A stretch of DNA of 64,000 nucleotides from Dyadobacter jejuensis (GTDB lineage: Bacteria; Bacteroidota; Bacteroidia; Cytophagales; Spirosomataceae): NCBI RefSeq assembly GCF_003149085.1, contig NZ_QGDT01000001.1, positions 1 through 64,000 of the forward strand. The letters are read 5' to 3'. Made by a program: the position numbers and the translations under genes. How positions within the stretch are numbered: the first letter of the stretch is position 1; every line of letters begins with the position of its first letter. The notes under the pieces were generated by a model, which had not been told where the DNA came from, did not search any database, and saw only the letters and a list, made by a program, of their open reading frames with translations. This document shows positions 1-64,000 of the stretch, piece after piece.

Positions 1-1
1 A

Positions 2-103
2 ACTGACCAGGAATTGGAAAGCATTACATTTTATGGCATTCTCGGTGCTCTTTCTAAGGAAAATAGCCAAAGCAGAAAAAGTTTAAACAAGTTCAATGTG
101 TAA
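2..103 (+). CDS. possible 3' end of an upstream gene, cut by the window edge
   Basis: An open frame enters from the left edge and stops at a TAA ending at 103, giving 33 codons of a C-terminus that ends in SLNKFNV. I do not recognise it. A second open frame (starting at base 3, stop near 86) also runs in from the edge, so the choice of frame rests only on the more natural, polar residue mix of this one. It may also be non-coding. Confidence is low because only the tail is visible. Confidence 0.25.
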   Translation, partial: TDQELESITFYGILGALSKENSQSRKSLNKFNV

Positions 104-482
104 TTGTTATTTAGGGTAATATCACGGGCAAATCTAAGGGATTTTAACAAAATAAAAATATTCGTTTTTCTAGGGGGTAGGGCGGCATTGTGAATTGCTT
201 TCAGGATTTTGATAGGGAGGAGTCGGTAGTAACGGTTCCTTCGACTCCGCTCCCTTCGACTCCGCTCAGGGGGCGGTTGATCCGTTTAATACAACCCAAA
301 ACATACGCTAAGTCGGTTTGACGAAAAAAGGATGCATCCTAGATTTACCTTTGAGGTAACCGCTACCAACAAGCCTTTTTTCAATTAATTGACCGAAGCT
401 ATGGTGGGGCATCCACTAGGGGATAGTCTTTTCTGGGTGGGCTTAGGTATCATTGCTAACTAGGATCAACCATTAATTTCTG
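104..482. other. intergenic region upstream of the glycerophosphodiesterase gene
   Basis: This stretch of about 380 bases has no convincing gene. It holds a 15-bp tandem duplication at 238-267 and otherwise AT-rich sequence. No clear TAnnTTTG promoter box with a partner 20 bases upstream was found before the start codon at 483. Confidence 0.5.
238..267. repeat. two tandem copies of a 15-bp unit, CCTTCGACTCCGCTC
   Basis: Two perfect copies lie head to tail at 238-252 and 253-267, followed by a G-rich run (CAGGGGG). The unit resembles the CCCTTCGAC...TCAGGG sequence found in the large repeat cluster at 6.6-8.0 kb, so both may belong to one dispersed intergenic repeat family. That link is inferred from similarity only. 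Confidence 0.7.
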
Positions 483-1280
483 ATGACGCTAAGTATATTG
501 GTATTTCTCTTACTACTTGCTGGGGGCTTCCCTTCTGAGGCCATTGCCCAGACTGTTTTGCCTGAGTCCAGGCATACGCCGCTGGTTATTGCCCACCGTG
601 GCAACCACCGCAAACAACCCGAAAATACGGTGGCGTCTACCAAAGCGGCTATTCAGGCAGGGGCCGATTATGTAGAAATTGACCTGCGGACGACCATGGA
701 TGGCCATTTGGTGGCCATGCACGACGGCAGCGTTGACCGTACTACCAATGGCAAAGGCCTCGTAAAGCAGTTGAGCTGGAGTGAAGTACAGTCCTTGCGG
801 GTTTTTAACGATAACAAAAGGCCCCATCGGGTTCCTGACTTCGAGGAATTGTTAACGGTATGCAAAGACAAAATCAATATTTATCTGGACTTTAAAGAAG
901 CCGACGTCGCCGAGACTTGGAGGCAGATACGAGCCGCCGGGATGGAAAAACAGGTGGTGGTATACCTCAATAGTATCGAACAATACGATGAATGGCGCCT
1001 TATCACGCCTGATGTTCCGCTGATGACCAGCCTTCCCGATAGCATAGTGAATGAGGATCAGTTTAGAGACTTTTTAGCACATAGGTCTATCGTCGTTTTT
1101 GATAATATCCGAGATCCGAAACTTTTGGCCTTTGCCCACCAAAACGGCGTACAGGTATGGCTCGATGTCCAACAAGCGGAGGAGAGTCCGGATACCTGGC
1201 GCCCCATTCTGTCGCTGGGGGTAGACGGGATGCAAACGGACCACCCCGCCATGCTGGTTCGTTATTTAGAGGGGCGATAG
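483..1280 (+). CDS. secreted glycerophosphodiester phosphodiesterase family protein
   Basis: The 265-residue product begins with a signal peptide (hydrophobic stretch about 4-15, cleavage near AIAQ at 20-23), so it should act in the periplasm or at the surface. The GDPD barrel shows its hallmarks: HRG at 38-40 with PEN at 46-48, EID at 65-67, and HD at 80-81, which supply the general acid/base histidines and metal ligands. The family hydrolyses glycerophosphodiesters from phospholipid breakdown to glycerol-3-phosphate and an alcohol. The length is about right for a single-domain member. It stands alone, with the next genes on the opposite strand. The start is the ATG directly in front of the signal peptide. 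The exact substrate cannot be told. Confidence 0.88.
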   Translation: MTLSILVFLLLLAGGFPSEAIAQTVLPESRHTPLVIAHRGNHRKQPENTVASTKAAIQAGADYVEIDLRTTMDGHLVAMHDGSVDRTTNGKGLVKQLSWSEVQSLRVFNDNKRPHRVPDFEELLTVCKDKINIYLDFKEADVAETWRQIRAAGMEKQVVVYLNSIEQYDEWRLITPDVPLMTSLPDSIVNEDQFRDFLAHRSIVVFDNIRDPKLLAFAHQNGVQVWLDVQQAEESPDTWRPILSLGVDGMQTDHPAMLVRYLEGR

Positions 1281-1438
1281 GAGGGATAGAGCACCTGTCA
1301 ATTAGAGGAAATACATTGATTAAGGGCAGCTGGAGTTAGTGATAATATAACTTCAGAGCTAAACTCCTCTTTGGCCCTGCCTGGTAAGTTCAAAGCCTGC
1401 ATTTGCATTAAGTTCTGGAGACCCGCCAATAACATAGG

Positions 1439-1981
1439 CTAAGGAACCCGCATGATTTGCTGATAGACCGGGCAGTCGGGCTGGTGGGCTCCTGGTAGGT
1501 AGGCGGTACTCATCAGGAATTCATTGACGATCTCTCCACCGGTAAACTTAAAGGTCTTTTTAAAGAGCTTCATCCATTCGGGTTTGGTAAGGGGGTGGTG
1601 GGCGTCGAGCCAGCCTTTAAAGGAGCCGAACTCTTGCTTGAGCAACACAATTTTTTGTGCGTTGACTATGGCCGCGTTAATTTTTAGTCGGTTCCGTACG
1701 ATGCCGGCATCTTGCATAAGCCTTAGCCGATCGTCTTCATCGTAAAGTGCAATTCGGTCTATATCAAAACCATCGTAGGCTTTCCTGAAATTATCCTGTT
1801 TGCGGAGCATAAGCGTCCAGCTCAGGCCTGCCTGGTTGATCTCCAACAGAAATCTCCCAAACAATTCGTTGTCGTCGGCGATAGGGAAACCATAATGGTG
1901 GTCGTGGTACTGCTTGTTAAGCAGGAAGTCGGGATGGTCGGTTGTATTTTGGGCAATGTATTCGCAGTAGCTCATGATCAT
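1439..1981 (-). CDS. tag: DNA-3-methyladenine glycosylase I
   Basis: This 180-residue enzyme removes 3-methyladenine from alkylated DNA in base-excision repair. It matches the Tag family over its length: the LLEINQAGLSW block (about 45-55) carries the conserved glutamate used for base recognition, and QDAGIVRNR is typical. The zinc site looks intact: Cys6, histidines near 26-29, then His166 and Cys170, the same H-x3-C spacing as in E. coli Tag. ATG at 1981 or 1975 are both possible starts. The upstream GyrI-like gene ends six bases before it on the same strand, so the two are probably co-transcribed. Confidence 0.92.
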   Translation of the reverse strand: MIMSYCEYIAQNTTDHPDFLLNKQYHDHHYGFPIADDNELFGRFLLEINQAGLSWTLMLRKQDNFRKAYDGFDIDRIALYDEDDRLRLMQDAGIVRNRLKINAAIVNAQKIVLLKQEFGSFKGWLDAHHPLTKPEWMKLFKKTFKFTGGEIVNEFLMSTAYLPGAHQPDCPVYQQIMRVP

Positions 1982-1987
1982 GTCGGG

Positions 1988-2449
1988 TTAGGGGAGTACT
2001 CCCACCTGTACTTCGGTAAGGTGATGCGCGGGCTGTTCGAAGTTCATACGGAGGTATAGCTCCCTGTTCTCGCCGCTCATTTGCAGGCCTTGTTGCTGTA
2101 GGTAACCTATTAATTCGCCGTAGGTCTGGCCTAGCAGCTCCCAGGGGCCCTGGTGCCGTTGAGATACATAGCGGAATGCCGGAAGGACCTTTAGGGTGAA
2201 AGTCTCCGACTGCCAAGGGGAAGAGGTAGGGGCTATGGGCAAGGCTATGGTGAGCTGGAAGGGGGTGTCGGGTAGCCCGTCGGCCCCTTGGTAGATCCAG
2301 TAAATAGGTCCCAAGACTTCTAGCCCCGTATCTGCTGCTACTTTATAGAGCTCCCTGGCCTTGTGGCGCACAAAGGGGCCTAGGGTGCTGAGGCTGGTTT
2401 GGGTTTCAAAACATATCACGGAGAGTTCTGGGGATTGTTCGATTTTCAT
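1988..2449 (-). CDS. GyrI-like / AraC effector-binding-domain protein
   Basis: The 153-residue product looks like a free-standing small-molecule-binding domain of the GyrI/SOUL-like fold (the effector domain of AraC and MerR-type regulators) without a DNA-binding part. Support is the overall pattern: a first half with a GPIYWIY strand and a second half with RHQGPWELLGQTYGELIGYLQQ, the usual segment leading to the last helix. Members bind hydrophobic or cationic compounds and some act as drug-binding or hydrolytic proteins. It sits six bases upstream of tag, so a role in dealing with toxic or alkylating compounds is a reasonable guess. Function is not proven. Confidence 0.7.
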   Translation of the reverse strand: MKIEQSPELSVICFETQTSLSTLGPFVRHKARELYKVAADTGLEVLGPIYWIYQGADGLPDTPFQLTIALPIAPTSSPWQSETFTLKVLPAFRYVSQRHQGPWELLGQTYGELIGYLQQQGLQMSGENRELYLRMNFEQPAHHLTEVQVGVLP

Positions 2450-2535
2450 GGTTCATGAGGTTGAATAATGGACGATGCTACAAAAGAATAGCCCTAGGCT
2501 GACAGCCCTATGTCAGCAGGCGTGACCTTGCCTGG

Positions 2536-3228
2536 TTATTTCTTTCTGATTTGGCGTACTTTTTTTTGCAACCAGGGATAGCTGATATAGACCACCTTGG
2601 TAGCGGCAATTCCGATGCCAGCCCCTACCAACACGTCCGACAGCCAATGATGGTGGTTCATAATGCGCATAGCGCCTACTGCGGTAGCCGTGCCATAGCC
2701 TCCAAGGCTATAGAGCACGCTTTGCTGCCCGTACTCCTGATGGAGTATGGTGGCGTTGGCAAAGGCGGTGGTGGTATGCCCTGAGGGAAAAGACTGGTAG
2801 TCGGCACCGTTGGGGCGCTGCTCGGTTACCAACCGTTTGAGGCTTTGGGTCGCACCCTGAGCGATTACATTAGAAAGAATGGCCAATATCAGCTGGTCGC
2901 CCAACTTATGCCGACCTTTTACTCCTGAAGCGGCCAGGCCTAGGCTTACCATCCCAGGCGCCCAAGTGAGGTACTCGTCGGCTGTGGTATGGAAGTGCGG
3001 ATACTGGCGGTATACCCCGTCATTGAGCCGACTGCTCACTTTTCCTTTGGTAAGGAGCCCTGCCAGCGTCAGAGTAGCTGGAGGAATTACGTCCATCGGT
3101 TTTACTACCCATAGCGTAGAATCGCCAGGCGCTTGGGCGAAGCTCAGTTGCGTAGCGAGCAGGCAGAGCACCAGCATCCGCCACAAGGCACAAGTCTGTT
3201 GGTATATGAGGGGCATAGCCATGAGCAT
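2536..3228 (-). CDS. PAP2-family phosphatase, exported
   Basis: The 230-residue protein has an N-terminal hydrophobic signal (about 17-31, ending SFAQ) and a PAP2 acid-phosphatase core with all three motifs: K131-x6-RP (138-139), PSGH (148-151), and R188 followed by the histidine-rich HHHWLSD with the catalytic histidine and Asp198. Such enzymes remove phosphate from lipid phosphates such as undecaprenyl pyrophosphate or phosphatidic acid, or from soluble phosphates. Its ATG directly follows the kdsA stop codon with no gap, so translation is probably coupled and the protein may serve envelope building. Which lipid it acts on is unknown. Confidence 0.88.
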   Translation of the reverse strand: MLMAMPLIYQQTCALWRMLVLCLLATQLSFAQAPGDSTLWVVKPMDVIPPATLTLAGLLTKGKVSSRLNDGVYRQYPHFHTTADEYLTWAPGMVSLGLAASGVKGRHKLGDQLILAILSNVIAQGATQSLKRLVTEQRPNGADYQSFPSGHTTTAFANATILHQEYGQQSVLYSLGGYGTATAVGAMRIMNHHHWLSDVLVGAGIGIAATKVVYISYPWLQKKVRQIRKK

Positions 3229-4041
3229 TTATAAGATGGCTTCTCGAACCCGTACAAGCCTTTCTAGGAGGGCTTCCAGTTGGTCAAGCGGAAGCATGTT
3301 CGCTCCATCCGACTTGGCTTCGGCGGGGTTGGGATGTGTTTCTATAAAAAGTCCATCAGTGCCAACGGCAATGGCCGCCTTAGCGATGGTTTCGATGAGC
3401 TTGGGCTTGCCCCCCGTAACGCCCGATGCCTGGTTAGGCTGCTGCAACGAATGGGTACAGTCCATGATAACGGGGACATCGAAACTGCGCATTTCGGGGA
3501 TGTTACGGAAATCGACGATCAGGTCGCCATAGCCGAAACTGTTGCCCCGGTCGGTGAGTAGCACTGGAGCGGCGGGATTGGTTTCTTGAATTTTTTCGAC
3601 GGCGAAGCGCATGGATGCGCCAGATAAAAACTGCCCTTTCTTAACATTGACAGCCTTGCCCGTAGCGGCGGCGGCGGCCAGCAGCTCGGTTTGTCGGCAC
3701 AAGAATGCGGGGATCTGAAGTACATCCACATATTCGGCGGCCATGGCGGCTTCATCAGACTCATGGATGTCGGTGACGGTGGGTATACCAAAAGTTTGAC
3801 TTACCTCTTGAAGGATTTTTAAGGCCTTTTCGTCGCCTATCCCCGTGAAGGAATCGATTTTCGTACGGTTGGCTTTTCGGTAGGAGCCCTTAAAGATATA
3901 AGGGATTTGTAACCGGTCTGTTATAGTAACGATTTGCTCGGCGATGCGCAAAGCCATGTCGCGTCCTTCTATGGCGCAAGGACCGGCCATCAAGAGGAAT
4001 TGCGGCGAATCCTGGTTTTTTAATTTGGGGATATTTAACAT
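3229..4041 (-). CDS. kdsA: 3-deoxy-8-phosphooctulonate (Kdo-8-P) synthase
   Basis: The 270-residue cytoplasmic enzyme joins phosphoenolpyruvate and arabinose-5-phosphate to make Kdo-8-phosphate, the precursor of Kdo in lipopolysaccharide. The family landmarks are present: GPCAIE near 20-25, YIFKGSYRKANR, the VNVKKGQF segment, and FIETHPNPAEAKSDG near the C-terminus. The Cys22 in GPCAIE replaces the asparagine of the E. coli enzyme and is the mark of the metal-dependent class. The stop codon abuts the start of the PAP2 gene. Upstream lies an intergenic stretch with a TAACTTCG box at 4076-4083 that could be its promoter. Confidence 0.95.
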   Translation of the reverse strand: MLNIPKLKNQDSPQFLLMAGPCAIEGRDMALRIAEQIVTITDRLQIPYIFKGSYRKANRTKIDSFTGIGDEKALKILQEVSQTFGIPTVTDIHESDEAAMAAEYVDVLQIPAFLCRQTELLAAAAATGKAVNVKKGQFLSGASMRFAVEKIQETNPAAPVLLTDRGNSFGYGDLIVDFRNIPEMRSFDVPVIMDCTHSLQQPNQASGVTGGKPKLIETIAKAAIAVGTDGLFIETHPNPAEAKSDGANMLPLDQLEALLERLVRVREAIL

Positions 4042-4209
4042 CAGCTTGTTTATTTCTTTTTAGGTAAAAGTTTTGCGAAGTTACGCTAATCCCGCATGTT
4101 ACGAGCACTTTTAGTGGGTTTATTGGTACATTATGGTCCTTCGGGATGGTTTGGCTTTTTTATAATTTTCTTGATCTTGGGACAATAAAATTGCTTGAGC
4201 CAAAAAATT

Positions 4210-4241
4210 TTTGACAAAGTGAACTGAAATATCTTTCTTTG
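4210..4241 (+). promoter_or_regulatory. predicted housekeeping promoter of acpP
   Basis: TTTG at 4210-4213 (inside TTTTTGACA) is followed after exactly 20 bases by TTTCTTTG at 4234-4241. This fits the Bacteroidetes layout of a TTTG -33 box and a TAnnTTTG -7 box, with one mismatch in the -7 box. The start of transcription would fall a few bases further on, leaving a leader of about 25 bases before the acpP ATG. Confidence 0.55.
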
Positions 4242-4271
4242 TTGCGATTTTAACCAAAATGTGTTTACAAA

Positions 4272-4508
4272 ATGTCAGCAATTGCAGAAAGAGTTAAGCA
4301 AATTATCGTCGAGAAACTTGGCGTAGAAGAGTCGGAAGTAACTCAAGAAGCGAACTTCCAAAATGACTTGGGAGCAGACTCTCTAGATACCGTTGAATTG
4401 ATCATGGAATTTGAGAAAGAATTTAATTTATCTATCCCTGACGATCAAGCCGAAAACATCGGTACAGTTGGTCAGGCCGTAGCATATTTGGAAGAAAACG
4501 TGAAGTAA
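4272..4508 (+). CDS. acpP: acyl carrier protein
   Basis: The 78-residue acidic protein carries the growing acyl chain during fatty-acid synthesis. The phosphopantetheine attachment serine is in [10 protein letters not shown] (Ser near 38), and the helical pattern [10 protein letters not shown]...[16 protein letters not shown] is typical. It is followed 42 bases later by fabF and then by rnc, a gene order common in bacteria. A well-formed promoter precedes it. Confidence 0.98.
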
Positions 4509-4550
4509 TTCCGTTTTAGCCAATATCATGTTTCTCTTCAGTCCCTTTTT

Positions 4551-5804
4551 ATGAGTTTTAAGCGAGTTGTAATTACCGGAATGGGTGCTCTAACACCCAT
4601 TGGCAATGATGTATCTACCTACTGGAAAAATTTAGTAGCGGGCGTTAGCGGTGCCGCACCTATTACTAGGTTCGATGCCGAAAAGTTTCGTACTAAGTTT
4701 GCCTGTGAAGTCAAGGGTTTAGACATTAACGATTACATTCCGCGTCAGGAAGCCCGTAAAATGGATCCTTTCACGCAGTATGCAGTAATTGCCTCTGATG
4801 AGGCCATGAAAGACGCCGGCTTTGGCGAGGGAACTATCGATCTCGACAAAGCCGGTGTAATCTGGGGTTCCGGAATCGGTGGGTTAAAAACCTTCGAAGA
4901 TGAGGTGCTCAATTTTGCTGCCAACAACATGAGTCCTCGTTTCAACCCCTTCTTTATTCCGAAGATGATTGCCGACAGCGCCTCTGGTGTGGTGTCGATT
5001 CGTCATGGATTTAGAGGGCCTACTTTCATTACGGTTTCTGCCTGTGCTTCGGCTACCAATGCACTCATCGATGCCTACAACTACATTAGGTTGGGGATGA
5101 TGAACGTGTGTATTTCGGGAGGCTCCGAGGCGGCTGTTACCTGTGCTGGAGTAGGAGGGTTTAACGCCCTGAAGGCGCTTTCGGAGCGCAACGACTCCCC
5201 CGAAACGGCCTCTCGCCCTTACGATAAGGATCGGGATGGATTCGTGCTCGGAGAAGGAGGAGCGGCGATTATCCTAGAGGAATATGAGCATGCCAAGGCC
5301 AGAGGTGCCAAAATATATGCCGAAATGGTAGGTGCGGGGATGTCCTCCGATGCTTATCATATCACAGCCCCTCATCCAGAAGGTCTTGGAGCCTACAACG
5401 TGATCAAAAATGTAGTGGAAAGTGCGGGAATTAACCCCGAGCAAATCGACTATATCAATACCCATGGTACTTCTACTCCCTTGGGCGACCCGCAGGAGCT
5501 CAAGGCTATCGAGCAATATTTTGGGGCTCATGCTCCCAAAATTAATATCAGCTCTACCAAGTCTATGACGGGGCATTTGTTGGGAGGAGCCGGTGCCATT
5601 GAAGCCGCCGCTTGTATCATGGCGATTCAAGATCAGATCGTCCCCCCGACCATCAATCATTTTACCGCCGATCCTAGCATTAATCCAGAGTTGAACTTAA
5701 CGTTTAACAAGGCACAAAAACGCCAGGTTAACTATGCGTTGAGCAATACTTTTGGTTTTGGTGGACATAATGCTTCTGTTATTTTCAAAAAATTAGAAAG
5801 CTGA
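4551..5804 (+). CDS. fabF: beta-ketoacyl-ACP synthase II
   Basis: The 417-residue condensing enzyme elongates acyl-ACP with malonyl-ACP in fatty-acid synthesis. The catalytic triad is intact: Cys165 in SACASATN, His305 in THGTST, and His342 with Lys337 in KSMTGHLLGG. The length is that of FabF. It follows acpP and is followed after 13 bases by rnc, so the three are likely one operon from the promoter at 4210. Confidence 0.97.
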   Translation: MSFKRVVITGMGALTPIGNDVSTYWKNLVAGVSGAAPITRFDAEKFRTKFACEVKGLDINDYIPRQEARKMDPFTQYAVIASDEAMKDAGFGEGTIDLDKAGVIWGSGIGGLKTFEDEVLNFAANNMSPRFNPFFIPKMIADSASGVVSIRHGFRGPTFITVSACASATNALIDAYNYIRLGMMNVCISGGSEAAVTCAGVGGFNALKALSERNDSPETASRPYDKDRDGFVLGEGGAAIILEEYEHAKARGAKIYAEMVGAGMSSDAYHITAPHPEGLGAYNVIKNVVESAGINPEQIDYINTHGTSTPLGDPQELKAIEQYFGAHAPKINISSTKSMTGHLLGGAGAIEAAACIMAIQDQIVPPTINHFTADPSINPELNLTFNKAQKRQVNYALSNTFGFGGHNASVIFKKLES

Positions 5805-5817
5805 TTTTTTTACTATC

Positions 5818-6564
5818 TTGGCCAAACGAATTCTTCAACCGATACTCTCACTTTTTAGCCCTGGAGGGGCGGAGGACAAGAAATTTAAAGAATCTATTGC
5901 CCATGTTATAGGTACCAGGCCCTCCAATCTCGGAGTGTATCAGCTGGCCTTTTTGCATACCTCTGCCTCTAGAGAAACTGCTATTCAGGGGTTTCGAGAG
6001 TCTAACGAACGTCTCGAATACCTTGGTGACGCCGTGTTAGGCATGGTGGTTGCCGAATTCCTCTTTACCAAATATCCTTATAAAGACGAGGGTTTCCTGA
6101 CCGAAATCCGTAGCCGCATCGTCAACAGAGAGTCCCTTAACCAGATTTCTAGGAAGCTAGGCCTCGATAAGCTCATCGAATACGACGGCAACCATCGGGG
6201 AATGTCGCCCCGGTCGTCTATGTATGGCGACGCCCTGGAAGCCTTCCTCGGCGCTATCTACCTCGATAAGGGGTTTCGTTTTACCCGCACCTTCATCATC
6301 GGTAAGCTGCTGACCCATTATGACCTTGAAAATATTATCCAGAATAATATCAATTTCAAAAGCGTCATCATCGAATGGGCCCAGCGCGAAGGCAAGGATA
6401 TCCGCTTCGAAATACTCGAAGAGCGTGGTACCCGCCATCACCGCGAATTTATTTCCCAAATCCTCGTCAATGAAGAGCCCTTCGCCCAAGGCAATGGCTT
6501 TACCAAGAAAAAGGCAGAACAATCGGCCTCCGAAAAAGCCTGCGCCCTATTGGAGTTGAAATAG
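5818..6564 (+). CDS. rnc: ribonuclease III
   Basis: The 248-residue endonuclease cuts double-stranded RNA, for example in rRNA processing. The signature ERLEYLGDAVLG (64-75) with Asp71 is present, followed by the second acidic motif YGDALEAFLGAIYLDKG near 137-153. A double-stranded-RNA-binding domain fills about 175-248. The only sensible start is a TTG at 5818, 13 bases after the fabF stop, because no ATG lies in the N-terminal region. A TTG start and the tight spacing suggest that translation depends on coupling to fabF. The gene is followed by the large repeat cluster. Confidence 0.95.
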   Translation: MAKRILQPILSLFSPGGAEDKKFKESIAHVIGTRPSNLGVYQLAFLHTSASRETAIQGFRESNERLEYLGDAVLGMVVAEFLFTKYPYKDEGFLTEIRSRIVNRESLNQISRKLGLDKLIEYDGNHRGMSPRSSMYGDALEAFLGAIYLDKGFRFTRTFIIGKLLTHYDLENIIQNNINFKSVIIEWAQREGKDIRFEILEERGTRHHREFISQILVNEEPFAQGNGFTKKKAEQSASEKACALLELK

Positions 6565-6714
6565 GTTGTGGCTTGTTAGGTTTTAGGGGTTAAAGGGAAA
6601 TGTTAATTGCGGTCCGCCCCGCGGTTAAAAGTGCGCTAGCTAACTGCCTCCAATGCTTGCTTATTGCCTAACGCCTAGAGCCTAAAACCTATCCCCTAAA
6701 GCCTACAGCCTAAC

Positions 6715-6849
6715 GCCTTTGAGCTCAATTAAAAAGGGCCCTTCGACAGGGCCCTGTCAAGCTCTGCATGATCAGGGTGACATTTGTTATTATCTGTTAG
6801 TCAATGGTTTACGGAGCAAGTCGATGGTTGCCTAGTACCTTCGGCTGTT
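6715..6849. repeat. 134-bp repeat module, copy 1
   Basis: It runs from GCCTTTGAGCTC to CGGCTGTT. The first part contains GGGCCC...GGGCCC, a short inverted repeat that pairs better here than in the other copies. The central part reads CTCTGCATGATCAGGGTGAC, then a conserved ATCTGTTAGTCAATGG segment. Confidence 0.85.
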
Positions 6850-6959
6850 AAAAGTTAAATGCCTTCGCCCCCCGGTTAAAGGTTGAGTTGCTATGTAAAT
6901 CTAGCGCTTGCCTATTGCCTAACTCCTATTGCCTAACGCCTACAACCTATTGATTATAG

Positions 6960-7105
6960 CGCATATGAGTAACCTCCAAAACCCCGGAGGGGTGGAATAT
7001 TAATAGAAAATAGAATTCCTCAAGAAGGCAAAGCCCCAGCGGGGCGACATGATGTCTATGAGTTATCGGCTTTCGGCGGGAGGGTTTGTATGATCATTTG
7101 TGTCG
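6960..7105. repeat. embedded two-hairpin element interrupting the cluster
   Basis: Two GC-rich palindromes sit about 40 bases apart: ACCCC-GGA-GGGGT at 6981-6993 and GCCCC-AGC-GGGGC at 7033-7045, with AT-rich sequence (GGAATATTAATAG) between. This sequence splits one unit of the surrounding cluster after its heptamer run and is absent from the others, so it appears to be an insertion. From memory, similar GGGG-loop-CCCC intergenic elements are common in Cytophagales, but that could not be checked here. Confidence 0.65.
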
Positions 7106-7240
7106 GGATAAGGCAACCTGTTAAATTTTAAATGCGGTCCGCCCCGCGGTCAAAAAATGCGCTAGCTAACTGCCTCCAATGGTTGCCTATTGCCTAGCTC
7201 CTACCACCTAACGCCTACAGCCTAGAGCCTACGGCCTAAC

Positions 7241-7374
7241 GCCTTTGAGCTCAATTAAAAAGGCCCTTCGACAAGGCCCTGTCAAGCTCTGCATGATCAG
7301 GGTTACATTTGTTATAATCTGTTAGTCAATGGTTTACGGAGCAACTCGATGGTTGCCTAGGGCCTACGGCTGTT
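7241..7374. repeat. 134-bp repeat module, copy 2
   Basis: This is the same module as at 6715, with GAGCTC, AAGGCCCTTCGACAAGG and CGGCTGTT in the same order and only scattered base changes (for example GCAACTCGATGG for GCAAGTCGATGG). Confidence 0.85.
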
Positions 7375-7470
7375 AAAAGTTAAATGCGGTCCGCCGCACG
7401 GTTAAAGGTTGAGTTGCTATGTAAATCTAGCGCTTGCCTATTGCCTAACGCCTAGAGCCTACGGCCTAAA

Positions 7471-7604
7471 GCCTTTGGGCTCAATTAAAAAGGCCCTTCG
7501 ACAAGGCCCTGTCAAGCTCTGCATGATCTGGGTTGCATTCGTTATTGTCTGTTAGTCAATGGTTTACGGAGCAAGTCGATGGTTGCCTAGAGCCTACGGC
7601 TGTT
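7471..7604. repeat. 134-bp repeat module, copy 3
   Basis: Nearly identical to copy 2. Differences include GGGCTC for GAGCTC and GATCTGGGTTGCATTCG for GATCAGGGTTACATTTG. Confidence 0.85.
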
Positions 7605-7672
7605 AAAAGTTAAATGCGGTCCGCCGCACGGTTAAAGGTTGAGTTGCTATGTAAATCTAGCGCTTGCCTATT

Positions 7673-7763
7673 GCCTAACGCCTACAGCCTAACGCCTACG
7701 GCCTAACGCCTACGGCCTAACGCCTACGGCCTAACGCCTACGGCCTAACGCCTACGGCCTAAA
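7673..7763. repeat. 13 tandem heptamers GCCTAnn
   Basis: Thirteen head-to-tail 7-bp units, alternating GCCTAAC and GCCTACG (GCCTACA once, GCCTAAA last), fill exactly 91 bases. Shorter runs of the same heptamer occur in front of the other 134-bp modules. The unit length is not a multiple of three and the arrays differ in length, as in a variable-number tandem repeat. On the minus strand the unit reads GTTAGGC. Confidence 0.9.
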
Positions 7764-7895
7764 GCCTTTGAGCTCAATTAAAAAGGCCCTTCGACAAGGC
7801 CCTGTCAAGCTCTGAATGATCAGGGTGATATTCGTTATTATCTGTTAGTCAGTGGTTTATGGGGCAAGTAGATGGTTGCCTGGAGCCTTCGGCTG
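7764..7895. repeat. 134-bp repeat module, copy 4
   Basis: Last and most diverged copy of the module (CTCTGAATGATCAGGGTGATATTCG, TTTATGGGGCAAGTAGATGG). It directly follows the 13-heptamer array. Confidence 0.85.
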
Positions 7896-8063
7896 TTAAA
7901 AGTTAAATGCACTTTGTGCAGTTAAAGGTATGGTTCCTGAGTATATCTAGCGCTTGCTTATTGCCTAACGCCTAGAGCCTAAAACCTAAAACCTATCCCC
8001 TAAAGCCTACAGCCTAACGCCTAGAGCCTACAGCCAAACACCTATCCCCTAACGCCTGCATAC

Positions 8064-8117
8064 TGCCAAAATGACAGCATTTCACTCAACTTCCTGACAC
8101 AAAATGACAAAATGGCA
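8064..8117 (+). promoter_or_regulatory. cluster of TGNCA pentamers upstream of hsp20, possible operator
   Basis: Five TGNCA motifs precede hsp20: TGCCA at 8064, TGACA at 8072, 8095 and 8105, and TGGCA at 8113. Two pairs are spaced by exactly 8 bases and joined by AAA (TGCCA-AAA-TGACA and TGACA-AAA-TGGCA). Their position about 100-150 bases before the hsp20 start suggests regulator binding, for example in heat-shock control. TGGCA also recalls the -24 box of sigma-54 promoters, but no TTGC box lies at the required distance. Confidence 0.4.
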
Positions 8118-8217
8118 TTGTTTTTCTTGTTTTTAATTTGTGGTACAAAAGTTGAGATAAGGCAATTATCAGACTGAAAAAATCAAAATTTTAAATAAAC
8201 TAAAACGACATAGAACG

Positions 8218-8649
8218 ATGAGCACATTAGTAAAATCACATTTCGCAACACCTGGATATTTGAACAGTGTATTAGGAAAAGACTTTTTTAACGATTTCGG
8301 CAGTGCCACTTTAGGGAGTCATATTCCGGCCCTCAATGTTTTTGAAAGCAAGGAAGGTTTTCAGATTCAGGTAGTAGCACCTGGCTTAGAGAAAGCCGAT
8401 TTCAAACTGAATTTGGAAAAGAATCGTTTGACGATTTCCGTTCAAAAAGAGAAAGAGGAACAAGAAGTAGAAGGGAAATATACCCGTAGAGAGTTCAAAG
8501 TGGGCTCTTTCCAAAGGTCCTTCAATTTGCCCGACAGCGTGGACGAAGATAAAGTGGCCGCTAGCTATGAGGCTGGTATATTGACGGTTAGTCTGCCCAA
8601 GAAAGAAGAGGCCAAAGAGAAGCCTGCTAGGGAAATTGAGATTCAGTAA
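8218..8649 (+). CDS. small heat-shock protein, Hsp20 family
   Basis: The 143-residue chaperone holds unfolding proteins to prevent aggregation. The alpha-crystallin domain spans about 35-130, with the closing strand motif AGILTVSLPK (A-x-x-x-n-GvL class) near 118-127 and the VAPGLEKADFKLNLE segment near its start. It lies downstream of the repeat cluster, with the TGNCA motifs in its upstream region, and is followed by a strong terminator, so it is probably a single-gene unit under stress control. Confidence 0.95.
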   Translation: MSTLVKSHFATPGYLNSVLGKDFFNDFGSATLGSHIPALNVFESKEGFQIQVVAPGLEKADFKLNLEKNRLTISVQKEKEEQEVEGKYTRREFKVGSFQRSFNLPDSVDEDKVAASYEAGILTVSLPKKEEAKEKPAREIEIQ

Positions 8650-8675
8650 ATAGGATATTTGGGTAAAATATTTTT

Positions 8676-8714
8676 AAAATAGGGTGTTATTATTTAAAAT
8701 AGCACCCTATTTTT
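8676..8714 (+). terminator. rho-independent terminator after hsp20
   Basis: Stem AAAATAGGGTG (8676-8686) pairs with CACCCTATTTT (8704-8714) around an AT-rich loop, ending in a T-run. It lies 27 bases after the hsp20 stop. Because the stem ends in A's and T's it could work in both directions. Confidence 0.8.
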
Positions 8715-8856
8715 GAGTGTAAGAACGTTAGTAGTATAGTGAGGGATTGGAATGCTTTTTTTAAGTTAAAATATGTTAAACAAATATATTTAGGGAATAA
8801 AAGAGGCGAACTTTGACGTTATTGATTTGTAATAATTAAACCCCAAGGATAAAGAT

Positions 8857-10386
8857 ATGAAAACAAATTGGAAGGCTCTGGTACTGGTTGGGTTTCTGTC
8901 GAGTGCCACTACATTAGCCGGATTTAAACTTTTAAATGATAACGAAACAGACGTAATATTTAAAGAGGCACAGGGAGAGTCCTTAACACATTTTACGTCC
9001 GCTGGGGCTCCGGCCGGGGCACCTGGTGATTTTGTATATGCTGCCGAGGCTACCACCCCAACGGTGGTACACATCAAGTCGACGATGACCCGACAGACCT
9101 CGAGGAGTCAGCAACAGATTCCAGATTTTTTCAGGGATTTCTTCGGCGACGACTTCGGTGGAGGCCGTCAGCAACCACAGCAGTCGGTAGGGACCGGTTC
9201 GGGGGTGATCATCAGTTCCGACGGATACATCGTTACCAACAACCACGTGATAGAAGGTGCGCAGGAAGTGGAAGTTACGCTTCATAATAAGGCCAAGTTC
9301 CATGCGAAGGTGATTGGCACGGACCCATCTACCGATATAGCGGTGATCAAGGTCGATAGCAAAGATCTGCCGGCCATCACGCTAGGGAATTCGGATGCTA
9401 TTAAAGTAGGAGAGTGGGTGGTAGCCGTAGGTAACCCCTTCAATTTGGAGTCGACGGTGACTGCCGGGATCGTGAGTGCTAAGGGTCGGGGTTTAGGGAT
9501 CATTGGCTCTGGACGCAGGTATCAGAACGCCACTCCTGCCTCGTTGAAAGATGATGATTCTCCTTTGGAGTCTTTTATCCAGACCGACGCCGTAGTAAAT
9601 CCAGGTAACAGTGGGGGAGCACTCGTGAACCTGAAAGGGGAACTAGTGGGAATCAATACCGCTATTGCTAGTCCTACAGGTAGTTTTGCAGGTTACGCCT
9701 TCGCAGTTCCTTCTAGCATAGTAAAGAAGGTGTCGAGCGATATCATCAAATACGGTGCCGTACAGAGAGGGTATTTAGGAATTGCATTGGGCGATTTGGA
9801 TAGCCAAAAAGCCGAAGAATATGGTGTTAAGGTTTCTGACGGGGTCTATGTACGGGAGTTTACCGAAAATAGTGCCGCCAAAGCGGGGGGTATCAATAAG
9901 GGCGACGTGATAGTGAAAGTCGATGGTCGTGAAATCCACTCCATTCCTCAGCTTCAACAATCTATAGGTCTGCATAAGCCTGGCGATAAAGTAACCCTCA
10001 CCGTCAACAGAGATGGTAAAGAGAAGGATATTAACGTAACCCTTCGAAACAGAACCGGAGGCTCCGATATCATCAAGAGGGAGGAAGCAGCCGAGGTGAT
10101 GACTACCTTGGGGGCCGACTTCTCAGATTTGAGCAAGCCCGAGAAGGATCGGTTGGCCCGTTACAAACATAAAGGAGGCGTCAAGATTGCCGCTGTTAAC
10201 GGAGGCAAGCTGGCCCGTACGGGAGTGGCAGAAGGCTTTATTATTACGAAGGTGAACGGTAAGCCCGTCACTACCGTAAAAGAGCTAAAAAGCGAGCTTG
10301 CTGGCAAAGAAGATTCGATGGTGCAGTTCGAAGGTTTGTATTTGGATAGTCCTTACGACGTATTCTCCTTCGGATTTAGATTATAA
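8857..10386 (+). CDS. periplasmic serine protease/chaperone, DegP/HtrA family
   Basis: The 509-residue protein starts with a membrane or signal segment (about 8-24) and continues into a trypsin-like protease domain with an intact triad: His130 (NNHVIEG), Asp160 (DIAVI) and Ser252 (GNSGGALV). A loop rich in Phe, Gly and Gln (about 90-110) matches the LA loop of the family. Two PDZ domains follow, at about 295-390 and 415-505. It degrades or refolds damaged envelope proteins. It sits after hsp20 as a second protein-quality-control gene but with its own upstream region and its own terminator at 10408. The symbol (degP, degQ or htrA) cannot be chosen safely. Confidence 0.93.
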   Translation: MKTNWKALVLVGFLSSATTLAGFKLLNDNETDVIFKEAQGESLTHFTSAGAPAGAPGDFVYAAEATTPTVVHIKSTMTRQTSRSQQQIPDFFRDFFGDDFGGGRQQPQQSVGTGSGVIISSDGYIVTNNHVIEGAQEVEVTLHNKAKFHAKVIGTDPSTDIAVIKVDSKDLPAITLGNSDAIKVGEWVVAVGNPFNLESTVTAGIVSAKGRGLGIIGSGRRYQNATPASLKDDDSPLESFIQTDAVVNPGNSGGALVNLKGELVGINTAIASPTGSFAGYAFAVPSSIVKKVSSDIIKYGAVQRGYLGIALGDLDSQKAEEYGVKVSDGVYVREFTENSAAKAGGINKGDVIVKVDGREIHSIPQLQQSIGLHKPGDKVTLTVNRDGKEKDINVTLRNRTGGSDIIKREEAAEVMTTLGADFSDLSKPEKDRLARYKHKGGVKIAAVNGGKLARTGVAEGFIITKVNGKPVTTVKELKSELAGKEDSMVQFEGLYLDSPYDVFSFGFRL

Positions 10387-10407
10387 TATTTTTTGATTGA
10401 AGTTCGG

Positions 10408-10438
10408 GCCCGGAATCTACTGATTCCGGGCTTTTTTG
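10408..10438 (+). terminator. rho-independent terminator after htrA
   Basis: A 10-bp perfect stem GCCCGGAATC (10408-10417) and GATTCCGGGC (10422-10431), with a four-base TACT loop, is followed by six T's. Confidence 0.92.
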
Positions 10439-10614
10439 TTGCCCAAAATCCGCGCTACTGGCACCATGTTCTCGAAAACAGATGCAGAAGATGGTTCGTT
10501 TTTAGTGGAAGATACTGGGCTCAAACAATAAAATAATAAGGAGGGGCATAGGAGTAAAGGACTGATTTATCGTCTTGTAGAATAGTAAAGTTCACTTTTT
10601 GATATTTTATTGTT

Positions 10615-11754
10615 TTGAAAATTTCCGTTTTAAAAGAGACCAAGCCCTTCGAGAGAAGGGTGGCTCTGACCCCATCCTTGGTGAAATCCTTGGTCAAATC
10701 GGGCTATTCCTGTACGGTGGAGGCCGGTGCCGGCGAACTATCGTATTTTTCTGATGCATCGTATCAGGAGGCAGGAGCTCAAATAGCTGGCAATGTCGCA
10801 GAGACGTTGGCTGCAGCGGATGTCGTTCTTAAGGTAAATGCTCCTACCCTGGAAGAAGTAGCGGCGATGCGGGAGGGGATCGTGCTGATCTCCTATCTGT
10901 ATGCCTACACCATTCCGGAGGTGCTCGAGCAGCTGAACGAAAAGCGGATATCGGCCTTCTCTATGGATGCCGTTCCGCGTATTTCCAGAGCCCAAAAAAT
11001 GGATGCCTTAAGTTCTCAGGCCAACTTAGCGGGGTATAAAGCCGTACTGTTGGGTGCCAATGCTTTGGGTAAGATTTTCCCTTTGATGATGACTGCCGCA
11101 GGTACTATCACCCCTTCTCGGGTGCTAGTTTTTGGTGCTGGGGTAGCTGGCCTACAGGCCATCGCTACGGCCAAGCGCTTAGGAGCGGTAGTGGAGGCTA
11201 CAGACGTACGTGCCGAAACCAAAGAGCAAGTGGAGTCCTTGGGCGGGCGATTCCTGACCGTCGAAGGGGCCGAGGGCGTCAAGGTAGAAGGTGGCTATGC
11301 CAAAGAGGTATCGGCCGACTATCTACAAAAACAGCAGGAGCTGGTCAAACAGCGTATCAAAGAGGCCGATATAGCCATTACTACTGCCTTAGTAATAGGG
11401 AAAAAAGCCCCCGTACTGATCACCGAAGAAATGGTCCGGATGATGAAGCCAGGGTCGGTGATCGTGGACATGGCCGTAGAGTCGGGAGGAAATTGTGCCT
11501 TAAGTGTGTTTGGTGAAACGGTGGTAGCCCATGGCGTCACCATCATTGGCGAACCCAATCTGCCTTCTTTGTTGCCGATCAACGCCAGTGAGCTATATGC
11601 CAAAAATATCTCTACCTTATTATTACATCTCGCAACTGCGGAGGGTTTTAAATGGGAGTTAGAAGAAGAGGTAACCAAGGGAAGTCTGATCACCCATCAG
11701 GGAGCGTTGGTGCATGGTTTTACAAAGGAAATATTGGCAAAAGTGAAAGCTTGA
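10615..11754 (+). CDS. pntAA: NAD(P) transhydrogenase alpha subunit, part 1 (NAD-binding domain)
   Basis: The 379-residue soluble domain I of the proton-translocating transhydrogenase binds NAD(H) and is homologous to alanine dehydrogenase. Typical features are the N-terminal KETKPFERRVALTP, the GANALGKIFP segment and the Rossmann motif VFGAGVAGLQAIATAKRLGA near 165-184. The enzyme uses the proton gradient to reduce NADP with NADH. It starts at a TTG with no usable ATG nearby. In this split arrangement, membrane part 2 follows 54 bases later and then the beta subunit; the three form one operon ending in the terminator at 13541. Confidence 0.95.
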   Translation: MKISVLKETKPFERRVALTPSLVKSLVKSGYSCTVEAGAGELSYFSDASYQEAGAQIAGNVAETLAAADVVLKVNAPTLEEVAAMREGIVLISYLYAYTIPEVLEQLNEKRISAFSMDAVPRISRAQKMDALSSQANLAGYKAVLLGANALGKIFPLMMTAAGTITPSRVLVFGAGVAGLQAIATAKRLGAVVEATDVRAETKEQVESLGGRFLTVEGAEGVKVEGGYAKEVSADYLQKQQELVKQRIKEADIAITTALVIGKKAPVLITEEMVRMMKPGSVIVDMAVESGGNCALSVFGETVVAHGVTIIGEPNLPSLLPINASELYAKNISTLLLHLATAEGFKWELEEEVTKGSLITHQGALVHGFTKEILAKVKA

Positions 11755-11808
11755 TAGGCTTATAACTGCTATGCTATTTACAAATATCTAATCTAATCAG
11801 CATTTAAT

Positions 11809-12090
11809 ATGTCCATTGAAAATTTTATTTTCTTATTGTATATACTGGTCTTAGCCAGTTACTGTGGCTTTGAGTTGATATCGAAAGTGCCCCCTACCTT
11901 ACATACCCCCTTGATGTCGGGCTCCAATGCCATTTCTGGTATTACCATCGTAGGGGCTATTCTGTGTATCCAGGAAGGAGAATATAGTAAATACATGGGG
12001 ATGGTCGCCCTGGTCTTCGCTACGATCAACGTCGTAGGTGGGTATGCCGTTACCGATCGTATGTTACAGATGTTCAAAAAGAAAAAGTGA
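11809..12090 (+). CDS. pntAB: NAD(P) transhydrogenase alpha subunit, part 2 (membrane)
   Basis: The 93-residue membrane piece of the transhydrogenase corresponds to the C-terminal part of E. coli PntA. It shows three hydrophobic helices (about 5-22, 40-55, 62-80) and the conserved HTPLMSGSNAISGI motif that forms part of the proton channel. It lies between pntAA and pntB, 34 bases before the latter's ATG. Confidence 0.93.
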   Translation: MSIENFIFLLYILVLASYCGFELISKVPPTLHTPLMSGSNAISGITIVGAILCIQEGEYSKYMGMVALVFATINVVGGYAVTDRMLQMFKKKK

Positions 12091-12124
12091 TTCGTTTTTC
12101 TCCTTCAAAATATTATTACCATTC

Positions 12125-13519
12125 ATGAATATTTTTATACAACTGACCTATCTCGTTGCGACGATTCTGTTTATCGTCGGCATCAAAAAATTGAACCGTA
12201 CCCAGGAGGCTCGGCAAGGGAATATGCTTTCGGCTTTTGCGATGCTGCTGGCCGTAGTAGCCACCCTCGTGAAGTCGGGGTTGGTGACCCCCATCGAAAT
12301 TTTTGTCTGTATGCTCATCGGGGGGGCCATCGGGCTCATCTGGGCTAAAAAGGTAGAGATGACTCAAATGCCCGAAATGGTGGCCATTTTCAATGGTTTT
12401 GGGGGTATCGCTTCCTTATTTGTAGCCTTTTCGGACTATTGGACCCGGGCGGTAGAACAGCCCTCCTTAAGTACCGATGCCATTACCATCGTCAGCATAT
12501 TATTGTCAGTACTCATTGGTGGGATCACCTTTAGTGGTTCTATGACGGCCTATGGCAAGCTTAGTGGGAAAATAAGCGGTAATGCCATTGTTTTCAAAGG
12601 CCAGCATCTTCTCAATCTCGTTTTGTTTGTAGTGGCTATCGTCTGTGGTATGCTGGTCGCCATCGAGACGGGCTCCGTAATGGCCATGGTCGTGATGGGC
12701 GTCGTGTCGCTGGTGTTGGGTATATTGGTGGTTATCCCGATTGGTGGGGCCGATATGCCGGTAGTGATCTCCCTGCTGAATTCTTATTCCGGTATGGCGG
12801 CTTGTACGACGGGCTTCGTACTGAATAACAGCGTGCTGATTGTAACGGGAGCCTTGGTAGGGGCGTCGGGGATTATCCTTACCCAGATCATGTGTAAGGC
12901 CATGAACCGCTCCCTGGTGAGTGTGCTATTGGGAGGCTTTGGAGCTAAGTCGGGATCGGGTGAAGGTGGACCTTCTGGCAGTGAGATGGTGATCAAAGAG
13001 GTAGGGGTAGAAGAAGCCGCTATGATATTTGACTCTTCTTCATCTGTGATCATCGTGCCTGGATATGGCATGGCTGTAGCTCAGGCGCAGCATGTGGTTC
13101 GCGAAATGATGGATCTGTTGCAGGCCAAGGGAGTGAATGTGCGTTTCGCTATTCACCCGGTGGCGGGTAGGATGCCCGGGCATATGAACGTACTGTTGGC
13201 GGAGTCCAATGTCCCTTATGATAAGCTGATAGAGATGGATCAGATCAACGACGACTTTGCCAATACCGACGTGGTACTGGTCGTAGGAGCCAACGATGTA
13301 GTGAATCCGGCAGCGAGGACTAACCCCGCCAGCCCCATTTACGAAATGCCTATTTTGAATGTCGATAAGGCCCGCACCGTCATCGTCAGCAAGCGATCGA
13401 TGGCCGCAGGGTATGCAGGAATAGAAAATGAGCTATTTGGGTATCCCAACTGTTTGATGCTCTTTGGGGATGCGAAGTCTACCTTAACCAAAATGGTAGG
13501 AGAGCTCAAGGAGTTATAA
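12125..13519 (+). CDS. pntB: NAD(P) transhydrogenase beta subunit
   Basis: The 464-residue subunit has about eight or nine transmembrane helices in the first 270 residues (domain II) and a soluble NADP-binding domain III after about residue 285, with the VIIVPGYGMAVAQAQH and VAGRMPGHMNVLLAE segments and VGANDVVNPAA typical of PntB. I start at the ATG at 12125, because the reading frame upstream of it overlaps pntAB and does not resemble the family. The gene ends the operon before a strong terminator. Confidence 0.95.
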   Translation: MNIFIQLTYLVATILFIVGIKKLNRTQEARQGNMLSAFAMLLAVVATLVKSGLVTPIEIFVCMLIGGAIGLIWAKKVEMTQMPEMVAIFNGFGGIASLFVAFSDYWTRAVEQPSLSTDAITIVSILLSVLIGGITFSGSMTAYGKLSGKISGNAIVFKGQHLLNLVLFVVAIVCGMLVAIETGSVMAMVVMGVVSLVLGILVVIPIGGADMPVVISLLNSYSGMAACTTGFVLNNSVLIVTGALVGASGIILTQIMCKAMNRSLVSVLLGGFGAKSGSGEGGPSGSEMVIKEVGVEEAAMIFDSSSSVIIVPGYGMAVAQAQHVVREMMDLLQAKGVNVRFAIHPVAGRMPGHMNVLLAESNVPYDKLIEMDQINDDFANTDVVLVVGANDVVNPAARTNPASPIYEMPILNVDKARTVIVSKRSMAAGYAGIENELFGYPNCLMLFGDAKSTLTKMVGELKEL

Positions 13520-13540
13520 ATTCTGGACATTAAGTTTCGC

Positions 13541-13578
13541 GCCCGGCAGACTCACCCTGTAGTTTGCCGGGCTTTTTT
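13541..13578 (+). terminator. rho-independent terminator after pntB
   Basis: Stem GCCCGGCA (13541-13548) pairs with TGCCGGGC (13565-13572), followed by TTTTTT. It also separates pntB from the convergent nuoD gene. Confidence 0.88.
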
Positions 13579-13581
13579 ATG

Positions 13582-14799
13582 TCAACGATCCACTTCCCCC
13601 ATTACCACATCGATAGAGCCAATAATGGCTACCAGGTCGGCGATGAGTGCACCCTTGGAGATCTGCCCGATTACCGATAGGTTGTTGAACGAACAGGCCC
13701 TGGCTTTGCAGCGAACGGGTACATCGGAGCGGCCATCGGTCCTAAAAAAGAATCCCAGTTCTCCTTTGGGGTTTTCGGCCCTTACATAAAAATCCATGGC
13801 CTTAGGGCGGATCTTTTTGGGAACAAACGCCTGAGGGTCGAAGTCGCGGGTGCGCTTGTAGTCGGTGGTGAGCCTGGCTAGGCTCTGCTCGATCATTTTT
13901 ACCGATTCCCAACATTCTACGACACGCACCCAGGTACGATCCCAACAGTCGCCAGTGGTGCCCATTTTACCTTCCCCTATCGGAACTTCGAAGTCCAGCT
14001 CTGGGTAGGCACCGTAGGCTTCTACTTTGCGGAGGTCGTAGCGAAGGCCCGATCCCCTAAGCATGGGGCCGGTGCAGCCGTAGTTGATAGCTACAGGAAG
14101 CGGCAGCACGCCGACGTGGGCGGTTCTGTTGATAAATATTTTGTTATCCACAACCAGTTGTTGCAGCTCTATTAATTTGGGCTTTAAATACTTGATAAAT
14201 TCTAAGCACCTTTCTTCAAATCCGACGGGGAGGTCATAAAACAGCCCGCCGACCCATACATAATTATACAGCATGCGGGCGCCAGAGAGCCATTCGAGCA
14301 GGCGTAATATTTGTTCCCGGTCCCGCATCATCCACAAAAATGGCGTATAGGCGCCAATATCCATGGCGTAGGTACCTAAGGCTACAAAATGTGAGGCGAG
14401 CCGGTTGAGCTCCGCTACCACTACTCTGATATACTGGATGCGCGGTGGGATGTCGTTTTCAATTCCCAACATCCGCTCTACGCCCATCACATAGGCGTGT
14501 TCGGAGTTCATCGCCGCCACATAGTCCATGCGGTCTACATACGGAATGATCTGGTTGAAGGGTAGGGACTCGGCATGTTTTTCGAAACAACGGTGCAAAT
14601 ACCCCAGGTGAGGGATAACATCCACGATCACCTCCCCGTCCGTAACCACCTCGAGCCGTAGCACCCCATGGGTAGAGGGATGCTGAGGGCCTATATTCAA
14701 CACCATTTCCTCCGTTTTGAGGTCTTCGGGTTTGTATTTGGTAGGTACCGACTGCTGTAAATATTCGGGCTTATATTCGTATTGTATGGTCGACTGCAT
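13582..14799 (-). CDS. nuoD: NADH-quinone oxidoreductase subunit D
   Basis: The 405-residue product is the 49-kDa subunit that helps form the quinone-binding pocket of respiratory complex I at the membrane-arm junction. The NIGPQHPSTHGVLRL motif, with its quinone-site histidines, and the downstream HLGYLHRCFEKHAE and DYVAAMNSEHAY segments are intact, as is the C-terminal SFNNLSVIGQISKG...DLVAIIGSIDVVMGEVDR. I prefer the ATG at 14799; a TTG at 14820 would add seven residues. Oddly, no other nuo gene is near: the next gene is a glycosidase and the neighbour downstream is the transhydrogenase. Confidence 0.93.
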   Translation of the reverse strand: MQSTIQYEYKPEYLQQSVPTKYKPEDLKTEEMVLNIGPQHPSTHGVLRLEVVTDGEVIVDVIPHLGYLHRCFEKHAESLPFNQIIPYVDRMDYVAAMNSEHAYVMGVERMLGIENDIPPRIQYIRVVVAELNRLASHFVALGTYAMDIGAYTPFLWMMRDREQILRLLEWLSGARMLYNYVWVGGLFYDLPVGFEERCLEFIKYLKPKLIELQQLVVDNKIFINRTAHVGVLPLPVAINYGCTGPMLRGSGLRYDLRKVEAYGAYPELDFEVPIGEGKMGTTGDCWDRTWVRVVECWESVKMIEQSLARLTTDYKRTRDFDPQAFVPKKIRPKAMDFYVRAENPKGELGFFFRTDGRSDVPVRCKARACSFNNLSVIGQISKGALIADLVAIIGSIDVVMGEVDR

Positions 14800-14879
14800 A
14801 GGGTAGTAAGGGTCGGGCAATAGAAATTGGATATGGGATCAACGTTATTTTCTTCAATTGGGTTCTAAGGCCATAGCCC

Positions 14880-16448
14880 TTAGAATTTCAGCAATCGGTG
14901 CTCCTGGACTTCTACACGCAAGGGGCCTATGGGCCTTCCCTCGTTATGAAGCCTGTCGACGGCGGTAATATAATAAATATATTTTTCTCCTGCTTTTACC
15001 CGGTCATCCATAAAATGCTCTCCTTCGTAGCAGATCCCTATGATATTGCGAGGGTCGTGCGCCGTAGGCGTCTGGTCGGGATGGAAGCGGTAGATGACGT
15101 AATACCTGGCTCTGTCCCCGTCAGAGGCCGTGTCGGGTTGTTCCCAGGTCAGCTCCAGCCCCGTGGCCATCAGGGTGGCTTTAAGCCGTTTGGGGCTCAG
15201 GGGTGGGGTATGGTCCTTCCAGGGCATGGTGGGTACCAAGGCAGGGTATCTAAAATAATGTTGCTGCAGGGAGTCTACAAATCCAAGTTGGTTATTTTTT
15301 AGGGAGCGGGAGCTAAAGAATATGGCCCCTTCGCTTTGTTGTTGGCGGAGGTAATCTATCTGATTGGGTAGTTCGAGGGGGTTGGCCCAGTTGGTATCCT
15401 TGTCGGTGGGGCCAATGCGGTAGGCGCCCAGACCTACATAAAAATGCCTGCCAAATGAATTTTCCGCCCACCAGTCGACCATGTTCCGGAAGGGGACTTT
15501 TTTGAAGCCGGAGGAGAAGTAGATCTGTGGCGCTATATAATCCACCCAGCCTTCCTTCACCCATTTGCGGCTATCGGCAAAGAGGTCGTCGTAAGACGAG
15601 AGCCCCCCTTGGGTATTGGAGCCCTTAGGGTCGACGCTCCTGTTGCGCCAAACGCCAAAAGGGCTTATGCCAAACTTCAGGCGAGGGTTTAGCTCGTAAA
15701 GGGCATCGTGGATCTGCTTCACCAATAAGTCGATATTATGTCTTCTCCAGTCTGCTTTGGAGTCGAAGTCGGCTCCATATTTACGAAAGGTTTCGTCGTC
15801 CTTGATGACCTGTCCCGCAGCGGCATAGGGATAAAAGTAGTCGTCGAAGTGGATGCCATCCACATCGTAGTTTCGGGCCACGTTGACGGTCATGTCCGTA
15901 ATAAACTGGCGGACTTCAGGAAGTCCAAAATTAAAGAGTTTATAGCCATCGTAAGAAAGGATCCACTCTGGGTGTTTATTGCTGATATTGTCGGACGACA
16001 CACTGGTCGACGACTTATGCACGAGGCGATTCAGGTTGAGCCAGGCATGAAATTCCAGTCCCCGTTTATGGGTTTCCTGAAGCATAAATTCCATGGGATC
16101 CCATAAAGGAAAGGGTTGGCGGCCTTGCCGTCCCGTGAGCCATTCGGACCAAGGCTCGGGGCTTTTGGCATAGAAGGCGTCTCCGGCGGCACGTACCTGT
16201 ACGAATACCGCATTCATCCCTACTTTTTTATGAAAATCGAGTAAGTTGGTATATTCCTCCCGCTGCAGTTGTGGGGATAAATTTTTGCTACTAGGCCAGT
16301 CGATATTATCGACGGTGGCGATCCAGACGGCTCTAAACTCCCTTTTCGGAGGATATTCTGGTGGAATTTCGGTGCTTTGAGCCCTACAGGCAACCAATAA
16401 AATAAAGCTAAGAATGGTATTAAAAGAAATATTTTTAATTTTTTTCAC
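14880..16448 (-). CDS. family-10-like glycoside hydrolase lipoprotein (GHL10/DUF187 type)
   Basis: The 522-residue protein has a lipoprotein signal (hydrophobic about 9-20, lipobox LLVAC with Cys21), so it should be anchored in the envelope. The main domain (about 35-400) matches the GHL10-like glycosidases: REFRAVWIATVDNIDWPSS at the start, GLEFHAWLNLNR, a DGIHFDDYFYPY segment and YIAPQIYFSSG. A C-terminal fibronectin-III-like domain (about 420-515) follows. The family is thought to cut polysaccharides or peptidoglycan-like polymers, but the substrate is unknown. It lies about 80 bases upstream of nuoD on the same strand, with no functional link visible. Confidence 0.88.
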   Translation of the reverse strand: MKKIKNISFNTILSFILLVACRAQSTEIPPEYPPKREFRAVWIATVDNIDWPSSKNLSPQLQREEYTNLLDFHKKVGMNAVFVQVRAAGDAFYAKSPEPWSEWLTGRQGRQPFPLWDPMEFMLQETHKRGLEFHAWLNLNRLVHKSSTSVSSDNISNKHPEWILSYDGYKLFNFGLPEVRQFITDMTVNVARNYDVDGIHFDDYFYPYAAAGQVIKDDETFRKYGADFDSKADWRRHNIDLLVKQIHDALYELNPRLKFGISPFGVWRNRSVDPKGSNTQGGLSSYDDLFADSRKWVKEGWVDYIAPQIYFSSGFKKVPFRNMVDWWAENSFGRHFYVGLGAYRIGPTDKDTNWANPLELPNQIDYLRQQQSEGAIFFSSRSLKNNQLGFVDSLQQHYFRYPALVPTMPWKDHTPPLSPKRLKATLMATGLELTWEQPDTASDGDRARYYVIYRFHPDQTPTAHDPRNIIGICYEGEHFMDDRVKAGEKYIYYITAVDRLHNEGRPIGPLRVEVQEHRLLKF

Positions 16449-16675
16449 AAGAAAAAGGATGCCAATGTTAGTATGACCAAAGTAACGTAATTTGCCCCAA
16501 AGTTAGCCGAGAATGACCGGAATTTGTGGCTCGATACCTAAGGAAGTACGAATCAATTGTAATTCTAGTTTATTTTTCTGGATAATTATTGTGTAATTAC
16601 AAGGAATTATTGTGTCTTAGCACAAATTTTTATTACTTCACTTTACCAGAACAACGTTTTAACCTGTACCCGATA

Positions 16676-18490
16676 TTGGAACCATTTGTAAAGACCACTA
16701 AAAAAAATGTACTCTTTGAAATTGCATGGGAGATATGCAATCAGGTAGGTGGAATATATACCGTAATCCGCACGAAGGTTCCGGCCATGGTGGAAAAGTG
16801 GGAAGAGAACTACTTTTTGCTGGGGCCCTATTTTGAAAAGAAGGCTGCCTCTGAGTTTGAAGTTATTCATGACCTAGACGATTCCCCTGCGGGAAAGACC
16901 GTCAAGCGTATGCGTGAGATGGGCTATGTAGTTCACTACGGCTTCTGGCTCGTAACTGGCAAGCCCCGGGTAATTCTCTTCGACTTAGAGAGTGTAGCTC
17001 CTCAGCTCGATACCATTAAGTTTAACCTATGGGAGGAGCATCGTATCTCAACGATCAATGTAGATGAGCTCGTGAATCAGACCTTATGTTTTGGGGAAAT
17101 GGTACGGGTATTTCTTAAGGAATATGCCGAGGATCATGCCAAGCGTGAGGAGATCGGTGCCCAGTTTCATGAGTGGATGGCCAGCAGTGGATTACCATCT
17201 TTGAAAAAAGACGGAGTTAAGATCGCTACTACCTTCACCACCCATGCTACGATGTTGGGAAGGTATTTGGCACAGAATGTCGATGGGTTTTATAGTAAGC
17301 TACCTTTCTTCGATTGGGAGCAGGAGGCTAGGAATTATGGTATCGTGGCTCAGGCTTCGGTGGAGCGGCAAGCCGCTCAAAGTGCCCACGTGCTCACCAC
17401 GGTCAGCGATGTTACCGCCAAGGAATGCGAAGTGTTTTTGGGCAGGGCTCCAGACCTGGTGACCCCCAATGGCTTAAACGTGATGCGCTTTCAGGCGGTT
17501 CATGAGTTTCAGAACTTGCACCTGAAATATAAGGATAGGATCCATGAGTTTGTGATGGGGCATTTCTTCCCTAGCTATTCTTTTGACCTGGACAAGACCT
17601 TGTATTTCTTTACCTCGGGCCGTTACGAATTTAGCAATAAAGGGTACGATCTGACCCTGGAAGCCCTCGCTAGGCTCAACTGGAAGATGGTGCAGGCCAA
17701 TATGGATACCACCGTGGTGATGTTTATCGTTACCAAGCAGCCCTATACTTCTATCAACTCCGACGTGCTCCAGTCTAGGGCGGTTCTCAACGAACTACAG
17801 GAGACCTGTACGGCCATAGAGAAGGAGGTCGGTGAAAAGCTGTTCTTAGCTACCGCTTCGGGGACCGACCATAAAATGCCCGATCTTAACAACTTCGTTG
17901 ATGAATATTGGCGCCTCCGGCTCCGCCGGACCATCCAGTCGTGGAAGACCGAAAAACTACCGGCCTTCGTCACCCATGACCTTAAGAATGGGGATGGTAT
18001 CACCGAATTTTGTCATAAAGCCAACCTGGTCAATAATGAAAGAGACCGGGTGAAGATCGTATATCACCCCGATTTTATAGCCTCCACCAATCCGCTTTTT
18101 GGATTAGATTATGGTCAATTTGTGAGAGGGTGCCATTTGGGGGTGTTCCCGAGCTATTACGAGCCTTGGGGGTATACGCCTCTCGAATGCGTGGTAAGGG
18201 GTGTACCTACCGTCACGAGCGACTTGTCGGGTTTTGGCGACTATATCATGCAGATTATGCGGGATTATGAAAACCGGGGTATCTATGTGATCAACAGAAA
18301 GTCACAAACCTATTCGCAGGCAGCCGATCAGATGGCTGACCTTCTCTTTAAGTTTGTGAAAATGCAACGCCGCGACAGGATTATGCAGCGTAACCGCGTA
18401 GAGAATATCTCTGAGGTGTTCGACTGGACCAATTTACGTTCCTATTACGATACGGCGCACGATTTGGCCAGTAAACGTAGGAAGCCATAA
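16676..18490 (+). CDS. glycogen synthase, GT3 (animal/yeast-type) family
   Basis: This enzyme of about 604 residues belongs to the eukaryote-type glycogen synthases, which use UDP-glucose, and not to the bacterial GlgA (GT5) group. Signs are the N-terminal LFEIAWEICNQVGGIYTVI, FTTHATMLGRYLA, the TVSDVTAKECEVFLGR block, LTPNGLN-like VTPNGLN, and the C-terminal SYYEPWGYTPLECVVRGVPTVTSDLSGFG. Allosteric arginine-rich parts of the animal enzyme are not obvious. No ATG precedes the conserved N-terminus; I chose the in-frame TTG at 16676, and another TTG at 16589 would add 29 residues that do not look like the family. The gene stands alone and has its own terminator. Confidence 0.93.
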   Translation: MEPFVKTTKKNVLFEIAWEICNQVGGIYTVIRTKVPAMVEKWEENYFLLGPYFEKKAASEFEVIHDLDDSPAGKTVKRMREMGYVVHYGFWLVTGKPRVILFDLESVAPQLDTIKFNLWEEHRISTINVDELVNQTLCFGEMVRVFLKEYAEDHAKREEIGAQFHEWMASSGLPSLKKDGVKIATTFTTHATMLGRYLAQNVDGFYSKLPFFDWEQEARNYGIVAQASVERQAAQSAHVLTTVSDVTAKECEVFLGRAPDLVTPNGLNVMRFQAVHEFQNLHLKYKDRIHEFVMGHFFPSYSFDLDKTLYFFTSGRYEFSNKGYDLTLEALARLNWKMVQANMDTTVVMFIVTKQPYTSINSDVLQSRAVLNELQETCTAIEKEVGEKLFLATASGTDHKMPDLNNFVDEYWRLRLRRTIQSWKTEKLPAFVTHDLKNGDGITEFCHKANLVNNERDRVKIVYHPDFIASTNPLFGLDYGQFVRGCHLGVFPSYYEPWGYTPLECVVRGVPTVTSDLSGFGDYIMQIMRDYENRGIYVINRKSQTYSQAADQMADLLFKFVKMQRRDRIMQRNRVENISEVFDWTNLRSYYDTAHDLASKRRKP

Positions 18491-18513
18491 AGAGAATAAT
18501 TTTATAGCCTTTT

Positions 18514-18545
18514 GGCCCATAAATGGAAACGTTTATGGGCCTTTT
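18514..18545 (+). terminator. rho-independent terminator after glycogen synthase
   Basis: A 10-bp perfect stem GGCCCATAAA (18514-18523) and TTTATGGGCC (18532-18541) with an 8-base loop, followed by TTTT. Confidence 0.88.
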
Positions 18546-18659
18546 CGCTTTATAGACTGGTCGGTAAGTCGATTCTGCACCGTTTTGAAAGGAATGCTTT
18601 TTTGCTTTCCTGAAAAAAATCGACACCTTCACAACAAAATACGTTTTACTACTTTATAC

Positions 18660-19493
18660 ATGAATTACATAGAGGTTGATCTGCAGGTAGAGTTGGACTT
18701 TGCCGAAATTTTAATGGCTGAGTTGGGAGACATCAGTTACGAGTCTTTTGTTGAGACGGATCAGGGCCTATTGGCTTATGTTCAGGAAGAGCTGTTTTCG
18801 GAGGATCTGCTGGGAGAAATCGTAAATAGGTATTCCGAAATGACAGATATCACCATTTCCTGGAAAGTGATAGAACGTAAGAACTGGAACGCAGAGTGGG
18901 AAAATAGCTATACCCCTATTGAGGTGGGCGATCAAATAAGAATCCGGGCCACTTTTCATGAGCCAGACCCTACCTTTACCTATGACTTGCTGATTCAACC
19001 CAAAATGTCGTTTGGTACCGGACACCACGAAACCACCTGGCTGGTGATGAACGAGCAGCTGTCTCTCCCTCATCAGAATATTGCGGTGATGGACGTAGGC
19101 TGTGGAACGGGTATTCTGGCCGTGTTGGCACATAAGCTAGGCGCCATCGACTTGCTCGCTTTCGATATCGACGAATGGGCCGTAGAAAATACGATTGAAA
19201 ATTTTGCCATGAACGCGCTGCCCGATGCATCCAAGGTGATTAAGGGGACTATCGCCGACGTGGACGCTGCATTGAAGTTTGGCGGAATATTGGCCAATAT
19301 CAACCGCAACATTCTTTTAGACGAGATTCCTCGCTATGTAGCACATCTGTTGCCCGGCGGCTGGCTGGTTACCAGTGGGTTCTACGAATACGACCGGGAA
19401 GACATAGAAAACTGTGGCAAAGAAAATGGTTTGAAGGTGGTGCGGACTAATATACGCAACCAGTGGGCGACAGTTGTCTTCGAAAAAATATAA
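18660..19493 (+). CDS. prmA: ribosomal protein L11 methyltransferase
   Basis: The 277-residue cytoplasmic methyltransferase trimethylates ribosomal protein L11. The SAM-binding motif I is VMDVGCGTGILAVLAHKLGA near 140-160. The preceding PKMSFGTGHHETTWL is the PrmA signature, and the later LANINRNILLDEIP is typical. I start at the ATG at 18660 (MNYIEVDLQ), because the 25 codons before it in the open frame are not conserved-looking and partly derive from the leader. It is followed by the giant secreted-protein gene 63 bases later. Confidence 0.94.
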   Translation: MNYIEVDLQVELDFAEILMAELGDISYESFVETDQGLLAYVQEELFSEDLLGEIVNRYSEMTDITISWKVIERKNWNAEWENSYTPIEVGDQIRIRATFHEPDPTFTYDLLIQPKMSFGTGHHETTWLVMNEQLSLPHQNIAVMDVGCGTGILAVLAHKLGAIDLLAFDIDEWAVENTIENFAMNALPDASKVIKGTIADVDAALKFGGILANINRNILLDEIPRYVAHLLPGGWLVTSGFYEYDREDIENCGKENGLKVVRTNIRNQWATVVFEKI

Positions 19494-19556
19494 TTTACCC
19501 CCTACGAATTTCGTTTTTGGGCTGTTAGTCGAGGAATCTCTCGGCTTCAATGATGC

Positions 19557-22500
19557 ATGAAGGCTATGAAGAAATTACTATTTTGTCTATCTCTATTGAT
19601 CGGTACTTATACGGCTACCAAGGCCCAGGTTGGGGAGGATCCCGGCCAATTTATGGCCAAGGTAAAAAAAATGATGGATGGTAGCCGAAATCCGCAATAT
19701 ATAGCCTCAGCCGCCGCCTTGGACAGCGTTTGGAATACCGGGATGAGTGCGCAGCAACAAGGCAAACTCATGCAGATCGTGCAGACCCAGGTAAGCCGAG
19801 GCCAGAAGGCCGGGATGGTTATGTATTTGTTGATGGGCAATGTAGTGAGCCTGGTTCAACGGAATCCTTCGGCCCTAGACGGGTTCTTGGATATGACGGC
19901 CAAAGTGGGGACGGTAATTGATGGAAAAGGATTGCAAAATATATTTCAGACCAGCCTTACTTTGACCAATGAAGGAAAGCTTTATTCCTCTAATAGGAAT
20001 CAGCTTTATCTGCTCTCCGGAAGTTATAGGTTTAAGGTGGATAGCACCCAGAAGGAAGTAGCCAACAACCTGGCGGCTCAGCAAGCCGCCGACGATAGCT
20101 GGGATACCCCCATCGATACCAATTATGTGATTGCGCCACAGTCCACTCCTTTGCCGGTGGCCACGGGGCCATTGCTGGAGCTAGAAGATGCAATCTTCGC
20201 GATGGTCACCTCTGGCGATTCGGTGGTGTTTGGGCCTAGTACCGGTAAGCTAGCCTTAAAAGAAGGGATCTTTGTTGGCGAAAAGGGGGCTTTTTCCTGG
20301 GCTACTGCCGGCGATTCTTCTATTTCTGTAGCCCTCGATCGGTTTTCTTTTAATATTGCCAACCCCAAACTGGTGGCCGACAATGTCACGATGCGCAATG
20401 AGGCAAAGCTGCTGGCGCCTATTAAGGGGAAGCTGGAATACCGAGGCATCAGAAAGGTACGCAACCAACCTGCACAATACCCCCGTTTTATTTCTAATGG
20501 CACCGACGCCCGGCTAAAGTTTGGCAGCCCAGGCTTACAGTACAAGGGTGGATTTGCCCTGATTGGGCAGGATATGTATGGTACCGCTTTGAGTGGCGAA
20601 CCGTCGGTATTACGGGTAAGTTTCAAAGAAAAGCCGGCTTTTCAGGCAATCAGCTCCAAGTTTCAATTGATGGATTCCGTTTTTAGGGCTCCTTTGGCGG
20701 CGGTGGCCATGTACATGGGCCCCGACTCGCTGTTTCACCCTGGGGTTACTTTTAAGTATAACGATGTGGAAGGGCAACTGAGGCTTGGCCGTGCCGACAA
20801 GACCGACTTTGGCTCCTTGCCTTATAAGGATAGCTATCATAAAATGGATATTTGGTCCCAAGCGTTACGCTGGGATTTGCCCAAGGAGACCATAGAGTTT
20901 TACAGGATCAACGGTAAAGATGTGGTACCAGTAACCTTAGAATCCTGGGATTTCTTTAAAAAAGAGCGCTTTGCAGCGATAGGTAAGGAGTTTGGCTTTC
21001 AACCCTTACTCATGGCTGCCAACTACACCCAGACGATGAAGACCTCGGCATTTTTGGCGGAGGAGCTGGCGGCAAAGTTCAAGCAGAATCCCAAAATTAT
21101 GCGTCGTACCCTAGAGCGGCTCTATTTGGATGGCTATTTTTTATATAATAAGAATACCGACCAATATGCCCTTAGCAAAAAGGGGGTGCTCTTTATTTTG
21201 GCCAATATGGAGAAGACCGACTATGATAATTTTCAGATTAGCTCCCAATTTGTGTCCACCAATGAGTTGGCCAATGCCAGCATTTACCTGCCCGATACCC
21301 TGCTTACCGTGCGGGGGGTGAGCCGTTTTGTGATCAGTGATAGTCTCAACATTTATGCCGTTCCGGCCGACAAGAAAGTCGTGATTGGTCGCAACCGGAA
21401 TTTTTCTATCAATGGTCAATTGGTGTCGGCCAACTATCAGTTTAGAGGTCAAGGGCTTAAGTTCGACTATAACCAGTTTTTTGTAGATGTTACCCCCAAA
21501 GACTCCATCACTTTTACCCCTCGCGAAAAATATGTGAAAGGGCAAAAATCGGAGGTGGGTGCCCATGTGAAATACGAAAATGGAGGAACTTTTTATCTGA
21601 GCGACCCCAAAAACAAGTCTGGGAAGCAAAAGGGTAAGGGAACGCCGCGGATAGTGGTGCCTGATGGGATGATCGTGTACTTCGACCAGCCCGAGCGGGG
21701 GGAGCTGCTGTATCCTAAAGAAGTATTCTTTAAAATACCCAAGATCGATATGGATGGGCTGGACCAGCGGGACGTGATTTTCGACGGGACATTTAATTCG
21801 GACGGGATCCTGCCTCCCATCAAAACCATACTCAAAAGTATGCCAGACAACTCCTTAGGTTTTGAATATAAGATGCCGGCACAGGAGGTGAAAATATATG
21901 GGGGGAAGGCCCTTGCCAGGTTTACCGATACCCTAAAGCTCGATAACGGGGGGCTTCAGTCCAAAGCTGTTCTCAAGTACCTTGCCGCACAAATGCCGGC
22001 CGACCGGGTGGTGCTGGGAGCCGACTCCGTATTTGCCTCTGGCTCCAATGCGAGTATAAAGGAAGGGGTGATCGGGAAGGCCTATTTCCCAGAGGTAGCC
22101 ATAAAAGACTATGCGATGCACTGGTTTCCTAAGTCCGACAGCATGTATATCAGTACCCGAGGGCAGTCATTTTCCTTGTTTAAGGGCTCTACCAGTCTAG
22201 AAGGCAGCCTGTTGTTACGGACTTCGGGCTTGTATGGAACAGGGGTTTTAAAACGGAGTGATTCGGAAATAACCTCCGAGGATATTAAGTTCAATAAAGA
22301 AGGGTTCTTGGCCAACAGATCGATCTTCTCCATCAACAGTGTTGGCGATAAGGCAGGCAAAAAATTGCTCACGGGCAATAACGTAAATATCGATTTTAAT
22401 TCAAAAAACGGTATTGCCCAATTTGTGACGGACAAATCGGGCTTCGACAGTGATAGTTCGGGGATGGGTATTCCTACAGCTTCGTACCAAACGTTGATAG

Positions 22501-24224
22501 GCTCAGCGACTTGGGATATGAATAAGAAAAATATCCTCATTAAGGGCTTTGGGGAAACTTCTACTTATACCTCCACCTTGCCCGATCAAGAAGGGTTGGC
22601 TTTTGAGGGCTCAGAAGCCCTTTACGACATCGATAAGGTTTCGTTGAATATCAAAGGAGTACCCTATATCAAGACGGCCGATGTTAAAATAATTCCCGAC
22701 CAAGGGTTGGTGAGTATCGATGAAAAAGGGCGGATTAGTCCCTTAAAGAATGCCCGTATCGAGATCGATACCCTCAACACGGCCCATCGATTGCGGGATG
22801 CCAATATTCGCATCGATTCGCGAAACCACTTCGAAGGTTCGGCTACTTACCAGTACATAACGGCGCGTAAGGATACTTTTAATATAAAGATGCAGGATTT
22901 TGAATTAAGGGAGCTGGAGCTTGGAGACGACAAAAAGGGCCGGCAGAACCTAAAGACTTCGGGCCCTGCCCGGTATTATACCACGGCTCGGGCCGATATT
23001 AAGGAAAGCGAAAACCTGTTGCTGTCCCCACGCATTCAGTATAAAGGCAATATCAACCTGGTGGCCTATGAGCCTTCCCTGAAGCTCGATGGGTACGTGA
23101 AGCCGGTTCTTAAGTTTAGAAAGGACTTTCAGAGTTCGTGGATCCTCTTTCAGGAGGAACCTGGAGAGTCCATCACCATTCCGATTAACAAAGAGCTTAA
23201 AAATGAACATGAGATCCCCCTTTCGGTGGGGCTCCATTATAACGAGCGGCGGGGGATGTACATGACCTTCCTGTCGCCAAAGGAATCGGATGCCGATGAG
23301 GACGTATACTTGGCCAATGGGGGGTTGTTTTATGATGAGGAGGCCAATGGCTTCAAGGTGATGCCCCCTCCGGGAGCCGATGGCCTGATAGACGAAGGAA
23401 AGGCACTGTGGTTCGACGACGAAACGGGAGAGGCATCCTTTTCGGGGCCTCTGCAGCTGATATCGGCACCATGGCTGCAGGCGACGGGTAAAGTGACGGC
23501 CCAGGTCGATAGTTCAAAATTTGCCTTTAATACCCTGCTGATGCTGAAAATGACGGCACTGGAACCTCTGTTGCAACCCCTAGGGGCTAAGATTGTCGAG
23601 GTGAACTTGGAGGAGCAGAATAGCACCGCGGCCGACGACGATCCGGATCAGTTGCGGCAGAAGCTGTCGGCCCTGATAGGGGCGAAGGCTACTAGCGACT
23701 TCGAAAAACTGTCGGCAGCGGGTTATAAACCCTTATACGATGCCTCTCCAGCGCTCATCGAACCTATGGTATTGTCCAATGTTAATTTGCACTGGTCGGC
23801 GGCGCATCAGGCTTACTTTTCGCAAGGACCTATCGGGGTGTCTCATTTTGGGAAAAATAATATCAATGCCCAAATGGAAGGTATGTTAGAAATTCGCAAG
23901 GGTATAGAAGGCGACGAGTTTAGCCTTTATTTGGAAGCATCCCCCGATGTATGGTATTATTTCGACTACCGCTTCGAAGAATTGGGCGTAGTATCGTCGG
24001 TAATGGATTTTAACGACCGGATGATGAGCGTAAAAGGGGGGAAGTCCAAAATGGCCCTGCTATCGGTAGGTATCGACGAGAAGGAGGCCTTTGTACGGAA
24101 ATTTGATGATTACTATCAGCCCGCTCTTAAAAAGGCGAGGCTAGTTAAAGCCGCGAAGAAAAAAGTGGACGCACCCACTCCTGCGGCTAAGAAGAAGAAG
24201 GTGGAACAAGCCGAAGGCTTTTAA
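19557..24224 (+). CDS. very large secreted protein of unknown function (1555 residues)
   Basis: I do not recognise this protein. It begins with a clear signal peptide (hydrophobic about 7-18, cleavage near TKAQ at about 21-24). After an alpha-helical N-terminal region (about 25-190) comes more than 1000 residues of strand-rich sequence with repeated short patterns such as G-x-L/A-x-Y and F-x-x-x-G-x-L. In several places it recalls the repeating beta-layers of lipid-transport or LPS-export proteins, for example the GKLALKEGIFVGEKGAFSWA region. The C-terminus (about 1520-1555) is rich in Lys and Ala with no type IX sorting domain, so it is probably periplasmic or inner-face outer-membrane. It follows prmA and faces ggt. 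Confidence 0.8.
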   Translation: MKAMKKLLFCLSLLIGTYTATKAQVGEDPGQFMAKVKKMMDGSRNPQYIASAAALDSVWNTGMSAQQQGKLMQIVQTQVSRGQKAGMVMYLLMGNVVSLVQRNPSALDGFLDMTAKVGTVIDGKGLQNIFQTSLTLTNEGKLYSSNRNQLYLLSGSYRFKVDSTQKEVANNLAAQQAADDSWDTPIDTNYVIAPQSTPLPVATGPLLELEDAIFAMVTSGDSVVFGPSTGKLALKEGIFVGEKGAFSWATAGDSSISVALDRFSFNIANPKLVADNVTMRNEAKLLAPIKGKLEYRGIRKVRNQPAQYPRFISNGTDARLKFGSPGLQYKGGFALIGQDMYGTALSGEPSVLRVSFKEKPAFQAISSKFQLMDSVFRAPLAAVAMYMGPDSLFHPGVTFKYNDVEGQLRLGRADKTDFGSLPYKDSYHKMDIWSQALRWDLPKETIEFYRINGKDVVPVTLESWDFFKKERFAAIGKEFGFQPLLMAANYTQTMKTSAFLAEELAAKFKQNPKIMRRTLERLYLDGYFLYNKNTDQYALSKKGVLFILANMEKTDYDNFQISSQFVSTNELANASIYLPDTLLTVRGVSRFVISDSLNIYAVPADKKVVIGRNRNFSINGQLVSANYQFRGQGLKFDYNQFFVDVTPKDSITFTPREKYVKGQKSEVGAHVKYENGGTFYLSDPKNKSGKQKGKGTPRIVVPDGMIVYFDQPERGELLYPKEVFFKIPKIDMDGLDQRDVIFDGTFNSDGILPPIKTILKSMPDNSLGFEYKMPAQEVKIYGGKALARFTDTLKLDNGGLQSKAVLKYLAAQMPADRVVLGADSVFASGSNASIKEGVIGKAYFPEVAIKDYAMHWFPKSDSMYISTRGQSFSLFKGSTSLEGSLLLRTSGLYGTGVLKRSDSEITSEDIKFNKEGFLANRSIFSINSVGDKAGKKLLTGNNVNIDFNSKNGIAQFVTDKSGFDSDSSGMGIPTASYQTLIGSATWDMNKKNILIKGFGETSTYTSTLPDQEGLAFEGSEALYDIDKVSLNIKGVPYIKTADVKIIPDQGLVSIDEKGRISPLKNARIEIDTLNTAHRLRDANIRIDSRNHFEGSATYQYITARKDTFNIKMQDFELRELELGDDKKGRQNLKTSGPARYYTTARADIKESENLLLSPRIQYKGNINLVAYEPSLKLDGYVKPVLKFRKDFQSSWILFQEEPGESITIPINKELKNEHEIPLSVGLHYNERRGMYMTFLSPKESDADEDVYLANGGLFYDEEANGFKVMPPPGADGLIDEGKALWFDDETGEASFSGPLQLISAPWLQATGKVTAQVDSSKFAFNTLLMLKMTALEPLLQPLGAKIVEVNLEEQNSTAADDDPDQLRQKLSALIGAKATSDFEKLSAAGYKPLYDASPALIEPMVLSNVNLHWSAAHQAYFSQGPIGVSHFGKNNINAQMEGMLEIRKGIEGDEFSLYLEASPDVWYYFDYRFEELGVVSSVMDFNDRMMSVKGGKSKMALLSVGIDEKEAFVRKFDDYYQPALKKARLVKAAKKKVDAPTPAAKKKKVEQAEGF

Positions 24225-24252
24225 GAATCGCCTCGGGCTTGCTCCATATGCT

Positions 24253-26022
24253 TTAATACCCGACGCTGGTGTCGTCGCCACGGGGGTCGGAGCCGCCCTG
24301 TAGCCAGCCATCTTGCCCCACCAGTATACAGTCCATTCTACCGAGGGTATTGGAGAGTTTTTCCAGTTTATAGCCTTTTTGCTGTAGATTTTGGATGGTC
24401 TTTTCTGAGAAAGCGTTGGTTTCGAACATCGTTTTATCGGGCAGCCATTGGTGGTGAAACTTCAAGGCGTTTACGGCTTCCTGCATGTTCATGCCATGTT
24501 CTATCACGTTCACGATGGTCTGAAATACGGAAGTTATGATGGTGGATCCTCCAGGGGTGCCTACTACCATAAACAAATCCCCATCTTTTTCGAGAATGGT
24601 AGGAGTCATCGACGATAGCATTCTTTTGTTGGGAGCAATGGCGTTGGCTTTGTTGCCGATAAGGCCAAACATATTGGGGACGCCTGGCTTTACACTAAAG
24701 TCGTCCATCTCGTTGTTCATGAAGAACCCTCCTCCTTTCACCACGATAAGGCTGCCATAGCCGCCATTCAAAGTGGTAGTAACCGACACAGCGTTGCGGT
24801 CTTTGTCTACCACCGAAAAGTGGGTCGTTTCCATGCTTTCGTAGCCAGGTATTACCCCGCCCTCAATATCCTTACTATCGGTGGCTTGGGACCAAGAGAA
24901 GTCTTTCCACCGGTTGGCCAAATAGGTTTTACTCATGAGAGTGGGGACCGGAATTTTTACAAAATCAGGATCTCCCAAAAATTTGGCTCGGTCGGCATAT
25001 ACCCGTCGCTCTGCTTCTATGGTGACCTGCAGGGTAGAGTCGGCATGCCAGCCCCAGCGCTTAATGGGGTAGGGTTCTATGAGCCGCAAGAGCTGCACCA
25101 AGGCGATCCCGCCACTGGAAGGGGGAGCCATTGAAATGACATTATATTGTTTATAGGCCTCATGGATAGTAGGTCTCCAGGCCACATTATAGTTGGCCAG
25201 GTCCGATTTGGAGAGGATGCCTTCGTTATTCGTGCTCATTTCGCGGGCCAGCATTTTGGCTACCTTTCCCTTATAGAAGCCATCACTTCCTTTTTTCTGG
25301 ATGCGTTGTAGCACCTTAGCCAGGTCTTTCTGAACCAATAAATCTCCTGCATCCCAGGGTTGTCCATTGGACTTTTGGAAATAAGAGGTTCCCGGATTCA
25401 GTGCTAGGAGCCTATCCTTAATACGGTTGAGACCTTTTGCCTCCTTTTCGGTTTGTATCACTCCATTTTTGGCTAGGTCGATAGCGGGCTGTAGCACGGC
25501 CTTCCAGCTTAGCTTGCCATATTTGGCATGTGCTTCGGCCATTCCGGCTACCGAGCCAGGGACTCCTGATGCCAGGCGTCCTTGGGTACTTAGCTTTGGA
25601 ATTACATTGCCCGCCTCGTCCAGATACATATCGGCATCGGCTTTTTGCGGGGCTTTTTCTCGAAAATCGATGCTGGTACTTTTTCCGTCGTTGGTACGAA
25701 GTACCATAAAGCCCCCTCCGCCAATATTGCCCGCCGAAGGGTGCACGACGGCCAAGGCGAATTGTACGGCCACGGCGGCATCTATGGCGTTGCCCCCAGC
25801 CCTAAGGATTTCCATGCCTACCCTGGATGCCTCTGGGTGAGCGGAAGCCACCATCCCATTTTTCGCTGTGACTCCCTTCCTGTCGTCATAAAATGGTTTT
25901 TGATTTGGATCGTCGGTTAAGAACTGATAAACCCCAGTCGATTCCTTAACGGTTTGTTGGGCCCACCCGAGGGAGCTCACACCTGTAAAAATGATGCAGA
26001 AAAAGTATAGTCTTAAAGGCAT
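24253..26022 (-). CDS. ggt: gamma-glutamyltransferase
   Basis: The 589-residue periplasmic enzyme cleaves gamma-glutamyl bonds such as in glutathione. A signal peptide covers about 1-21. The protein is a self-cleaving precursor: the nucleophilic threonine is in METTHFSVVDKDRNAVSVTTTLNGGYGS at about 390-417. The early part shows MVASAHPEASRVGMEILRAGGNAIDAA, and GGGGFMVLR-like IGGGGFMVL follows. Length and motifs fit the family. It stands alone and converges with the large secreted-protein gene. The symbol is used for the family, as no subtype is visible. Confidence 0.93.
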   Translation of the reverse strand: MPLRLYFFCIIFTGVSSLGWAQQTVKESTGVYQFLTDDPNQKPFYDDRKGVTAKNGMVASAHPEASRVGMEILRAGGNAIDAAVAVQFALAVVHPSAGNIGGGGFMVLRTNDGKSTSIDFREKAPQKADADMYLDEAGNVIPKLSTQGRLASGVPGSVAGMAEAHAKYGKLSWKAVLQPAIDLAKNGVIQTEKEAKGLNRIKDRLLALNPGTSYFQKSNGQPWDAGDLLVQKDLAKVLQRIQKKGSDGFYKGKVAKMLAREMSTNNEGILSKSDLANYNVAWRPTIHEAYKQYNVISMAPPSSGGIALVQLLRLIEPYPIKRWGWHADSTLQVTIEAERRVYADRAKFLGDPDFVKIPVPTLMSKTYLANRWKDFSWSQATDSKDIEGGVIPGYESMETTHFSVVDKDRNAVSVTTTLNGGYGSLIVVKGGGFFMNNEMDDFSVKPGVPNMFGLIGNKANAIAPNKRMLSSMTPTILEKDGDLFMVVGTPGGSTIITSVFQTIVNVIEHGMNMQEAVNALKFHHQWLPDKTMFETNAFSEKTIQNLQQKGYKLEKLSNTLGRMDCILVGQDGWLQGGSDPRGDDTSVGY

Positions 26023-26246
26023 AGAGGATATGGAATTATTTCTGAGTCAAGTTAATAAATCTTTAAATCATGTATATATATAAAAAGGGAATGTTACAGA
26101 ATTCCTTTAAATCGTATTATGTCGTTTATATTATTGGCATCTTAAAAGGGATTACGGCCTTTTATCCCATTTTCTTTTTTAGGCGGAATCAATAATTGTA
26201 CCTTTTCGGGTAAATTGAGCCAACACCTTAACGGTTATATCCCATT

Positions 26247-27488
26247 ATGAAATTTTTACGCCAGATATATGAAAGTCTGCGGTTCGCTTGGCAGGCCTTG
26301 AAATCCAATATTACACGTACCACCCTATCGCTGCTGGGGGTAACGGTGGGTATATTTGCCATTGTTGCAGTATTCACCATAGTCGACTCCCTGGAACGCA
26401 GCATAAAGGATAGCCTAAGCTCAATCGGAGAAGGGGTGTTTTACGTACAGAAATGGCCTTGGGGTTTTGGGGGAGAGTATCAATGGTGGAAATATTTTCA
26501 ATGGCCGAGTCCCTCCAATTCCGAGTATAAGTTTCTCTATGATAACCTAGAGAAAGCCAGTGCTGTTGCCGTGATGGACTTTAAAGGGAGCACGACCGTG
26601 AAAAATGGTTCAAATAGTTACGAGGCATTGATTCAAGGCGTTTCTTACGAATTTGATCAAATTTCGGAGGTTCCATTGGAAAAAGGGCGGTATTTTATGC
26701 AGCAAGAAACGACCAATGCGCGGAATGTGGCGATTATAGGAGCAGAAATTGCCGATGTCTTGTTTCCCAACCAAGAGGCTGAGGGCAAGGTTTTTAAACT
26801 GGCAGGTCGAAAGTTTACTGTAATCGGTATTCAGGAGCGAAAAGGAGAGAGCTTGGTCGATTTTGGAGGTAGTCCCGACAAAAAATGTATTATCCCTTAT
26901 ACCTCCTTCGCCAAGATGTTTCAGTCGGGAAGGCCCGATCCCGATATTGTAGTCAAGGGTTTTGAGGAGGATAAGGGACTGATAGAGGTGGAGGCCGAGG
27001 TGGTAGGGCTCATGCGTACCAAAAGAGGATTAAAGCCCAGGGATGAGAATAATTTTTCTATCAACAGGCCTGAGGCCGCTGCGGAAGCAGTTTCAGGCGT
27101 ATTTGCAGTGCTTACCCTCGCAGGGTGGGTGATCGGTAGCTTCTCTATTCTGGTGGGAGGGTTCGGTATTGCCAATATCATGTTTGTCTCGGTGAAGGAG
27201 CGCACGAACTTAATTGGTATACAGAAATCGCTGGGAGCCAAAAATTATTCCATACTTGCCCAGTTTCTTTTTGAAGCCGTTATGCTTAGCTTGGTAGGCG
27301 GATTGGTCGGAATATTCTTGGTTTATCTCCTCACTTTTGTGCCTTTAGGCAGCTTGCAGGTGATGCTAACCCCCGGCAATATTATCCTTGGACTTGGGGT
27401 CTCATCGGTCATCGGTATATTGTCGGGAATAATACCAGCCATGATGGCGGCTCGTATGGACCCCGTAACGGCTATTAGGGCCAAGTAA
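26247..27488 (+). CDS. ABC transporter permease, MacB/FtsX type
   Basis: The 413-residue inner-membrane protein has the MacB plan: one transmembrane helix near 28-50, a large periplasmic domain (about 55-275), then three helices at about 285-310, 335-360 and 375-400. The C-terminal FtsX-like domain includes IMFVSVKERTNLIGIQKSLGAKN and the ending PVTAIRAK. Such permeases move or expel lipoproteins, peptides or drugs by mechanotransmission with an ATPase partner. No ATPase or membrane-fusion gene is adjacent, so its partner must be elsewhere. The next gene starts 67 bases later and is probably co-transcribed. Confidence 0.9.
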   Translation: MKFLRQIYESLRFAWQALKSNITRTTLSLLGVTVGIFAIVAVFTIVDSLERSIKDSLSSIGEGVFYVQKWPWGFGGEYQWWKYFQWPSPSNSEYKFLYDNLEKASAVAVMDFKGSTTVKNGSNSYEALIQGVSYEFDQISEVPLEKGRYFMQQETTNARNVAIIGAEIADVLFPNQEAEGKVFKLAGRKFTVIGIQERKGESLVDFGGSPDKKCIIPYTSFAKMFQSGRPDPDIVVKGFEEDKGLIEVEAEVVGLMRTKRGLKPRDENNFSINRPEAAAEAVSGVFAVLTLAGWVIGSFSILVGGFGIANIMFVSVKERTNLIGIQKSLGAKNYSILAQFLFEAVMLSLVGGLVGIFLVYLLTFVPLGSLQVMLTPGNIILGLGVSSVIGILSGIIPAMMAARMDPVTAIRAK

Positions 27489-27555
27489 ATTGCTTGCTTT
27501 AATCGCTACTATTTCCGAAGTTCGCTTACATTCACTAAAATTGACAAGAGAAACC

Positions 27556-28023
27556 ATGAAAAAATGGATCTATTTATTCATCTTCCTAGCCCTTGTGTTT
27601 GGGGTGATGTATTACATCTCCTTTGGCTATTACAGCGAAGGCAAAAGAGGTGGCTTCGTAAATAAGCTGAGTAAGAAAGGCTATGTCTTCAAAACCTATG
27701 AGGGTGAACTCCGCATTGGTGGGATGTTTGAAGGGGACGGAACCATGAATGCCGCCGAATGGCAGTTTTCGGTAAGCCCCAATAATACCGAAGCCATAGC
27801 GAACCTGGAGGAGGCGATCAAAAACGGTACTCGGGTGTCGCTTACCTATGAGGAGAAATTCTTTAGACTTCCCTGGAATGGAGAGACAAAATATTTTGTG
27901 ACACAGGTGGACTTATTGGTCAACACAAGGGGTAATTTCTCTCCTTTGGCCCCTACTGCCCCTGAGCCTCCAGCAGAGCCTCTACCAGCCCCCATAGAAC
28001 TGGATACGACTACCGTACTTTAG
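27556..28023 (+). CDS. small membrane-anchored protein of unknown function
   Basis: I place the start at the ATG at 27556 (MKKWIYLFIF), which gives 155 residues. A single N-terminal transmembrane or signal segment (about 4-21) is followed by SEGKRGGFVNKLSKKGYVFKTYEG, a phrase seen in a family of small Bacteroidetes membrane proteins that are often mis-named after 6-phosphogluconate dehydrogenase, with no evidence of that enzyme here. The C-terminus is a proline-rich tail. It follows the ABC permease gene, and a bidirectional terminator lies after it. Confidence 0.75.
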   Translation: MKKWIYLFIFLALVFGVMYYISFGYYSEGKRGGFVNKLSKKGYVFKTYEGELRIGGMFEGDGTMNAAEWQFSVSPNNTEAIANLEEAIKNGTRVSLTYEEKFFRLPWNGETKYFVTQVDLLVNTRGNFSPLAPTAPEPPAEPLPAPIELDTTTVL

Positions 28024-28046
28024 GGGTTAATTGCTTGGGAATATGG

Positions 28047-28087
28047 AGCGGGATGACAGCGTTAGGCGCAGTCATCCCGCTTTTTTT
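28047..28087. terminator. bidirectional terminator between two convergent genes
   Basis: An 11-bp perfect stem AGCGGGATGAC (28047-28057) and GTCATCCCGCT (28071-28081) with a 13-base loop, followed by a run of seven T's on the plus strand. It ends the permease transcript and lies within five bases of the 3' end of the convergent yciH-like gene. Confidence 0.9.
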
Positions 28088-28091
28088 GGTA

Positions 28092-28427
28092 TCATCCACC
28101 GGCTTTTTTGGCCTTATAGCCCTTTGCCAACAGCCAAGCCAGGAGCTTGTCTCGATGGTCTCCTTGAATCTGTATTTCTCCTTCTTTAACCGTTCCTCCG
28201 GTGCCACAATGATTTTTAAGTTGTTTGCCCAGGGCCATAAGGTCGGCCTCGGTGCCGATAAAGTCTTTCACGACAGAGCTCACCTTTCCGCCTCCTTTTC
28301 TTTCCAGCCATACCTTGAGGGCCTGTTGAGCGGGTGGCAAGGTTACGGCCTCTTCGGCTTGGTCGTCGGTATATTCAAAATCAGGATTAGTAGAATAAAT
28401 GATTCCAGATCTATTTTTTTTGGACAT
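28092..28427 (-). CDS. SUI1/eIF1-family translation factor, YciH-like
   Basis: The 111-residue protein has the SUI1 fold typical of eukaryotic eIF1 and bacterial YciH: VWLERKGGGKVSSVVKDFIG (about 50-70), GKQLKNHCGTGGTVKEGEIQIQGDHRDKLLAWLLAKGY in the C-terminal half. Bacterial members are thought to check initiation or work under stress. I start at the ATG at 28427; an upstream TTG overlapping the stop of the lipid-kinase gene is less likely. It follows the lipid-kinase gene by 23 bases on the same strand. Confidence 0.9.
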   Translation of the reverse strand: MSKKNRSGIIYSTNPDFEYTDDQAEEAVTLPPAQQALKVWLERKGGGKVSSVVKDFIGTEADLMALGKQLKNHCGTGGTVKEGEIQIQGDHRDKLLAWLLAKGYKAKKAGG

Positions 28428-28450
28428 AACAGTCTGTTTGGGTATCAGGT

Positions 28451-29329
28451 TTAACAAATAATATTCAAACTGGAGGGTCTTATTTTTATTTCGATCCTAG
28501 TGGTATCCAGCTGCAAAGGCTCTCCATCGTAATGAATCATGGCAGGAGCCTTCGTTTCGATAAGGCTCGTGAGTACTTTGTTGTAGCCTATAAAGCGAGA
28601 AGGGACGAGACTTTTGGAGAACATTTGCTGCACGAGTTTCAGTCCATACCATTTTGGAAATGGCCGTATGGTGCAAATATCGAGCATTCCGTCCTGCAAG
28701 CTCGCTTGTGGGGCTATCCAGGCGTTATTGCCATATTGCCCTGCATTCGCAATGGTAATTGAAAAAGCATCCTGCGCGACCCCATTCAGCGTTATCCTCT
28801 GAGGCTCATAGTCCCAATACGACTGGAAGGACACCTTCATATAGGATAATAAGCCCCTCCGCTTTTCTTGACTGAAGAGGTTTCCTACGTAGGCATCGAA
28901 GCCGATACCCGCAGTACAAAAAAAAGGAATATCGTTCAATAGCGCACTGTCGACGAGCTTGGGTTTGCCGGTAAAAAGCCGGTTGAGTGCATTTTGGGGC
29001 TTCAGTGGAAGGCCTAAGTGACGCGCTAGCCCGTTGCCCGACCCCATGGGTAGTATTCCTAGTGGCACTGGGCCCGTCACCAACGCGCTTCCTACCTCAT
29101 TGACGGTGCCGTCGCCACCTATAGCCACAATGCCCTTCCAAGGCCGCTGTGCCAGATGCTCCTTTACGAGCACCGGAGCATGACCATGCGATTCGGTAAA
29201 CACTACTTCGGCGTGTGACTGGTGGTGTAGGGCCGACTTTTGAATGGCTTTTTGGAGGTCCTGCAGTTGATCCCCCGTAGAGGTACCCGAATTGGGATTC
29301 AATATGAATAAGAAAGAGGGCTTGTCCAC
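28451..29329 (-). CDS. diacylglycerol kinase-family lipid kinase
   Basis: The 292-residue enzyme has the DagK catalytic domain: FILNPNSGT near 8-16, GGDGTVNEVG at 71-80 (the ATP-binding loop) and PMGSGNGLARHLGLP near 94-108. The family phosphorylates diacylglycerol or related lipids at the cytoplasmic face of the membrane, returning them to phospholipid synthesis. The start is a GTG at 29329 just six residues before the first conserved strand; three bases upstream ends a 37-residue membrane microprotein, so translation is probably coupled. Confidence 0.9.
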   Translation of the reverse strand: MDKPSFLFILNPNSGTSTGDQLQDLQKAIQKSALHHQSHAEVVFTESHGHAPVLVKEHLAQRPWKGIVAIGGDGTVNEVGSALVTGPVPLGILPMGSGNGLARHLGLPLKPQNALNRLFTGKPKLVDSALLNDIPFFCTAGIGFDAYVGNLFSQEKRRGLLSYMKVSFQSYWDYEPQRITLNGVAQDAFSITIANAGQYGNNAWIAPQASLQDGMLDICTIRPFPKWYGLKLVQQMFSKSLVPSRFIGYNKVLTSLIETKAPAMIHYDGEPLQLDTTRIEIKIRPSSLNIIC

Positions 29330-29332
29330 GAA

Positions 29333-29446
29333 TCAGGCGAAAAATAAAAAGAGTATAAGAATAAAAACGATGATAAACAGATAGTATAATCCATCAATAA
29401 AAGGATATTTTTGTCTATCTAGTTTTTTAAAGAAGTTATCGAACAT
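29333..29446 (-). CDS. 37-residue membrane microprotein upstream of the lipid kinase
   Basis: This short frame starts with an ATG preceded by AAAAGAGC, which could serve as a weak ribosome-binding site, and ends in TGA three bases before the GTG of the lipid-kinase gene. The product has a polar N-terminus (MFDNFFKKLDRQKYPFIDG) with several basic residues, then one strongly hydrophobic helix of about 17 residues (YYLFIIVFILILFLFFA) reaching the C-terminus. It would sit in the inner membrane with its N-terminus in the cytoplasm or as a tail anchor. I do not recognise it; its position suggests a partner or regulator of the kinase. Confidence 0.6.
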   Translation of the reverse strand: MFDNFFKKLDRQKYPFIDGLYYLFIIVFILILFLFFA

Positions 29447-29515
29447 GCTCTTTTGGTTTTGAGATGGTAATTCCTATCAGTTATGACTCTCGGTATCCAT
29501 ATGAATTGAGTCGAT

Positions 29516-29968
29516 ATGCAAAAATCCGTAAAAATAATGAGAAACACGCTTTTAACCTTTGTTCTATTGTTGCTGACTACGGGTGCTTATGCCCAATCCA
29601 AGGTGGATCAGGACCAGATCTACGACCAGCTGAACCAGCAGGTGGCGCATTGGAATAACGGCGATATTGCCGCTTTTATGGAGGCATATTGGCCTTCCGA
29701 TTCGTTGATGTTTGTCGGGAAGAGTGGAGTAACTTATGGCTATACCAATACCTATCAAAATTACCTCAAACGCTACCCAGACAGGGCCACGATGGGGATA
29801 TTATCATTTGAATATATAAATATGAGCTTTCCTTCTCCTGGAGTGGCTTTTCTGGTAGGAAAGTTCCACTTACATCGCCCAGAAAAAGGGGATGCAAGTG
29901 GGTTTTATACTTTGCTATGGAGGAAAATTGATGGAAAATGGCGCATAGTAGTAGACCATACGAGCTAA
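29516..29968 (+). CDS. secreted NTF2-like (DUF4440/SnoaL-type) protein
   Basis: This protein of about 143-150 residues has a signal peptide (LLTFVLLLLTTGAYAQ; starts at 29516 or 29537 are both possible). The mature part fits the NTF2-like fold: QIYDQLNQQVAHWNNGDIAAFMEAYWPSDSLMFVG at the start, a YGYTNTYQNYLKRYPD segment and the typical last strand WRKIDGKWRIVVDHTS. Members are enzymes or ligand binders in a cone-shaped pocket. The substrate is unknown. The gene stands alone between two minus-strand neighbours. Confidence 0.8.
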   Translation: MQKSVKIMRNTLLTFVLLLLTTGAYAQSKVDQDQIYDQLNQQVAHWNNGDIAAFMEAYWPSDSLMFVGKSGVTYGYTNTYQNYLKRYPDRATMGILSFEYINMSFPSPGVAFLVGKFHLHRPEKGDASGFYTLLWRKIDGKWRIVVDHTS

Positions 29969-29989
29969 TAACCATTCGGTAGGGTAGGT

Positions 29990-30463
29990 CTATTGTCTTT
30001 CGAAAGTCAAAAGAATATTCTGAGTAGTATCTGCTTCATTGAGTACTACTGTTATGGACATTACGTCGTCATTTTGAGTTAAAGCAAATGATTTGGTGGT
30101 GGCTCCATTGACCAACTTCAATTGGTTGTTTTCTACTTTCCAAGAGGTGTCTTCTCCCACAGTAAGTATTCCCGAGGTGTTCAGGGCGGCAGTAGCTGCA
30201 TCGCAACCCGAGGCCGATACGGTGTTGTCACTCTTGAAAACGTATACCAGGTCCTGATAACAGGGTGCATAGGTAGGTAGGCTTGCGAGCAAAGGGATAG
30301 TAACGCCCGCTGTGGCTGGTGTTATGGTTTGAAGCTTCCAGCTACCTACAATCTCATTGGTGTCTTCAGCAGTGGGTTCATCCTTATCCTTGCAGGCCGA
30401 AAATCCTACGATCAGTAGGGTAAGCAAAGAGAGTAAGGATAAACGTAACGATGCAAGTTTCAT
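29990..30463 (-). CDS. lipoprotein with lipocalin-like domain
   Basis: The 157-residue protein has a lipoprotein signal with lipobox GFSAC (Cys24). After an acidic linker rich in Asp and Glu the domain starts with IVGSWKLQTITP and ends with ILLTFERQ, a pattern seen in small Bacteroidetes 'lipocalin-like' lipoproteins that form a beta-barrel. The two further cysteines (about residues 68 and 81, in APCYQDLVYVF and SGCDAA) could form a disulfide. The ligand is unknown, and no gene pairing is visible. Confidence 0.75.
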   Translation of the reverse strand: MKLASLRLSLLSLLTLLIVGFSACKDKDEPTAEDTNEIVGSWKLQTITPATAGVTIPLLASLPTYAPCYQDLVYVFKSDNTVSASGCDAATAALNTSGILTVGEDTSWKVENNQLKLVNGATTKSFALTQNDDVMSITVVLNEADTTQNILLTFERQ

Positions 30464-30548
30464 AAAACTTTGGATTAAGTGATGGTAATATGTTAATTAA
30501 TTCAACGTAAGAAGAGGTATTAAATTTTGACCAAATAATAAATCGGTC

Positions 30549-31535
30549 CTATTCCTGATTTTTAAAACGGTCGATCAACCTCTGAACGGCTTCTCCAGGC
30601 CATAACTGGCCTTGGGCTATTTGCGGCTCCAAGTTATGAAGAAGGTCTTGGATGTCCTTGTTTTTATAAAAAAGCCCTAACAACTCATTTTGTATTTGAT
30701 GGTGCATCCAGTCCAGATTCTGATTCTTTCGTTGGCGCTCCAAAAAGCCGTTTTCTATGATTTGTTTTTGGAAGTGAAGTATATACTGCCAGATTTCAGT
30801 AATACCGGTTCTTTCTAGTGCGGAGCATGTGAAAACGGGAGGGGCTATCCCAGAGGCCGGAGTAGGGAGATACTTTAATGCCATACGGAATTGCTGAGCC
30901 GCAGATGCCGCCTGGGAGCCAGGCCCGTCGGCTTTGTTGATAACGAGCAGATCGGTCATTTCAAGTATCCCTCGTTTTATTCCCTGAAGCTCATCTCCTG
31001 CTCCCGGCATCATCAGCAAAAGAAATAGGTCGGTCATTTGCTGAACCATGGTTTCGGATTGTCCTACCCCCACCGTTTCTATACAGATGTAGGCGTAGCC
31101 TGCGGCCTCACACAGCAGCATGGCTTCCCGGGTGTGCTCTGCTACGCCGCCTAAGATGCCGGTGGTGGGTGAGGGACGAATGTACACCTGGGGGTGCTGG
31201 GCCAGTAGTGGCATTCGGGACTTGTCGCCTAATATACTCCCTCCCGACCTGGAGCTCGAGGGGTCGACGGCTAGTATGGCGAGTTTATGCTCCTGTTGGA
31301 CGATGGTACTTCCGAGTGTCTCCAAAAACGTACTTTTACCTACTCCTGGAGCCCCCGATATGGCTATTCTGAAAGCACGACCGGTATGGGGCATTAGGGC
31401 TTTGATCAGTTCCTGAGCCAGCTGCTTATCGGTAGGAAGCTGACTCTCTACCAAAGTGATGGCCCGACTCAGTATGTGCCGGTCTGCTGCTAATATTCCG
31501 GTGGTATACTGTTTTAGAGTGAGTCGCGGGCGCAT
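30549..31535 (-). CDS. meaB: methylmalonyl-CoA mutase-associated GTPase
   Basis: The 328-residue GTPase (also called ArgK) guards and reloads the coenzyme-B12-dependent methylmalonyl-CoA mutase. The P-loop is GAPGVGKST (61-69), a KLAILAVDPSSSRSGGSILGDKSRM block follows, the switch includes ETVGVGQSE, and NKADGPG (near 200) is the base-recognition motif. Length is as expected. No mutase gene is near, so its partner must be elsewhere. Confidence 0.93.
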   Translation of the reverse strand: MRPRLTLKQYTTGILAADRHILSRAITLVESQLPTDKQLAQELIKALMPHTGRAFRIAISGAPGVGKSTFLETLGSTIVQQEHKLAILAVDPSSSRSGGSILGDKSRMPLLAQHPQVYIRPSPTTGILGGVAEHTREAMLLCEAAGYAYICIETVGVGQSETMVQQMTDLFLLLMMPGAGDELQGIKRGILEMTDLLVINKADGPGSQAASAAQQFRMALKYLPTPASGIAPPVFTCSALERTGITEIWQYILHFQKQIIENGFLERQRKNQNLDWMHHQIQNELLGLFYKNKDIQDLLHNLEPQIAQGQLWPGEAVQRLIDRFKNQE

Positions 31536-31669
31536 ATGGGCAGGATTGTATTGGTAGGATGGTATAAAAATGATTATTCCCTGACAATCTTAAAAGTTTT
31601 TGTCAAAAAAAAGGCGAAAAGCTGTAAATTGCTCGTTACATAAACCAAATAAAAATATATAGATTCCGC

Positions 31670-33664
31670 ATGAAAATACAATTTCCTAGCCTATACTCGC
31701 TCTTACTGGCAGGTATACTGGGCTTTTCACCCTCCTTCGCACAAGAGGTTAACAAAGATAAATATGATGCGCATGTACTTTTTAATCCTTTACTAAATTT
31801 TCAACCGGGTAACGAGATAAGAACGGGAAGTGGATCGCCAGGCCCGAACTATTGGCAAAATCGTGCCGATTATAAGATTGACGTCACCCTCGATGAAGAG
31901 GCCAATACTATTCTGGGCGAGGTGGAGATCACCTATAAGAATAATAGTCCTGAGGAGTTGCCATTTTTATGGTTGCAACTCGATCAGAACGCCTTTAGCG
32001 ATCATTCTCGTGGTGGTAAGACTACTCCTATAACCGGTGGGCGTTTTGGGAATATGGGCTTCGAAGGAGGAGCCGACATCCAGTCGGTTCAGGTGCAACA
32101 AGGGAAAAACCAGTCGGCAGCCAATTTTATTGTGAATGATACCCGGATGCAAATCCGACTGGATAAGCCAGTTAAAGGGAATGGTGATGAGATTAAAATT
32201 AAAATAGCCTATTCATTCAAAATACCCGAATACGGCTCCGACCGTATGGGTACTTTAGAAACCGAAAATGGGATCATTTATGAAGTGGCCCAGTGGTATC
32301 CCAGAATGTCTGTTTATGACGACCTTCAGGGCTGGAACGTCTTGCCCTATTTAGGTGCTGGTGAGTTCTATTTGGAATACGGTGATTTCGAATATAATGT
32401 TACCGTACCCTGGGACCATATCGTCGTAGGGTCGGGTGAGTTGCAGAATCCCAATCAGGTACTTACCGCCGAGCAACGGAAAAGATTGGCCCAAGCCGCC
32501 AAAAGCGATAGTACGATCATGATTAGAACGGCTGCTGAGGTAGGTCAGCCCGATTCCCGTCCTAAGACTTCCGGTACGCTTACCTGGAAATTCAAATGTA
32601 ACCAAACGAGGGATATCGCATGGGCTAGCTCCAAGAGCTTCGTATGGGATGCCGCTCGCATCAACCTCCCTCAGGGCAAAACAGCCTTGGCGCAGTCGGT
32701 ATATCCGCAAGAAGATGGAGGCAGAGATGGCTGGGGCCGATCGACAGAATATGTAAAAGGTTCTATTGAGTTTTACTCCAACTACATCCATGAGTACACC
32801 TATCCAGTGGCTACCAACGTAGCGGGGATTGTAGGGGGAATGGAATACCCTGGTATCGTTTTTTGCAGTAGCGAGAGCCGGAAAGGGGATCTATGGGGGG
32901 TAACCGACCACGAGTTTGGTCATAACTGGTTCCCTATGATTGTAGGTAGTAATGAAAGGAAATATGCGTGGATGGACGAGGGTTTTAACACCTTTATCAA
33001 TTTCCTAGCCGCCGAAGCCTTCAATAACGGAGAGTACAGCGACAATCGGCTGGACAATATGCACCGCATCGCGCCCATCATATTCCGTCCCCAGGCCGAT
33101 CCCATCATGACGATCCCCGATGTGGTTCAGGCACCAAACTTAGGTTGGGAGGCCTATTACAAGCCTGCGTTGGGATTAAGACTATTGCGAGAGCAGGTGC
33201 TAGGAAAAGATCGTTTCGACTATGCCTTCAAGACTTATGTGCATAAATGGGCCTTTAAGCATCCTACGCCTTACGATTTTTTCAGAACGATGGAAAATGC
33301 AGCAGGAGAGGATTTGGGATGGTTCTGGAAAGGATGGTTTTTTGAGAAATACACCCTCGATCAAAGCGTAAAAGAGGTTACTTATGTGGAGCAGAACCCA
33401 GAGGAAGGTGCCGTTATTACCATCGAAAACCTCAACCAGTGGGCGATGCCAGTAAAGATCGAAATAGAGGATATTTCTGGGGTTAAAACCCGCATGGAGT
33501 TTCCCGTTGAAATATGGCAAAGAGGAGGTACTTGGACTTTCAAAACCAAAACTACGCAGCCGTTGAAGTCGGTGGTAGTGGATCCAGATAACAGTTTGCC
33601 AGATGTCAACCCGTCTAACAACACATGGAAGCCCCTTAATTTTTCGGGCTCTGCGGTAAATTAA
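31670..33664 (+). CDS. secreted M1-family zinc aminopeptidase-like protein
   Basis: The 664-residue metallopeptidase starts with a signal peptide (about 1-24, FAQ). The zinc site is HEFGH at 414-418 plus Glu437 in MDEGFNTF, 18 residues further on, as in family M1. The exopeptidase motif GAMEN is replaced by GGMEYPG. A C-terminal Ig-like part follows from about residue 560, ending in a short tail. It probably trims peptides in the periplasm or at the cell surface. It has its own terminator at 33690 and is not in an obvious operon. Confidence 0.9.
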
Positions 33665-33689
33665 GACGAGAACTCAAATTATCAAATTA

Positions 33690-33719
33690 AAAAAACCTCG
33701 AAGTATTCGAGGTTTTTTT
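33690..33719. terminator. bidirectional terminator between M1 peptidase and the FabH-like gene
   Basis: Stem AAAAAACCTCGA pairs with TTCGAGGTTTTTT around a loop of AGTA. It lies between the stops of the convergent genes and has A's before and T's after, so it can serve both. Confidence 0.85.
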
Positions 33720-33727
33720 AATGCATT

Positions 33728-34672
33728 TTAGACGGTAATCAGCATGGCTCCATAGGAGTAACCGCCACCAAATACGGTAATAACGATATTTTGTCCCTTC
33801 TGAAACTTGTCCTTGTTTTCGGAGAGGGCGATGGCACAGCCTGCCGAACCGGTGTTGCCTAGGTATTGAATATTAGAAATAAGCTTTTCGAGAGGAATAC
33901 CTAAGGTGTTTATCACGTTGAGGCTAATTCGGTGATTGGCCTGGTGGGGGATCAGGTAGTCCAGGTCATCTATCGTCAAGCCGCAGTCTTCTAACACCTG
34001 CTTGCTAACCTTAGGCATAAAAAGACAAGCATTTTGGAATACATCCCGTCCAAAGGGCATTACCACACCCCGATCGTTTGGCCGCAGTACAACGGCCTCA
34101 ACAGCCTTGCCACTGGTGGCCGCTCCGCCCGTTATAATTTTCTGGATATGCATGTCCTGATCCGAGAGCCGCTCCTTGGAAATGAGCAATGCGGAGGCTC
34201 CGTCGCCCCAAAGGTGACCCGAAACCGTGTCCATTTCGTTATAATAGGCCGTGTTATGGTCCGAGACGATCACGAGGGCCTTAGTGGCTTTCCCCATAGC
34301 AAAATAGCCCTCTACCACTTCTAGGGCGTTCAGGAAGGACGAACAGGCCGTAGAGAGGCTAAGAACGGGTATGTTGGGTACCTGTATATGGTGTTGAATG
34401 GCATGCCCCAGGGTTACGATGGTGTCGTAGGGGGTGTAAGTGGCACCGACAATCAAGTCAATTTCCCCCTTATCGTAGGGCATATCTGCTAATAAAAGAT
34501 CGACGGCTGCCATGGCCATGGTAGCGGTATTTTCATCTTCTCCGGCTTTGCGCCGTTCAAATATTCCTGTTCTTTCAGAAATCCATTCGCTGGAGAGATT
34601 GTTGAGTTTAGTAAAGTGCTCGTTTCCAACTACTTGGCTGGGATAGTAATGGCTGATGGTATTAATATACAT
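33728..34672 (-). CDS. ketoacyl-ACP synthase III (FabH) paralogue
   Basis: The 314-residue condensing enzyme has the FabH layout with the catalytic cysteine Cys110 in LSTACSSF, the histidine in LIPHQANHR (about 240) and the asparagine in YLGNTGSAG (about 270). The ERTGIFERR block is typical. It starts condensation of acyl-CoA with malonyl-ACP. It is not with acpP-fabF, so it may be a second copy for branched or special acyl chains; the substrate is uncertain. It is expressed in the opposite direction to the M1 peptidase, and a terminator separates them. Confidence 0.88.
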   Translation of the reverse strand: MYINTISHYYPSQVVGNEHFTKLNNLSSEWISERTGIFERRKAGEDENTATMAMAAVDLLLADMPYDKGEIDLIVGATYTPYDTIVTLGHAIQHHIQVPNIPVLSLSTACSSFLNALEVVEGYFAMGKATKALVIVSDHNTAYYNEMDTVSGHLWGDGASALLISKERLSDQDMHIQKIITGGAATSGKAVEAVVLRPNDRGVVMPFGRDVFQNACLFMPKVSKQVLEDCGLTIDDLDYLIPHQANHRISLNVINTLGIPLEKLISNIQYLGNTGSAGCAIALSENKDKFQKGQNIVITVFGGGYSYGAMLITV

Positions 34673-34834
34673 GATTGGGAAGTTGACTTCGCAAACTATA
34701 ATTCAAGTTTAGTTTCGAAAGTTAAATATTTCGTAGAAATCGTAGTATTTAATATTTGAAGAATCTAACATTACATTCTTAAAATACCAAAAATATTAAA
34801 ATATTGGGGCAATGGCCCGACGCGATTGAAATTT

Positions 34835-35944
34835 TTAGAGTTGTTCATAAAGTCGGATTAATTTTAGTTGTTCGTGAGACCAATTATAATAGGAGGCAGC
34901 GGCGTTTCGACCGTTTTCCCCCATTTGAAGGGCTTTGTCTGGGTTGTCGTACAGCCAGCGCAATTTGTTTGCTAATTCGATAGGTTGGCTTGGGTCAATA
35001 CAAAACCCACAGGCATGCTTTTCTACTACTTTCCTGTACAGCTCGAAGTTGGAGGTAATAACAGGAAGCTGCAAGGCCATATATTCAAATATTTTGGTGC
35101 TGTAAGAATCTGGATAGTCGGCCAGGGGCTTCAACAGAGCTATCCCTGCTGTAGCATCGGCAGCCTTTGCTAAGGCTATCTTAAGGTCGGTATACCCGTA
35201 AAACAAAAGGTTGGCCTCTACCTGGGTTTGGCTCATAAGCCTTTCAACTGTTTGGTTCGATAGCCTTTGTTGGCCGAACAAATGTACTTTGAATTTTGGG
35301 AATTCTTTTTTTAACAAAGCAAAAGCTTCTAACATCGTATCAAAACTTCGTTCCAGAGATAGTACTCCGCAGTAAAAAAAGACAGGAAAATCGGCGGTCG
35401 GGTCTTTGGAAGCATACCTATCCACAAAATCGAGGTCTACATAATTATGAATGACCGCTACGGGATGCTGCGTTGGTGGTAGGCTCTTTAAATAGGCATC
35501 TTCTGTAAGAACAAGGGCAAAATTACGGATGGCCATGCGATGCCAGAGAGCCCATAAGGTTCGAAATAGATAACTTTTATGCTGTGTTTTGATAGAAAAT
35601 TTTTGGGATAAATTCTCCTGAATCTCATAGATCACTTTGGCTCCGGCCCAACGGAACAAGAATGCTATAGGGATGAGCTCGGGAACAAAAATATGCACAA
35701 TATGTGGACGGATGGCCCAGCATTTGAGTAATGCCCTCAAATGCACCCATAATATGCGCGACACCAAGCCCTGGTAATAAGGAAGGGAGATAAACCGAAT
35801 GTTGGCCGAGTGCGTAGTGGCAGGGGCGTTGGGCAAGCAGCAAAATACTTGAAAGTGATTGGAAAGGGCAGGGGCTATTTTATACACGATACGTGGATCG
35901 GTGGGAGGATGTATAGTGCTCAGTAGGAGTACGCGCCTGGTCAT
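34835..35944 (-). CDS. glycosyltransferase, GT4-like (GT-B fold)
   Basis: The 369-residue enzyme begins with RRVLLLSTIHPPTDPRIVYKIAPALSN, the acceptor-side Rossmann of family-4-like transferases. The C-terminal half contains FFYCGVLSLERSFDTMLEAFALL and the KIFEYMALQLPVITSNFELYRKVVE segment that binds the nucleotide sugar, with the E-x7-E-like pattern common in GT4. It transfers a sugar to an envelope glycan or lipid at the cytoplasmic face. Its ATG overlaps the stop of the DeoC-like gene as ATGA, so translation is coupled. The donor and acceptor are unknown. Confidence 0.88.
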   Translation of the reverse strand: MTRRVLLLSTIHPPTDPRIVYKIAPALSNHFQVFCCLPNAPATTHSANIRFISLPYYQGLVSRILWVHLRALLKCWAIRPHIVHIFVPELIPIAFLFRWAGAKVIYEIQENLSQKFSIKTQHKSYLFRTLWALWHRMAIRNFALVLTEDAYLKSLPPTQHPVAVIHNYVDLDFVDRYASKDPTADFPVFFYCGVLSLERSFDTMLEAFALLKKEFPKFKVHLFGQQRLSNQTVERLMSQTQVEANLLFYGYTDLKIALAKAADATAGIALLKPLADYPDSYSTKIFEYMALQLPVITSNFELYRKVVEKHACGFCIDPSQPIELANKLRWLYDNPDKALQMGENGRNAAASYYNWSHEQLKLIRLYEQL

Positions 35945-36600
35945 ACCTGTTCCAACATAGTTTCGGTCAAATGCGTGCCAATTCGGTGGGCTCCTGCCAA
36001 TAATGTATCCGACAGTTGTTGGCGGGTAGTAAAAGGGCCCGAGACTTTGAGAGCCATGCTGGAAGGTAATAGGCCTCTGAGCTGCCGAACGATGGGTACG
36101 ATGGCGTCAGAGGAACCGTAGTCCGATGCAATATGTACGAAGTCGGCCTGAACATCCGTACATATTTCACAAGCAGTGTGCAGTTCAAAGGAATCTAAAA
36201 AACGAGTCTCGATGACGACCTTGAGCAGGGCCTGGTGTTGACGTGCCAGGGCCTGGATGCTAGCCAGCTCTTCGGCAATAGACAGATAGGCCATGGATTT
36301 GAATCGGGCCAGATTCATGACCACATCAAGCTCGGAGGCACCCTGCTCAAGGGCGAGCTGAGCCTCTAGCCTATTGACTTCGGGCAGATGCTCGCCATGA
36401 GGGAGCCCCACCATACTCACGATTTCTATAGGAATGGGGCAATACTCCATCATAGAAGCCACATAACCCACATAGGATGGCACCACACAGATCCCCTTGG
36501 CTTGGAAGACCCAGGCCTCTTCGCAGAGCTTACGTATCTGGGTCTCGGAGGCTATGGGCGTCAGCAAGGTATGATCGATATAGGAGGCTAATGGCTGCAT
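35941..36600 (-). CDS. DeoC-family aldolase-like protein lacking the Schiff-base lysine
   Basis: The 219-residue protein (ATG at 36600; a GTG at 36621 adds seven residues) is clearly of the deoxyribose-5-phosphate aldolase family: SYIDHTLL at 6-13, ELDVV near 90-94 with the catalytic Asp92, LKVVIET, and the C-terminal LKVSGPFTTRQQLSDTLLAGAHRIGTH with Lys185. But the Schiff-base lysine, normally in the motif A-D-F-V-K-T-S-T-G-F, is replaced: this protein reads ADFVHIASDYGSS, with His156 at that position. DHTLLKP is DHTLLTP and CVNP is CVVP. So it may be an altered or inactive aldolase. A terminator separates it from the upstream DUF5606 gene, while the glycosyltransferase overlaps its stop. 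Because of these changes I do not use the symbol deoC. Confidence 0.82.
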   Translation of the reverse strand: MQPLASYIDHTLLTPIASETQIRKLCEEAWVFQAKGICVVPSYVGYVASMMEYCPIPIEIVSMVGLPHGEHLPEVNRLEAQLALEQGASELDVVMNLARFKSMAYLSIAEELASIQALARQHQALLKVVIETRFLDSFELHTACEICTDVQADFVHIASDYGSSDAIVPIVRQLRGLLPSSMALKVSGPFTTRQQLSDTLLAGAHRIGTHLTETMLEQV

Positions 36601-36620
36601 CAAACGAAGGTTAGTGTACA

Positions 36621-36644
36621 CAAAAACCCTATCTAAGGATAGGG
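36621..36644 (-). terminator. rho-independent terminator after the DUF5606 gene
   Basis: Read on the minus strand: CCCTATC-CTTA-GATAGGG followed by TTTTTG. It lies only about 20 bases upstream of the ATG of the DeoC-like gene, so that gene needs either its own promoter inside the terminator region or partial read-through. Confidence 0.8.
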
Positions 36645-36672
36645 CTTTTGCTATTTCGAAAAGAAGCTAATG

Positions 36673-37143
36673 CTAAGCTTTTTCAGTGGGAACGTCTTCT
36701 GTTTCTCCTTTAGGAGCCGTAAAGAGTTCGGGCACAAATTTGTATAGCAGGTTGTACCAGGTGATAATTTTCTTAATGTCGGAAATATACACTTTGCTAC
36801 GGTCAAACTCGGGTAGGATAGCATCTAGGAATTCTAGCAACTCCTTGTCCGAGGCCGTTTTTACTGCCAAGTTTACTGACTCGCCGTGTGCCTCGTTGAT
36901 TTTTAAGAATACATCGGCTAGGGGAACGGACTCTTCGGCCCCCTCGGTAAATATAGAAACGTCTTTCAACACCGAAACCCGGGCGGTGGGACCTATCAGG
37001 GTTTTTTCTGGCTTGTCTGAAAGGCTTTCAACGATTACTCCTGCACGACTAGGCTTTAGAATGCGGTAAAGGCCACTTTTGCCCGACACATTTGCAATAT
37101 CCTTAAGCAATTCCATTCCGCTGTTTTCTGTTTGTTCGCTCAT
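36673..37143 (-). CDS. DUF5606-type protein of unknown function
   Basis: The 156-residue protein has no signal peptide and is probably cytoplasmic. The first 60 residues (KDIANVSGKSGLYRILKPSRAGVIVESL...KTLIGPTARVSVLKDVSIFT) have the pattern I associate with the DUF5606 family of Bacteroidetes, found as single copies of about 150 residues. The C-terminal part is helical and acidic, with a tail of Glu, Thr and Pro. Its role is unknown. It lies between the GTPase engB and the DeoC-like gene. Confidence 0.75.
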   Translation of the reverse strand: MSEQTENSGMELLKDIANVSGKSGLYRILKPSRAGVIVESLSDKPEKTLIGPTARVSVLKDVSIFTEGAEESVPLADVFLKINEAHGESVNLAVKTASDKELLEFLDAILPEFDRSKVYISDIKKIITWYNLLYKFVPELFTAPKGETEDVPTEKA

Positions 37144-37270
37144 CTCTTTCTGGGCAATTGGTTTATTAAACTAGGTTTATGCTTTAATTACTTCTCTTTA
37201 ATAGGGTAGTTACAACTACCGATTGGGCTGCAAAATAAGTCAAAGATTCATCTGGAAACAACCTTACTGC

Positions 37271-37879
37271 TTATTCCAATTTTTGAAACGTCGTGTTATA
37301 CGATTCTATTGCCTGCAAAATGCCCTCGCTGCCCTGGTGCTTTTCGGCCGAGGTAACGAACAGAGGCGGGATTTCTTCCCATAGTTCGGCTAGTTTTTGG
37401 CTGTAGGCTTCTACCTGCTGCTCCACCTGGTAAGGCTTAAGTTTGTCGGCTTTGGTAAAAACAATATGGAAGGGGATGCCCGCTTCACCAAGACTGAGCA
37501 TAAACTCCAAGTCCGCTGCTAGGGCTTTATGACGGATGTCTACCAATACAAAAGTACAAACCAGGTTTTCACGATAGTGAAGATAATCATGAATCATTTT
37601 TTCCCATTTTTCGCGCTCCACTTTGCTCACCTTAGCATAGCCATAGCCCGGCAGATCGACCAAGTACCAGATGTTATTGATGATAAAATGGTTGATTAAC
37701 TGCGTTTTTCCTGGTTGTTGGGAAGTTTTGGCTAAGGCCTTTTTACCCGTAAGCATATTGATTAGCGACGATTTCCCTACATTAGACCGTCCTATAAAGG
37801 CGTATTCAGGAATATTGGGCTCCGGACACTTCATATAGTCGGAGTTGCTCATTACATATTTAGCTTCCAGTATTTTCAT
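37271..37879 (-). CDS. engB: ribosome-biogenesis GTPase EngB (YsxC/YihA)
   Basis: The 202-residue GTPase is needed for 50S ribosome assembly. Its G1 motif is GRSNVGKSSL (30-39), G3 DLPGYGYAKVS (about 75-85), G4 TKADK (about 140), and a G5-like VTSAEKHQG near 178-186. Length and order are as in EngB. The upstream region is a 310-base gap shared with the divergent thioredoxin gene. Confidence 0.93.
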   Translation of the reverse strand: MKILEAKYVMSNSDYMKCPEPNIPEYAFIGRSNVGKSSLINMLTGKKALAKTSQQPGKTQLINHFIINNIWYLVDLPGYGYAKVSKVEREKWEKMIHDYLHYRENLVCTFVLVDIRHKALAADLEFMLSLGEAGIPFHIVFTKADKLKPYQVEQQVEAYSQKLAELWEEIPPLFVTSAEKHQGSEGILQAIESYNTTFQKLE

Positions 37880-38189
37880 GGTTATCGTAGTGATTTATCA
37901 GACCCAGATTGTCTAGCCCATGGGGTAAGGGCTTCGGCCATATTGCTGAACTTAGCCGACGGGTTGAACAATTCTGCAGTTTTAATTGTATATCAATGGG
38001 GATGCAAAGGTAGTGCTTTCTTCGCTTAATTAGAGACGAGTGCGCCTAAGAATGCCCCATAAGCCTCGGAGCGATGTGGAAATTGATGCCTAGCAATCCC
38101 TTTTGGCCCAATAAAAAATCTCGAAGTTTTTAGATGGTACCGCTATCTTTTAACGTTTAAAGTTAAATCGAACGAAAATAAAAACAAGT
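37880..38189. other. divergent intergenic region between engB and the thioredoxin gene
   Basis: 310 bases with no gene. Near the plus-strand side is TATCTTTT (about 38146), one mismatch from the TAnnTTTG -7 box, which may serve the thioredoxin gene, but no partner box lies 20 bases upstream. I saw no RNA structure. Confidence 0.45.
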
Positions 38190-38663
38190 ATGAATTTTCA
38201 AAAAATGAGAGGGGTAATGACCCTGCTATGTGCATGCATGATTAGTTTTTCGGTGCTTGCCGAAAAGAAGACCGACAAGGATGGTACCGAGACTGAAAAT
38301 GGAATTGTGTTTGAAAAAGGGGATTGGGCCTCTATATTGAAAAAGGCCAAGGCATCGAAGAAAATAATTTTCTTCGATGCTTATACTACCTGGTGCGGTC
38401 CTTGTAAGCTATTGCAAAAGAATGTTTTTACCCGGAAAGATGTCGCCGAGGTATTCAATAAGGATTTTATTAATGTAAAGTTCGATATGGAAAGTGGTGA
38501 GGGCCTGATGCTCGCCGAAAAATATCCTTTACAGGGCTATCCTACCCTGATGTTTATCGATCCGGACGGAAAGGTCGTTAAAGAAGTTTTGGGCTATCAG
38601 AAGGCGGAATACCTCATTAAGGTGGCCAAACAAGTGCAAAAGGAAGAGACACCCAGTTTGTAG
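38190..38663 (+). CDS. periplasmic thioredoxin-like protein
   Basis: The 157-residue protein starts with a signal peptide (about 1-24) and has a thioredoxin fold with the active site TTWCGPCKLL, CGPC at 69-72. The cis-proline is in PLQGYPTLMFIDPDG (about 113-127). It reduces or reshuffles disulfides, or supports cytochrome maturation, outside the cytoplasm. Its gene ends at a striking palindromic terminator, and it is not in an operon with known cytochrome genes. Confidence 0.9.
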   Translation: MNFQKMRGVMTLLCACMISFSVLAEKKTDKDGTETENGIVFEKGDWASILKKAKASKKIIFFDAYTTWCGPCKLLQKNVFTRKDVAEVFNKDFINVKFDMESGEGLMLAEKYPLQGYPTLMFIDPDGKVVKEVLGYQKAEYLIKVAKQVQKEETPSL

Positions 38664-38694
38664 GCGTTGCTAGTCTTTTTGGACGTAATAGGAT

Positions 38695-38740
38695 AAAGGA
38701 AAGGGACCTTACAAGCTAGCTTGTAAGGTCCCTTTCCTTT
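38695..38740. terminator. 46-bp perfect palindrome, bidirectional terminator
   Basis: AAAGGAAAGGGACCTTACAAGCT and its exact reverse complement meet with no intervening base, so 23 bp can pair. A-rich and T-rich ends make it a terminator for both the thioredoxin gene and the convergent gmd gene. The absence of any loop base is unusual; the hairpin would open at the AGCTAGCT centre. Confidence 0.88.
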
Positions 38741-38754
38741 GATACCTAAATCTT

Positions 38755-39867
38755 TTATTCGTAATAGTTGGGTACGCGGTGACCACTATTTTCGAGCAGG
38801 CGATCTTTACGGAACAAGGCCACGTCGGCATTTACCATATCATTCACCAAAGCTTTTAGGTCGTATTTGGGTTTCCAGCCGAGTTTGGTCATCGATTTGG
38901 TAGGATCTCCAATGAGGAGTTCTACTTCTGTCGGGCGGAAGTAGCGGGGATCTACCGCAACGACTTCTTTACCGATTTCGATTTGGAATTCGGGATTGGT
39001 ACATTTAGCCACTTTAGCTATCTCTTGGGCTCCTTCGCCACTGAAGGCCAGCTCGATGCCCACTTCGGCAAAGGCCATGCGTACGAAATCCCGGATGCGG
39101 GTCGTCACACCCGTGGCAATCACAAAGTCTTCGGCCTTCTCTTGCTGCAGTATTAACCACATGGCTTCCACAAAGTCTTTCGCATGTCCCCAGTCTCTTT
39201 GCGCGTCGAGATTACCCAGGTATACCTTATCTTGTAGGCCAAGGGCGATACGTGCAACGGCACGGGTGATCTTCCTGGTTACGAAAGTCTCTCCGCGCAA
39301 GGGAGATTCATGGTTGAAAAGGATTCCATTCACCGCATACATATCGTATGCTTCCCGGTAGTTGACCGTTATCCAGTAGCCGTACAGTTTGGCAACGGCG
39401 TAGGGTGAACGGGGGTAAAAAGGCGTTGTTTCGGACTGTGGGACTTCTTGCACCAGACCATACAACTCCGAAGTAGAAGCTTGATAGATGCGGGTCTTTT
39501 TGGTAAGGCCCAGTAGCCGAACGGCTTCTAGGATTCTCAGCGTCCCAATACCATCTACATTGGCGGTGTATTCGGGCTCTTCAAAACTAACCTGCACATG
39601 CGACATAGCCCCCAGATTATAAATTTCATCGGGCTGAACTTCTTGAATAATCCGGATGATATTGGTAGAGTCGCTCAAGTCTCCATAATGAAGGTGGAGT
39701 TTTGGGTTCTTCTCATGGGGATCTTCATAGATATGATCGATCCGTTGGGTATTAAAAAGGGAGCTCCGGCGCTTTATGCCGTGTACTTCATACCCTTTTT
39801 CCAACAACAATTCGGCAAGATATGCACCATCCTGACCCGTGATTCCTGTAATTAGCGCCTTCTTCAT
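38755..39867 (-). CDS. gmd: GDP-mannose 4,6-dehydratase
   Basis: The 370-residue SDR-type enzyme converts GDP-mannose to GDP-4-keto-6-deoxymannose, the precursor of GDP-fucose and related sugars of surface glycans. The NAD motif is [15 protein letters not shown] (near 7-21), and the [15 protein letters not shown] block contains the catalytic Tyr and Lys. The N-terminal [20 protein letters not shown] and the [11 protein letters not shown]-like motif are those of Gmd. It is followed upstream by a SPOR lipoprotein gene on the same strand. Confidence 0.96.
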
Positions 39868-39899
39868 TTTAAGAGATTATCGATAAATATAGTGTTTGT

Positions 39900-40478
39900 T
39901 TAATTGTCATATGCGGAGTTCAATACAAAGCTTTTTTTTATATCGACCCGGTCCGTAAGGATCACCGCCGAGGGAAATATATCTTTTATCTGTTCTAGGT
40001 AGGATTGAGCGTCGGCACGATACATAAAATCGCCGGCTTTTACCCGATAGGTGGGTTGGGAGTAACTAATATATGGTACGAGCTCCGGAAACTGGCGATA
40101 AATATAAGACTTCGCATCGTCGGCTTGTTGGCGTACATTGCCTACATAAAGCTGAATTCGAAAGCCACTGATGTATTTTATCGACTTATTCTGATCGGCA
40201 AGGGCAGCCAAGGCCTTATCCAGTTGCTTGTTTACGGCATCGGGATTGTCCCGCTTAGTGTCATTTGTCTCTGGTTTGTTTTCCTTTTCGTTGGTTAGGA
40301 AAGTTCCCGATATCACGGGGGCTTCATAGTCGTAGCGGGGCCTTACAGACGATAAATCCTCTGAGTGTATATTGGTACTGCTCCGCAAATAGGTTTTCTT
40401 GGCGCAACCGGCGAGGAAAATATTTCCTAGCAGTGTGATAGCTAATAATACCTTGTTAAATAAGCGCATAGTTTTCAT
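39900..40478 (-). CDS. SPOR-domain lipoprotein
   Basis: The 192-residue protein has a lipoprotein signal with lipobox FLAGC (Cys25) and a polar, disordered linker (about 30-95). The C-terminal segment (about 105-185) fits a SPOR domain: SGFRIQLYVGNVRQQADDAKSYIYRQFPE and YRVKAGDFMYRADAQSYLEQIKDIFPSAVIL. SPOR domains bind denuded peptidoglycan at division sites. It is 32 bases upstream of gmd and shares its strand. Function in cell-wall remodelling is inferred. Confidence 0.85.
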   Translation of the reverse strand: MKTMRLFNKVLLAITLLGNIFLAGCAKKTYLRSSTNIHSEDLSSVRPRYDYEAPVISGTFLTNEKENKPETNDTKRDNPDAVNKQLDKALAALADQNKSIKYISGFRIQLYVGNVRQQADDAKSYIYRQFPELVPYISYSQPTYRVKAGDFMYRADAQSYLEQIKDIFPSAVILTDRVDIKKSFVLNSAYDN

Positions 40479-40589
40479 TAAAGCTCATTGGAATCACAAA
40501 CTTAACTAAAATTGCATGAATCACCATAACACCATATTTTTGAATCTATTGGTTAACTTTGAAAATTATTAGCCTTATTTCGTAGATCA

Positions 40590-41606
40590 ATGCTTACAAA
40601 TGCCTCCTTACTGCCCTATAATACCTTTGGGATAGCCGCTCAATCAAAATACTTAACTACTGTAACTTCCGAAGACGAGCTTGGTAGCGTGCTGGCCGAT
40701 GCCTCTTTTCAGTCTATAGACAAGCTGCTGCTAGGCGGAGGGAGTAATGTGCTTTTTACAGCCGATTTCGAGGGGTTGGTTATTCTAAATAGGATGGGTG
40801 GAATCACCCTGACAGGCCAAGATCAGGATCATATCTATTTGAGGGTCGGAGCTGGGGAGGTTTGGCACGACTTTGTGATGTATTGTGTAGAAAATGGATA
40901 TGCGGGTATAGAAAACCTATCGCTAATTCCGGGTACGGTAGGAGCCGCTCCCATGCAAAATATAGGAGCTTACGGAGTGGAGGTAAAGGAGGTAATCGAA
41001 TCGGTAGAGGCGATGTCCGTTTCTGAGGGCACCAAGCGGGTGTTTTCGTCTAGTGAATGTCAGTTCGGCTATAGGGACAGCATTTTTAAAAGAGAATTGA
41101 AGGGCCAATATATGATAACGGCCGTCAATTTCCGGCTCAATAAGCACCCCAACTTAAAGCTTACTTACGGGGATATTGAAAAAATATTGGACCAAAGGCC
41201 CGACTCGGAGCGGTCTATTCGGGCAGTAAGTGAAGCCGTTATAGCCATTAGGCAGAGTAAACTCCCCGACCCGGCTGTAATTGGCAATGCCGGAAGCTTT
41301 TTTAAAAACCCTGAGATTTCAAATTCACAATTTGAAACCTTAAAGGCCCAGTATCCTACTTTACCTGGCTACCCGTTACCCGGTGGAGCAGGAGTGAAGG
41401 TGCCGGCCGGATGGCTCATCGAGCAGTCGGGTTGGAAAGGCTATCGCGAAGGCTCCATTGGCGTGCATGACAAGCAAGCCTTGGTGCTGGTCCACTTTGG
41501 AGGAGGTACTGGGGCGGCTATCAAAAATCTTTCAGAACGAATACAAGCATCTGTTTCTCAAAAATTTGGAATAGCGCTCTCTCCAGAGGTTAATTTTATT
41601 GGTTAA
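40590..41606 (+). CDS. murB: UDP-N-acetylenolpyruvoylglucosamine reductase
   Basis: The 338-residue FAD-enzyme makes UDP-MurNAc for peptidoglycan. Signs are LLGGGSNVLFTADFEGLVILN near 46-66, GYAGIENLSLIPGTVGAAPMQNIGAYGVE (about 108-136), FGYRDSIFK and GSFFKNPEIS. The length and the FGYRDSIFK motif fit type I (E. coli-like) MurB. A -7-like box TAACTTTG lies at 40554-40561, about 28 bases before the ATG, supporting the start. The neighbouring gene is a divergent SPOR lipoprotein. Confidence 0.95.
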   Translation: MLTNASLLPYNTFGIAAQSKYLTTVTSEDELGSVLADASFQSIDKLLLGGGSNVLFTADFEGLVILNRMGGITLTGQDQDHIYLRVGAGEVWHDFVMYCVENGYAGIENLSLIPGTVGAAPMQNIGAYGVEVKEVIESVEAMSVSEGTKRVFSSSECQFGYRDSIFKRELKGQYMITAVNFRLNKHPNLKLTYGDIEKILDQRPDSERSIRAVSEAVIAIRQSKLPDPAVIGNAGSFFKNPEISNSQFETLKAQYPTLPGYPLPGGAGVKVPAGWLIEQSGWKGYREGSIGVHDKQALVLVHFGGGTGAAIKNLSERIQASVSQKFGIALSPEVNFIG

Positions 41607-41627
41607 TTCTCTCCCCTTCCTGCCGGT

Positions 41628-43658
41628 TTAGGGAGTATATAAGATCCTTTGCGTTCGGGTATAGTCTTTAGTGACTATCCTCAATAGATAGGTGTCGGGC
41701 TCGAGGCCAGTTAGCTCCACTTCGGCCTGTGCGACCGACTCGAAATCATAGGACCGGATCAGAATTCCACCCCGGGTGAAGAGTTCGATTCGCTTTATAG
41801 GCGAGGCCTCAGACTGTATCCGAACGATGTTGGTGACCGGATTGGGAAATACGACCATGGCGGCTTGGCCTTGGGCGATCCCGGTAACCAGCCTGTCTGC
41901 GCTCTTTTTTATATATTGGGTCGATATGATCTCGCTCTCTATGCTCGGATATATGGCCCGAATACTGTAGGTGACGGGCATACCTTGCTTCGCTTCTGAA
42001 TAGATAAAACTGTTCTGCTGAGCCGTCAGTTGAACGACAATATGGCCAGCTGAAAGCGGATTGGAATCGTAGATGTCCAACTGATAGCCTTCTATACCGG
42101 GAAGTAGGTTCCAAGTGAGTTCGACCTCCTCACGAGGCTCGGTGGCCGAAAGCGATAGGGGTTGAAGGGCTTGATATGGGCTGATAGGGGTATGGTGAAA
42201 GGCTAGTGCCCTAAAGCCTTCTTGATTGCTGAGAAAGGGCCCTACATATACCCAAGGCGCGGTGTTGAGTCCGGTATAATGGTATTTGGAGGGAAGGTAT
42301 TTGATTAAACTATCGGACCCGACTTCCTTGAGTGTCAATATAATCCGGTTGGCGTCGGCTCTTCCTGATTTTAACTTTTTCCATTCTTTGTTCAAATAAA
42401 AGAAATCCTTCATGGAATATATCGATTGAGGCTCTAGGCTCCCTTCAATATTATGAACCAGGGTGTCCTTGGGGTATACCATGCGCTGATAGTCTTCAAA
42501 GACCAGGGTAATCTCATCTCGCTCGGGGGTAGAGTAATAGGCCTTCTGAAGGCTTGGGGAGCTGATTTTCTTTTTTTGGTTATAATGGTAATAACCTGCC
42601 ATATCGGCCAGCTCTTGTCCTAACTTCAAATATCCTTCCAACCCATAATGAAAGCCATTCCAGCCCGTTGCCCCCAAGGCGGCATAAGGTTGTATGATAG
42701 GATATTTTTTATTTAGGGTGCGCTGTTGCTCTCGCAGTACCCCAATTCTATCGTCGTAGGGACCACCTCCGAAAAGGGGGAGCTGGAATACATATATTTT
42801 TTCTACATTAGGGATGTCTTCCTGCCATTGCTGCATGAGGCGGTCGAAGACCGGCGCCCAGGACAAAGGGTCGTTGGAAGAGGCTTCCGTTTCTCCCTGC
42901 CAATACATAATCCCTTTAACGTGTGAAAGCAGGCCGGTTCGCTGGGCCATGTTGAGCAGCCCTCCATAAGCGGTAGAAACGTCGGCATGGTCTGCCTCGT
43001 TTCGGTTGGTTAAATATTCTATAGAGGCTCCTGCTAAGGCGCCGTTGATCACACAGGTGGGGATTTGGTAGCGCTCGGCGATCTGTTTTTGAAATTCTAT
43101 CCCAAAAATACCTACCCTAGGGCCTAGGTCGTTGGATAGGCCCCAAGCCTGCCCAATATTTGCGGCGAAGCCCATGGTGCGGCAGTATTCGTGACGGTAG
43201 GTATAGTCCACCTCCCAGGCTACGGCGTTGGACTGGCCATAGATAATATAAAAATCGCCAGCTACTAAGTCTACTTTTCGGACCAATAACGAAGAATCCT
43301 TACTACTTTTTTTTACGTAAACCTCTATAGCATATTCGGCTAGTTCCGCTTTGAGCCTGGTGGTTAGGGTAAAGCTGGATGCGTTTCCATTACTATAAAC
43401 TAGCGGAAAGGAGCTGTATCCGAATCGTTGGTTGTTCCGGTAGGTGACAAGGGTGAGCTGTTGGAAATCGGACGGCTGGGCAGTGCCAGTGAGGCTTACT
43501 ACGGCATGGTTGTCCTGCTCACGAGCAAATAGCTGCTTATTGTCGGGTAACCCATTGAAGGTAATGGGCCCAAAGGACTGTCCGCTAGTGGCGGAGTACA
43601 CCAAAATAAAGCCTGCTATTAATGCTAATTGCAGGGTAAATCTTATTAATGAAGACAT
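41628..43658 (-). CDS. secreted sialate O-acetylesterase-like SGNH protein with type IX sorting domain
   Basis: The 676-residue protein (start at the ATG at 43658, before a signal peptide; the longer frame up to 43745 is not needed) has an N-terminal Ig-like part and then the SGNH esterase domain: GQSN at 141-144 in FYIIYGQSNAVAWE, an oxyanion region GALAGASIEYL, and YWQGETEAS. The C-terminal 75 residues form a type A sorting domain for T9SS secretion: PNPVTNIVRI, GILIRSYDF and DTYLLRIVTKDYTRTQRILY. It probably removes acetyl groups from host or microbial glycans at the cell surface. The substrate cannot be told. Confidence 0.85.
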   Translation of the reverse strand: MSSLIRFTLQLALIAGFILVYSATSGQSFGPITFNGLPDNKQLFAREQDNHAVVSLTGTAQPSDFQQLTLVTYRNNQRFGYSSFPLVYSNGNASSFTLTTRLKAELAEYAIEVYVKKSSKDSSLLVRKVDLVAGDFYIIYGQSNAVAWEVDYTYRHEYCRTMGFAANIGQAWGLSNDLGPRVGIFGIEFQKQIAERYQIPTCVINGALAGASIEYLTNRNEADHADVSTAYGGLLNMAQRTGLLSHVKGIMYWQGETEASSNDPLSWAPVFDRLMQQWQEDIPNVEKIYVFQLPLFGGGPYDDRIGVLREQQRTLNKKYPIIQPYAALGATGWNGFHYGLEGYLKLGQELADMAGYYHYNQKKKISSPSLQKAYYSTPERDEITLVFEDYQRMVYPKDTLVHNIEGSLEPQSIYSMKDFFYLNKEWKKLKSGRADANRIILTLKEVGSDSLIKYLPSKYHYTGLNTAPWVYVGPFLSNQEGFRALAFHHTPISPYQALQPLSLSATEPREEVELTWNLLPGIEGYQLDIYDSNPLSAGHIVVQLTAQQNSFIYSEAKQGMPVTYSIRAIYPSIESEIISTQYIKKSADRLVTGIAQGQAAMVVFPNPVTNIVRIQSEASPIKRIELFTRGGILIRSYDFESVAQAEVELTGLEPDTYLLRIVTKDYTRTQRILYTP

Positions 43659-43852
43659 GGAGGGTGTTTCCTTTATAAAATAAATGCACAGTTTAGAACA
43701 AAAAATTCTATATTTTTTAGATATAAAACAGACAAATATACACAATAATAATTATGATTTGGGCAAATTGATTTGGGGCAAGTAAGGGGTTTTTGGTGGG
43801 GAAAGGGGCCTCTGGACTATCAATATAGGCCAATAGTGGCTGTGGATGGGCA

Positions 43853-43894
43853 TAAAAAAACCGAATACAAGATTTTACTTGCAATCGGTTTTTT
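43853..43894 (-). terminator. terminator after the ROK kinase gene
   Basis: Read on the minus strand: AAAAAACCGATTGCAAG pairs with CTTGTATTCGGTTTTTT around TAAAAT, with one T-T mismatch and one wobble. It ends in a T-run and lies about 20 bases after the stop of the ROK gene. Confidence 0.75.
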
Positions 43895-43914
43895 AAAGAT
43901 TTTATAAGGTATTA

Positions 43915-44823
43915 TTATTCGAAACACAAGGAAGCGGCACCTAGTAGGCCTGCATCGTTGGCTAAGGTAGCTCTTTTGATATTAATCGTTTTCAGGTAAT
44001 ACGGTGTTAACCAATAGTTAAGCCTTTCGTTGATGGCCGGCATGATAAACTCAAAAGATGCGGATATACCCCCACCAATCAAGATGGTAGTGATGTCGAG
44101 GATACGAACCATGGATACCAGTCCTTCTCCAAGCATATAGCCCATTTCGAGGAAGATTTGCTTGGCTAGTTCATCGCCGTTGGTGGCTGCTGCCACTAAT
44201 CCCGTGGTAGAGATGGTCCCGTCCGATGGCAATTGCGTGCTCCCGGTATAGTTAGCGCGCATCTGATTGGCCATGTCCAATAGTTCCTTTTTCCCTATAT
44301 TTCTTTCTAGAACTTTTTCATTCCGAGAGGGAACATGTCCAGGTTCCATGGCATTTCCGCCACCGCCTTTAAAGACCTTTTTGTCGATAATGGCAGCCCC
44401 CCCAATTCCGGTTCCGAGGGTAACGAATATATAGTCCTCTGGAAGCTTGTCTTCACCGAAATAATACTCTCCTAGAGCCGCCGCATTGGCATCATTTTCT
44501 AAGAAAAAATCATGATCAGGAAACCTTTTTTTGAGATCAGGAACAATTTCCATTCCGTCGATTTCTGGAATAGCCGTTATTTCGATTAAAGTAGTACGGT
44601 CGCGGGTGATGAGTCCAGGTACGCCAATTCCAACTCTAGAGACCTCAGGGAACTCTGCCAGCTGCAACGAAATGGCATCTCCGAGGCGCTCAATGAAATG
44701 GCCCGAGGTACGCCAGCTCGCGGTATCGTGGCTATAAAAGTTCGAGATTCTTCCATTTGTAGCGTCAACGATTCCCATTTTCACGTTCGTACCGCCCACG
44801 TCTATACCAAGATATTGTTCCAT
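43915..44823 (-). CDS. ROK-family sugar kinase, without the zinc cysteines
   Basis: The 302-residue protein has the ROK/glucokinase layout: LGIDVGGTNVKMGIVD (5-20) for ATP, catalytic Asp111 in ENDANAAALGE, GTGIGGAAI (137-145) and E-x-G-H at 160-163. ROK enzymes usually have a zinc site formed by the E-x-G-H histidine and cysteines in C-x-C-G-x-x-G-C-x-E; here the corresponding stretch reads LERNIGKKELLD with no cysteine. The only cysteine is Cys300. A specific sugar cannot be assigned; glucose is likely by family. It has a terminator after it and an unlinked SDR upstream. Confidence 0.85.
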   Translation of the reverse strand: MEQYLGIDVGGTNVKMGIVDATNGRISNFYSHDTASWRTSGHFIERLGDAISLQLAEFPEVSRVGIGVPGLITRDRTTLIEITAIPEIDGMEIVPDLKKRFPDHDFFLENDANAAALGEYYFGEDKLPEDYIFVTLGTGIGGAAIIDKKVFKGGGGNAMEPGHVPSRNEKVLERNIGKKELLDMANQMRANYTGSTQLPSDGTISTTGLVAAATNGDELAKQIFLEMGYMLGEGLVSMVRILDITTILIGGGISASFEFIMPAINERLNYWLTPYYLKTINIKRATLANDAGLLGAASLCFE

Positions 44824-44896
44824 GAAATATAAAATACGGGTTTAATAAATAATTTTAAAAATACGCAATTTAATCAAATAGCTAAATTTTTTTCTC

Positions 44897-45607
44897 TTAA
44901 TCCAAGTCTCCCAATTGGGGTCGGATGAGTATTTCTTCTATTAATGCACTGTTAGACAGTGACTTGGCCGACCATATGGTTTCTGCAATATCTTTTGAGG
45001 AAATGAACCTTTCTTCGGGCAAGTCGGTTCCTTGCCAGCTATCTGTATAGGTTGCTCCCGGCAAAATAGCCGTAACCTTTACGTCAAAAGCCTTCATTTC
45101 CTCTCTTAACACTTTGGTCATTCCTAACAGGGCAAACTTGGAAATGCAGTAAGACCCGCCATTGGGATAAGCCATGATGCTGGCCGTAGAACAGATATTG
45201 AAGATATGGCCTTTTCGGACTTTTATCATATCGGCGACCAGCCCTCTTGTCATTCGATAGGCACTGTAAACATTGGTTTCAATGGTTTTTTCGAGGACTC
45301 CTTCCGCTTCGTTATGGATCTGTCCTGGCATAAATACGCCGGTATTATTGATTAATACCTCTATGTTCCGATTCTTTTTCTTAATAAATTGTAAAAATTC
45401 CTGTGTTTCTGCGGCATCGGATAGGTCGGCCGTAAAGGTCTCCAACGACTGATCCGGGTAAGTGAGCGACATTTCCTTTTGTAGCTTTACAAGATCTGCC
45501 TCGTTTCTGGCGCAGGTAATTACGTCATATTTTTCGGCCATAAACTTGGAAATTATGGCTTTCCCTATACCTTTAGTTCCTCCTGTGACAACGAGTAATG
45601 GATTCAT
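44897..45607 (-). CDS. short-chain dehydrogenase/reductase
   Basis: The 236-residue SDR has the cofactor motif TGGTKGIGKAI (near 8-18), the NNTG motif (usually NNAG) and the catalytic tyrosine and lysine in SYCISKFALLG (about 151-161), with a Ser about 13 residues earlier in CSTAS. The substrate is unknown. It is the last gene before the divergent mlaE and is separated from the ROK gene by about 70 bases. Confidence 0.85.
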   Translation of the reverse strand: MNPLLVVTGGTKGIGKAIISKFMAEKYDVITCARNEADLVKLQKEMSLTYPDQSLETFTADLSDAAETQEFLQFIKKKNRNIEVLINNTGVFMPGQIHNEAEGVLEKTIETNVYSAYRMTRGLVADMIKVRKGHIFNICSTASIMAYPNGGSYCISKFALLGMTKVLREEMKAFDVKVTAILPGATYTDSWQGTDLPEERFISSKDIAETIWSAKSLSNSALIEEILIRPQLGDLD

Positions 45608-45670
45608 TTTTCTGTTTGCTTTACTTTTTTGCCTAATTTTCCCGAAAATATTGAAATGATTTAAGAATCT

Positions 45671-46399
45671 ATGTCTATAATTGGTAAATACTTTATTTTT
45701 TTGGGTAGTTTATTCTCAAAAGGCGAGAAAATCGCGGTTTATTGGCGTCGATTTATGGAAGAATGCGTGGGGCTAGGGGTGAGCTCTATCTTTCTGGTCG
45801 CCATCGTTTCAACCTTTATTGGGGCCGTTTCCTGTATCCAAACGGCCTATAACCTGGTGAGTCCTATCATCCCCGTGTCGACGGTCGCACTTATTGTTCG
45901 CGATATGGAGATTCTGGAGCTCGCTCCTACCATTACCTGTATCGTATTGTCGGGCAAAGTGGGTTCTAACATCGCCAGTGAGCTTGGTACCATGCGAATT
46001 TCTGAGCAAATCGATGCTTTGGAAGTCATGGGGATCAATTCTTCGTCTTATTTGGTTTTACCGAAGGTATTGGCTGCCATGTTTACCTTTCCCATGTTGG
46101 TGGTAATGTCCGCCTTTCTAGGGATTTTAGGAGGCTATTTGGCGGGTACTATGACGGGGGTGATTACCGAAAGAGATTATATGTACGGAATTAGAGACTC
46201 ATTTGTTCCCTACAACATTTTCTTTATGTTGGTTAAGCCATTCGTTTTTGGTTTTTTGATCTCTACCATTTCGTCTTTTCAAGGGTTTTATATTCAAGGT
46301 GGAGCCTTAGAAGTAGGGAAAGCCAGCACCCAGGCCGTTACCAACAGTTGTATCGCCATCCTAATCGCCGATTTCGTTTTGGCTCAGTTGCTGCTCTAA
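45671..46399 (+). CDS. MlaE-type ABC transporter permease
   Basis: The 242-residue inner-membrane protein has five or six helices and the MlaE features: FLVAIVSTFIGAVSCIQTAYNL, a conserved GSNIASELGTMRISEQIDALEVMGI loop (about 95-120) and the last FLISTISSFQGFYIQGGALEVGKASTQAV. With MlaF it moves lipids between inner and outer membranes to keep the outer membrane asymmetric. mlaF begins 21 bases after its stop. The MCE-domain protein (MlaD) that usually follows is not here. Confidence 0.92.
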   Translation: MSIIGKYFIFLGSLFSKGEKIAVYWRRFMEECVGLGVSSIFLVAIVSTFIGAVSCIQTAYNLVSPIIPVSTVALIVRDMEILELAPTITCIVLSGKVGSNIASELGTMRISEQIDALEVMGINSSSYLVLPKVLAAMFTFPMLVVMSAFLGILGGYLAGTMTGVITERDYMYGIRDSFVPYNIFFMLVKPFVFGFLISTISSFQGFYIQGGALEVGKASTQAVTNSCIAILIADFVLAQLLL

Positions 46400-46420
46400 A
46401 AATAATAAATCCAATTCGGA

Positions 46421-47167
46421 ATGATTGAGATAGAAAATATTAAGAAGGCATTCAAAGATAAGGTCGTACTAAAAGGCATCTCGACGGTCTTTCAGAAGGG
46501 TAAAACCAACCTGATCATTGGGGGGAGTGGTACCGGCAAAAGTGTACTCCTAAAGACCATGATAGGGCTCATTAGGCCCGATACCGGTCGAGTGCTGTAC
46601 GATGGGCGCGATTTTTATGAAGGAGATGCCGAAGTAAAGCAGGCCATACGCCGGGAAATGGGCGTACTTTTTCAGGGAGGAGCCCTCTTCGACTCCCAAA
46701 CGGTAGAACAAAATGTGCGGTTCCCTCTCGACATGCTCACCAACCAGAGCATGGAAGAAAAGAAGGAACGGGTAGCCTTCTGTCTTAAGAGAGTAGGGCT
46801 AGAAGGTACCGGTCAACGCATGCCGTCGGAAATAAGTGGGGGCATGAAAAAGCGTGTGGGTATTGCCAGGGCCATCGTGATGAACCCTAAGTACCTTTTT
46901 TGCGACGAGCCCAATTCAGGCCTCGATCCCCTCACTTCTGTGAAAATTGATGCCCTGATCAAAGAAATAACGGAAGAGTTCGATATTACAACCGTCATCA
47001 TTACCCACGACATGAACTCGGTGATGGAAATTGGCCAGCATATCAGTTTCCTTTACCAAGGGGATAAGCTCTGGACGGGAGAAAATACGGAAATTGTCAA
47101 TACCGACGTTCCAGAACTCCAAGAGTTTCTGTTTTCCAATAAACTGCTGCGCGACTTAAAGCCATAG
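46421..47167 (+). CDS. MlaF-type ABC transporter ATP-binding protein
   Basis: The 248-residue ATPase has Walker A GGSGTGKSVL (33-42), Q-loop LFQGGALFDSQTV, the signature SEISGGMKKRVGIARAI (about 130-146) and Walker B YLFCDEPNSGLDP. The switch histidine is in TVIITHDMN. The GGxxKR variant of the signature and the length match MlaF/Mkl ATPases. It powers the MlaE permease. It converges with the flippase gene, with stops only eight bases apart. Confidence 0.92.
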   Translation: MIEIENIKKAFKDKVVLKGISTVFQKGKTNLIIGGSGTGKSVLLKTMIGLIRPDTGRVLYDGRDFYEGDAEVKQAIRREMGVLFQGGALFDSQTVEQNVRFPLDMLTNQSMEEKKERVAFCLKRVGLEGTGQRMPSEISGGMKKRVGIARAIVMNPKYLFCDEPNSGLDPLTSVKIDALIKEITEEFDITTVIITHDMNSVMEIGQHISFLYQGDKLWTGENTEIVNTDVPELQEFLFSNKLLRDLKP

Positions 47168-47175
47168 CGGTCTTA

Positions 47176-48678
47176 TCACCTTTTGAGCTTCGCCGGAAGG
47201 GCATCCCTCTCCTTCCAATAGGTGAGAGCCAGCAATACGATGATAATACCCATGTGAATGGCTACGGATATGCCCAAGTGCTTAAAATGGAATAAAGACG
47301 ACAGGGCAATGACCGATCCTCCCAGTACCATATACCCCACAGCCGACTTTATATCGTAAGGAACAGGATAATATTTCTGGCCCAAAAAGTAGCAGAGCGT
47401 CATCATAACCAGCCCCGAACAGGCAAATGCAATGGCGAAGCCTAAGTACCCAATATGAGGAACGAGTCCGAAGCTTACCAACACCGTCACGGCGGCCCCC
47501 GTAAGGGTCAGGTAGGTGCCGTATTGGGTCTTGTCGGTCAGCTTAAACCAGGTGGCTAGGTTGTAATAGATACCTAAGAAAAGGAAGCCTGCCAAGAGCC
47601 AAGGAACGATCGGTAGGGCTTCGTGGTACATTTTTCTCTTCAAAAATAAGGATGCCAATAGGTCCAAATTCAGGGCTATGCCTACCCACATGATCACACA
47701 GATGATGATAAAGTATTTCATGATTCTGGCGAATACTATAGGAGCATTTTTGTCCTCTCCTTTGGAAAAAAAGAAAGGCTCAGCAGCATATTTAAAAGCC
47801 TGAATAGCCAGGTTCATGAAAATCGAAAGCTTATAACACTGTCCATAGATACCGATAGCCTCTTTGGTGGTACGGCCCGGATAAAAATTTCGGGGGAGTA
47901 GGAATTGCATAATCGATCGATCGAAAAGCATATTGACCACCGCAGCGGCATTCATGATCATAATGGGAAAGGCATACACCCACACCGGCTTAAATAGCTG
48001 TCGGTTAAATACGAACCGGAAATCGGCTAGCTCCTTGCGCAACATCCATAGGAACAAGCCGTTTGCGATGAGGTTGGCTAGGATAATGTAGTCGGGTGCC
48101 CGGTTGGGGTCATAAAAGAGATCGATAAAGGGCTTAAGTGCCGACAAGTACTTCTCTTGGGAAATATCCCGACACACCAGTAGGAAAAAAAGGTTAAGAA
48201 AAATTGTGATCAGAATATTGGCAACGCGTATGCCGACAAATTTTTTGCCTTTTCCTTCTAAGCGGAGCCGAGCAAATGGGATGGATACGATAGCATCGAT
48301 GGCCATGATAATGGCGAACCATTTTATAAGCCTAGTATGTTCGGGATAATGGATGTAATCGGCTATTTGGTCGGCATTGAGCATCATAAGGCCCGATCCA
48401 ATAGCACTCACCAAAATGACTGCCGACAGAATGAGGTTATAATATTGCTGGCGGTCGGCTTCTTTTCGGGCAAACCTAAAAAAGGCCGTTTCCATACCAA
48501 AAGTGTATAGTACTAGCGAGAGTCCCGCGTAAGCATATAACTGTACCTGCACCGCGAGCTCGTCCGCTACAAAAAGTTTGGTGTGTAAGGCTACTAATAA
48601 ATAGTTTAAAAACCGGCCTAGCATCGTACTGATTCCATACACCGCGGTGTCACTGGCTAGTTTTTTAAGAATACTCAT
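47176..48678 (-). CDS. polysaccharide flippase (Wzx/MATE-like)
   Basis: The 500-residue inner-membrane protein shows about 12-14 transmembrane segments and begins with SILKKLASDTAVYGISTMLGRFLNYLL, typical of oligosaccharide flippases. It would move lipid-linked glycan units to the outer face for O-antigen or capsule assembly. A helix-rich C-terminal half from about 280 on includes FKYAAEPFFFSKGEDKNAP. It belongs with the envelope theme of gmd and the glycosyltransferase, but these are not adjacent. The name is generic, as the substrate is unknown. Confidence 0.85.
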   Translation of the reverse strand: MSILKKLASDTAVYGISTMLGRFLNYLLVALHTKLFVADELAVQVQLYAYAGLSLVLYTFGMETAFFRFARKEADRQQYYNLILSAVILVSAIGSGLMMLNADQIADYIHYPEHTRLIKWFAIIMAIDAIVSIPFARLRLEGKGKKFVGIRVANILITIFLNLFFLLVCRDISQEKYLSALKPFIDLFYDPNRAPDYIILANLIANGLFLWMLRKELADFRFVFNRQLFKPVWVYAFPIMIMNAAAVVNMLFDRSIMQFLLPRNFYPGRTTKEAIGIYGQCYKLSIFMNLAIQAFKYAAEPFFFSKGEDKNAPIVFARIMKYFIIICVIMWVGIALNLDLLASLFLKRKMYHEALPIVPWLLAGFLFLGIYYNLATWFKLTDKTQYGTYLTLTGAAVTVLVSFGLVPHIGYLGFAIAFACSGLVMMTLCYFLGQKYYPVPYDIKSAVGYMVLGGSVIALSSLFHFKHLGISVAIHMGIIIVLLALTYWKERDALPAKLKR

Positions 48679-48788
48679 AGGGGTTATTTTCCTTTATTGT
48701 TTTACTTGCTGTACTGGGCGGTACACACCCAGCACAATCCGACCGACAAAGATGTGCATAAGTAGGGAATTTTAAAGGACTTAAAACT

Positions 48789-48823
48789 AAAAAGTCCTCC
48801 TCAGAACGGATCTTGAGGAGGAC
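48789..48823 (-). terminator. terminator after the TetR gene
   Basis: On the minus strand GTCCTCCTCA-AGATCCGTTC-TGAGGAGGAC, a 10-bp perfect stem, is followed by TTTTTAG. It lies about 40 bases after the tetR stop. Confidence 0.88.
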
Positions 48824-48862
48824 AACATACAATTATATAAGACCAGTGGCCTTTAATGGGGC

Positions 48863-49468
48863 TTATTTGCCTACATTGCGAATGAGCCTTTCACATAAAT
48901 CTTCAATACGCTTCCAGTCTTCATCCGATTTTAGATTGAGATCGATGAAGGTGTCGCGGTAATCGGCAGAAATGGTGAGGTAGTATATTCCGGCGGTCAA
49001 AAAGGCCATGAGGGCTCCGGTATCTTCGTAATTGGGGAGTTTACCGATCTTCTCCATTATTTTCAAAGCGCTGGCATTGCGGGTGTCGGTGAGCATGGGT
49101 TTACCCGTACCAATCTCCCAGCGAAGGAGGTCTCTGGTCGCTTTCCGACTCCGCATATCCCTTAAAAAGGTAATATTTACCTTTGTCAAGGCTTCAGTCG
49201 CCTCTTCAGGACTGATAGGGCCCATATCGGCCAGATAGTCGTCGGCTGAAGTGGAAGTATATAAGCCAGATTTCACATATTGTTCCATCAGTCCATCCAC
49301 GCTTTCAAAGTATCGATAGATCAATACTTTGTTTACTCCGGCTGTACGGGCAATAAGATTAACACCAACTTTCTCAGTTCCATATTGTTCGATTACGTCC
49401 CCAACGGCCTTTAGGATTTTTCCTTTGGTACGCTCTCGATCTCTTTTTTTTACTTTTTCAACTTTCAT
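48863..49468 (-). CDS. TetR/AcrR-family transcriptional regulator
   Basis: The 201-residue protein has an N-terminal TetR helix-turn-helix: RTKGKILKAVGDVIEQYGTEKVGVNLIARTAGVNKVLIYRYFESVDGL (about 13-60). The C-terminal ligand domain is unlike any I can name. The gene stands alone beside the divergent rrf2 gene, with 359 bases between, so its targets cannot be inferred with confidence. Confidence 0.88.
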   Translation of the reverse strand: MKVEKVKKRDRERTKGKILKAVGDVIEQYGTEKVGVNLIARTAGVNKVLIYRYFESVDGLMEQYVKSGLYTSTSADDYLADMGPISPEEATEALTKVNITFLRDMRSRKATRDLLRWEIGTGKPMLTDTRNASALKIMEKIGKLPNYEDTGALMAFLTAGIYYLTISADYRDTFIDLNLKSDEDWKRIEDLCERLIRNVGK

Positions 49469-49827
49469 GTGGGTTGCGTTTTAGTAATAATAATTGGTAA
49501 ATATAGGTCTTTGACTATAAATTGTTTCGTACGAATTAGGCTTATATGTCACCAATATGGGCAAAAAGGTTTATTAATGAAAGGTTATTGAGATTAAAAT
49601 GTGATTAAAATTTACATTAATAAAATAAAAACAATAAATAATAGGAATATTTCTGTAGTGTTTTCTGTGTTGGAGCCTAGTTTAATAAACCTTTAATTCT
49701 GTTTAGTGACATTATACTCCGACGAAAAGTGAATATGAAACACTACTAAACATCCGCTAAACTAATTATTAAGAGAGTTTAAAGTCTTTTATTGGAATTG
49801 CTATCTTTGTACAAACTCAGAATCCAT
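49469..49827. other. AT-rich divergent intergenic region between tetR and rrf2
   Basis: 359 bases with no gene, strongly AT-rich near 49590-49660. The right end carries the rrf2 promoter described separately. No operator repeat was seen that would link it to the TetR protein. Confidence 0.5.
49778..49809 (+). promoter_or_regulatory. predicted promoter of rrf2
   Basis: TTTA at 49778-49781 is followed after exactly 20 bases by TATCTTTG at 49802-49809. This matches the Bacteroidetes TTTG-N20-TAnnTTTG layout with a single mismatch in the upstream box. The rrf2 ATG (49828) lies only 19 bases after the -7 box, so the leader would be about 10 bases. Confidence 0.6.
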
Positions 49828-50265
49828 ATGTTTTTTTCGAAAACCTGTGAGTATGCCATTCGCGCCGTACTCTTTATTGCTAATCGATCGGAAGATGCTC
49901 CTAAGGCAGGAATTCAGGAGATTGCCCAAGGAATCGACTCGCCTGGTCATTTTATCGCTAAGATCCTACAAGTCTTGGTTCGGAACGGGCTAATACAATC
50001 AACCAAAGGCCCCAATGGGGGCTTCTATATCGATTCCCAAAACAGGCAGTATACCTTGGCCGATATCGTCAAGGTTGTCGACGGGGAAAGGCTCTTTAAA
50101 GGTTGTGGGCTCGGCTTAAGCCAGTGCTCAGAGACCAAGCCCTGTCCGCTTCATGAGTCATTTAAAGGGATCCGTCAGCAGATTTATGAAACCCTAACTT
50201 CTACAAAGATCGGGGAGTTCAACGAGGCGCTCAATCAAGGCCTACAGTACCTGAAGGAGCGATAA
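49828..50265 (+). CDS. Rrf2-family regulator with three-cysteine Fe-S motif
   Basis: The 145-residue protein starts at the ATG at 49828 (MFFSKTCEYAIRAV, the usual Rrf2 N-terminus); the longer open frame from 49792 would include the promoter. The winged helix is GIQEIAQGIDSPGHFIAKILQVLVRNGLIQSTKGPNGGF. Near the C-terminal end is C-x6-C-x5-C (GCGLGLSQCSETKPCPLH), the Fe-S binding pattern of IscR and NsrR. Such proteins sense nitric oxide, iron or redox stress. The next gene starts 17 bases later, so it may regulate the peroxidase and itself. Confidence 0.9.
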   Translation: MFFSKTCEYAIRAVLFIANRSEDAPKAGIQEIAQGIDSPGHFIAKILQVLVRNGLIQSTKGPNGGFYIDSQNRQYTLADIVKVVDGERLFKGCGLGLSQCSETKPCPLHESFKGIRQQIYETLTSTKIGEFNEALNQGLQYLKER

Positions 50266-50282
50266 GTTACCAAACTAAACCA

Positions 50283-51455
50283 ATGCGTATGAGGTGGTGG
50301 GTATTTGTATACATAATAGGGCTAGCTTCTTGCCTTTGCGAAAAGCCTCAGCAGGAGCCTGCCGAGGTGGCTGGCATCCAGTTACTGGGGGCATTGCCAA
50401 GCCGGGCGGTCGATCCGGCCAATAATCCAAGCACTCCAGAAAAAGTGGCCTTAGGCCGTTTGCTCTTTTACGATCCTATATTGTCGGGCGATCGGGACGT
50501 GGCCTGTGCGACATGTCATTTGCCAGAGTTTAATTATGCAGAGTTTTTAGAAACCTCTATTGGGGTCAATGGCCAAGGGAGTGGCACCAAGCGACATTTT
50601 AAATTGCCCAACGATATTCCATTTACCAAGCGCAATGCGCAGGCAGTACTAAATGCCGCTTTCAATGGAATAGAGAATAACAAGGCCTATCAAGCCGAGA
50701 TGGCCCCTATGTTTTGGGATAATCGGGCTAAGGGCTTAGAAGAACAAGCCCTTTTACCGATTAAGACCTTAGAAGAAATGCGTGGTCGCCAGTATTCGGA
50801 GGAGGAGATCCTCCCGGAAGTTCTCCGTCGCCTAAGAAAAAATCCCATCTATCAAGGGCAATTTGAGTCGGTATTTGGCAGTGAATCAGAAGCGGTGACC
50901 GAACAAAACCTAGCCAAGGCCTTAGCCTGTTATGAGCGATCGCTGATCGCCCCGAATTCGCGTTTTGACCAATATATGCGAGGAGACAGTATGGCGCTTT
51001 CTTTGGGAGAAAAAGAAGGGATGAACTTATTTTTGAAAATGGGCTGCGCCCAATGCCATTCCGGCCCTATGTTTTCTGACTACAAATTGCATACCTTAGG
51101 AGTGCCCGATAGTAAAAATAGGGCTGAATCGGACTCGGGAGCGAATGGGCAGTACGCGTTTAGGACGCCTAGCCTACGGAATTTGCGCTTTACCGCCCCT
51201 TTTATGCATAGTGGTCAATTTGCGACCTTGCAACAGGTACTCCTGTTTTATGAGGATATTGCCGGCGGGAAGGTCTTGAATCCAAGGGTGAAGCCCGAGC
51301 AAATCGATACCCTCGCCAGGGGCATGGATGTTAATTTTAAAGATATTTCTAGGGTTGTGGAATTTTTGCAGACGCTTAACGACGACAACTTCGACAAATC
51401 GGTCCCTGAGCGTGTGCCCAGTGGATTACCCGTAAAGGGCAATATAGAAAACTGA
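50283..51455 (+). CDS. di-haem cytochrome c peroxidase (CcpA/MauG family), lipoprotein
   Basis: The 390-residue protein has a lipoprotein-like signal (about 1-17, IIGLASC) and two c-haem motifs: CATCH at 75-79 and CAQCH at about 255-259. The intervening sequence has the family's NAAFNGIENNKAYQAEMAPMFWDNRAKGLEEQALLPIKT. It reduces hydrogen peroxide in the periplasm. It lies 17 bases after an Rrf2 Fe-S regulator, so the pair is likely one operon for oxidative or nitrosative stress. It could also be a MauG-like enzyme. Confidence 0.9.
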   Translation: MRMRWWVFVYIIGLASCLCEKPQQEPAEVAGIQLLGALPSRAVDPANNPSTPEKVALGRLLFYDPILSGDRDVACATCHLPEFNYAEFLETSIGVNGQGSGTKRHFKLPNDIPFTKRNAQAVLNAAFNGIENNKAYQAEMAPMFWDNRAKGLEEQALLPIKTLEEMRGRQYSEEEILPEVLRRLRKNPIYQGQFESVFGSESEAVTEQNLAKALACYERSLIAPNSRFDQYMRGDSMALSLGEKEGMNLFLKMGCAQCHSGPMFSDYKLHTLGVPDSKNRAESDSGANGQYAFRTPSLRNLRFTAPFMHSGQFATLQQVLLFYEDIAGGKVLNPRVKPEQIDTLARGMDVNFKDISRVVEFLQTLNDDNFDKSVPERVPSGLPVKGNIEN

Positions 51456-51490
51456 CGGCCGTTGTCAGGGGATTAAACAAGAAAAGTTTT

Positions 51491-53023
51491 ATGATGATGG
51501 AAGTTTTTGCCTACCTGTTGGTAGGAGTGGGGCTAGGAGCGGTAGCGGGGTATTTGTGGTCGAGTTCCAAGTACCAGAGGCAGATACAACAAGTTGAGCT
51601 GGATGCCCAAAGGTCTATAGCCCAATCGGAGCGAGAGTATACCTCTTTCAAAGCGACTAGCGCACAGCAGCTGATAGGGGCCAACAAGTATTTGCAAGAA
51701 AAGACCCAAGAGCTATACTTACAAAAAGAAGCCAATGACCGCCTGATGGTGGAGCTAAGCCAAGCCAGGGAAAAAATGACCCAGGCTCAGGCCAATTTAC
51801 AAAGCCTCAGGAGCGCCTACACCGAAAGGTCGGAAGAACTCGTGGCCTTAAAAGGCGAGTGGAACAGCTTGCAGTCGGATTTGAATGCGGCTTATCAACA
51901 GTTAGCTATTGCGCAGTCCCAGCAGGGCGCCTTAGAAGAGAAGCTTCAAACCCAGAAGGAAGAAATGGAGCGAATGGGCCAAAAATTTAATTTAGAGTTC
52001 GAGCATATAGCCAATAACCTTTTGGAGACGAAGGCGGCGAAGTTTACCGAACTCAACAGAAACCAAATGGCCTCTATTCTGGAACCTCTAGGCCAGAATA
52101 TTCAAGAATTTAAGGCTAGGGTGAATGAGGTGTATGACAAGGAGTCCAAAGAACGATTTTCTTTGGGAGAAAGGGTTAAGGAGCTCGCTGCCCTCAATCA
52201 GTTGATTGGTGAAGAGGCCCGCAACCTGACGAATGCTTTGAAGGGGGAGGCCAAGACCCAAGGACGCTGGGGCGAGATGATACTTGAGAATATCCTGGAA
52301 AAATCGGGCCTGGTGAAAGGGCGGGAGTACTTTATGGAACATGAGCTCTACGATCGCGATGGCAAGCCCCTACGCTCCGATATGGAGCTTAAGAAAATGC
52401 GGCCCGATGCCGTCATAAAATATCCTGATAACCGCAGTGTTATTATTGACTCCAAGGTGTCGCTCAATGCCTTTTTGCGTTTTCTGAATGCTACCGATAA
52501 GCAGATACAGCAGCAGGAACTTCAAGCACATATTGCCGCTGTAAAGTCGCATATAGTAGCACTGAGCAATAAAGGCTATGATGATTATGATAAGGCCCTC
52601 GACTTCGTCATGCTGTTTATACCGAGTGAGCCCGCTTATATGGCGGCTTTGCAAGGAGATGCCGACTTGTGGAACTACGCCTACGACCGGCGCATCCTCT
52701 TACTAAGCCCTACTAACCTGATTACCTCCCTCAAGTTGATCGTAGATCTGTGGAAACGGGAGTATCAGAATCAGAATGCCCAAGAAATAGCAGAGCGAGG
52801 AGCTAAACTTTACGATAAGTTTTCTGCCTTTGTTCAGAACATGCAGGATATTGGTCTACAGATCAATAAAGCACAAACCAAATATCAGGATGCATTTAAG
52901 CAGCTGACCACCGGGAATGATAATTTGGTACTGCAGGCTACCAAGCTAAAAAATTTGGGATTAAAAACTAAAAAAGTGCTTCCCGAACACCTGCAAGCGG
53001 TGTCGGGAAACGAGGAGGGTTAA
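51491..53023 (+). CDS. rmuC: DNA recombination protein RmuC-like
   Basis: The 510-residue protein starts with one N-terminal hydrophobic segment (about 5-22), then a long coiled coil (about 25-180) rich in Gln, Glu and Ala. The RmuC nuclease-like domain fills about 200-480: GRWGEMILENILEKSGL, DAVIKYPDNRSVIIDSKVSLNAFLRF, and MFIPSEPAYMAALQ. RmuC limits DNA inversions and is thought to be a nuclease. Start could be one of the three ATG codons near 51491-51497. It ends before a 635-base gap. Confidence 0.9.
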   Translation: MMMEVFAYLLVGVGLGAVAGYLWSSSKYQRQIQQVELDAQRSIAQSEREYTSFKATSAQQLIGANKYLQEKTQELYLQKEANDRLMVELSQAREKMTQAQANLQSLRSAYTERSEELVALKGEWNSLQSDLNAAYQQLAIAQSQQGALEEKLQTQKEEMERMGQKFNLEFEHIANNLLETKAAKFTELNRNQMASILEPLGQNIQEFKARVNEVYDKESKERFSLGERVKELAALNQLIGEEARNLTNALKGEAKTQGRWGEMILENILEKSGLVKGREYFMEHELYDRDGKPLRSDMELKKMRPDAVIKYPDNRSVIIDSKVSLNAFLRFLNATDKQIQQQELQAHIAAVKSHIVALSNKGYDDYDKALDFVMLFIPSEPAYMAALQGDADLWNYAYDRRILLLSPTNLITSLKLIVDLWKREYQNQNAQEIAERGAKLYDKFSAFVQNMQDIGLQINKAQTKYQDAFKQLTTGNDNLVLQATKLKNLGLKTKKVLPEHLQAVSGNEEG

Positions 53024-53658
53024 TTGTAGCAAAAGTTTCGATACCGCCTGACCCGTTAGGAGAGGGGAGGTACGTCTGGGAGCCCGATGGCCCACATGGA
53101 TTGATGTAGCGACTTGGTCGTCATTTTGAGTTCGTGAGTCCGACAAGCGGGTACCTGTATCCTTTGTGGTTGTCGCTCCGAAGAGCCCTCGCCCCCCTAA
53201 GTTGGTCGAAGCATAGGCCCCCAAGCCATGCCCCCCGTAGCAACCCCCTAAAACGGGCGAAAGTGTGGTATTGGGTGAAATAGGACTTGGCTGGCCATTG
53301 CCAGTGGCCCACTCTCGAGGGATAGTGGCTTGAAGGAAGACGCAAATCATTCCGGGATAAACTTCCATACGAATTATTATTAACGTTGAGTAAAAACCAA
53401 TTTATAATGGTATAAATGAAAGTCTGGCTTAGGAATCGGATAACCCCAAGCAAAGAGGGTGTAACAAGATCCCCCTACCGAAGACTTTGTGCAAAAGTAC
53501 CGCCTAAGCAGCTGGGAGCGTTATAAGAATTGTTCCAATCTTTAACATAAACCTGAGCGAAGTGGAATTTGTTTTGCTCTCTTGTTTCATGACCATGCTC
53601 TGATGTTCCAACACTAGCCTACCCTTCAATAATAGTAGTTACAGGATCCTTAAAGTGT
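53024..53658. other. 635-bp non-coding gap with promoter-like box and G-rich tracts on the minus strand
   Basis: This gap between convergent rmuC and the sensor kinase is too long for simple terminators. On the minus strand a perfect TAnnTTTG match (TACTTTTG) occurs near 53495. Downstream of it the strand contains four G-tracts of five or six bases (C-runs at 53244-53248, 53231-53236, 53218-53222 and 53192-53197). Overlapping minus-strand frames of 110 and 135 codons exist, but they lack any motif or convincing start and I regard them as chance. It could be an RNA gene, a degraded gene or a dispersed repeat. Confidence 0.6.
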
Positions 53659-56430
53659 TTACTTATGAAGCGCCCATTCGCTGGGAGAAACGCCGAATTG
53701 CTCCTTAAAGCTTTTTGAAAAGTAAGATAAGCTTTCATATCCTACGGCATAGGCCGTCTCCGACACGGTGAGCTCTTCCTTTCGTAAGAGTTCGGCAGCC
53801 TTGTTTAGCCGTATCGTACGGATAAATTCGGTGGTGGACTGGTTGCTGAGGGCCTTCAGCTTACGATGCAAGTTGGTACGGCTTATTTTCATTTCACTAG
53901 CAAATTCGTCGACATTGAAGCTGCTTTCGTGCAGGTGAGATTTTACTATCTCTATGGCCGCTTGGAGAAACTTACTCTCCATCTGTGAAAACTCGGGTGT
54001 CGATTCTTGGGAAGGGGCTTGGGTAAGCATGCGGTGAAAGGCCTCGTGAAGCTTTTGCCTTTGTTGTAAGAGGTTTTTTACCCTAATCGTGAGCTCTTGC
54101 CTGCTAAATGGCTTGGCCAGATAATCGTCGGCTCCCAGCGACAGTCCTGCTAATTTGTCTTCTAAAGTGACTTTGGCAGTCAGTAAAATGATAGGGATAT
54201 GGCTGGTCCGCTGGTCCGCTTTTAATCGCTCACAAAGGGTATATCCATCCATGAGTGGCATCATGACGTCCGAGAGTATCAGGTCGGGGATCTTGTCGGT
54301 GGCCATCGTCCAGCCTTCCTGACCGTTAGCAGCCGATAGCACCCGGTATTGGTCTTGGAATAAGGACTGAATATAGGTGCTCAGGTCGGGATTGTCTTCT
54401 ACCAGCAATACTATCGGCCGATTGTCGGACGGGGAGTCTGTAGGTTCTCCCTCCAATACCGCCTCGCCTACGGGTGGGTGGGACCAAGGAGACTCGACAA
54501 TAGGTGTTGATTGGCCCCATGAGTGGGCATCGATGGGTAGCCGTATAGAAAATCGGGTCCCTTGGTGTAGGGTACTGCTCACCTCGATCGTCCCGTTGAG
54601 TACGCCTACCAGTTCTTTTACCAGGGCCAGGCCTATGCCTGTTCCCGTATGCTCCTTCTTGGTAGGACTTGTTTGGAAATAGCGATCAAAAATATGCGGA
54701 AGTGCCTCTTCGGATATTCCAATTCCATAGTCCTGAATGGTAAGGTGAAGTTCCTTTTCGCTATAGTTGGCCCGCACCATGACCCGCCCCTGCTGAGGGG
54801 TGAATTTTATGGCATTGGACAACAGGTTCGTTACAATTTTTTCTAATTTATCGGCATCGAAATAAGCGAATCGGTTGGGTTCTTGCTGTTCATGTAAGAA
54901 AATGATCTCCTTGCTTTGGGCCATGGACTCATAGGAGGCAAATAATTGCCTTAGGAAGTCCGACAGATTGCTGAATTGGATGTAGGGTTTCAAATGTCCC
55001 GCATCGAGCTTCGAAAGGTCCAAAAGCTGGTTAATCAGCGCATGCAACCGCCTTACGTTCCGTTGCATGATGGGTAGGAGGGTTTCTTCAGGATGTTTCT
55101 TGCTAAGATCGTTTAGTGGCTCTATGAGCAGAGTCAATGGACTACGGAATTCATGAGAAATATTGGTAAAGAAGTTGGTTTTTAGGCGGTCAAGCTCTTG
55201 AAGGTTTTGGGTCTTAAGTCGATTGACTTCTAAGGCCCTCTCCGAATTGTCCTTGGCAGATTGGTAGTCCATGATAATCTTACCCAGAAACAAGCCGAAG
55301 ACGAAAATCTCTAAGATAAATAAAATAGTGCCGGCAACGAATACCCATTCGAAATTGAGCCATCCTACCAAATTGACTAATAAACATGAATAACTGATCA
55401 TACCCAATAGAAATGGGGCAGAATAATACCAGTTTATGGGGTACTTTCTATATATAGCTACCAGATAAAGCACCATGATTAAGCCCTGGCAGGTGATTAC
55501 CAAATAGGTGCTTGCCAGCAGCCAACGCCATTGATAGTCCATTACAATGGCTAAGGATAGGGCTATAGTAATGGCCAGCAATAAATGGATGAGGCGGCTG
55601 ACCATAGCCGGGAAGCGGTCGAGAGGGACCAAGGCTTTTATCAGTAGAAAATACCCTATAGGGAGCAAATGGTAGGACAAAAAATTGATCACCACCTGAG
55701 CCTTTGGCAGGGATGATAAGGTGGAGCCTAGTACGGCAATAATCCCCCAGAAAGCCAGGGATCGAAAGACGATCATCAGGGAATAGCGCCTAAAGGTAAA
55801 CTCCTTAATGGCGAAAATACTGAGCAAGAGCACAAAAAATAACCTGATGAATATGAGCCCACTGAAGAACGAAAACAACTTAGCATGGCTGAGTTGTGCT
55901 TTCAGGAGCTGGGTAGGCGTGTGGAGCCGAAGGTCGCTACGAAACCCCCTCTGGTTATTGATGCGGAAGTATACGGTGGTGGCACTATCGGGGGGCAAAT
56001 CGATGGCAAAGGTGGGGGAGTTCTCCAGATAACTCCTAGCCTCCTTGTCGACCAGGTTTCCCCCTCGTTGTCGCCAGTATTGTCCACTGCTGTCGGGGCT
56101 GTAGTAGTCGATCCGTTCTATCATGGGGCTCTGCCATTCAAAATAATACCTTTGCTCGGCGGAAGTAGGGTTTTGGACGACACATCGAAACCAGATGCTA
56201 TGGGAAGAGAAGGGTACTCTGAAATTGCTGGAAGAAATAGGGCTGAAGGCTTCGCCTTTTATATCGTTCAAAGCTAAACTTGCCGTACTATCCACAAAGT
56301 ACGACGTAGCGAATGATACTGAAGCGGGATGGCTGGAGCTTTCAGGACTCTGACCGTAACTCGAACCATACAATAGTGCAACTAAAATGCACAGAAAAGG
56401 GGGAGCCTGAAGGATGGCCGCCAACCGCAC
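53659..56430 (-). CDS. hybrid sensor kinase with 7TM sensor, receiver and AraC DNA-binding domain
   Basis: One protein of about 923 residues (GTG at 56430, which sits directly before a signal peptide; a TTG at 56523 would add 31 residues). In order: signal peptide, a periplasmic 7TMR-DISMED2 sensor (about 30-165), seven membrane helices (about 175-375), a HisKA domain with the phospho-histidine in NISHEFRSPLTLLIEP, an ATPase domain with DYGIGISEEALPHIFDRYF and GTGIGLALVKEL, a receiver with the phosphoacceptor in LILSDVMMPLMDGYTLC, and an AraC helix-turn-helix pair at the end. It probably senses a carbohydrate-like ligand outside and controls genes itself. No target gene is adjacent. Confidence 0.9.
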   Translation of the reverse strand: MRLAAILQAPPFLCILVALLYGSSYGQSPESSSHPASVSFATSYFVDSTASLALNDIKGEAFSPISSSNFRVPFSSHSIWFRCVVQNPTSAEQRYYFEWQSPMIERIDYYSPDSSGQYWRQRGGNLVDKEARSYLENSPTFAIDLPPDSATTVYFRINNQRGFRSDLRLHTPTQLLKAQLSHAKLFSFFSGLIFIRLFFVLLLSIFAIKEFTFRRYSLMIVFRSLAFWGIIAVLGSTLSSLPKAQVVINFLSYHLLPIGYFLLIKALVPLDRFPAMVSRLIHLLLAITIALSLAIVMDYQWRWLLASTYLVITCQGLIMVLYLVAIYRKYPINWYYSAPFLLGMISYSCLLVNLVGWLNFEWVFVAGTILFILEIFVFGLFLGKIIMDYQSAKDNSERALEVNRLKTQNLQELDRLKTNFFTNISHEFRSPLTLLIEPLNDLSKKHPEETLLPIMQRNVRRLHALINQLLDLSKLDAGHLKPYIQFSNLSDFLRQLFASYESMAQSKEIIFLHEQQEPNRFAYFDADKLEKIVTNLLSNAIKFTPQQGRVMVRANYSEKELHLTIQDYGIGISEEALPHIFDRYFQTSPTKKEHTGTGIGLALVKELVGVLNGTIEVSSTLHQGTRFSIRLPIDAHSWGQSTPIVESPWSHPPVGEAVLEGEPTDSPSDNRPIVLLVEDNPDLSTYIQSLFQDQYRVLSAANGQEGWTMATDKIPDLILSDVMMPLMDGYTLCERLKADQRTSHIPIILLTAKVTLEDKLAGLSLGADDYLAKPFSRQELTIRVKNLLQQRQKLHEAFHRMLTQAPSQESTPEFSQMESKFLQAAIEIVKSHLHESSFNVDEFASEMKISRTNLHRKLKALSNQSTTEFIRTIRLNKAAELLRKEELTVSETAYAVGYESLSYFSKSFKEQFGVSPSEWALHK

Positions 56431-56635
56431 TATATTAATGGGGGATAATATTCTGTAGGAATTTGAACTCAATGCTTCACCTGCTCTTGGGTAAGTGTTG
56501 CCGGAAAATATTGTTTTTTCCAACTAAAGAAGTACAAATATTGGCAAAATATAGGAATAATTCTATGAGTGGTAAAGAATATTCTAGTGCATTTTATTGA
56601 AATTTTTACTTTAAAGAACGACGGAGCCAGGGCGA

Positions 56636-56666
56636 TAAAAAAGGTTGAAGTGGTGCTTCAACCTTT
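56636..56666 (-). terminator. terminator after the YtxH-like gene
   Basis: On the minus strand AAGGTTGAAG-CACCA-CTTCAACCTT, a 10-bp perfect stem, followed by TTTT. It lies 12 bases after the stop of the YtxH-like gene. Confidence 0.88.
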
Positions 56667-56678
56667 GCAGATAATTGA

Positions 56679-57002
56679 CTAGGTGGTAGGTGTGGGGGGC
56701 TCGGTAGGGGCGGCATCGGTAGCCGAAGGGTTACCTTTAAATTTTTCAAATAGCTCCTTTAAGAATTGTTCTACATCAGGAAAATTCGTTTTGAGTAGAT
56801 CCGTTCCTTTCGTTTTTAATTCTTCGAAATACTCCGGTCCCTTGTCTACCGCCTGTTCCGCTTCCGACTTTAGGTTGCTGGCTTTGGACTTGAGGTCCTC
56901 CAAGAGTTTTTCACCTTCTTCGGTTTGAAGGTACTTATGAGCCGCTACTCCTGCTGCAGCCCCTAAGATAAAAGTGGCAAGATGTTTCTTATTAACGCTC
57001 AT
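56679..57002 (-). CDS. YtxH-like stress protein
   Basis: The 107-residue protein has a short hydrophobic, glycine-rich N-terminal segment (FILGAAAGVAA, about 11-21) followed by an amphipathic helix rich in Lys, Glu and Ala (about 25-90) and a Pro/Thr tail. This pattern is that of the YtxH-domain proteins, small membrane-anchored proteins linked to general stress. Its role is unknown. It lies between the sensor kinase and a non-coding gap. Confidence 0.75.
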   Translation of the reverse strand: MSVNKKHLATFILGAAAGVAAHKYLQTEEGEKLLEDLKSKASNLKSEAEQAVDKGPEYFEELKTKGTDLLKTNFPDVEQFLKELFEKFKGNPSATDAAPTEPPTPTT

Positions 57003-57427
57003 CGCTTAGTTTGTTTTAGGTTTAACTAAAGTTAACAAACTTTTGATTAAAATCATGATAATCAAGCACAAATGCATGGTGGTATGCCAAAACAGCGGAG
57101 GGAACATAGGGGGGTATTCTCAGTGTATAGTCCTTTGGAGGGGCTGTTGTGATGGGAGGCCCTGGTAGTACTGAAGGGCCTTTCCATTGCCTAACCGGTG
57201 CTGATGGATACCGGCTAAGCAATTTGGATAAGGGGTCATGGCTAATAGATCAACAACTAAATGCCTTTTTCAAAGATTTGAAACTAGCAGCTGCTGCTTT
57301 TGTAATGTAAATCTATTACAATGATTGCTTATTATGTTCATAATAGCCCCTTCTATAATTGTTAAGGAATGTTAACCCGAATAAATGGAAGTGCAACTAT
57401 TTAAAAATCAGCAATTTGATGTTTGTG
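57003..57427. other. 425-bp intergenic region between ytxH-like and marR genes
   Basis: No gene supported. It contains a box TAACTTTA near 57027 (minus strand), which may be the -7 element for the YtxH-like gene, and AT-rich sequence after 57290. The small open frames here lack features. I saw no structured RNA. Confidence 0.45.
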
Positions 57428-57877
57428 TCATACAGCCTTCGGATCGGTGAAATTTTGATATATCGAGTCCATAATGCGAACAAAATGCTGGTAGTCGGCC
57501 TCACTCAGGTCTCCCCATCCCTTTCTGCGGATCTCGGCTACGATAGGAAAGGCCTTCTGGTAGATACCTTTGCCCGATTTGGTGAGCGATAGTCGAAACT
57601 TTCGCCGATCGCCTTCCACAGGCCCCCTTTCTACGAGGCCTTTTTTTTGGAGCAAATCCACGATTCGTGTCACCGTGGGTGGATCCTTAAAAGTGAGTTC
57701 TGCAAGTTCGTTCTGGCATATCCCTTTTTGTCTGTAGATATGGTCGATTAATACCCACTGGTCAACCGTTAGATCGAACCCTGCATCTAAAAGACGTTTC
57801 TGTAGGGCATTTCTTATTTTCTTAATCGTGATGTCTATTTTAAAAAAATAGGCTCTCTGGTCGGAGTGATGTGTCAT
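57428..57877 (-). CDS. MarR-family transcriptional regulator
   Basis: The 149-residue protein has the MarR winged helix: LTVDQWVLIDHIYRQKGICQNELAELTFKDPPTVTRIVDLLQKKGLVERGPVEGDRRKFRLSLTKSGKG (about 36-108), including the typical D-R-R in the wing. It binds DNA as a dimer and is released by small phenolic or redox ligands. Nothing next to it points to its target. Confidence 0.92.
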   Translation of the reverse strand: MTHHSDQRAYFFKIDITIKKIRNALQKRLLDAGFDLTVDQWVLIDHIYRQKGICQNELAELTFKDPPTVTRIVDLLQKKGLVERGPVEGDRRKFRLSLTKSGKGIYQKAFPIVAEIRRKGWGDLSEADYQHFVRIMDSIYQNFTDPKAV

Positions 57878-58012
57878 ATGCTTGCAATGGATTCGATTAG
57901 AAACTACTAATCTAATATATAAAGCAGAATAATTATTCGTCTACTAATTATTATGGGACAAAAATATTTTTTCGGTATAGAATATGTCGGAAATGAGCAT
58001 TAAAATGGATAT

Positions 58013-58051
58013 AAAAAAACCTTCCAAATTTAAAAATTGGAAGGTTTTTTT
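58013..58051. terminator. bidirectional terminator after ppc
   Basis: AAAAAAACCTTCCAA pairs with TTGGAAGGTTTTTTT around a short AT-rich loop. It ends 14 bases before the ppc stop region and can serve ppc transcripts on the minus strand. Confidence 0.85.
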
Positions 58052-58064
58052 ATTCAATCTTAAG

Positions 58065-60650
58065 CTAGGCCGAGTTTCGAGCGGCATTAATAATGCCAAA
58101 CATAGCCCGAACGATAAGCTGGTTATAGACCTCGATGTCTACTGGCAGATTTTTTGGATCCTCTGCCAACATTTGCAAGGCGTACTGTTGAATGGTAATC
58201 AAAGGAAGCACGATCCGCTCGCGGGTTTTGATCGACAGCTTAGTAATGTTATTGCTATCGAGTAGTTCCGATTGTCCCGAGACGGTCAACAGCATTTTAA
58301 GTGTCAATTGGAATTCGGCATACATGATATCCCAAAACTCCTGATACTCCTCGTCGTCGCGCAGGTACTTGGTCGCCTCAAAGAAGGCCTTGGATAGCGA
58401 CTGCATGGAGTTTTCTATGAGGGTTCTAAAGAAGAGCGACTTTTTATAGAGTAACTTTATTTCTTCAATTTTACCTTCATTTTCAAGTTGGGCAATGGCG
58501 GAGCCAAAGCCGTAGAAACCGGGTACGTTTTGCTTCATTTGGGCCCATGAGCCTACAAATGGGATAGCCCTTAGGTCCTCAAACTTCAACCCTTCGTCAC
58601 CACTGCCTCTTTTGGTAGGCCGACTCCCTATATTGGAGAGTCCATAAAACCTTAATGGGGTCTTTTTGTCGAGGTACTTCACGAATTTGGGGTGGTTTTT
58701 CAGTCCCAAATAAGAGTCATAAGCGGCGGCGGCCATTTCCTCAATAAGTTCCTTGTCGGCAGCGTTTAGGTCGTCTTCGGTACGATTGGCCTTAAAGATT
58801 CCATTTTCAAGACCGGCCGTAAACAAGCGTTCAAGGTTGTACATGGCCGTGGTAATGGTACCATAGTTCGAGCTGATGGTTTGGCCTTGTACGGTGAGCT
58901 GAATCTCTTTGTCCTCGATATCCTGCCCCAACGACGAATAGAAATTATGGCTATTGCCACCTCCACGAGCCGGAGGTCCTCCACGGCCGTCAAAGAAGGT
59001 GACCTTGATGCCATACTCCCTGGATATTCTTGTCAGTGCCTCTTTGGCGGTATATATCGACCAGTTAGCCCTTAGATATCCCCCATCTTTTGTACCGTCG
59101 GAGAAGCCAACCATAATGGTTTGATGGTTTTCTCGGCGTGATAAATGGGCCCGATAATAATCATTTTCGTAGAGCTTACGCATGATATCCTCGGCATTGG
59201 CCAGGTCGTCGACGGTTTCGAAAAGTGGCACTACATCCAATGCTACCTCTTTTTGGTCATTGCCGATCAGGTTTTTGGCCAACGCCACTACCTGGATTAC
59301 GTTCAGGGCGGAGGTGTTGTTACTGATAATGTAGCGATGTGCCCCTTTTTCTCCATTGCTGGCTTGGATCGACTTTATAGAACGAATAGATCCTAGTATA
59401 TCCTTGGTGGTGGGGTCGTCATAGTCCTCGTCGCGAAGCGGAATGTCGAGTGTCAGGAGCAGATCGATTTGCTTATCCTCTTCCCAGCTCTTATAGTCCT
59501 CATATTTTAGAAGAGGGATTTTTTTCTCCAAGCGTTTCAGGATATCTTCCCAAGCCTTGCCATGTTTGCGACTGTCCTGACGGACGTCGAGGCTGGCGAA
59601 GAAGAAACCAAAAGTATGAAGCTTAAGGATAAAGTTGTCGAGCAACTCCACAAATAACCCTTGATGCTTGGAGGTGAGTACCTCCCTGGCGGCTAGGAGC
59701 TCATCGATTAGCTCTTGCGCATTGGAATATCCCTCATCGAAAGGTCCAAAAATGGTAGAATTCATTTTCCGCTCTGCCAAGGCAATGGCCTCATCGACCC
59801 CCTTGAACGTCAACCTCCGTTTTAAATTACGGATGTCGCGGTAATAGGCTCTCAGAAGCGTTTCTCTTAGGCGTGCCGCTACTTTAAGGGTGGTTTCAGC
59901 ATTTACGAACGGGTTGCCGTCTCTGTCGCCTCCAGGCCAGAAGCCCAAGCGGTAAAGATTGTTATAGGGCCAGTCGTGAATGCTCATGCCTAGTCCTTTG
60001 ATGAGCTTGCTGATAATGGTAGGTATGGCGTCGTAATAAACATTCTCTAGGAACCAGCATAGGCTCACCGCTTCATCGAAGGGTGTAGGCTTTTCGTGGT
60101 TAATAAAGGCCGTCTTTCCGAGTTGCAACAAGAGTAAATTGACCTCCGTAAAATCATTTTTCTTAATAGCGTATTCGAGATCATTCATGATTCCCAACAC
60201 CTTGCCCGAATAGAACTGAGTGGGGTGGGCCGTCAGAACGATCCGTACGCTATAATCTTGTAATTTGGCGAGCAATTTCTCTTTCAATAGCTCGCTATCT
60301 ACGCGTTCGGTAAGATATACCACCGACCCCTTACCGGTGAGGTCGTGGGTTTGATCGAATGCGGCATCCTCGACAGAATCGAAAAGTACCACCTGACGCT
60401 CTATGTATTGAATGAAAGCGAACAGCAAATCCGTTTTTTCTTTGGGCGTTGCTGTGTCCAAAAGTTCCTCAAAAAAATGTTCAATTATTTGTTTGGGGGA
60501 CTTTCCTTCTTGAAATCCTACCTCACTCTGCTGGGTGAGGATGGGCAACAAGGAGCCTGTCTGAAATATACCCCGGTAGGGTAGACTCAAAAAAAGACTG
60601 TTGAAAATATTATATTTCGTAACTACTGCGTCCTGGAAACTATTATTCAT
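58065..60650 (-). CDS. ppc: phosphoenolpyruvate carboxylase
   Basis: The 861-residue enzyme makes oxaloacetate from PEP and bicarbonate to refill the citric-acid cycle. Landmarks are LTAHPTQFYSGK (catalytic His near 140), MVGFSDGTKDGGYLRANW and FFDGRGGPPARGGGNSH, the last two being slightly altered versions of the MLGYSDSNKD and FHGRGGxxxRGG motifs. It ends INAARNSA, close to the usual RNTG end. The length is a little below the common 880-920 residues. A TATATTTG box at 60692-60699 (minus strand) is a likely -7 element, and a terminator follows. Confidence 0.92.
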   Translation of the reverse strand: MNNSFQDAVVTKYNIFNSLFLSLPYRGIFQTGSLLPILTQQSEVGFQEGKSPKQIIEHFFEELLDTATPKEKTDLLFAFIQYIERQVVLFDSVEDAAFDQTHDLTGKGSVVYLTERVDSELLKEKLLAKLQDYSVRIVLTAHPTQFYSGKVLGIMNDLEYAIKKNDFTEVNLLLLQLGKTAFINHEKPTPFDEAVSLCWFLENVYYDAIPTIISKLIKGLGMSIHDWPYNNLYRLGFWPGGDRDGNPFVNAETTLKVAARLRETLLRAYYRDIRNLKRRLTFKGVDEAIALAERKMNSTIFGPFDEGYSNAQELIDELLAAREVLTSKHQGLFVELLDNFILKLHTFGFFFASLDVRQDSRKHGKAWEDILKRLEKKIPLLKYEDYKSWEEDKQIDLLLTLDIPLRDEDYDDPTTKDILGSIRSIKSIQASNGEKGAHRYIISNNTSALNVIQVVALAKNLIGNDQKEVALDVVPLFETVDDLANAEDIMRKLYENDYYRAHLSRRENHQTIMVGFSDGTKDGGYLRANWSIYTAKEALTRISREYGIKVTFFDGRGGPPARGGGNSHNFYSSLGQDIEDKEIQLTVQGQTISSNYGTITTAMYNLERLFTAGLENGIFKANRTEDDLNAADKELIEEMAAAAYDSYLGLKNHPKFVKYLDKKTPLRFYGLSNIGSRPTKRGSGDEGLKFEDLRAIPFVGSWAQMKQNVPGFYGFGSAIAQLENEGKIEEIKLLYKKSLFFRTLIENSMQSLSKAFFEATKYLRDDEEYQEFWDIMYAEFQLTLKMLLTVSGQSELLDSNNITKLSIKTRERIVLPLITIQQYALQMLAEDPKNLPVDIEVYNQLIVRAMFGIINAARNSA

Positions 60651-60691
60651 GGTGGAGTGACAAAATTTTATTTGGTGATAAGCAACGAAAA

Positions 60692-60699
60692 CAAATATA
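60692..60699 (-). promoter_or_regulatory. -7 promoter box of ppc
   Basis: TATATTTG on the minus strand is a perfect match to TAnnTTTG, about 40 bases before the ppc start. The expected TTTG box 20 bases further upstream is not present, so the promoter may be activator-dependent or weak. Confidence 0.45.
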
Positions 60700-60716
60700 C
60701 CTGAAAATTTTTGGTT

Positions 60717-61589
60717 TCAGGACTTTGGGTGAGCATCTTGATGCGATTTTTTTAGTTTTTCGATGGTATTATGGGTGTAAATCTGTGTGGCGGCCAGGTT
60801 CGTATGGCCCAAAAGTTCCTTAATGGCGTTCAGGTCGGCGCCTCTGTTGAGTAGGTGTGTAGCATAGCTATGGCGGAGGGTGTGGGGGCTTTTTTGCCCT
60901 AATGTGGTCACCAGTCTTAAATGCTTCTTGACAAGCCGCTGCACATACATAGGATAGGCGGGTTTGCCACTGTCCGTAATGATGAGCTGGTCGGTGGGCT
61001 CGCTGGGCGCTCTCATCGACAGATACTTAGGTAGAAGCTCCGATAATGGGCCAGTGAGGGGTACGATCCGCTCCTTGCCCCGCTTGCCAAGTACCCGCAG
61101 GGTATGACTGTACAAGTTGATGTCGCTCGTGCGGATGCTAAGTAATTCCGAAAGGCGGATACCAGTGCCATATAATAGCTCCAAGACCGCCTGATCCCTG
61201 ATACCGGCAAAGTCTTCGGGGTTTTCTATTTCCTCAAATAATTGTGCTATACCTTTTTCTTCGATGAATTCGGGTAGTTTTTTCCGAGTTTTGAGGGTAA
61301 CGAGTATGCTGGAAGGGTCTTTGAGGATGACCTTTTTTTTTCGTAGAAAGGCATAAAAAGATCTTATGGAGGCTATTTTCCTGTTGATGGAGGTAGGGTT
61401 GATCCCCTGCTCCATCAGGGCGACGATCCAGGAGCGAAGCATGCCCGATTGGGCTTCCTCGGGTTGGTCGGTCTCGTAATGAGCTGCCAGATAGACCCGT
61501 AGTTGCTCCAGGTCGGTTTGATAAGCTTTGATGGTATGAGCACTCGACCTTTTTTCAAAGGTTAAAAAATCAATGAATTTTTTTATCAT
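60717..61589 (-). CDS. tyrosine recombinase XerC/XerD-like
   Basis: The 290-residue recombinase (ATG at 61589; a TTG at 61604 would add five residues) has a SAM-like N-terminal domain (about 1-85) and the catalytic domain with Arg in TGIRLSELLSI, Lys in GKRGKERIVPLTG, H-x-x-R in HTLRHSYATHLL, His in LGHTNL and the nucleophilic Tyr in IYTH. Such enzymes resolve chromosome dimers at dif or integrate elements. No integrase-like neighbours are present, so a housekeeping Xer role is the simpler reading. XerC and XerD cannot be told apart here. Confidence 0.9.
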   Translation of the reverse strand: MIKKFIDFLTFEKRSSAHTIKAYQTDLEQLRVYLAAHYETDQPEEAQSGMLRSWIVALMEQGINPTSINRKIASIRSFYAFLRKKKVILKDPSSILVTLKTRKKLPEFIEEKGIAQLFEEIENPEDFAGIRDQAVLELLYGTGIRLSELLSIRTSDINLYSHTLRVLGKRGKERIVPLTGPLSELLPKYLSMRAPSEPTDQLIITDSGKPAYPMYVQRLVKKHLRLVTTLGQKSPHTLRHSYATHLLNRGADLNAIKELLGHTNLAATQIYTHNTIEKLKKSHQDAHPKS

Positions 61590-61600
61590 AGGACTAACAT

Positions 61601-61640
61601 ACAAAAAAGAGCCCTCTTTTTCAAGACAGCTCTTTTTTGT
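61601..61640. terminator. terminator after rpsU, possibly bidirectional
   Basis: ACAAAAAAGAGC pairs with GCTCTTTTTTGT over 12 perfect base pairs with a 16-base loop. It lies about 60 bases after the rpsU stop on the minus strand, so it ends rpsU transcripts just before the xer gene. Confidence 0.85.
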
Positions 61641-61698
61641 ATGTTAAAAAGGATATAGCTATCCCTTAACAGCCTACAGAACATCAAAAAACCAAAAA

Positions 61699-61893
61699 CT
61701 AGTTATCGAGGTGTCCGTATGTTTTTTCTTTGTAAACAGCACGCAAAACTTCGAAACGACGTTTGATAGATGGTTTCTGGAATGCGGTACGTGAACGCAA
61801 TTGACGCATAGTACCAGTTCTTTCAAACTTCTTCTTGTAACGCTTAAGCGCACGGTCAATCGATTCGTTGTCTTTGATGTTTATAATAAGCAT
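61699..61893 (-). CDS. rpsU: 30S ribosomal protein S21
   Basis: The 64-residue basic protein begins MLIINIKDNESIDRALKRYKKKFERTGTM, the usual S21 N-terminus, followed by RQLRSRTAFQKPSIKRRFEVLRAVYK. S21 sits at the platform of the small subunit near the anti-Shine-Dalgarno end. In Bacteroidetes, where Shine-Dalgarno use is weak, S21 is of special interest. It is a single-gene unit with a promoter and a terminator. Confidence 0.96.
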   Translation of the reverse strand: MLIINIKDNESIDRALKRYKKKFERTGTMRQLRSRTAFQKPSIKRRFEVLRAVYKEKTYGHLDN

Positions 61894-61940
61894 GCTTATA
61901 AAATATAATGTTCTATGAATTGGATTCTCAAATTGGACTG

Positions 61941-61972
61941 CAAAGAAAATATATATCTAGCAGAATGTCAAA
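61941..61972 (-). promoter_or_regulatory. predicted housekeeping promoter of rpsU
   Basis: On the minus strand TTTG (within TTTGACA, 61972-61969) is followed after exactly 20 bases by TTTCTTTG (61948-61941). This is the same layout, including the same -7 box, as the acpP promoter. The rpsU ATG lies about 45 bases downstream. Confidence 0.6.
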
Positions 61973-62052
61973 TATTAAGTTGTTAAAAATAAGGATATTT
62001 TTGCATATTGTGCTCCAATGAGGAGTAAGGATCATTTTATATACAATTTTAT

Positions 62053-63006
62053 ATGAATACCCGTTGGGGCATTATCGATTTAGGTACCAATACCTTTCAT
62101 TTACTGATTGTTGAGAAACACCAGGGGCAGGTACGCACGCTATTCCATGAAAGCCGCCCGGCCAAGATTGGCTTGGGGGGGATTAACCAGAACGTCATCA
62201 CCCCAGAGGCGATAGATCGAGCCCTGGAGGTGCTCCAATATTTTAGGCAACAACTCGATGCTTACGAAATAGCAGCCGAGCATACCTTTGCTTACGGCAC
62301 GAGTGCCATTCGCAATGCCGACAATCAGGCCGTCTTTAAGTCGGCTGTTCTCCAGTCCGTTCACATCGACATCACCATTATAGATGGAGACCAAGAAGCT
62401 GAGTATATTTATTATGGGGTGCGCAATGGGGCAGAGCTAGGCTCGGAGCCAGCCTTGATCGTCGATATTGGTGGAGGTAGTGTCGAGTTTATCATCGGAA
62501 ATGACCGGCAGATTTGGTGGAAAAAAAGCATAGAGATTGGGGGGCAACGGCTGATGGACCGATTTATGAAGAAGGATCCTATCGCTCATGCCGATCAAAA
62601 ACGCCTATATAATTACCTGGAAGAGGCCTTGGTGCCATTGGCCAATGCCATGCACCAGTATGCGCCTCAAAAGCTCGTGGGGTCGTCGGGGACCTTCGAT
62701 ACGCTGATCGACATTGACTTTCAGGCCAAAAGAATGGGGATTCCTGGTAGCGATACTACCGACTTCCCCCTGAGTCTGGAAAGTTTTTATGATACCTTTT
62801 CGAAGGTGATGGTGGGCAACCATCAGGAGCGCATGGCCATTCCTGGCATGATAGCCCTGCGTGCCGACATGATCGTGGTGGCCTGCTGCCTCATCGACTA
62901 TTTGTTGAAAACCTATGGAATCTCCGAGATACAGGTGTCTCGCTATGCCTTAAAAGAGGGAGTTTTGGCCAAAATGTTAGAAAATGAATCATTCAAATGG
63001 ATTTAA
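62053..63006 (+). CDS. Ppx/GppA-family exopolyphosphatase-like phosphatase
   Basis: The 317-residue protein belongs to the sugar-kinase/Hsp70-fold phosphatases: LGTNTFHLLIVE near 9-20, TSAIRNADN (about 87-95), the IIDGDQEAEYIYYGV with the catalytic Glu, and VDIGGGSVEFIIG. It splits terminal phosphate from polyphosphate or the 5'-phosphate of pppGpp. It is the shorter Bacteroidetes form without the C-terminal HD-like domain of E. coli Ppx. It lies 97 bases before a protease-like gene, with which it may share a transcript. Confidence 0.9.
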   Translation: MNTRWGIIDLGTNTFHLLIVEKHQGQVRTLFHESRPAKIGLGGINQNVITPEAIDRALEVLQYFRQQLDAYEIAAEHTFAYGTSAIRNADNQAVFKSAVLQSVHIDITIIDGDQEAEYIYYGVRNGAELGSEPALIVDIGGGSVEFIIGNDRQIWWKKSIEIGGQRLMDRFMKKDPIAHADQKRLYNYLEEALVPLANAMHQYAPQKLVGSSGTFDTLIDIDFQAKRMGIPGSDTTDFPLSLESFYDTFSKVMVGNHQERMAIPGMIALRADMIVVACCLIDYLLKTYGISEIQVSRYALKEGVLAKMLENESFKWI

Positions 63007-63102
63007 AGCCCTCCTAACGGCCTGGACTCGCTACAAGGAAGGTGTCCGAAAATACTAGGAAAGTTCCCCCCCCTGTTATAATTAACCCCTTAAATAAATA
63101 TA

Positions 63103-64000
63103 TGAAAAGTCAAGTAAGATTGTTTCTGTTGGTGGCCTTGATGGGCGGTTTGCTACAGCCGTCGTTTGCCCAAAAGAAGAAGAAAAAAAAGCAGGCAGAA
63201 GTAGCCGCAACCAAAGTAGCCACCCCGAAAGAAAAGCCCAAGGACGATAAGAAGAAAGGGCCTAAACCCTTTAAAGAGGTAATCGACTCTACGGCTTGGA
63301 CTCAAAAGGGCCTGATGACAGTGCATCAGGTAGCTGAAAAATGGTATTTTGAGATTCCTGACAGCCTCCTCAACCGGGACTTTATGTCCGTTACTCGCTA
63401 TTCCAAAACGCCCGCTGGTGGGGGTATTTTTGGTGGGGAAGAGGTGAATCGACAAATGTTGCGCTGGGAAAAAGGGCTGAATGACCAGATTTTGCTGCGT
63501 TCGGTAACCTTGGTGATGAGCAGTGCCGACAGTACGAAGCCCATTTTTCAGGCAGTACGGAATTCGAATGCAGATCCTATTATAGGCAGTTTCGAAATAA
63601 AGGCCTATGGGAAAGACTCTCTGAAGAAATCGGCGATTATTGACGTGACCGAATTTTTTGGCGCCGATAACCAGACTTTTTCCATCGACCCGCTCGCCAA
63701 GCAAAGGCATAAATTGGGGGCCCTAAAAAAAGAAGCCTCATTTATTGAAAAGATTCGTTCCTACCCTATCAATACCGAGATAAGGGCCGTGAAAACCTTT
63801 GCAGTCGTGCCACCCTCTTTGTCGAGTCCTTCTAGTAGCCAGCAGGGACAGTATCTGCCAGCAGGCCGCGATGCTGGGGTAGTGACTTTGGAACTAAACA
63901 CATCCTTTATTTTGCTGCCATCACAACCTATGGCCAAGCGATTATTCGATAGTCGGGTAGGGTATTTTGCCAATCAATATGCCGTTTTTGGAGAAGAGTC
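63103..64000 (+). CDS. start of a secreted zinc-dependent metalloprotease-like gene (DUF5117/DUF5118 type), cut by the window edge
   Basis: The frame is open from the ATG at 63103 to the end of the window (299 codons). It begins with a signal peptide (hydrophobic about 6-20, FAQ) and a lysine-rich stretch, then WYFEIPDSLLNRDFMSVTRYSKTPAGGGIFGGEEVNRQMLRWEKG, which matches the N-terminal domains of the secreted zinc proteases of Bacteroidetes. The catalytic HExxH part would lie beyond the edge. It is 97 bases after the ppx-like gene. Confidence 0.85.

Follow-up and report, generated by a model that had tools for sequence, protein, structure and literature searches.

Between the genes rnc and hsp20 of Dyadobacter jejuensis lies a cluster of short repeats, directly upstream of a stress gene. 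Its place raises two questions: how such a cluster came to stand there, and whether it affects the expression of its neighbour. Hairpins of the REP kind rank among the most frequent repeats in bacterial genomes, and those of the GTAG type have a dedicated enzyme, the RAYT. We analysed the cluster within the first 64,000 nucleotides of contig NZ_QGDT01000001.1 (hereafter, the window), together with the rest of the genome and the genomes of relatives.

Results

A mosaic of short repeats between rnc and hsp20

The cluster spans about positions 6577–8057 of the window. It is preceded by rnc (ribonuclease III; 5818–6564, plus strand, stop at 6564) and followed by a gene of the hsp20 family (8218–8649, plus strand, start at 8218), from whose start it is separated by about 160 bp. 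It is made of four copies of a module that we denote B, six copies of a hairpin element (M3), six arrays of GCCTANN heptamers and one M2 palindrome pair. The units follow each other in the order M3, heptamers, B, and this order is repeated, with M2 and its flanks breaking in between B copies 1 and 2. A preliminary description of this DNA had reported that a second module and heptamer arrays alternate with the main module in a fixed order, and the six M3 copies and six arrays located here agree with it.

The B modules are direct copies, all on the plus strand, situated at 6718–6844 (copy 1, 127 bp), 7244–7369, 7474–7599 and 7767–7892 (copies 2, 3 and 4, 126 bp each). They had been described as four near-identical 134-bp modules differing by a few bases; the number four is correct, but the modules are 126–127 bp long and differ pairwise at 8–13 positions (90–94% identity), so that the earlier wording was somewhat too strong. 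Each copy contains an M1 hairpin, at 6736–6782, 7262–7307, 7492–7537 and 7785–7830, respectively. The M1 of the window is a larger form of the hairpin, which on the minus strand runs TGTCACCCTGA, a nested palindrome and then GTCGAAGGGCC; in B copy 1, where the M1 core matches with 0 mismatches, the minus-strand reading is TGTCACCC..GTCGAAGGGCC. Copy 1 has the TGTC foot of M1 intact, and the others have TGTA, TGCA and TATC in its place.

M3 consists of a GC-rich stem between two GTTAAA sequences, as in copy 1 (6589–6629; GTTAAA..GCGGTCCGCC..CGGTTAAA). The other copies, also on the plus strand, are found at 6847–6880 (with a degenerate hairpin), 7120–7154, 7372–7406, 7602–7636 and 7895–7928, the last of which carries another stem (TGCACTTTGTGCA) inside its GTTAAA flanks and forms a terminator-like hairpin on the minus strand. 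Orientation is uniform among all four M1 copies and likewise among all M3 copies. The heptamer arrays, again on the plus strand, occupy 6666–6714 (7 units), 6910–6951 (6 units), 7185–7240 (8 units), 7436–7470 (5 units), 7666–7763 (14 units) and 7963–8053 (13 units). The M2 palindrome pair, ACCCCGGAGGGGT ... GCCCCAGCGGGGC (6980–7051, plus strand), is present once in the cluster, and members of its family occur on contig C14 as well.

The youngest parts of the cluster are a pair of neighbouring 230-bp units at 7240–7698, which are 94–95% identical, and a 14-bp repeat array at 7673–7767, which is 97% uniform; this is the 14-unit heptamer array taken as a 14-bp repeat, the most recent of the expansions. 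The cluster was nevertheless not built in one recent step, because its B copies diverge by 6–10%. The earlier suggestion of recent duplication or homogenisation is therefore right as to local duplication and homogenisation, but it does not hold for the age of every part.

The preliminary description saw no gene in the cluster, and indeed no open reading frame of at least 60 aa exists between the rnc stop and the hsp20 start; on this ground we rejected a gene or small ORF as an explanation. A known RNA family was likewise rejected, since no Rfam covariance model reached its gathering score anywhere in the window.

The rnc–hsp20 gap in other Dyadobacter species

The synteny rnc–hsp20–degP is conserved across Dyadobacter. 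In most species rnc and hsp20 are about 240 bp apart; the distance is 380 bp in D. tibetensis, which is the nearest species in the rnc search, and 1653 bp in D. jejuensis. In three Dyadobacter species the gap reaches about 2.6 kb, and the one of them that was examined (L077) holds two genes there. Two other Dyadobacter (L070:6740–7595 and L073:6740–8382) carry unrelated tandem palindromes in the gap (CCGTGGATTGAAATCCACGG, TACCTACGGTA). Because other members of the genus carry genes or unrelated repeats at this place, the gap evidently tolerates insertions. The cluster is a gain specific to D. jejuensis, and it is a non-coding mosaic of several short REP-like families.

Beyond the end of the cluster, parts of the hsp20-proximal stretch align across the genus. 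Around positions 8085–8160 of the window, and in the same region of relatives, a GACATTWTGTC-like motif recurs upstream of hsp20 in many Dyadobacter. It is possible that this motif is a regulator site.

Recurrence of the cluster parts

Searched for across the genome, as the preliminary description had proposed, the full 126-bp module B was found in the window only, but parts of it recur elsewhere in the genome, and the cluster is therefore not a purely local artefact. The 27-bp core of M1, with up to 2 mismatches, has 13 copies in the genome: 4 in the window and 9 at C1:789264–790928. Four versions with 3 mismatches lie on contigs C6 and C25. At up to 3 mismatches, the core is absent from 47 other Dyadobacter genomes.

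The three-unit heptamer array GCCTANNGCCTANNGCCTA has 69 matches in the genome, compared with 0 for a reversed control, which excludes chance. Such arrays are frequent only in D. jejuensis and D. tibetensis, with fewer in some of the other relatives searched. D. tibetensis has them at sites elsewhere in its genome, accompanied there by an M2-like palindrome and an M3-like hairpin; the M1 core is absent from that species. M3, M2 and the heptamers are without a linked enzyme. By eye, GCGGTCCGCCGCGCGGTCAAAGG on contig C14 of D. jejuensis is similar to GCGGACCG..CGGTCGAAGG in relatives.

A GIY-YIG gene flanked by the M1 core

The nine copies of the M1 core outside the window flank, on both sides, a gene (C1:790224–790511) that encodes a 96-aa single-domain GIY-YIG protein (PF01541, E 5.3e-20). 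The core is thus common to the cluster and to this locus. The nearest solved relatives of the protein are the UPF0213 proteins 1zg2 and 1ywl, and the catalytic residues Y7, Y17, G19, R27 and E65 are retained in 95% or more of 38 relatives. The same contig carries another GIY-YIG gene, frameshifted, at about 874 kb, within a cluster of the related repeat GCCTGAGCGGAGTCGAAGGC. Along the 1.03-Mb contig C1, the density of the hairpin core peaks at both GIY-YIG genes, besides a run with 108-bp spacing at 126.7–127.4 kb.

Some further observations concern the surroundings of such genes. At positions 238–267 of the window, CCTTCGACTCCGCTC stands twice in tandem, a repeat type also seen around the gene at 874 kb. 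GIY-YIG ORFs at L349:5080–6230 (C16) and L247:1–331 (C6 of D. tibetensis) lie directly 3' of tandem tRNA-like fragments (CGGGATGTGGCGCAGCTCGGTAGCG...), and at L160:7430–7930 (C14) three tandem partial tRNA-like copies stand beside an apparently complete tRNA sequence.

Association of GIY-YIG genes with tagged hairpins

Relatives of the 96-aa protein are encoded in 25 of 48 Dyadobacter genomes, and the flanks of their genes carry hairpins of the form TGTCA-NNN-TGAGC-NNN-GTCGAAG-NNN. The core of these hairpins, TGAGC-N-GTCGAAG, occurs within 500 bp at every one of the 23 Dyadobacter GIY-YIG loci outside the D. jejuensis genome (23/23). By comparison, it was found within this distance at 1 of 30 RAYT loci of the same genus (Fisher p ~4e-14) and in 0 of 136 control intergenic gaps (Fisher p ~3e-28), the controls being gaps of 150 bp or more in the surroundings of rnc at 35 Dyadobacter loci. 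On contig C1 of D. jejuensis itself, 5 of 238 gaps of the same kind (at least 150 bp) contain the core. A count of 10-mers in the GIY-YIG flanks, made without a preset motif, placed CTCCGCTCAG, GTCACCCTGA and CGGAGTCGAA near the top, so that the most widely shared 10-mers are those of this hairpin; the same count in RAYT flanks gave no common motif of that kind.

The association can also be seen at the level of whole genomes. The excess of hairpins over a reversed control has a median of +37 in genomes with the gene versus −6 in genomes without it (p ~5e-7, a value that ignores kinship); three gene-less Dyadobacter (G060, G062 and G011) are still rich in hairpins, and some gene-bearing genomes are poor in them.

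Since the motif had first been seen in the GIY-YIG flanks themselves, we settled its definition in advance and turned to an independent set, 28 loci of a second genus within the phylum. The motif was present within 500 bp at 18 of these loci, with 100 near and 6 far copies, and the remaining 10 had another type of repeat, made up of CGTCACTTCGAGTG and TTGTATCGAGAAC. On a tree of 79 proteins, for which the definition of the motif was widened after inspection, the type of repeat changes 6 times, compared with 16.5 times when the labels are shuffled (0 of 200 shuffles gave a value as low). GIY-YIG genes and (C/T)GTC-tagged hairpins are therefore strongly and replicably associated, and the type of repeat follows the nuclease tree.

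Outside this phylum, a few records of a plasmid collection serve as pointers. Related hairpins flank the gene on either side in two records of Methylobacterium and in one each of Sphingomonas and Planktothrix, and in the record of M. bullatum all three CTCATCCTGAGG copies in 40 kb lie near the GIY-YIG gene. Such hairpins are absent at the GIY-YIG loci of Sphingomonas paeninsulae, Acidiphilium, Cupriavidus and Radiobacillus, the Radiobacillus gene being part of a housekeeping operon, and the Legionella locus has another palindrome. In S. paeninsulae (L355:1501–1776) the GIY-YIG ORF, which has no hairpins, is situated between rnc and era. A literature search, covering few subscription papers and no preprints, found no paper that ties GIY-YIG proteins to REPs, and a search for the letters of the hairpin returned no result.

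Covariation in the hairpin stems

The stems of the GIY-linked hairpins covary. Among 119 distinct hairpins, the four pairs outside the GAGC...GTCGA core are 91–96% complementary, versus 29–55% with shuffled partners, and as many as four pair types occur; complementarity at the five positions that follow stays at the shuffled level. The same stem pattern is found in the second genus. The inner GA/GA and GC positions are conserved. In the core itself, tandem G-A mismatches can form; nearest-neighbour folding gives these a poor score and does not favour the bare core hairpin (z 0.55). The suggestion that M3 is a decayed hairpin of the GIY-linked type is only a lead.

Discussion

Origin of the cluster

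We propose that the cluster is a mosaic of REP-like elements that grew by local duplication, and that a GIY-YIG nuclease acts on hairpins of the M1 class; to this explanation as a whole we assign a probability of about 60%. Several short REP-like families would have entered the rnc–hsp20 gap, and the cluster would have grown there through local tandem duplication, with unequal exchange multiplying the 230-bp unit of B, M3 and heptamers and slippage lengthening the heptamer arrays. M1 would belong to a widespread class of hairpins with a (C/T)GTC tag and a GAGC...GTCGA core, whose home loci flank genes of single-domain GIY-YIG nucleases. The nuclease may cut or nick hairpins that are extruded or in single-stranded form, and repair of the break between copies could spread hairpins to new gaps and create tandem amplifications, both in cis and in trans. 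Such an account does not need a role in hsp20 expression. Hairpin cleavage, spreading and amplification by the nuclease are inferred from the association, and its action in trans may have contributed to the cluster in the window, which would then be a partly decayed by-product. Several facts count against this explanation: the B copies differ by 6–10% and only copy 1 has kept an intact TGTC tag, the window contains no GIY-YIG gene, and M3, M2 and the heptamers lack a linked enzyme of their own, D. tibetensis having counterparts of M3 and the heptamers while lacking the M1 core. The exceptions among whole genomes, rich in hairpins with no gene or poor in them despite it, and the folding result for the bare core also weigh against it.

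A wider reading, to which we give slightly less than even odds, is that in Bacteroidota, Alphaproteobacteria and Cyanobacteria the (C/T)GTC-tagged REP superfamily is mobilised by single-domain GIY-YIG nucleases, one of which would have produced the window cluster by acting in trans. The pair of enzyme and hairpin would then parallel that of RAYT and REP, while being built on an unrelated nuclease.

The cluster could also have grown neutrally, if slippage during replication and RecA-dependent unequal exchange multiplied its short palindromes and its heptamers, with the GIY-YIG genes as passive passengers that landed in, or were carried by, repeat-rich gaps. The uniform 14-bp array and the direct 230-bp units are consistent with slippage and unequal exchange, the heptamers and M3 multiplied with no enzyme linked to them, and the flanks of RAYT genes are likewise rich in repeats. 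However, passive landing predicts no sequence specificity, yet the hairpin stands at nearly all GIY-YIG loci and at 1 of 30 RAYT loci, and the type of repeat tracks the protein tree. We regard purely neutral growth as the less likely explanation, though a serious rival.

The preliminary description asked whether the cluster affects expression, and the hairpins between rnc and hsp20 might indeed act in regulation or RNA processing, as terminators, attenuators or mRNA stabilisers. There are 13 terminator-like sites in the scanned region where shuffling predicts 2.9 (s.d. 1.6), and T-rich runs follow the M1 and M3 hairpins on the minus strand. It is, however, on this minus strand that most of the terminator-like hairpins of the cluster proper lie, whereas rnc and hsp20 are both on the plus strand; moreover, the cluster is absent from the gap of the other Dyadobacter examined, two of which have unrelated repeats there, and Rfam has no match in the window. 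Such a function is, in our judgement, very improbable. An effect of the cluster on hsp20 was set aside as unsupported, given the short gap of most Dyadobacter, the unrelated repeats of other species and the fact that the cluster stops before the hsp20-proximal region; an effect through RNA structure or DNA topology is conceivable. Still less credible is that the cluster is an artefact of assembly, with repeats collapsed or mis-joined. The genome is available as a draft in 72 contigs, several of whose ends fall inside such repeats, and the copy number of the repeats is uncertain for this reason; but the B copies differ at 8–13 sites and are separated by unique spacers, and D. tibetensis also has clusters of M3-like hairpins and heptamers.

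On its own, the cluster in the window would rank as ordinary, and it is the association of nuclease and hairpin to which it leads that is worth testing. This association provides a concrete, testable candidate enzyme for REPs of the CGTC/TGTC type. If the proposed partnership is true, it would be a second, independently built alliance of an enzyme with REPs, and many unexplained intergenic repeat clusters, including the one described here, would gain a cause.

Comparison with known systems

The hairpins described here resemble the RAYT/REP system (REPINs, REPtrons) in being small, dispersed intergenic palindromes, copies of which flank a single nuclease or transposase gene, and in forming mosaic clusters with other palindromes. 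They differ from it in that they have no GTAG tag, the foot of M1 being TGTC-like, and in that the linked gene encodes a GIY-YIG protein and not an HUH tyrosine transposase; RAYT-linked REPs flank a Y1_Tnp gene, and the core described here is near such a gene at a single RAYT locus. The intact RAYT gene of D. jejuensis (C26:10606) lies in a different repeat cluster. RAYT was rejected as the mobiliser because the RAYTs of this genome are in other repeats and, across the genus, the hairpin is missing from the surroundings of RAYT genes (present at 1/30). In the cluster at that RAYT gene (L184; C26, ~10606), three palindromes alternate and the repeat unit measures about 280 bp.

In BIMEs, regularly spaced palindromes alternate in orientation, whereas the M1 and M3 copies of the window all point the same way. 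The cyanobacterial STRRs are degenerate tandem intergenic heptamers with a lineage-limited distribution. The six arrays of the cluster (5–14 units) are likewise tandem, degenerate, intergenic heptamers; here the consensus is GCCTANN and the arrays are attached to the M3 hairpin.

CGTC-tagged REPs are short intergenic hairpins that have an unpaired CGTC, TGTC or CCTC foot, a stem of 8–9 bp and a loop of 4–5 nt, and often form dimers (PMC3733652). Di Nocera et al. (2013), who noted TGTC as a frequent form of the tag, reported no dedicated transposase for these REPs, leaving the question open (PMC3733652). The GIY-linked hairpins resemble this superfamily in their TGTCA foot, covarying stem and short loop, and the foot is regular both in these hairpins and around the gene at 789 kb. 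The window copies of M1 carry a nested palindrome where the short loop would be, and one of the four preserves the foot. CGTC-tagged REPs are mostly head-to-head dimers with a CCA tail; because the copies in the window are direct repeats without this tail, we file them as related to the superfamily and not as a member of it.

A further comparison is with SegB, a free-standing GIY-YIG enzyme of T-even phages. SegB is a phage enzyme that acts on tRNA loci, and no hairpin target is reported in the part of its description drawn on here (PMC13096335). The likeness lies in a small, free-standing GIY-YIG enzyme associated with tandem amplification; two Dyadobacter GIY-YIG loci, moreover, adjoin tandem tRNA fragments, which recalls the position of SegB beside tRNAs. 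Both in cis and in trans, SegB promotes the tandem amplification of segments (PMC13096335), and it thereby offers a mechanistic precedent for amplification driven by a GIY-YIG enzyme.
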